The notes below the pieces were generated by a model, which did not search any database, had not been told where the DNA came from, and worked only from the letters and a program-made list of their open reading frames with translations. From positions 1-23,196 of IMG/VR virus record IMGVR_UViG_3300024520_000511: a stretch of DNA of 23,196 nt; one strand, written 5' to 3'. Positions 1-23,196 of the stretch are shown piece by piece (within the stretch, counting starts at the first letter, position 1; every line of letters begins with the position of its first letter). Both the position numbers and the translations under genes were made by a program. This stretch comes from a virus.

Positions 1-579
1 GCGGGACTGGCGGATCTATCAGGTGGAGGCAATCACGGGTCGCAAAGCGTACTGGCAATGCGCCCGGTCCTGCGTCAGTCCGGCGCGCTGTACTATCTAG
101 AATTCGATGGTGCGGGGGATTGGATGTCAGTTACGACCGGAGGTCTTCTTGGTGAAACGTGGTCGCATGTGGGCGGGTGGAACTCTGCCGCAGGGTTGCG
201 CTTTTTTGCCACAAGCCAGTCATTTCAGGGGGCGCCACGGCAAGGGGTGACAAGCACGGAATGGTACAGCAGTTCCGGCTCGTTCGTTTCGATTGCGACA
301 GTCACCGCCGGGGTGGACCACATTTTGACGATTGAACAGGCGTCAACCGTTTCCTTGAGTGGTCGAGCCAATGGCGTGACGGGTTCAACCATTATCCCCG
401 CAGACGACAGCGCGGCGGGGAGCCAGGGGCTTGCAATAGGGTCGCAAAACACATCCGTTGGAACTAGCGGCCTATCTGGAAAATTCTGGGGCGGGGTTTG
501 GATTGACCGGGCATTGACCGCAGACGAACGCGCCGCAACTGAGGCATACTTTGCGGATCTGGCGGGTGTGACGCTATGA
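1..579 (+). CDS. Lectin/LamG-like phage protein, 5' partial
   Basis: The frame is open to the left edge, so the true start lies outside the window and the ATG at 58 is probably internal. The visible product is about 192 residues. It begins with a D-L-S-G-G-G-N-H stretch followed by R-P-V-L-R, a pattern typical of phage proteins with a concanavalin A/LamG-like beta-sandwich, and ends with an alpha-helical 'DRALTADERAATEAYFADLAG' type tail, also common in that fold. Such domains usually sit on tail fibres or spikes and bind host surface sugars; that role is inferred. Its stop overlaps the next start by four bases (ATGA), so the two are probably translated together. Lying directly before the terminase, it is probably the last fibre-type gene of a circularly permuted or circularised map. 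Confidence 0.7.
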   Translation, partial: AGLADLSGGGNHGSQSVLAMRPVLRQSGALYYLEFDGAGDWMSVTTGGLLGETWSHVGGWNSAAGLRFFATSQSFQGAPRQGVTSTEWYSSSGSFVSIATVTAGVDHILTIEQASTVSLSGRANGVTGSTIIPADDSAAGSQGLAIGSQNTSVGTSGLSGKFWGGVWIDRALTADERAATEAYFADLAGVTL

Positions 580-980
580 GCAGCTATGTAATGCGCGTGA
601 CCATCGCCTGCCCCATTGCGATGGTTGATGATGCTAACGACTTGGCGATGGTTCTCGGGGAAGGACCGGCTGATGGATCGACGTTTGGAACCTTCATGTG
701 CGAAGATGGCGACGGTGCGCAATACGCAGTCACATCAACTGTCGCGCGGGCCATATTTCCGGTCGCAGCTACATCCACTCTGTCCCGTCCTGCGTGGGAC
801 TCGGCACCCTACACGGTCAATATGGCCGGTGCAGAGCGCGCTCAAGCCGCGCTGGTGGTCTATGACCCATCTGACCCTGTTATCCCAGCACCTAGTCGGA
901 TTTTGGCGGTAATCGGAAATGATGCGGGCGCAGCTTTGGCTGTCATGGGGTTGACTGCGCTGGTGACAGAAGGTGATTGA
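576..980 (+). CDS. Hypothetical phage protein
   Basis: A 134-residue protein that I do not recognise. It starts in an ATGA overlap with the lectin-like gene, which makes translational coupling likely. It is rich in alanine and valine with a moderately hydrophobic C-terminal third; there is no clear signal peptide, transmembrane helix, Cys cluster or nuclease motif. Its place after a fibre-type gene suggests a small accessory of that fibre, but position is the only support. It is not an obvious small terminase: I see no N-terminal helix-turn-helix and no coiled coil, although it occupies the place where TerS often lies. Confidence 0.7.
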   Translation: MSSYVMRVTIACPIAMVDDANDLAMVLGEGPADGSTFGTFMCEDGDGAQYAVTSTVARAIFPVAATSTLSRPAWDSAPYTVNMAGAERAQAALVVYDPSDPVIPAPSRILAVIGNDAGAALAVMGLTALVTEGD

Positions 981-1051
981 ACGTCCGCGCCGTCTATCGC
1001 TGAAGGTAAGCTTGTAGCTACTAATTTTGTAATAATGGAGACGCATCAATA

Positions 1052-2290
1052 ATGGCCGTTACCGCCACAATTCCTTTAGCGCCAAAGGCTCTTCCTATTT
1101 TTCAGGGAGAGGCGCGGAACCGCGTACTGCACGGGGGCAGGGGTTCATCAAAAACTAGAGCGTTTGCTCTAATGACAGCCATTGATGGTTATCGCTTAGG
1201 TCGCTCTGGCGTTGGCGGCCTAATGGTTTGCGGGCGGGAGCATCTTAACTCGCTAGAGGAATCATCTTTGCAGGAAGTTAAAGAGGCCATTCGTTCAGTG
1301 CCGTGGCTGGAAGCCTACTACGAAATAGGCGAAAAATTTATCCGATCTAAGGACCGCAGAATCAACTACGCGTTTGTAGGTCTGCGGCACAATATTGATA
1401 CGCTAAAATCTAAGGCTCGAATCTTACGCGCCTGGATTGATGAAGGAGAGCGGGTCAGCGACGAGGCCTGGAGAACGCTCATTCCTACTGTTCGCGCGCA
1501 GGGCGATTGGTGGCAGAGTGAGATTTGGGTCAGCTACAACCCCGAATCTCCCGACAGCGCTACTCACCGAAGGTTTCGAGAAAACCCCGCCGCGCACACA
1601 AAAATCACGGAACTTAACTGGTCAGATAATCCCTGGTTTCCAGAGGTACTGAACCGAGAGCGGCTAGAAGATCAAAAGAATCGCCCCGACATTTACGGCC
1701 ACGTCTGGGAAGGCGAATTCCTTATCATGACCGCGGCGCAGGTCTTTCGCAATAAGTTCGTGGCAGAAGAATTTTCGCCCAAAAAGGACTGGCACGGTCC
1801 CTATTATGGGGGAGATTTTGGATTTGCGGAAGATCCTACTGCGGGCGTTAAGATGTGGATCAGCGAAAATACTCTCTATATCGAATATGAGCTGTATAAA
1901 AAGAAGCTGGAGATTGACGAAACGGTTGCAGCGGCTGCGCAAGCCTTGCCCGGCATCACCCTCCACACCTCGCGTTGGGACTCGGCTAGGCCGGAGACTA
2001 TCTCATATCTCAAAAATCACGGTATGCCCGCAGCATCGGGGGCTAAAAAAGGCCCGGGTTCCATCGAAGATGGTATCACCTACATGAAGAGTTTTGACCG
2101 CATCGTAATCCATCCGCGCTGCGTCAGCACTCTTGCGGAGTTCTCGAAATACTCCTACAAGGTGGATAGACTCAGCGGCGATATTATGCCCAAAGCCGCT
2201 GACAAATACAACCACATAATCGACGCCTGTCGCTATGGATTGGAGCCTATGATTCGCTTCAAGTCCCAACCCAGATTGAGGATGCTATGA
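1052..2290 (+). CDS. terL: Terminase large subunit (PBSX/Terminase_3 type)
   Basis: DNA packaging motor and nuclease, 412 residues. The N-terminal ATPase has Walker A GGRGSSKT (residues 28-35) and Walker B ending WIDEGE (128-133) with the catalytic Glu adjacent to Asp130. The C-terminal RNase H-like nuclease shows its three acidic positions: Asp255 in GGDFGFAEDP, Asp310 in RWDSARPE and Asp391 in NHIIDACRYGLE. The family cleaves concatemeric phage DNA and drives it through the portal. Length and motif order fit the PBSX-type terminases. A GGAG at 1037-1040 lies 11 bases before the ATG. The gene overlaps the portal start by four bases (ATGA). No small terminase subunit was recognised in the window. 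Confidence 0.96.
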   Translation: MAVTATIPLAPKALPIFQGEARNRVLHGGRGSSKTRAFALMTAIDGYRLGRSGVGGLMVCGREHLNSLEESSLQEVKEAIRSVPWLEAYYEIGEKFIRSKDRRINYAFVGLRHNIDTLKSKARILRAWIDEGERVSDEAWRTLIPTVRAQGDWWQSEIWVSYNPESPDSATHRRFRENPAAHTKITELNWSDNPWFPEVLNRERLEDQKNRPDIYGHVWEGEFLIMTAAQVFRNKFVAEEFSPKKDWHGPYYGGDFGFAEDPTAGVKMWISENTLYIEYELYKKKLEIDETVAAAAQALPGITLHTSRWDSARPETISYLKNHGMPAASGAKKGPGSIEDGITYMKSFDRIVIHPRCVSTLAEFSKYSYKVDRLSGDIMPKAADKYNHIIDACRYGLEPMIRFKSQPRLRML

Positions 2291-3585
2291 AACTGTTTTC
2301 CCGCCTGTTTAGTACCGCGATTGCGCCGGAAACTAAAACTTCGCGCGCATATGCAGCCGCGTACTACGAAGTACCAGATGCTGTTTGGTCGCCGCGTACT
2401 TATGAGTCTTTTTCGAAAGAAGGCTATAAGATAAACGTTGTGGCCTACCAGGCTATTCGAAAAATTGCCGACTCTATCGGGGCTATGAACTGGAAAGCGT
2501 TTGACGCCAGCGGGCTGCATGTCAAAACGCATCCGTTTCTGGCTCTGATTGAAAAGCCCAATCCCTGGCAGAGTGGCGCAGAGTGGTGGCGTGCTAAGAT
2601 CAGCTATTTGCTGCTTGAAGGGCAGGGGTTTGATGAATGTGTGCGTGGCTCGGGGCAAACGCCTGTCGAGTTGTGGACGCTGCGCCCGGACCGCATGACT
2701 GTAAAACTGGCACCGACAGGCGTTCCACGCGGCTACGAGTATGGGGCCGGAAAAAATAAGCTGTTCTATCCTGCCGATCCGCAAACAGGTAAATCTGACA
2801 TTCGCCACGTCATGCTGTTTGATCCACTTAATGAGTGGTCTGGGCAAAGCCCGATCGAGGCAGCGGCCTACGGAATTGACCAGCATAATGAATGTATGAA
2901 ATGGCAGCAGGCACTGATCCAAAACTCGGCGCGCCCTTCTGGTGCTATGATGATGGACAAAGAAACTACTATGTCCGACGAGCAATTTCAGCGGTTGCGG
3001 GACGAGGTAGAGCAGAATTTTAGCGGCGCGGCAAATGCAGGGCGGCCTATGCTGCTTGAGGGCGGAATGAAGTGGCAGGCTATGAGTTTCTCTCCTGCCG
3101 ACATGGACATTCTGGAGCAGAAGAACTCAGCGGCGCGTGATATTTCGCTAGGCTTTGGGGTGCCGCCCCTGCTACTCAACATCCCAGGAGACAACACTTA
3201 CTCGAACTACCGAGAAGCGCGTCTAGGCTTTTTCGAGGATACAGTAATTCCTCTCGCAAACATGCTGGCGCAGGAACTCAACTACTGGCTGAGTGAAGAT
3301 TTTGGTGGTACAACAATTAAGCCTGATTACGACTCGATTGAGGCAATCGCAGAAAAGCGGATGCAGTTGTGGGAAATGGTGGATGCGTCAGATGAAATTA
3401 CCGTCAACGAGGCGCGGGAACTGAAAGGGTATCCGGCGCTCCCCCCTCCCTTGGGCAACATGCTGATGGCAGATTTACGCAGCAGCCGCCGGGGTCACAT
3501 GAGTCCGAAAGACGAGAACGGCGTAGAGCAGGGCGTTGATCCTTCGGACAAGGTTCTAGGGGAACTGGCGTATGGAAAAGAGTGA
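2287..3585 (+). CDS. Portal protein (HK97 family)
   Basis: 432 residues. The protein forms the dodecameric ring at one capsid vertex through which DNA passes and to which the tail joins. The sequence has the family's features: an early NVVAYQAIRKIADSIG helix, the LIEKPNPWQSGAEWW segment, the LRPDRMTV strand, the ARDISLGFGVPPLLL stretch followed by NIPGDNTYSNYREAR near residues 285-315, and the late TVNEARELKGYPALP motif. It starts in an ATGA overlap with TerL and ends 14 bases into the minor head protein gene. This order (TerL, portal, minor head protein, protease, capsid) is standard for HK97-like heads. Confidence 0.95.
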   Translation: MKLFSRLFSTAIAPETKTSRAYAAAYYEVPDAVWSPRTYESFSKEGYKINVVAYQAIRKIADSIGAMNWKAFDASGLHVKTHPFLALIEKPNPWQSGAEWWRAKISYLLLEGQGFDECVRGSGQTPVELWTLRPDRMTVKLAPTGVPRGYEYGAGKNKLFYPADPQTGKSDIRHVMLFDPLNEWSGQSPIEAAAYGIDQHNECMKWQQALIQNSARPSGAMMMDKETTMSDEQFQRLRDEVEQNFSGAANAGRPMLLEGGMKWQAMSFSPADMDILEQKNSAARDISLGFGVPPLLLNIPGDNTYSNYREARLGFFEDTVIPLANMLAQELNYWLSEDFGGTTIKPDYDSIEAIAEKRMQLWEMVDASDEITVNEARELKGYPALPPPLGNMLMADLRSSRRGHMSPKDENGVEQGVDPSDKVLGELAYGKE

Positions 3586-4321
3586 CAAGCTGCTGGCGCT
3601 CTTGGAGGCAGAAGATCAAATCATCGCCGCTACAGAAGAGCGGCTTGTCGTATTGCTGGAGCAGGTAAGTACGCAAATCCTGCACGGCTACGAAGAGCGG
3701 CTGCAACTTGCCCTGCCCAATCGCGCGGGCACTGATTTATTCATGGATGCGCTGATGGCGGGATGGGAAGCCGGAATTGGCCTTGGCGTTGATTCCGCTG
3801 AAGTGCTGTCTCGCAAGTCGGAAACGGGAATGAAAGCCCGTTCCTTGTTTAAGTACGCCCGCACCTACGGGCTGAGCCGATCTAAGCTGATTGCAGAAAC
3901 TACCGTAAATCAGTTTAACAAAATCATCACCGACGGGCAGCGTCAGGGGCTGACGCCAACTCAAATAACCAAACAGCTACTTATTCGGGTGCCGAAGATT
4001 GCTAAAACGCGCGCGAAAATTATCGCCACAACTGAGATTCACGCTGCAACTCAATTTGGCATAATTGATTCGGCCCGCCAAAGCAGAAAGTCCTTGACTA
4101 AAGGGTGGCAAACGGGCGAAGATGACAAAGTTAGATCGTTCGTCGGGAACTCAGAATTTAGTCATGTAGCTATGCAGGGCACCACAGTATCCCTAGATTC
4201 CCCGTTTCAAGTCCCGAGAATAAACGGGACAACAGAGGCGGTAGACTTTCCGGGTGATCCAGCCGGTAGTGCTGGGAACATAATCAACTGCCGTTGCTGG
4301 CTAGATCTGAATGAGGCATGA
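3572..4321 (+). CDS. MuF-like minor head / head morphogenesis protein
   Basis: 249 residues. The C-terminal half carries the phage Mu gpF-like signature: a KTRAKIIATTEIHAA helix, then KGWQTGEDDKVRSFV, FSHVAMQG, a FPGDPAGSAG loop and the closing NCRCW. The first half is helical, with a glutamate-rich start. Proteins of this family are low-copy internal head components that associate with the portal; exact function differs between phages. The start lies 14 bases inside the portal gene, and the stop (4319-4321) falls just before the protease start. No toxin or peptidase domain is fused to it, unlike some MuF proteins. Confidence 0.9.
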   Translation: MEKSDKLLALLEAEDQIIAATEERLVVLLEQVSTQILHGYEERLQLALPNRAGTDLFMDALMAGWEAGIGLGVDSAEVLSRKSETGMKARSLFKYARTYGLSRSKLIAETTVNQFNKIITDGQRQGLTPTQITKQLLIRVPKIAKTRAKIIATTEIHAATQFGIIDSARQSRKSLTKGWQTGEDDKVRSFVGNSEFSHVAMQGTTVSLDSPFQVPRINGTTEAVDFPGDPAGSAGNIINCRCWLDLNEA

Positions 4322-4325
4322 AACT

Positions 4326-5012
4326 ATGATCGAACACAAAACAGTTGAGCTAGAGTTTAAGGAAACTAACTCTGGCGGAACGATTGTAGGCTACGCGTCG
4401 GTTTATGGCAACGTAGACCAGGGCGGCGATATTATGATGAAAAGCGCCTTTAAGGATTGCATCGCGCGGAATGCTACTTCCGGCGTCAAGCCCAAGATGC
4501 TGTGGCAGCATGATCCTTCGCAGCCCATCGGGGTTTGGGATGCTATGCAGGAATCGGAAAAGGGTTTGATGATCCAGGGCCGCATCCTGCCTACCGTGCA
4601 GAAAGGCAAAGAAGCCATTGAGTTGATTCGAGCGGGCGCCATTAGCGGCCTGAGCGTCGGCTACAAGGTAGTGGAAGACGAGTACGAACAGAACGAAAAA
4701 GGGATGGTTCGGAAAATCCACAAAGCAGATTTGTGGGAAACGTCGATTGTGACTTTCCCTATGAATGAGGAGGCTATGGTGACTGACGTGAAGCAGCTTC
4801 AAAGCCTCCGCGACGTTGAGTATGTACTGCGTAAGGCAGGCGTGCCCAGCGGATTCGCCAAACTCCTGGCCAAGCACGGCTACGAGGGTGCGGTGAAGTG
4901 CCTTAAGGATGGACCTCGGGATGAGGCCGCTGACAAGGTTAAGAGCGAGCAGCTTGCTGCTTTGATAGAAACCCTTGGTGATCTGAAAGGACTTCTCAAT
5001 GCCCAAGGATGA
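4326..5012 (+). CDS. Prohead maturation protease (HK97 family)
   Basis: The serine protease that trims the capsid protein and scaffold during head maturation. From Met at 4326 the product has 228 residues. The likely catalytic His is His62 in MLWQHDPSQPIG and the likely nucleophile is Ser110 in AISGLSVGY; the WETSIVTFPMN segment after them is also typical. I chose 4326 rather than the in-frame ATG at 4311 because GAGG at 4313-4316 sits nine bases before 4326, whereas nothing resembling a ribosome site precedes 4311. The C-terminal 90 residues are charged and helical. The gene overlaps the capsid gene by 14 bases. Confidence 0.93.
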   Translation: MIEHKTVELEFKETNSGGTIVGYASVYGNVDQGGDIMMKSAFKDCIARNATSGVKPKMLWQHDPSQPIGVWDAMQESEKGLMIQGRILPTVQKGKEAIELIRAGAISGLSVGYKVVEDEYEQNEKGMVRKIHKADLWETSIVTFPMNEEAMVTDVKQLQSLRDVEYVLRKAGVPSGFAKLLAKHGYEGAVKCLKDGPRDEAADKVKSEQLAALIETLGDLKGLLNAQG

Positions 5013-6309
5013 AATCGACCTTAGCGCCGTCACGCAGGCGGTACTCGAGGTCAAGACTGGCTTCGAAGAGCTGAAGCGGAAATCCGCTGAGGCCGATCAG
5101 GAAATGCTCCGAAAGGGCGACGTTGACGTATTGCTGACCGAACAACTCAGCAAAATCAACAAATCGCTTGACGAAAAGCAGGCCCTGATTGACAAACTCT
5201 ACGCGCAAAACCGCCCCAAATCCATCCAGATCGACGGCAAAGACGCCACGGTTGATGAGCTGGAATTCAAGGCGGCGCAGTTTGCTGCGGTTGCGGCCAA
5301 ACGCCGTGGCGTCCCTGCGTTCGAGCACAGCGCGCAAGATCAGAGCGAATACAAACGCGCCTATGAATCGTTCCTCCGCAAGAAGGAGCATATGCTGGCC
5401 CCAGAAGAAACGAAGGCGCTCTCCGTCGGCACTGACCCTGATGGTGGCTATCTCGTAGACGCGGATACCAGCGGGCGCATCGTCAGCAAGGTGTTCGAAA
5501 CTTCCGAGGTGCGCCAGTACGCGGCCACGCAGGTTATCTCTACCGATTCGCTCGAAGGGATGTATGACCTGGAAGAGGCGACTTTCGGCTGGGTGGGTGA
5601 AACCGAGTCTCGCCCAGAAACCGATACGCCGCAGCTTGGTGCCTGGAGCATCCCGGTTCACGAGATGTACGCTGAGCCGCGTGCAACTCAGAAGATCCTG
5701 GATGATTCGGCCATCGACATTCAGGGCTGGCTTGCGCGAAAAGTGGCGGAGAAGTTCACACGCGCGGAAAATACTGCGTTTGTCAACGGTGATGGTGTGC
5801 GCAAGCCTCGAGGCTTCAGCACCTACACAGCAGGCACAACAATTCCGGGCCAGGTTGAAGAATTCCTGACCGGGGTTGACGGAAACTTTGCGGCCACGCC
5901 ATCTGGTGCGGATATTCTCATCGAAATGATCCACGGCCTGAAAGCTCCGTATCGCCGGAACGCGGTTTTCGCCATGAATCGCACAACCCTGGGCGGCGTT
6001 CGTTTGCTCAAAGACAATGATGGCCGGATGATGTGGCAGCCGTCTCTTGCTGCCGGGATGCCTTCCAGCTTGTTGGGCTACCCAGTTGCCAGCTTCGAGG
6101 ATCTGCCCTCGTATACGACAACTGACGCCAACGCAATCTGGCTGGCCGATTGGTCTGAATTCTATCAGATCGTTGATCGGATGGGTATGCGGGTTATTCG
6201 TGATGAATACACCGCCAAGCCCTACGTCAAATACTACACGACCCGTCGGGTCGGTGGTGCTGTCCTCAACTTCGAAGCGGGCAAAGTCCTTCGCTTCGGC
6301 GCAAGCTAA
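4999..6309 (+). CDS. Major capsid protein (HK97 gp5 family)
   Basis: 436 residues. Residues 1 to about 135 are charged and helical, as expected for the delta (scaffolding) domain removed by the protease. The mature shell protein probably begins near residue 140, at ALSVGTDPDGGYLV, the usual start of the folded region in this family. Later segments, including FGWVGETESRP, the RATQKILDDSAIDIQ stretch, an AFVNGDG turn and the final GGAVLNFEAGKVLRF, fit the HK97 fold. AAAGGA at 4986-4991 is a good ribosome site seven bases before the ATG, located inside the protease gene. The cleavage site is inferred from family pattern only. Confidence 0.95.
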   Translation: MPKDEIDLSAVTQAVLEVKTGFEELKRKSAEADQEMLRKGDVDVLLTEQLSKINKSLDEKQALIDKLYAQNRPKSIQIDGKDATVDELEFKAAQFAAVAAKRRGVPAFEHSAQDQSEYKRAYESFLRKKEHMLAPEETKALSVGTDPDGGYLVDADTSGRIVSKVFETSEVRQYAATQVISTDSLEGMYDLEEATFGWVGETESRPETDTPQLGAWSIPVHEMYAEPRATQKILDDSAIDIQGWLARKVAEKFTRAENTAFVNGDGVRKPRGFSTYTAGTTIPGQVEEFLTGVDGNFAATPSGADILIEMIHGLKAPYRRNAVFAMNRTTLGGVRLLKDNDGRMMWQPSLAAGMPSSLLGYPVASFEDLPSYTTTDANAIWLADWSEFYQIVDRMGMRVIRDEYTAKPYVKYYTTRRVGGAVLNFEAGKVLRFGAS

Positions 6310-6321
6310 TAGGAGGTATGA

Positions 6322-6771
6322 ATGCCCCAACGTGATGGACTGAGCCGCAAACAGGCGGTTCACCTCGGAAACCTGTCGCTTAGCGGCACCACTCCTGCGT
6401 CCTCGGATTGGCTGGATACGCGCGGCGTCAACAGCGCCCTGCTTATTCCGATTTCCAATACCGTGACCGATGCAGGGGCCGCTGCTGGCTACGTGTTTGA
6501 GGTAGAAGAAAGCGACACTACTGCCGATGCGGACGCCACAGCGGTCGCCTCTACGCAGCTTGTCGGCCTGGAAACTGATCTGACGGTTACTGCGGACGGC
6601 GACGACAACTCGCTCGCAGGCGGTATTTCGTACATCGGCTCCAAGCGCTATGTGCGAATGACGGTCACAGGCTCTACTGGCACTGATGCGGACGTGACCG
6701 TGATCGGTGTTGTAGAGAAGCTGGACTACGAGCCGAAAACATTTGTCGGAACCGCGGTCGCAGCGACCTAA
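6322..6771 (+). CDS. Putative minor capsid or decoration protein
   Basis: 149 residues, unnamed family. It has a perfect AGGAGG at 6311-6316, one of the strongest ribosome sites in the window, so it is probably made in large amounts. The product is Thr/Asp/Ala-rich and looks all-beta: LLIPISNTVTDAG, YVFEVEESDTT, RYVRMTVTGSTGTDADVTV. Small beta-rich proteins placed directly after the capsid gene are often head decoration or stabilising proteins, and I infer that role here. A hairpin with a UUCG loop follows within 10 bases of its stop, separating capsid-level genes from the connectors. It could instead be another structural accessory. Confidence 0.75.
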   Translation: MPQRDGLSRKQAVHLGNLSLSGTTPASSDWLDTRGVNSALLIPISNTVTDAGAAAGYVFEVEESDTTADADATAVASTQLVGLETDLTVTADGDDNSLAGGISYIGSKRYVRMTVTGSTGTDADVTVIGVVEKLDYEPKTFVGTAVAAT

Positions 6772-6780
6772 CTTTCGAAG

Positions 6781-6802
6781 TGGGGCAGCTTCGGTTGCCC
6801 CA
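6781..6802 (+). terminator. UUCG-loop hairpin after the capsid genes
   Basis: A 9-base-pair stem (6781-6789 with 6794-6802, one G-T pair) closes a C(UUCG)G tetraloop, a very stable RNA form. It lies between the decoration-like gene and the spike-base-like gene. No run of T follows (the next bases are TCACTAAAGC), so it is not a standard intrinsic terminator. It could weaken transcription into the connector genes or protect the 3' end of the abundant capsid message. Confidence 0.5.
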
Positions 6803-6825
6803 TCACTAAAGCTAGGAGACGTTAC

Positions 6826-7098
6826 ATGAGCAATCAAAATCCTTTCGACAGCAGCGGCGGAAACCTTACTGGGTTTGCGCGAGACGTTGTGCCAATCACG
6901 CCTAACGATAGCACAGATCTGGCAAACGTGCTACTGGCCATTACCTGTAAAGGGGCGGCGGGGAATGTGGTGGTTATTACCGCGAAAGGCAATACGCGAA
7001 CCTATCCCATTACAGTAGGCGAGATTCTGCCTGTGGGCATTTCGCGCGTCCTATCCACAGGAACCACCGCCACTACTCTTTGGGGGTTTGAAGCCTGA
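6826..7098 (+). CDS. Small protein resembling the Rcc01079 head-spike base family
   Basis: 90 residues. The sequence follows the pattern I associate with the RCAP_Rcc01079 'spike base' family of the Rhodobacter gene transfer agent: an N-terminal NPFDSSGGNLTGFAR segment, then VVPITPNDSTDL, a central GNVVVITAKG strand pair, LPVGISRV, and STGTTAT near the C terminus. In that particle the protein attaches a fibre to the head that contacts the host capsule. Its place immediately after the capsid genes fits a head-bound protein. AGGAG at 6814-6818 is a good ribosome site. The family assignment is from memory of the pattern; no partner spike fibre gene was seen next to it. Confidence 0.7.
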   Translation: MSNQNPFDSSGGNLTGFARDVVPITPNDSTDLANVLLAITCKGAAGNVVVITAKGNTRTYPITVGEILPVGISRVLSTGTTATTLWGFEA

Positions 7099-7781
7099 TG
7101 GCCCTGCGCGGACGCAAGAACCTACAGCAGCACAAAGCGCATCGGATCGTCACCGAGCCTGCGGTTGAGCCAATTACATTGGCCGAGGTTCGGACGCTTT
7201 TGCGCGAGCCGCCAACTGATGATGATGCGTTTATCACGCTTTGCATCGCGCAAGCTCGTAGCATTTTTGAATCCGTTACGGGCATTGCCTGTATTGATCA
7301 AGTGTGGAAACTCACGCTAGATCAGTGGCCAAATGGACGCGAAGCCTGGTGGGACGGCGAACGTAGTATGCCTATCACTGAGCTGTATGGCGGATGCGGA
7401 TCGAAATTTGCGGTAACGCTGCCCCGGTTCCCTTTGCAGACTGTAGATAGCGTAAGCACCTACGACCTAACTGACACGGCAACGGCAACTACTGTGGCCG
7501 ATGTGTTTTACACTGACGCAGCTAGTTTTCCGGGGCGGCTGGTGTTGCGGTATGGGTATAGCTGGCCCACCGCGCTGCGCCGCGCAAATGGTATTGAGAT
7601 TCAGTACACGGCTGGATTTGGCTCTTCCGCAGATGATGTACCTGCAGATATTAAGCGGGCAATTCAACAAGTCGCTGGGTATTTGTACGAGCATCGAGGA
7701 GAAGGCTGTACGCCTTCAAATGCGCTACAAAAATCAGGAGCGCTTATGCTGGCTTCCGCGTATGTGAGCATTAAGCTATGA
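7098..7781 (+). CDS. Head-tail connector (phiE125 gp8 / HK97 gp6-like)
   Basis: 227 residues. The N-terminal EPAVEPITLAEVRTLLREP segment followed by DDAFITLCIAQARSIFESVTG is the usual opening of the phiE125 gp8-like connector family. The C-terminal YTAGFGSSADDVPADIKRAI and GYLYEHRG stretch is its usual closing helix pair. These proteins form the ring below the portal. The middle carries a W-rich insertion (LDQWPNGREAWWDG). The ATG shares its first base with the upstream stop (TGATG), and the gene ends in an ATGA overlap with the next one, so the whole connector set is translationally coupled. Confidence 0.9.
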   Translation: MALRGRKNLQQHKAHRIVTEPAVEPITLAEVRTLLREPPTDDDAFITLCIAQARSIFESVTGIACIDQVWKLTLDQWPNGREAWWDGERSMPITELYGGCGSKFAVTLPRFPLQTVDSVSTYDLTDTATATTVADVFYTDAASFPGRLVLRYGYSWPTALRRANGIEIQYTAGFGSSADDVPADIKRAIQQVAGYLYEHRGEGCTPSNALQKSGALMLASAYVSIKL

Positions 7782-8146
7782 GATGCTGCGATCTTAAAAT
7801 CAGTGAGTTTAAGGAGCGCGTAACAATAGAGCGCCTGTCGACCACTACGGACAATCAGGGTGGGCGCGTAGAAACATGGGCGGCACCGGATGCGCAGGCG
7901 GCGGGAATCAGCGCTCGCATTAAACCTATGTCGGGTAGCGAGGCGCATCTTGCTGAGCGTATTGCCCCGCGCGCCGTTTATGAATGCTATATCCGATATA
8001 GGGCGGATGCGTACGGCGCTCCGTACTACACACCTGCTGACCGGCTGACGTGGAGAGGCCGCACATTTGATATTCTGCATTGTGTAGACCACGAAACTGA
8101 AAGCCGCTTTATGTATCTGCTGCTGAATGAGGGAGCGCTTTCCTGA
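7778..8146 (+). CDS. Head closure protein (head-tail adaptor)
   Basis: 122 residues, matching the small head-tail adaptor / SPP1 gp16-like family: an opening with FKERVTIERLSTTTDNQGG, then W-A-A-P, a central RIKPMSGSEAHLAER, then RYRADAYGAPYYTPADRL, and the strand WRGRTFDILHCVDHE. Members plug the connector after packaging. It begins in an ATGA overlap with the connector gene and ends sharing one base with the next start. The short MRCCDLKI leader has two adjacent cysteines, slightly unusual for the family. Confidence 0.88.
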   Translation: MRCCDLKISEFKERVTIERLSTTTDNQGGRVETWAAPDAQAAGISARIKPMSGSEAHLAERIAPRAVYECYIRYRADAYGAPYYTPADRLTWRGRTFDILHCVDHETESRFMYLLLNEGALS

Positions 8147-8613
8147 TGCTGTCGGTTAGGATGATGGGACGGAAACGCACGCGAGAGGCGCTGAAAGACG
8201 CTAAGAAGCGCGGGGCTTTTGCGATTGAAGATTTCACTGAAATTATCGCAGAAAAAGTAATGGCGCAGGCCATTCACCTGATGGCCGATACACCTAAAAC
8301 CGGCAAAATCTGGATGACAGAGAGAGGCCCGCATCAGGCGTCCGCACCTGGCGAGGCGCCTGCGGAGTTCACTGGCGCGCTTATTCGCTCTATGCAGGTT
8401 ACGCAAACCAAAATCAACCAATACGCCTTCTCCGCTAGTGTAGGGTCAAATCTGCACTACGCCGCGGAACTGGAGTTTTTCGGGCCTAATTACGATGGGA
8501 AGCCGCGCCCGTTTCTGCAGCCCGCTGTCGATATTGTGGAGCGGGAAGTTGGAGCAGCACTGGCGGATAGTTGGAAGGGCGCAGAGCGCAAAGTTAAAGT
8601 GGTGATGAAATGA
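8146..8613 (+). CDS. HK97 gp10-like neck / tail completion protein
   Basis: 155 residues. The family pattern is clear: a helical N-terminal half, then TGALIRSMQV, the strand FSASVGSNLHYAAELEFF, and RPFLQPAVDIVEREVG. HK97 gp10-like proteins act at the head-tail junction or tail terminus. The start is a TGATG one-base overlap with the head closure gene; a GAGGGAG about 11 bases upstream can serve as ribosome site. It ends in an ATGA overlap with the DUF3168 gene. Confidence 0.87.
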   Translation: MLSVRMMGRKRTREALKDAKKRGAFAIEDFTEIIAEKVMAQAIHLMADTPKTGKIWMTERGPHQASAPGEAPAEFTGALIRSMQVTQTKINQYAFSASVGSNLHYAAELEFFGPNYDGKPRPFLQPAVDIVEREVGAALADSWKGAERKVKVVMK

Positions 8614-9017
8614 GCGGCTACGCGTCGAAGGCGGCAGAACTGATCTACGCAACGCTTAACGGTAGCATTTCCGCTACCGTTTATGGCGATGTGCCTGATC
8701 AACCTCCAGGCCAGCCCTCCGCCAATATGCCCTATGTTGTTGTAGGATATGATCAGCAGTTTCCTTTCGACACTGATTCTTGGACGGGAGAAGAACTTAC
8801 TATTGAGGTTCGGTTTTTCTCTGCTGCTTCCACTAAAAAAGAGGTCAAAGACCTACAAAAAGAAGTTTACGACCTATTGCACCGTCAGTCTTTGAGCATA
8901 GCTGGGGTGCGGGTCAATGATTGCTTGCATCGCTACTCCAATGTTCCAAGCACAGCCGCAAGCAACTACGTGCTGGGAATTTCACGCTACCGCCTAACTC
9001 TAACGGAGGTTATCTAA
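8610..9017 (+). CDS. Tail completion protein (DUF3168 / gp17-like)
   Basis: 135 residues. It matches DUF3168: AAELIYATLNGSISATVYGD, then NMPYVVVGYDQ, WTGEELTIEVRFFS, the helix KEVKDLQKEVYDLLHRQ, and the final strand RYRLTLTEV. The family caps the tail tube and joins it to the head. It lies in the expected order, after gp10-like and before the tube protein. The last base of its stop is the first base of the next ATG. Confidence 0.88.
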   Translation: MSGYASKAAELIYATLNGSISATVYGDVPDQPPGQPSANMPYVVVGYDQQFPFDTDSWTGEELTIEVRFFSAASTKKEVKDLQKEVYDLLHRQSLSIAGVRVNDCLHRYSNVPSTAASNYVLGISRYRLTLTEVI

Positions 9018-9421
9018 TGGCCGGTTTTAACGGACGCCAGTTGATTATCGACTGGGACAGCACTACTTTGGTCGGCGTTCGCACGCGCGGCTTTACTGTG
9101 AGCAACGAGCATGTTGACGTCACTACAGACGATGATGCGGGATGGCGGAAGCTGCTCGCCACGCCAGGCCTGCGCTCGGTTGAGGCTACCGTAGGTGGCA
9201 TTACCAGCGATGAAGTTTTGCTTGGCGAGATCATGGCGGCCAGTATCTCGGCCACGGCGATCTCGATTGAGCTGCCTACTTCTCTTGCCACCAACGGCAC
9301 GATGGCCGGGAACTTTGTCATTTCCAGCTTCGAAGAGAGTGGCGAGCATGACGGCGCAGTTGAGTTCAGCGCCACATTCATGAGCGACGGAGCAATTACC
9401 TACACCGCATCCAGCGCGTAA
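9017..9421 (+). CDS. Major tail tube protein (TP901-1-like)
   Basis: 134 residues from Met at 9017. An in-frame ATG exists at 8921, but it would put 32 residues inside the previous gene; GGAGGT at 9005-9010 is a strong ribosome site correctly spaced for 9017. The product is beta-rich: RTRGFTVSNEHVDVTTDDDAG followed by WRKLLATPG, SVEATVGGITSD, NFVISSFEESGEHDGAV and EFSATFMSDG. This is the usual pattern of TP901-1-type tube proteins. It polymerises around the tape measure. The 58 bases after it hold a small hairpin and the start region of the chaperone gene. Confidence 0.9.
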   Translation: MAGFNGRQLIIDWDSTTLVGVRTRGFTVSNEHVDVTTDDDAGWRKLLATPGLRSVEATVGGITSDEVLLGEIMAASISATAISIELPTSLATNGTMAGNFVISSFEESGEHDGAVEFSATFMSDGAITYTASSA

Positions 9422-9429
9422 CAGCCGGT

Positions 9430-9466
9430 ACGTATAACGGCGAAACGCCGACGACCATACCAACTA
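9430..9466 (+). promoter_or_regulatory. Intergenic element, copy A (paired with 19867-19903)
   Basis: About 37 bases between the tube and chaperone genes. Key parts are TACGTATA, then CGGCGA, a CGCC that pairs with the GGCG before it (9438-9442 with 9446-9450, loop AAA), and CCATACCA. A closely similar element with the same spacing occurs on the minus strand before the exonuclease gene; I count 29 identical positions of 37. It may be a regulator-binding site or an RNA element. TATAAC at 9433-9438 resembles a -10 box, but no -35 box fits. Confidence 0.45.
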
Positions 9467-9479
9467 CAAGGAGAATATC

Positions 9480-9857
9480 ATGAAACGACACCACTCCATT
9501 ACGCTAGGAGGAAAGGCCCTTACGCTGAGTCTTTCCTTCCGCACCTCGCTCAACATCCGAGAGCAAGTAGCAAGTCCTTCTTTCATTGTCGAAACACTCC
9601 TGAACAACTATCAGGCCGCACAGGACGGCCGCCCGCTTGCCTCCGAATTCGAGTTCAATGAGGAGAATGCGGTGCAGATCCTGACTCTGGCCAACGCCGA
9701 ATTTGAGGCGCTGAGTTTCGATGAAATGGGCGAGCTGGCTATCGAGGAAGGCTTCTTGGCGACGTATGGCGCGGTGGTGAGTTATCTGCGTGAAATGGTT
9801 CTAGGGCGGTCAAAGGAAATGGACAAGACCCCGGACAAGGCCGCTGAGGGAAACTAG
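9480..9857 (+). CDS. Tail assembly chaperone, short form (G-like, GTA gp10 type)
   Basis: 125 residues. It lies between the tube and tape measure genes, the fixed place of tail assembly chaperones. The opening (ITLGGKALTLSLSFRTSLNIRE) resembles the GTA gp10-type chaperone: a short beta meander and then helices. AAGGAG at 9468-9473 is a strong ribosome site. The last sense codons are GGA AAC directly before TAG, and with the G before them form a slippery heptamer, so some ribosomes should make a longer product. The short form is expected to be the main one, coating the tape measure during tail assembly. Confidence 0.88.
   Translation: MKRHHSITLGGKALTLSLSFRTSLNIREQVASPSFIVETLLNNYQAAQDGRPLASEFEFNEENAVQILTLANAEFEALSFDEMGELAIEEGFLATYGAVVSYLREMVLGRSKEMDKTPDKAAEGN
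9848..9854 (+). other. Programmed -1 frameshift slippery site GGGAAAC
   Basis: The heptamer reads G GGA AAC in the frame of the chaperone, which is the X XXY YYZ form, and the next codon is the TAG stop. In the -1 frame a TGA at 9845-9847 closes the frame just upstream, so the slip window is only these few bases. Phage lambda uses the nearly identical GGGAAAG for G/GT. I see no convincing downstream pseudoknot. Confidence 0.85.
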
Positions 9858-10093
9858 AATGGGCAGAGTTCGTAGAAATCGCGTATGTTCACGCCCGAAG
9901 CTGGGGCCACGCATGGCGCGATTTCATGGACCTGCCCATTCCGCTCTGGTGGCTAGAGTTTGACGCAAAGCTAAAAGAGCAAAAGGCCCTGAAAGAGGCG
10001 GCAGGCGGCAAGAGTTCCAATACCGGATTCAGCTCTGCCGACTGGGCTGAGGCCCGCCGCAAACATAGTGAGAAGATGAAAAATGGCAAATGA
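9854..10093 (+). CDS. Tail chaperone frameshift extension (T part; join 9480..9854,9854..10093)
   Basis: The -1 frame is open for 79 codons after the slippery site and ends at TGA 10091-10093, inside the start of the tape measure gene. It begins LEWAEFVEIAYVHARSWGH, continues with the Trp-rich IPLWWLEFDAKLKEQ, and ends in a lysine-rich tail. It has no start of its own in a sensible place, so it is expected only as the end of a 204-residue fusion (125 plus 79). By analogy with lambda gpGT, the T part would contact the tail tube protein while the G part holds the tape measure. Frame, position and length all fit. Confidence 0.83.
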   Translation, partial: LEWAEFVEIAYVHARSWGHAWRDFMDLPIPLWWLEFDAKLKEQKALKEAAGGKSSNTGFSSADWAEARRKHSEKMKNGK

Positions 10094-12350
10094 AGTCGAG
10101 GGCCTAAACGCCAAAATCTCCGGCGACAGCGCGGAGTTTAATCGAGCGCTGGCGGCGGCGCAGAAGATGATGAAGAAATTTGACCAAGAGGCCGAAGCAC
10201 TCAGCGCGGCACTAGGTCGAGCCACTGCTGGGATGCAGAAATCCGGCGGGCAATCTGTGCGTATGGGTTCGCAGGTTGATAAGGCGGCCCGGGCGCTTAA
10301 CAAGCTGGAAACCGCGGCTATCGGGGCCGGTACTGCCGCGTCTCGGAGCGGCGCCAGGTTAAGCACACTGGGCCGGAGTGTTCGCGCGTTCCGTGGACAG
10401 GCTGGTCAAGTGTCTATGCAAGTACAGGATATGGCGGTGCAGTTTGCCGCCGGAACTAATGCTTTTACTGTCATGGGGCAGCAGCTTCCGCAGCTTACTT
10501 CTGCCTTCGGTAAGGTCGGGCAGATTATTGGTGCGATTTTGGCTATCGGTTTGCCGGTTATGGGGGCGGCATTTCTGGGCACTAGCCGCAGCGCGAAGGT
10601 TCTAACAACTGAAATTGAAGCTGCTGCTGAAGCTTTGAAATCTTACGCGGATGCATTGGACTCGGCTAGTCAAGCCGGAGTAGGTCTTAGCACAGTAGAC
10701 TCAGATTTGCGCAAAATTGCGGAAATAAAAGCATTTAAAGCGGTTGAGGACTTAGCAGCTGCTATTGATCACAGTGTAACTGGGGCCTGGAATCTTAAAA
10801 CCGCTTTTGCCGATGTTAAAAGATTGCTGGATATTGGAACTACGGGCTTATTTGCTGCGGGTGAAGGTAGGCTAAAAGAGGCGGCTCAAGATAGGCGGGC
10901 TATTCGAGAATACATTGATACTCTTGAGCAGTTGCAAGAGGCTAGTACCTTAGAAGATATTCTGGCCAACGCCACAAAACTACGAGATGTATTTAAGCAG
11001 CGTGTTGATGTATCCAAGGATATGTCAGAAGAACAACTAACTTATCTTGAAAACTTGACGCGACTTATTGAAAACACGCAGGGCCTGCTAGACGTAGAGC
11101 AGAAAGTGGCGGAGCAGCGCCGAAACGCAGCTATGGCAGCGCGCCAAGATGCAGACAATCAGATTAAAGCTATTCGAGATAGAATGGCACTAGAAATACA
11201 GGCAATGCGCACAGGCAAGGACTCGCTTGAAGTATTGCGGCTGCGGAACGCGCAAGAGACCGAGAACCTCCGTATCAAGCTGGAACAGCAATACGCAGCG
11301 GATGGGCTGACGGATGCGGAAAAACGCTTTATCTCGGAGATCATTGCAGCTAAACGCGAGCACGACAACCTGCTTGAAGGCATGAAACTGGCTCATGAGA
11401 CCATTCAAAAACTCAAAGCGGTAGCAGATGGACTTACTTTTGATGCAGCTATTACCGGGGCTGGGACTCTGGCTACTAAACTCAAAGCAGCTTACGATCA
11501 CGCCGTAGGCATTGCCAAGGCTATGAACGAGCAGCAAAACAAAGGCCCGCTTACATTTGGACCTGGCGTTGATAAAGTCGTCAATCCAAATATGTTAAGC
11601 CTTCCGGGTAGCAACACGCCTGTTGCTCCGGATTCTTGGATGGGCCTAGCACCTGATAGCAAGAGTGGAGGCGGTGGTGGGGGTGACAAGAAAAACCCAC
11701 TGATTGCACAAATTGAGGCTATCCGTGAAGCCTTGATGACGGAAAACGAATTGCTTACGGCAGGCTATGCGCAGCAGCGCGAACAACTCGGTGAGGCCCT
11801 AGATCAGCGCCTGATCACGCAGAAAGAATTCGAAGCCCTTTCTCTGGAGTCCGCCAAGCAGTATCAAGATGCCAAGGCTGCGCTTATTCATCAAGAACGT
11901 AGCGCCTCGCTCGGCCTTTATGCGGGTATGTTCGGGAAACTGGCAGCGATTGCGGAAGCTGGCGGCAAGAAAATGGTAGGGATTGCTAAGGCAGCTTCCA
12001 TTGCGCAGGCGTCTATCAACGCCTACAAGGCCTACACGGAAGTTTTGGCCTCAAAGAATCCTGCGTATGAAGCAGTGCCGGGCCTGCGTATGGTCGATGC
12101 GGGGCTTACCTTGGCGGCAGGACTGGCACAAGTTAGTGCTATTCGCAGCGTCAGCTACGGCTCCAGCGGTAGTGGCGGGGGAGGCGGGGGCGGTGGCGGA
12201 GGCTCGACTGCAGCAGCCGCGCCGCAAAAAACGTCGCAAGCGGTTGCTCTCAATCTACAGGGCGATAACTTCTCGCGGGATCAGGTGCTGACCTTGATCA
12301 ATTCAATCAATGAGGCCGTCGAAGATGGCGCAGTAGTGAGGCTGGTATGA
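10083..12350 (+). CDS. Tail tape measure protein
   Basis: 755 residues; sets tail length and probably helps DNA entry. The first 110 residues are helical with a lambda-like opening (AKISGDSAEFNRAL). Next comes QVSMQVQDMAVQFAAGTN, the FTVMGQQLPQLTSAFG motif and a hydrophobic stretch at about 148-166 (IIGAILAIGLPVMGAAFLG) that could span a membrane. A long helical, charged middle follows, then two glycine linkers (six Gly at 11667-11684, ten Gly at 12174-12203). The region between them carries the common tape measure segment AAIAEAGGKKMVGIAKAASI. The central part is more AT-rich than the flanks. It overlaps the distal tail gene by four bases. Confidence 0.93.
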   Translation: MANEVEGLNAKISGDSAEFNRALAAAQKMMKKFDQEAEALSAALGRATAGMQKSGGQSVRMGSQVDKAARALNKLETAAIGAGTAASRSGARLSTLGRSVRAFRGQAGQVSMQVQDMAVQFAAGTNAFTVMGQQLPQLTSAFGKVGQIIGAILAIGLPVMGAAFLGTSRSAKVLTTEIEAAAEALKSYADALDSASQAGVGLSTVDSDLRKIAEIKAFKAVEDLAAAIDHSVTGAWNLKTAFADVKRLLDIGTTGLFAAGEGRLKEAAQDRRAIREYIDTLEQLQEASTLEDILANATKLRDVFKQRVDVSKDMSEEQLTYLENLTRLIENTQGLLDVEQKVAEQRRNAAMAARQDADNQIKAIRDRMALEIQAMRTGKDSLEVLRLRNAQETENLRIKLEQQYAADGLTDAEKRFISEIIAAKREHDNLLEGMKLAHETIQKLKAVADGLTFDAAITGAGTLATKLKAAYDHAVGIAKAMNEQQNKGPLTFGPGVDKVVNPNMLSLPGSNTPVAPDSWMGLAPDSKSGGGGGGDKKNPLIAQIEAIREALMTENELLTAGYAQQREQLGEALDQRLITQKEFEALSLESAKQYQDAKAALIHQERSASLGLYAGMFGKLAAIAEAGGKKMVGIAKAASIAQASINAYKAYTEVLASKNPAYEAVPGLRMVDAGLTLAAGLAQVSAIRSVSYGSSGSGGGGGGGGGGSTAAAAPQKTSQAVALNLQGDNFSRDQVLTLINSINEAVEDGAVVRLV

Positions 12351-13153
12351 CTGTAATATTTGAAAGCGGCTATTCACTTCCAGGTGCAGATCAACCCCTA
12401 AATCACGCAAGGCTGGCCCATGCTAGTACTTGGGCAACCGGCGGCACTGTTTCCGCATCATCAACTGATGCGGATTATTTTGCAGACGCGCCGGACACAA
12501 CGCTGACCTATGAGAAATGGAAACCGACAAGTGTAGCGGCTTGGTGGCAGTATGCTCATACAGGAAGCCGATCATTCGACTATTGCTGTGTAGCGGCTCA
12601 CACAATGGGCACCAATGGTAATACGTTCAAAGTGCAGTACGATTCAGGGGGAGGCACTTGGGCGGATTTGACGGCGGATACCGCCATCGCAGATGATTCG
12701 CCTATCTTCGCCATCTTTGAACCAGTAACCGCCACCAACATGCGGATCTATATCACAGGTGGCACCGCTCCTACTATTGGCGTAGTAAAGTTTGGTACTG
12801 CTATGCAATTTCGCCGCCCTTTCTTTTCCGGCCATGCCCCTGGGGGACTGGCACGGCAGACTATTCTGCGCAGCAACTACTCCGAGACTGGCGAAATTCT
12901 CGGACGGAGCAAGCAGCGCACCTACATGCAGACCAGCTTTGATTGGAGGCACCTGCCGCGAACCTGGGTCAATAGCGAGTTTCGCGAATTTCAGCTTGCG
13001 ATGGAAGAAGAACCGTTTTGGATAGCGTGGCGGCCCGACGACTATGATGATGTTCTTTTTGGGATTGTAGATGAGGTTCCAATTCCTTCTTATATGGGGG
13101 TACGGGATTTGATGCAGGTATCGTTTACTATGAGAGCGCGCGGCTATGACTAA
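12347..13153 (+). CDS. Putative distal tail / tail-tip protein
   Basis: 268 residues, directly after the tape measure gene, where a distal tail protein is expected. It has no clear named domain that I recognise. The first 150 residues look like a beta-sandwich (AWWQYAHTGSRSFDYCCVAA, NTFKVQYDSGGGTWADL, NMRIYITGG), somewhat like a carbohydrate-binding discoidin fold. The C-terminal half has a Trp-rich strand region (SFDWRHLPRTWVNSEFREF, EEPFWIAWRP) followed by VSFTMRARGY, which resembles the closing strand of tube-like or Dit-like proteins. It starts in an ATGA overlap and ends eight bases into the next gene. The role is inferred from position. Confidence 0.65.
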   Translation: MTVIFESGYSLPGADQPLNHARLAHASTWATGGTVSASSTDADYFADAPDTTLTYEKWKPTSVAAWWQYAHTGSRSFDYCCVAAHTMGTNGNTFKVQYDSGGGTWADLTADTAIADDSPIFAIFEPVTATNMRIYITGGTAPTIGVVKFGTAMQFRRPFFSGHAPGGLARQTILRSNYSETGEILGRSKQRTYMQTSFDWRHLPRTWVNSEFREFQLAMEEEPFWIAWRPDDYDDVLFGIVDEVPIPSYMGVRDLMQVSFTMRARGYD

Positions 13154-14900
13154 GGACACAGTTGGGCGGGAGCCTATTCAGATTGTCGAGATCCTGCAGC
13201 CACTTTGCGCGAATACATATGGTTCCGCTCCCTGCACGGCCAGTGGCGATGCCACGCTAAAATGCTATAACGTCCGCGCGACCTGCCAAGACCCGAGCAA
13301 CTACGAACTTGGAACTTCCCTGAGCCTGTATTTTGGGAAGGGGCGAGTAGCGGAGGAAGGGCTGGCTCCGTATATAGTTCCCTCGTTGGTTTCTGTCGCT
13401 ACTTCTCCCACTAAGATCAACACGGCGGGAGTTGACCCTGACGCGCAGGGCCTTGGCAACCGGGCGCTGGCTACTGTTGTGTTTCAAGATCACCAGCACA
13501 CGGATCGAATTGTTGACCCCTATTTAGGGGACCGGACCGCTGACATGCGCAGCGCAGATCGCGGAAGCTTTTGGGCAAGATGGCTGGTGCGGAACAAATA
13601 TCGCCAGAACATGCAATTTAATATATATGAGGGTTATGCGGGGCAGACGCTTGCGCAAATGATTAAGCGCACGTATTTTGTCGATTCCTTCGACGGGCCG
13701 GACTCTCAAGGCCGCGTGACTATGAAAGGAAAGGATATTCTTTCCCGCATCGAAGAACGCAAGGCACAAGCCCCCAAGGCGTCTGACGGCGAACTTTATA
13801 TAGATATAGATGCAGCAGCTACGTCTTTCGAAGTGGCAGGGGCGTTGGCATCCGAGTATGATGCTACGGGTACGATCATCATTGATGATGAAATCATGAC
13901 CTACACAGGAGTGGCAACCAGCACGAATGGGATTGAGTTTACAGGAGTTACACGCGGCACTGACTTGTCTACGGCAGCGGCCCATACAGTTGAGACTCGA
14001 GTTCAGCAGTGCTTGCGCTTTACCGATCTCACTATCGACGCGACAGTTACACTCCTGCTCGACACGTATGGCGCTATCCCAACCAGCTACTATGATTCCG
14101 CGAATTGGACAGCCGAAGTTGGCTCTTACCTCAGCTTCTTTCGCGTAAATGGGTTGATTACTGAGCCGGAAAGCGTGGCGGAGATTTTATCTCAGCTTCA
14201 GGTCCAGGCCTTGTTCTATCTTTGGTGGGACGAGCGGGCACAACTGATTAAGCTTAAAGCTATTCGCGGAATTGACGCACCAGTTGATGTGCTGACAGCG
14301 GAGGCTAACATCCTACCGGGTACGTTTAAGATCAAAGACATGCCGCGCCAACGCATCAGCCAGGCTTGGGTGTATTATGATCCGAAATCCTATGTAGAGG
14401 CGTTTGACAATCCCAGTTCGTATAAGCGGCGCTACATCACAGCAAATCTGGAAAGCGAAACCGACGAGCTAAACGGATCGGCGGCTATTAAAGCTATCTT
14501 CGCGCGGTTTACTTCAAATTCCTCAGTCGCCGCAAACACTTCCAGCAAGATCGTTTTGCGCTATGTGGAAACGCCGCGCCAAATCGAGTTTAAGCTGGAC
14601 TCGAAAGATCGGGATTACTGGACCGGGGATACGGTGGGGATCAGTCATCATGCTGTGCTGGATCAATACGGGCTGCGGGATGTAAGGAACTATACAATTA
14701 TCTCCGCCAAGGAAAACCTGGAAGCGGGAGAAATTTCATACGTGGCTGAGGATACGACGCTGTATGGAGTGATCTATTTTATCCTCGGCGCGGGAGCGGC
14801 AGACTATCCCGGCGCAGCTACTGCCGCCCTCAATGCCGCGTATATCGGAAACGCCGCCGGGCTGTTAAGCGATGGCACCCCCTGCGCCACCATATCATAA
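13146..14900 (+). CDS. Putative tail tip / baseplate hub protein
   Basis: 584 residues. The start has a cysteine pattern (LQPLCANTYGSAPC, then KCYNVRATCQDPSNY, four Cys within about 30 residues) seen in a group of phage tail-tip proteins and reminiscent of the BR0599-type C-terminal domain; it may bind a metal or form an iron-sulfur or disulfide structure. The middle includes LYIDIDAAATSFEV and an EIMTYTGVATSTNG ... VTRGTD loop, typical of small beta domains in tail proteins. The last third is beta-rich with a small hydrophobic, Ala-rich end. Position after the Dit-like gene suggests a hub or tail-associated protein; the exact role is unknown. Confidence 0.65.
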   Translation: MTKDTVGREPIQIVEILQPLCANTYGSAPCTASGDATLKCYNVRATCQDPSNYELGTSLSLYFGKGRVAEEGLAPYIVPSLVSVATSPTKINTAGVDPDAQGLGNRALATVVFQDHQHTDRIVDPYLGDRTADMRSADRGSFWARWLVRNKYRQNMQFNIYEGYAGQTLAQMIKRTYFVDSFDGPDSQGRVTMKGKDILSRIEERKAQAPKASDGELYIDIDAAATSFEVAGALASEYDATGTIIIDDEIMTYTGVATSTNGIEFTGVTRGTDLSTAAAHTVETRVQQCLRFTDLTIDATVTLLLDTYGAIPTSYYDSANWTAEVGSYLSFFRVNGLITEPESVAEILSQLQVQALFYLWWDERAQLIKLKAIRGIDAPVDVLTAEANILPGTFKIKDMPRQRISQAWVYYDPKSYVEAFDNPSSYKRRYITANLESETDELNGSAAIKAIFARFTSNSSVAANTSSKIVLRYVETPRQIEFKLDSKDRDYWTGDTVGISHHAVLDQYGLRDVRNYTIISAKENLEAGEISYVAEDTTLYGVIYFILGAGAADYPGAATAALNAAYIGNAAGLLSDGTPCATIS

Positions 14901-14909
14901 GGAAAGAAA

Positions 14910-15521
14910 ATGAGCTGGACAACAATTCCCGATTCAGATCTGGACCAAGACAGCCCGCTAAATCAGCCGCTGATGACGGCGTTGCGAGATAACCCGATTG
15001 CGATTGCGCAGGGCCTGAGCGGGGCAACTGTGAATGAAACCGCGTGGCATCAGCTAGAGGAATTGACGATCGGTTCCGATGGCTCAACAATTACGTTCAC
15101 AACTGACACCAGCGGCTATCGCGCAGTAAGGATTATCGGCGGCTGCGCGATTGTCAGTGCCACTAATCCTAGTGTCAACATTCAAGTCAACATCAGTGGT
15201 TATTCAACTATCGCCCCAATCTCCTACACGGGCACCGCACCTACTGCGTTCATGTGTGATGTAACTATCGACAATATGGACAGCACGGCGGCCGCGGCGC
15301 AGAAAATAATCTCAGGCCTAACTATGTTTTGGGATCGCACAACGGCCACAAACGATTGGGATACGACTTCCTCATCTACAGCCCCGGTGACGCTTTTAGG
15401 GGTTAAAAAATCCTCTGTCGTAGTTAGCGCCGTGCAACTAGACTTTGGAGCGAATACCGTAGACGTGTCAGAAGGCGCGCCGACATTTCACCTCTACGGC
15501 GTCAAGCGCACGCAACCTTAA
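14910..15521 (+). CDS. Putative tail fibre-associated protein
   Basis: 203 residues, last gene of the plus-strand module. It opens with WTTIPDSDLDQDSPLNQPLMTAL then RDNPIAIAQGLSGA, an opening seen in small phage tail or fibre proteins of alphaproteobacterial phages. The rest is Ser/Thr-rich and probably beta-rich, as in a receptor-contact or trimerising domain. AAGGAAAG at 14899-14906, overlapping the previous stop, is the likely ribosome site. A strong terminator follows 36 bases after its stop. The function is inferred from opening pattern and position. Confidence 0.6.
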   Translation: MSWTTIPDSDLDQDSPLNQPLMTALRDNPIAIAQGLSGATVNETAWHQLEELTIGSDGSTITFTTDTSGYRAVRIIGGCAIVSATNPSVNIQVNISGYSTIAPISYTGTAPTAFMCDVTIDNMDSTAAAAQKIISGLTMFWDRTTATNDWDTTSSSTAPVTLLGVKKSSVVVSAVQLDFGANTVDVSEGAPTFHLYGVKRTQP

Positions 15522-15556
15522 CCCTGCCGTTTTCTCCTTGGGACGAGCGGGAAACT

Positions 15557-15582
15557 GCGGGGGTTTACGCCCCCGCTTTTTT
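15557..15582 (+). terminator. Intrinsic terminator of the structural operon
   Basis: A perfect 7-base GC stem (GCGGGGG at 15557-15563 with CCCCCGC at 15570-15576), a 6-base loop and six T at 15577-15582. This is a textbook rho-independent terminator for the plus strand. The TAA stop of the convergent ATPase gene lies in the loop. Read from the minus strand the same stem exists but only a weak T run (AGTTTCCC) follows, so termination in that direction is less certain. Confidence 0.92.
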
Positions 15583-16758
15583 GCCTCTTGGGATAAAGGC
15601 ATCACCAGCTTTGGTCATGCGTTTTTCCATCATCTGACCCTGTTCCATCATGTCTATGGTGGGTTGAATGCTGTGAACGGGCACCCTTTCCTGCAAGAAG
15701 TTAATAAGGCGATGCTTAAGCACCGGCTTGCCTTCTTTCGCGTGAGTTGTGAATAGATAATACCAAGCATCCTCCATAACTTTCCCTGCGCCGCCTTGCG
15801 ACATGGCTTTGAAAATATCGGGCATGTATAGCTCGACTTCCGTCATCCAGTTAAGCGCGCGCTCAAAATCTTCCATAGTTATTACGAGTTCGTTTGAGCG
15901 ACTGACGCTGGCTACCATGCAGAGTTTAAGCAGATGGACTGTTCGCCGGATGTTGTAGGATATAAGTTTTGGATGATCGGGTTTAGGTTCTCCATCTGTC
16001 ATGTGGAAATGATCCATCGCCACAGCGGAGGCTTTCTCGAATTTAATCTCCCCGAACAGGGAAGCGATCTCTGCTAGGTGTTCTTCTAGCAAATTATATT
16101 CATCCTCATTTATGTCGGATTCCGCAAACAGGCTGCGGAGCTGCCGCTCACCTGAGTATACTAGCATGGTGCGGCTAAGAAAGCCCTGATCCCAAGCGCC
16201 CTCCGGGAGTACGTGCATCAAGTAGCTAGGAGTACAGGCAGCCAAGAAGTTAAGCTGAGGGTTGGCTATGTCAATCTCCAGCTTCGCGGTTCTCCTTCTT
16301 TCTGAATAGTGCTTGCAGTCCCAAAGATCAGTAAGCGTATTCATGAATTCATTTTCATACGCGGGAAGTAGCACGCCGAGTTCGTTGATGCATAGTAAGA
16401 GAGAGTTGAAAGTGGTTACTGGATTTTTGTGGTTCTCCGGCGTCACTATTCGGCGGGTTGCTTCCGCCAGTTCATCAATCAACGATGCCTTGGTCACGCT
16501 AGTACGCGCGATGTGGTGATCGTCCAGGCTTTCCCAGAGTTTGCGGATGCGCCACGTTACTTCGGTTTTGCCTACCCCCGGAGGGGCCACCAGCACCACA
16601 TACATATTGGAGTATAGTCGGGACTTCAGGGTTCGTACATAGGTCTTGCGCTCCATAGCGCCCGCAATAGTTGAGATTGCGCCCCAGAGCCTGAAGATCC
16701 GGGGCGATGATGTTTCTGCTGTGTGGTTAAGGAAACTTTCAACCCAATCTGGTCTCAT
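15565..16758 (-). CDS. DUF3987-like replication ATPase (helicase-like)
   Basis: 397 residues. Walker A is APPGVGKT (58-65), preceded by LYSNMYVVLV, and a Walker B-like strand LLLCINELG (about 120-128) carries an Asn-Glu pair. The opening SPRIFRLWGAISTIAGAMERK is characteristic of the phage DUF3987-type ATPases that often sit with primase or polymerase genes and are thought to act as replicative helicases. No primase domain is present. AGGGAT lies a few bases before the ATG, which overlaps the polymerase stop by four bases. The last 60 residues resemble a winged-helix end (HRLINFLQERVPVHSI). The exact activity is not shown by sequence alone. Confidence 0.82.
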   Translation of the reverse strand: MRPDWVESFLNHTAETSSPRIFRLWGAISTIAGAMERKTYVRTLKSRLYSNMYVVLVAPPGVGKTEVTWRIRKLWESLDDHHIARTSVTKASLIDELAEATRRIVTPENHKNPVTTFNSLLLCINELGVLLPAYENEFMNTLTDLWDCKHYSERRRTAKLEIDIANPQLNFLAACTPSYLMHVLPEGAWDQGFLSRTMLVYSGERQLRSLFAESDINEDEYNLLEEHLAEIASLFGEIKFEKASAVAMDHFHMTDGEPKPDHPKLISYNIRRTVHLLKLCMVASVSRSNELVITMEDFERALNWMTEVELYMPDIFKAMSQGGAGKVMEDAWYYLFTTHAKEGKPVLKHRLINFLQERVPVHSIQPTIDMMEQGQMMEKRMTKAGDAFIPRGKKAGA

Positions 16759-18329
16759 AGAATATCCCTAAAACTCTTGCGCTTGCGCGGGCGAAACATA
16801 GGAGGAATGCGCTCTTCTTTTCCCTTCCAGCCTTTAAGGCCGTAGGGATTTTCAGGGCTGGCATAGCCCCAATTCCAGCCGCCAGCGGCGTCTAGGGGCA
16901 CAGAAAATATACGACCCTGTGCTAATTCGATCTTCACTTGCATCGTCTCTAGAATGCGCGGCACCAAAGCAGTAGCTTCGCTCATAGGGACTTGAAAGAG
17001 AATAGAATCATGCACCTGATTTAGGAGTTGAACCTGTGGATAGGCTTTCCAGACTTGATGTAGGCCGCGGTCAATGGCCTCTCCCGTACAAGATTGCGGC
17101 TCATAGGCGATGGCTTTGCGGTGGGTTGCTGCGTCCCCGCCCCTCCCAAAGAATATACGCCGCCTACCAAATAGTGTTGTGATTTGCCCTGTTTCCCGCA
17201 CTTGCTCGATTCGGGTTTTGTGCCACAACGGGATAGCCGGGAAGGCCCGGAAATACCTGTTTTGGAAGTTCTCGATGATAGGTGTAGGAGTGTGCGTGTG
17301 CTTTGCCATTGTTCGTGGCGTGCCGAGGTAGTTGGTGCCGTGTCCAAGCTTTTTCGCCAGCTGCCGATATGAGTCCTGTCCATGCGCCGTAAGGTCATCG
17401 CAGAACTTCTTCCAGGTTGTTTCATCCTCAGGCCAATCAAGTTCAGGCCAGGCCATGCGACAGACTGTCGTGTGCAGGTCGCCGGAATCACAGGCATCAA
17501 TGAAACGACCCGCGAATTCTGGTCCCTTTTCCTCGACAAACAGGTTCCACATTATAGCGCCGACAAATCTAGCATCTGACTGCTCCAGATCGACGTTGAG
17601 AAGGTAGTAGCCTTTGTCGGCCTCGAAAGGATAGCGCAGCTTGCGGTTGACGTTCTGCAAGTTGGTGCCAGTGCCGAAGTCGCTCATGGACGAAGAAAGG
17701 CGACCTGTGTTGGTGCCTGTTATGTTGTAGTTGCAGCGAATCCGACTATCCGCGTCAATCTCCGTTTTCAGAAAGCTAAGCTGCTTGCGCCAGTCCTTGA
17801 GGATCAGAATGAAGTTGGCGATTGGTCGTGCATAGACGTAATTGGCCGCGAAGGTTTCCAACGCGGCTGCATCAACTGTAGGCTGAAATTGACCTGTCTG
17901 GGGGTTGCGCTTGCGTATTTCCTTGATTTGCATCATGTTGTAGAAGAAGTTTTTCAGCTGATGTGGGCTGTTCCAGTTGAAGTAGTATTTGGGGTTATCT
18001 TCCTGCTGACACGCCACCTTCATAATACGCTGAAATTTTGCGTCGAGTTCATCAAGGTCTTTTGTGATTTCGGCTATGGATTTTCGGCGCACGTTTTCAT
18101 TGATGTAAGTGCCGCGTAGCGACATTTCCATAATTGGCGCAAGTTTGTCCAGCGCGTAATTGTAGGTTTCGCGCACGTTATCCGGCTCGTCGTCCATTAC
18201 CGCATTCAGGCGGTTGAACACTTCCGAGGTAACGCAGCAGTCAAGGCCGTTATAAATCCAGCTTGTTTCATCCGCGTTCAGTTGCTGAAGGGATTGCTCG
18301 TCAAACTGTGATGTGTCATATACGATCAT
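16755..18329 (-). CDS. Family A DNA polymerase (with only Exo III of its proofreading domain)
   Basis: 524 residues. Polymerase motifs are clear: TGRLSS (about 208-213), motif A VDLEQSDAR with Asp247, motif B RQLAKKLGHGTNYLG with Arg322, Lys326 and Tyr334, and motif C QVHDSIL with His440-Asp441. The N terminus has YNGLDCCVT (Tyr26, Asp30), which matches Exo III (Y-x3-D) of Pol I proofreading domains, but Exo I and Exo II are absent. They occur in the protein encoded at 18834-19841, two genes upstream. Compared with E. coli Pol I, position 762 is His330 and the Glu of HDE is Ser442. GGAG lies eight bases before the ATG, which overlaps the previous stop by four bases. Confidence 0.93.
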   Translation of the reverse strand: MIVYDTSQFDEQSLQQLNADETSWIYNGLDCCVTSEVFNRLNAVMDDEPDNVRETYNYALDKLAPIMEMSLRGTYINENVRRKSIAEITKDLDELDAKFQRIMKVACQQEDNPKYYFNWNSPHQLKNFFYNMMQIKEIRKRNPQTGQFQPTVDAAALETFAANYVYARPIANFILILKDWRKQLSFLKTEIDADSRIRCNYNITGTNTGRLSSSMSDFGTGTNLQNVNRKLRYPFEADKGYYLLNVDLEQSDARFVGAIMWNLFVEEKGPEFAGRFIDACDSGDLHTTVCRMAWPELDWPEDETTWKKFCDDLTAHGQDSYRQLAKKLGHGTNYLGTPRTMAKHTHTPTPIIENFQNRYFRAFPAIPLWHKTRIEQVRETGQITTLFGRRRIFFGRGGDAATHRKAIAYEPQSCTGEAIDRGLHQVWKAYPQVQLLNQVHDSILFQVPMSEATALVPRILETMQVKIELAQGRIFSVPLDAAGGWNWGYASPENPYGLKGWKGKEERIPPMFRPRKRKSFRDIL

Positions 18330-18655
18330 TTCAGCGGCTCCACATAAGATACCGGAATGCTGTTTTCTAGGGCTTTGCCTATTTCGTAGCTGATGCCGCG
18401 CGACTCTTTCCAGCCTTCCAGTGTAAGAATGTGGATGTTAGAGGCGAGTAGTAGCATCTGGTCGTTAAAATCTGTCCAGGCTTCGAACGGGATCAGATTC
18501 GAGTCTAGGGTGGAAAAGGAGTGGCCGTAGACAATAGGAGAAAAGATTAGATTTCCCATTTGCATCTGGAGATGAGTATAGCGCAACGCGGCCTGAAATC
18601 GCGAGTTGCGGATTTGCGGCTGGTAATGCGTGTAGGGGCTGGCGAGATAGATCAT
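18326..18655 (-). CDS. DUF1937 family protein
   Basis: 109 residues. It starts MIYLASPYTHYQP, has IRNSRFQAALRYTH, GNLIFSPIVYGHS, the helix WTDFNDQMLLLASN, LTLEGWKESRGISYEIGKA and a final PVSYV strand. This is the DUF1937 pattern, related to nucleoside 2-deoxyribosyltransferases; the usual FSPI and S-x-G-x-x-x-E elements are visible. A role in nucleotide metabolism or base exchange is possible but untested in this family. AAGGAT lies about eight bases before the ATG. It overlaps both neighbours by four bases and sits between the two halves of the polymerase proofreading domain. Confidence 0.8.
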   Translation of the reverse strand: MIYLASPYTHYQPQIRNSRFQAALRYTHLQMQMGNLIFSPIVYGHSFSTLDSNLIPFEAWTDFNDQMLLLASNIHILTLEGWKESRGISYEIGKALENSIPVSYVEPLK

Positions 18656-18834
18656 TTTTCGTTATCCTTATTCGCGCGGATGTAAGCCCGCGCCTGCGCA
18701 ACGCTGCTGCAAATCTTAACAGGGGTGTGGTCGGGGTCGAGGACCGTGACATACTGGCGGGACTTAGCTTTGCCAATCCAGCCCCATCCGCTTTTCAGGA
18801 ACGTCTTTTTGGGTACATACTTGCTCAGGTTCAT
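18652..18834 (-). CDS. Small hypothetical protein between the polymerase parts
   Basis: 60 residues from the ATG whose first base is at 18834. A GTG three bases earlier is also in frame, but GGGAGGA at 18841-18847 is six bases from the ATG, a better distance. The ATG shares one base with the stop of the exonuclease gene. The product is basic, with a SGWGWIGKAKSRQYVTV strand segment and a C-terminal helix (SSVAQARAYIRANKD). I do not recognise it. The fold could be a small nucleic-acid-binding or adaptor module. Its place makes a link to the polymerase or exonuclease plausible, but that is speculation. Confidence 0.65.
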   Translation of the reverse strand: MNLSKYVPKKTFLKSGWGWIGKAKSRQYVTVLDPDHTPVKICSSVAQARAYIRANKDNEK

Positions 18835-19841
18835 CACACATCCTCCCGCTTCAGCGTATCATTTGTTTTGCGCATGAATTTCCATGACGGCTCATCAGTG
18901 TAAATGGAGCCTAGAAAGCCCAGACCTTTTTCCATTTCCGGCTGCAATGCGTGGTGCATTACCATAGTATCGCCGTGGAATTTGGGGCAGGGAATTCCCA
19001 CCGTGCGCCAGAAGTAGGTCATGTCGTAAACGAAGTTCTGCCCAACTAGCGGTTTTTCTTCGTTAATGCGGCGTACCCATTTCCAGGCCTGCTGTTCCAG
19101 CGCAGCGGTGCCCCAGTAATTACCGTCAGCCGCAAGCCGACTGTAAAAGGGAATTACCAACGCGCGCTTGCCGTCAGCGGTAGAGTAACCTACTTCTGTG
19201 ATGTGGCGTTGCTTGGTTTCAATGTCGCAGCCAAGAAACGGGCTGGGAACAATGTAGCGATGATAGAAATCTTCTATATCCGCGAGGTCTGGCGCTAAGT
19301 GGATGTAGCGGGCGGGGCGGCGCAATTCAGGAAATGCTGCTTCGCGCTTGGCTTTTGTAAAGTCTGCCAGCGCTACAACCCGCATCTCCCAATTACGGAT
19401 TATTGAGATCATAGGCCAAGTTGCTAGGACTTTAAACTCGCGGGCTTCGATGGGAAAGGAGGCCATAGGCGAGCCGCGGTATTTTTTGAGTCCGGTTTTC
19501 TTGCACAGCGCCCACAAAGCCAGGTTGCCTAATGCAATAATGACATTAGGGTTTATCGCCAATACTTCTTGGCCCAGCCGCTCTAATTCAGGGGCAAACT
19601 CACTTCTGATGTATTTGCCCTGAGCCAGTGCGCGGTAGCCAGAAATGGCCTGATCTTTAGGGCCGCAGAAATCCTCAACGCGGCCCCCTGGAGCAGGCCG
19701 GGAGATTACATAGGTAAAGTGGCAATCCTCTTCCGCGATTCCGGCTTGCGCAAGCAGTCCAAGCAAGAGGGCAGGCGCGTTGCGGCCTTCCTCACTTTCT
19801 GCGCGCGACATATATTCGCTGACTATCATGATTTTTGGCAT
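18834..19841 (-). CDS. UDG-like domain fused to the Exo I/Exo II part of a DnaQ-like 3'-5' exonuclease
   Basis: 335 residues. Residues 1 to about 165 resemble the uracil-DNA glycosylase superfamily (GRNAPALLLGLLAQAGI, NPNVIIALGNLALWAL, KYRGSPM), but the usual T-x-H-P motif reads TWPMISIIRNW without His, so glycosylase activity is doubtful. Residues 200-335 are a Pol I-type exonuclease: Exo I CDIET (Asp206, Glu208), Exo II GQNFVYD (Asn269, Asp273), then GDTMVMHHAL and YTDEPSWKFM. The protein stops at KREDV, before Exo III, which is found in the polymerase gene. GGGAG lies about eight bases before the ATG. UDG-like domains fused to phage polymerases are known, for example in SPO1-like phages. 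Confidence 0.82.
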   Translation of the reverse strand: MPKIMIVSEYMSRAESEEGRNAPALLLGLLAQAGIAEEDCHFTYVISRPAPGGRVEDFCGPKDQAISGYRALAQGKYIRSEFAPELERLGQEVLAINPNVIIALGNLALWALCKKTGLKKYRGSPMASFPIEAREFKVLATWPMISIIRNWEMRVVALADFTKAKREAAFPELRRPARYIHLAPDLADIEDFYHRYIVPSPFLGCDIETKQRHITEVGYSTADGKRALVIPFYSRLAADGNYWGTAALEQQAWKWVRRINEEKPLVGQNFVYDMTYFWRTVGIPCPKFHGDTMVMHHALQPEMEKGLGFLGSIYTDEPSWKFMRKTNDTLKREDV

Positions 19842-19866
19842 CTTGGGTTCTCCCGTCAGGGTAAGG

Positions 19867-19903
19867 TGGTATGGCTATAGGCGAATCGCCGGTATACGTA
19901 TCA
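19867..19903 (-). promoter_or_regulatory. Intergenic element, copy B (paired with 9430-9466)
   Basis: Minus-strand counterpart of copy A in the 63-base gap before the exonuclease gene. It has TACGTATA, then CGGCGA and CGCC (GGCG-ATT-CGCC hairpin) and CCATACCA at the same spacing, followed by the ribosome site and ATG. 29 of 37 positions agree with copy A, and the loop bases differ while the stem is kept. TACGTA itself is palindromic. It could be an operator, a phage-specific promoter or an RNA element. Confidence 0.45.
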
Positions 19904-19904
19904 A

Positions 19905-20582
19905 CTACGTTGAGTAGACCTCCGCCAAAGCTGTAAAAAATCCTCTAGGCGAAGCACTGCGTATTCTTTTAGTTTTCTCTGATTTACCTCCTAGCTTATT
20001 ATGCTGCGCAGAGTATCCCATATTCCGTGGAACGTGTTTCCGCTTAGGTACTCTAAAATTGGGTGAGTGCCAGATTCCTGTATTTTTAGGATAAGCGTCT
20101 CTGGGTTTTATATATTGCGGATAGTCAGGGTGTACGTCATCTTCTGGAAGATAGCCACCGAATTGAAATGGGTGAAAGTAAAAATTAGGAGGCCTCCACA
20201 TAGTAGCCAGAACCGATACTGGATTTTCCAGCCCCCAATCCGCATTACAGGCATTACCAATTCTTTCCACGCTACGCGCCAAATTTACCGCCTCTTCCTG
20301 AAAAAGAGGATTGCGTTTCTTCTTGGCAGCAAAGTGCCTAGCTCCAGATACCGCCAAATCTGTGCAAGGCGGAAAGCCAAATATTAAAGCGGCTCCTTTT
20401 CCTAGCTCGATTATATCTTGCTCCTTTTCCAGTATATCCCAAGAAAGCGTAACGTCGGCATTTTCATTTGTGGCGGCTGTCCCTACATTTTTAATGTCAA
20501 TTATGGTTGTATACCAGCCTCTCTCTTTGAAGCACTTAGCCGCATATCCAGTTGTCTCGAATAGAAAAATTACCCTTTTCAT
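19905..20582 (-). CDS. Dcm-like (C5-cytosine) DNA methyltransferase, short
   Basis: 225 residues. The opening IFLFETTGYAAKCFKERGW resembles the SAM-binding motif I of C5-cytosine methyltransferases. GFPPCTDLAVSG has the Pro-Cys of motif IV (Cys73 as nucleophile), GLENP (117-121) corresponds to motif VI, and SPRGFFTALAEVY to the C-terminal motif. A separate target-recognition domain is missing, so it is much shorter than bacterial Dcm. Phages carry such proteins, annotated as Dcm-like, which may protect DNA from restriction. Three 60-base blocks inside the gene (from 20041, 20161, 20461) have 72 of 180 G+C, against 65 of 120 in two blocks of the upstream gene, suggesting a different origin. 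AGGAGA precedes the ATG by nine bases. Confidence 0.78.
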   Translation of the reverse strand: MKRVIFLFETTGYAAKCFKERGWYTTIIDIKNVGTAATNENADVTLSWDILEKEQDIIELGKGAALIFGFPPCTDLAVSGARHFAAKKKRNPLFQEEAVNLARSVERIGNACNADWGLENPVSVLATMWRPPNFYFHPFQFGGYLPEDDVHPDYPQYIKPRDAYPKNTGIWHSPNFRVPKRKHVPRNMGYSAQHNKLGGKSEKTKRIRSASPRGFFTALAEVYST

Positions 20583-21916
20583 AGGCCGAGATTCTCCTTT
20601 GCCAGTTTCGCGTACTTTGCGTTAATCTCCAGGCCCGTCGCCCAATTCGCGCCTAGTTCTTCTGCCACGAAAACGGCATTACCGGAGCCTGCGGTGGGGT
20701 CCAGGAGGGAGGTGCTGCCATCGACCAGCATCCGCAGGTAATGCCGGAGCATTTCCTTGGGCTTTTCGCTGGTATGGAATTCTTTCTTGACAGGGCATTC
20801 GACGTAGTTGGCAACAGCGCGAACGATTTTGCGGTCGCCGCGCGTAGCGAGAAGGGCAGTTTCATAGGAGCGGCGTGGTCCTCTATTTGCGTCAGGGATC
20901 ATTCCCGTATTGCCTTTGCACCAGATAATGGGGAAGGGATTCACCACCCAGCCGGCCGCTTTTAGTTGGAGCCGTGTTTCTTCATAAAAGTCCATGCTGA
21001 ACCAGAAGATCAGGTGAGCCGAGGGCGCACAGAAATTATCGAGACGTGAACAGAAGGTTTCAAGCAGTTCCCAATATACCTCCGGCTTATCTGCGTAGCC
21101 TCCCCGCTCAATGGCGCCAGATTGCCCTTTAAGGTTGTCTCCCACGTTGACTCCGTAGGGAAAGTCGCAATGGATGAGGTTGTAGGGGCGATCCAGGACA
21201 GTCTTGGACCAGGTTTGGAAAGACTTGTTGAAGATTTCAGCACGGCGTTCTTCGACATGGGCCTGAACCTCGGCGGGAGTGAGAGAAAACGCAGAAGATG
21301 ATAGAGCAGAACCTGCCCCAGCAGTTGCCTCTTGCCCGCCGCCCGAAACTGGCGCGAAAGAAGGCTTGAGTAAATCTCGGGTTGCACTGTTCTTTTCCCT
21401 CTCAATAGCACGCTCCGCGAAGCTAACCGCTCTCGACAAAATCGGAGCATCCCGGACCTCAGGCTTGCCTTCCTCCAGAAATCTATTGACGTTTTTGTAG
21501 CGCGCTACATTGCGAGAGCTTACGCCCAAGGCTTCGGCGGTCTTTTCGTTATTCCATTCCTCTTCCGTCTCGCGCTTGAGCTTATCAAACTTCGCCACGG
21601 CCCGCACTTCATCCTGCCAATGCAGGTCGCTACGCTTGATGTTTTCTTCGAGTTCGATCATGTGCAGTTCTTGCTCGCTCAGTTCCTCGGTGAACTGAAC
21701 GGCGATCTGGTCGAAACCAAGCTGTTTGTGGGCAGTTAGGCGGCGCTCACCTGCAACCAGAACGTATTCGGGCGTGACGACAATGGGATTGATCAGGCCC
21801 AAGCGCCGGATGGAATCCGCCAGTTCATCAATGTCCTTGAGTTCGGTGCGCTGCCGCTCATCCCGATTGATCTGGATGGAGCCCACAGGGACTAGAGTGA
21901 AGTTACCGCTGGTCAT
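20579..21916 (-). CDS. ParB-like domain fused to DNA methyltransferase
   Basis: 445 residues. Residues 8-110 form a ParB/Srx-like domain with VLVAGERRL (53-60) and ENIKRSDL (91-98), followed by a helix-turn-helix near 124-140 (TAEALGVSSRNVARY). After a Ser/Gly/Ala-rich linker (about 185-215) comes an amino-methyltransferase of the beta order: motif IV CDFPYG (250-255) before HTSEKP (381-386) and motif I LLDPTAGSGNAVFVA (404-418). The catalytic D-P-P-Y is D-F-P-Y here. ParB-methyltransferase fusions are known in phages; they probably methylate adenine N6 or cytosine N4. The gene overlaps the Dcm-like gene by four bases and the upstream gene by 14. Confidence 0.88.
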   Translation of the reverse strand: MTSGNFTLVPVGSIQINRDERQRTELKDIDELADSIRRLGLINPIVVTPEYVLVAGERRLTAHKQLGFDQIAVQFTEELSEQELHMIELEENIKRSDLHWQDEVRAVAKFDKLKRETEEEWNNEKTAEALGVSSRNVARYKNVNRFLEEGKPEVRDAPILSRAVSFAERAIEREKNSATRDLLKPSFAPVSGGGQEATAGAGSALSSSAFSLTPAEVQAHVEERRAEIFNKSFQTWSKTVLDRPYNLIHCDFPYGVNVGDNLKGQSGAIERGGYADKPEVYWELLETFCSRLDNFCAPSAHLIFWFSMDFYEETRLQLKAAGWVVNPFPIIWCKGNTGMIPDANRGPRRSYETALLATRGDRKIVRAVANYVECPVKKEFHTSEKPKEMLRHYLRMLVDGSTSLLDPTAGSGNAVFVAEELGANWATGLEINAKYAKLAKENLGL

Positions 21917-22220
21917 GTAAATTTGCCTTTTCCCCGATGAAAATATGCGCAGCAGCTAGGTAGACCATAGCGCCCAAAAGCTCAGCTTGGGCCGCACTAT
22001 ATTGACCGCGCGCAACCATGCCGGTGCTTTCCGCCGTTTTCTTAATCGCCTGCCCTAGGAGAAAGCCCTCGCCCACTGAGTTGGCAATAGTAAAAATTGG
22101 CTGATCGAGAAAAGACAAGTCATTTGCGTGACGTTCTTTGCCCTTGCCCTGCGTGGCCTGGTCGATGGCATCACGAAACACCTGTACAAGCGGGTCGTAG
22201 CCTGGGACTTTATCTAACAT
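21903..22220 (-). CDS. Hypothetical phage protein
   Basis: 105 residues. It has a KGKERHAND stretch followed by FLDQPIFTIANSVGEGFLLGQAIKKTAES and QAELLGAMVYLAAAHIF, a combination I associate with a widespread uncharacterised phage family. It is helical and soluble, with no signal or membrane segment that I would trust. GGAGAG lies four bases before the ATG. It ends 14 bases inside the ParB-methyltransferase gene, so the two are coupled. No function can be given. Confidence 0.75.
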   Translation of the reverse strand: MLDKVPGYDPLVQVFRDAIDQATQGKGKERHANDLSFLDQPIFTIANSVGEGFLLGQAIKKTAESTGMVARGQYSAAQAELLGAMVYLAAAHIFIGEKANLHDQR

Positions 22221-22238
22221 AGAACTCTCCTGAAATGG

Positions 22239-22264
22239 GAACGAGGGCCGTTAGGCCCCCGCTC
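22239..22264 (+). terminator. Intergenic hairpin with T-rich flank
   Basis: Read on the minus strand, 22254-22264 and 22239-22249 pair over 11 positions including G-T pairs, around a 4-base loop, but no T run follows. Read on the plus strand, the stem has two mismatches but is followed by TTGTTTTAATT. It may stop antisense transcription, or act as a processing or attenuation hairpin between two minus-strand genes. Confidence 0.4.
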
Positions 22265-22273
22265 TTGTTTTAA

Positions 22274-22732
22274 TTACTGAGGCGCGGTGCGGCCAAGTTC
22301 CGCATACACAATCTCAGGGTCTGTGGGATCAGGACGGTGCTTCAGCTCTCCGACAAATTGCGCGCCGACCGAGTTGGCCAGGTTTTCTGCAATCTCCCCT
22401 TCCGTCAGGCCCAGATGCTCGAAGAAACGCTTGAGGTTGAAAAGCGAACGCTCAAACGCCTGTTCATCTTCGTTGTCGAACAGGAAGCTGTTGCGGCTGG
22501 TGAAGCCGCTCACGTCGCCATAATCGGCCAGATCGTCCGGGTCAACGTCGTCCATAGGCGAAACGATCTTCACGGTGAATTCCACGCGGTCGAAAGTTTT
22601 GCCAGTGGATTTGGCTTCAAAGCTGCTGTTATCGGGGTGCTTGGAAACCTGCCAAACGTAGTGGCCGATTGGCGGATTTGGGGGGCGCTTTACATCTTCG
22701 AGGGAGCGGTCGAGTGCATCAGTAAATTTCAT
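22274..22732 (-). CDS. Hypothetical phage protein, possibly DUF669-like
   Basis: 152 residues. It opens KFTDALDRSLEDVKRPPNPP then GHYVWQVSKHPDNSSFEAKS, continues with a DRVEFTVKIVSP strand, an Asp-rich loop (MDDVDPDDLADYGDVSG) and helices (FERSLFNLKRFFEHLGLT), and ends with FVGELKHRPDP. The layout (short strands, then a loading-style helix pair, then a closing strand) recalls the phage DUF669 group and single-strand DNA-binding OB-fold proteins found beside replication genes, but I cannot confirm it. GGAG lies about eight bases before the ATG. The acidic character would suit an ssDNA-binding protein with partner contacts. Confidence 0.75.
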   Translation of the reverse strand: MKFTDALDRSLEDVKRPPNPPIGHYVWQVSKHPDNSSFEAKSTGKTFDRVEFTVKIVSPMDDVDPDDLADYGDVSGFTSRNSFLFDNEDEQAFERSLFNLKRFFEHLGLTEGEIAENLANSVGAQFVGELKHRPDPTDPEIVYAELGRTAPQ

Positions 22733-22762
22733 TGTTGTAGTCTCCAGTTGGTGTTAAGGGGC

Positions 22763-22809
22763 TAACGCAAGCGGCCTGCCCCCGGTCGGCCATCGAAAGG
22801 CTTGCGTTA
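22763..22809 (-). repeat. 10-base perfect inverted repeat between two early genes
   Basis: TAACGCAAGC at 22763-22772 is the exact complement of GCTTGCGTTA at 22800-22809, with 27 bases between. The spacer holds GGCC at 22773-22776 and again at 22788-22791, which can pair inside. The TAA stop of the 22807-23133 gene is in the first arm as read on the minus strand. No T run follows, so it is more probably an RNA-processing or attenuation structure than an intrinsic terminator. Confidence 0.6.
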
Positions 22810-23133
22810 TTCTGCAGCGAGCGCCGAAGCAATACCCGCCAGAAGTTCGTCGGTTTCTTCCATCAGGAACCTGGAAGTATCACCATCATCGTTGGGGTAA
22901 ATCTCCCAATAAGGCTTGCCGACACATCCCAGGTTATCTTCCACGTCAAGATAGACGCTGATCCGGGCATTAACTTGGAATCGGATCAGCGCCCCGTACA
23001 TCGGAGGCCAGATGCGAATTTTCCATTCTGGCGGGAACTGGAGCTGGGGAATTTTATTACTCCATTCCTGCTGCCAGTTTTGTAGCTTCAGCAAAGTTCG
23101 TTGCTCTGCGTCTGTATAATCGCTATTCTTCAT
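22807..23133 (-). CDS. Hypothetical phage protein
   Basis: 108 residues, not recognised. It starts with a helical segment (YTDAEQRTLLKLQNWQQEW), has a proline and tryptophan-rich middle (FPPEWKIRIWPPMYG), two beta strands (ALIRFQVNARISVYLDVED) and an acidic helical end (FLMEETDELLAGIASALAAE). GAGGA lies eight bases before the ATG and within the end of the upstream gene. It is probably an early gene because it is co-transcribed with the replication and modification genes; nothing further can be said. Confidence 0.65.
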   Translation of the reverse strand: MKNSDYTDAEQRTLLKLQNWQQEWSNKIPQLQFPPEWKIRIWPPMYGALIRFQVNARISVYLDVEDNLGCVGKPYWEIYPNDDGDTSRFLMEETDELLAGIASALAAE

Positions 23134-23196
23134 TTCGTAGTCCTCAGCTTTTTGAAGATTGAAGCCAGTCCTGTTTCGAGCGGATACTCCGCATCA
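23130..23196 (-). CDS. C-terminal end of an upstream gene, partial
   Basis: On the minus strand the frame entering at the right edge reads DAEYPLETGLASIFKKLRTTK and then TGA. The TGA forms an ATGA overlap with the next ATG, the arrangement used throughout this operon. The ribosome site of the following gene lies inside it. Only 21 residues are visible, so no family can be named. The frame choice rests on the overlap pattern and on the protein-like sequence. Confidence 0.5.
   Translation of the reverse strand, partial: DAEYPLETGLASIFKKLRTTK

Follow-up and report, generated by a model that had tools for sequence, protein, structure and literature searches.

A phage family A DNA polymerase on two genes whose chains very probably assemble one proofreading exonuclease

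In this study, we analysed a virus fragment from IMG/VR (record IMGVR_UViG_3300024520_000511; the whole stretch of 23,196 nucleotides is called the window here) and found a family A DNA polymerase broken into two genes. Because both chains retain the catalytic residues of the exonuclease in 173 non-redundant pairs and the chains covary above the level of shuffled pairings, the two proteins very probably constitute a phage replicase in two subunits that rebuild one proofreading exonuclease in trans, as the first-pass annotation of this DNA had proposed. The genes and motifs are located as follows.

18834 to 19841, minus strand: first chain, 335 aa, UDG-like domain and first part of the 3'-5' exonuclease with Exo I and Exo II (ORF, profiles and model)
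19320 to 19841, minus strand: UDG-like domain, residues 1-174 (PF03167; VIA-align)
19218 to 19226, minus strand: Exo I, Asp206 and Glu208
19023 to 19037, minus strand: Exo II, Asn269 and Asp273
18837 to 18878, minus strand: new C-terminal tail of the first chain, residues 322-335
18652 to 18837, minus strand: ORF in the gap, 61 aa from GTG or 60 aa from ATG
18326 to 18655, minus strand: DUF1937 / nucleoside 2-deoxyribosyltransferase-like gene in the gap, 109 aa (PF09152, 46.6 bits; phrog_355)
16755 to 18329, minus strand: second chain, 524 aa, Exo III helix and family A polymerase domain (ORF and PF00476)
18261 to 18329, minus strand: new N-terminal head of the second chain, residues 1-23, with the clade motif MKIIDTxxL
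18240 to 18254, minus strand: Exo III, Tyr26 and Asp30
15565 to 16758, minus strand: DUF3987 / primase-helicase-like ATPase gene directly downstream of the polymerase (PF13148; phrog_14296)

As described earlier, Exo I and Exo II (D206, E208, D273) lie on the 335-aa protein and Exo III (Y26, D30) on the polymerase, and neither chain carries the full motif set. The identification of a DUF1937 protein between the halves also stands, while the small ORF next to it has no Pfam or PHROG match. The five minus-strand genes do overlap at their junctions, but by 4 bp throughout; the 1-bp overlap that had been given as the lower bound arises only if the small ORF starts at its ATG. A clear Shine-Dalgarno-like sequence precedes the 335-aa, 60/61-aa, DUF1937 and polymerase genes, the DUF3987 gene being the exception. 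Just upstream of the replication genes, at 20579-21916, a ParB-N domain is fused to an N6/N4 DNA methyltransferase (445 aa).

The two genes are a single broken polymerase, the halves of which match complementary parts of Klenow: chain residues 16-126 against the first-chain profile and 173-601 against the second-chain profile. Likewise, the first protein covers positions 480-789 and the second 808-1231 of the phrog_17 DNA polymerase profile. The second chain belongs to DNA polymerase family A (PF00476, 116.5 bits vs a cut-off of 34.3), and its AF2 model, predicted for the chain alone (pLDDT 94.5), matches Taq and Klenow with Z about 29 and aligns to Klenow residues 468 to 928. The polymerase motif residues R210, D247 and K326 (window numbering) are each present in 173/173 pairs, and D441 in 172/172 where aligned. 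The first chain, whose model was likewise predicted alone (pLDDT 93), was correctly recognized as carrying Exo I and Exo II, but the UDG-like fold of its residues 1-174 had been missed. PF03167 scores 26.3 bits vs a cut-off of 24.3 and VIA-align gives Z about 17 to family 4 UDG / UdgX, which places the domain in the family 4 UDG superfamily fold; with the NCBIfam type-4 UDG models the chain scores far below the cut-off. Motif A and the HPS region of this domain appear degenerate in the window, whereas Mel-JY34-type relatives retain the GEAPG and HP motifs. The exonuclease part of the first chain gives a weak PF01612 match and matches the EXD2 exonuclease fold with Z about 12.5; the VIA-align rows for this chain were mostly UDG, and the exonuclease part surfaced only via EXD2. 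Since the UDG-like domain is on the first protein, the order is UDG-exonuclease-polymerase, as in single-chain relatives.

The residue set of a DEDDy exonuclease (D-E / D / Y-D) is complete, spread over the two chains, in the 173 pairs, whose median identity is about 43%. D206, E208 and N269 are found in 173/173 pairs and D273 in 172/173 (one E), while on the other chain Y26 is kept in 169/173 and D30 in 172/172 where aligned. Because these residues are conserved on different genes, the target of selection is most likely a site to which both chains contribute, and by this sequence evidence the exonuclease is still under selection. The first-pass annotation had alternatively considered that proofreading is lost, with the break having inactivated the exonuclease and the pieces being kept for other reasons, namely the UDG-like domain and the polymerase. 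The break does fall within the exonuclease domain, and a divergent phage PolA is known in which the exonuclease residues have been replaced (divPolA1, PMC11348598). A dead domain would be expected to shed its catalytic residues, as divPolA1 did; however, those on both chains are near-invariant across a deep clade, which makes such a loss improbable.

Covariation between the chains was assessed by mean-field direct-coupling analysis on the true pairs (Neff 116). The top inter-chain coupling, G218-C31 (z 11.5), involves the residue adjoining the Exo III D30; it is followed by A298-A59, P286-N18 and A222-N39, and further by T275-S70 and F277-M67. With a smaller column set, real pairing gave a maximum z of 11.0 and a top-10 mean of 7.3. 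Over 8 shuffles of each kind, global shuffling reached no more than 4.3 and 3.0, respectively, and shuffling within close relatives no more than 8.7 and 5.5, bearing in mind that shared ancestry inflates covariation and that within-clade shuffling removes this in part only. In the full set, 12 of the 20 top couplings fall between the exonuclease and residues 1-60 of the second chain (expected 17%); in the smaller set 10/20 do so, with 3-11 in the shuffles and no clear excess. The coupled pairs map to continuous stretches of the modelled folds: in the first chain strand 213-221 and helix 270-281, in the second helices 19-46 and 63-72. From this we infer that they may represent physical contacts, and the pairs 218-31 and 222-39 would fit a strand lying along a helix in the predicted folds.

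It could be argued that the chains act apart, the UDG and Exo I/II chain serving with another partner and Exo III being merely a structural helix of the polymerase. Each half is predicted with high confidence to fold alone, and the UDG-like domains of other proteins act in repair. This alternative is nevertheless unlikely, as an invariant Exo III Asp would be needless in a purely structural helix, the covariation connects the Exo I/II sheet with the neighbour of this Asp, and 222 times the two genes have remained together in a single locus.

In intact relatives, 17-20 residues separate the WK and YNxxD motifs, whereas the window has 14 + 25 = 39 (split forms in general have about 14 residues after WK). 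Thus, both broken ends carry new sequence, and the near-normal distance across the break that was proposed earlier does not hold, the linker being about 20 residues longer than in intact relatives. In the tail, which has low pLDDT and is disordered in the single-chain model, M323, R324 and K331 are conserved across the clade (K331: K in 168 and R in 3 of 172). In the head, T6 is T in 150 and S in 17 of 171, and positions 3, 4 and 9 are hydrophobic. This conservation suggests a docking or folding role of the new ends.

The break is widespread. Four viral-contig scans and one genome scan, with loci classified by profile search, yielded 222 database loci split at the same point, among them one isolate, Caulobacter phage Kuura; some of these are repeated or overlapping retrievals of the same contig, and the 173 pairs are those left after removing identical ones. 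The same break in 222 loci is a pattern far beyond chance. An assembly or frameshift error that rejoins the frames was ruled out by these loci and the isolate genome, and sequencing error as well as splicing can be excluded or regarded as very unlikely. The comparison of intact and split relatives that the first-pass annotation had called for also identified a sister group of 81 phage loci in all with one chain (78/80 loci in one scan). Quick trees of 81 split and 24 intact representatives, with SH-aLRT as their only support value, were calculated separately for the second and for the first chain; in both, the split forms without exception fall into one clade (SH-aLRT 99), the state changes once, and the outgroups are intact. 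As the split forms group together in either tree, the break is old and apparently arose once, a single break being the simplest reading because the outgroups are intact. A re-scan for re-fused forms, seeded with the basal split group, gave 78/78 split and 0 intact loci. In bacterial genomes, the scan recovered a single split relative in a Sphingomonadales MAG (L242); the other matches were mostly unbroken Pol I-like genes, chiefly from Shewanella, with about 22-28% identity. In two near-identical relatives of the single-chain polymerases (L181 and L227, around L181:1400-1650), the exonuclease is interrupted earlier by about 240 bp with several stops. This interruption, which has no Rfam match in L181, may represent gene decay, an intron that escaped recognition or a second type of split.

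What lies between the halves differs strongly between loci. Among 118 unique gaps the size ranges from -4 to 5080 bp (median about 540), and 10 of the 118 contain no gene. DUF1937 is found between the halves in 107/221 split loci, and about half have no DUF1937 anywhere in the locus. Other gaps contain HNH and endonuclease VII genes, MazG, a nucleotide kinase, DNA ligase or an Acb1-like anti-CBASS protein. Since size and contents vary, the gap is a variable cargo site. In L029, L039, L053, L145, L148 and others, the gap genes are MazG-like, of nucleotide metabolism or HNH endonucleases, with one Acb1 anti-CBASS match, and the site may therefore be worth searching for counter-defence genes. The gaps of L061, L065, L066, L069 and L072 are exactly 321 bp long with no consistent ORF, and could be non-coding or a decayed gene.

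It was previously suggested that the 60-residue protein helps to join the halves, and more generally a gap protein (this one or DUF1937) might bridge them as a third subunit. The 4-bp overlaps of all the window genes and the frequency of DUF1937 in the gap speak for such a bridge. However, an ORF related to the 60-residue one recurs in one other locus only (L018), which rules it out as a general bridge and leaves it no conserved role, and DUF1937 is not supported as a required third subunit since the catalytic residues are kept despite the gene-free gaps and the many loci lacking it. A bridging gap protein is thus very improbable.

Even less probable is a rejoining of the halves to a single chain through an intron, a split intein, frameshifting or read-through. 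Group I introns are known in phage polymerase genes and were considered for phage MEP401 (PMC10580990), and split inteins are known in fractured genes. Yet there was no Rfam match at E <= 1 in 15500-20600, nor in seven related loci, and a group I intron was ruled out on this basis; a split intein was likewise rejected, as Pfam scans detected no intein domain and the new ends, at about 14 and 23 residues, are short. In addition, every gene possesses a start of its own together with a sequence resembling a ribosome site (a Shine-Dalgarno sequence lies upstream of the second chain in 58/115 loci vs 9.7% of random positions), and the gaps, ranging from overlap to about 5 kb, have unrelated contents.

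Split phage replicases are already known, and the break point seen here is new among those we could find described. In agreement with the first-pass annotation, our search of the open-access literature yielded no family A polymerase described as split here; those that we found, in papers or phage records, break inside PF00476. The Methylophilales phages MEP401 and MEP402 have a split DNA polymerase (PMC10580990), but in MEP401 it is PF00476 itself that is interrupted (the first chain reaching profile position 132, the second starting at 154) and the first chain holds a complete exonuclease, whereas in the window the break precedes Exo III and PF00476 is wholly on the second chain. Vibrio phage VS-ABTNL-3 (L161) is broken at a place similar to MEP401, inside PF00476 and with a complete exonuclease on the first chain. 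These two phages are not close relatives, and both (L161:1909-5043; MEP401, L394:6111-8221) break at about profile position 132 to 140-154 with a small ORF between, so that their breaks look convergent. In T4-related Aeromonas phages, gp43 is split into 43A and 43B, with or without an inserted gene (PMC2988022), as had been noted for family B; like the window, these phages have the replicative polymerase on two chains, and the halves co-purify and are active according to a review (PMC2988022). They differ in having a family B polymerase of other fold and origin. For T4-like split genes, an origin by homing endonuclease insertion was described (PMC2988022), and by analogy it is plausible that the break reported here arose in the same way. 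SPO1-type / phrog_17 polymerases, Mel-JY34, MW202489 and Desulfofustis phage LS06 have the same order of UDG-like domain, exonuclease and polymerase, but on one unbroken chain; their downstream replication neighbour is similar (a DUF3987 family protein in L002, a DNA primase in L004). Caulobacter phage Kuura (OQ067476) is broken at the same place; its gap contains different genes, with no DUF1937 match, and the break is not remarked on in the Kuura paper (PMC9959647). ExnV1 (7r0t, PMC9629493) is a phage PolA exonuclease domain on its own chain, as in the window, but it is complete including the Exo III equivalents, and was described as a truncated polymerase gene (PMC9629493).

A current model of the two-subunit replicase would be as follows. 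The ancestor was probably a single chain with UDG-like domain, DEDDy 3'-5' exonuclease and polymerase, in which the linker joining the Exo II part to the Exo III helix would have been broken once. The halves would then have gained a start or stop of their own, along with short, new and conserved ends. Once translated, the first chain, with its UDG domain and Exo I/II sheet, would pack against the Exo III helix opening the second chain, so that the metal-binding site (D206, E208 and D273 with Y26 and D30 of the other chain) would form only in the complex and proofread for the polymerase. The intergenic gap would have become a settling place for other genes not needed for assembly. It is tempting to speculate, although rather doubtfully, that proofreading resides in a subunit that can be separated: on its own, the second chain would lack exonuclease, and fidelity, or the coupling of uracil handling and proofreading, might be set by the dose of the UDG-exonuclease chain and the tightness of its binding via the conserved new ends.

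The first half in Kuura is annotated as 'hypothetical protein', which is a warning to annotators, as proofreading may be mistakenly recorded as absent in such phages. A proofreading polymerase in two parts could also be a practical reagent. If our reading is true, these phages possess a natural DNA polymerase with a proofreading active site common to two proteins, kept clade-wide and with no re-fused form in the sample, and they would provide a clean system to study the functional persistence of a split catalytic domain, a proofreading switch by subunit dose and the tolerance of gene-breaking insertions.
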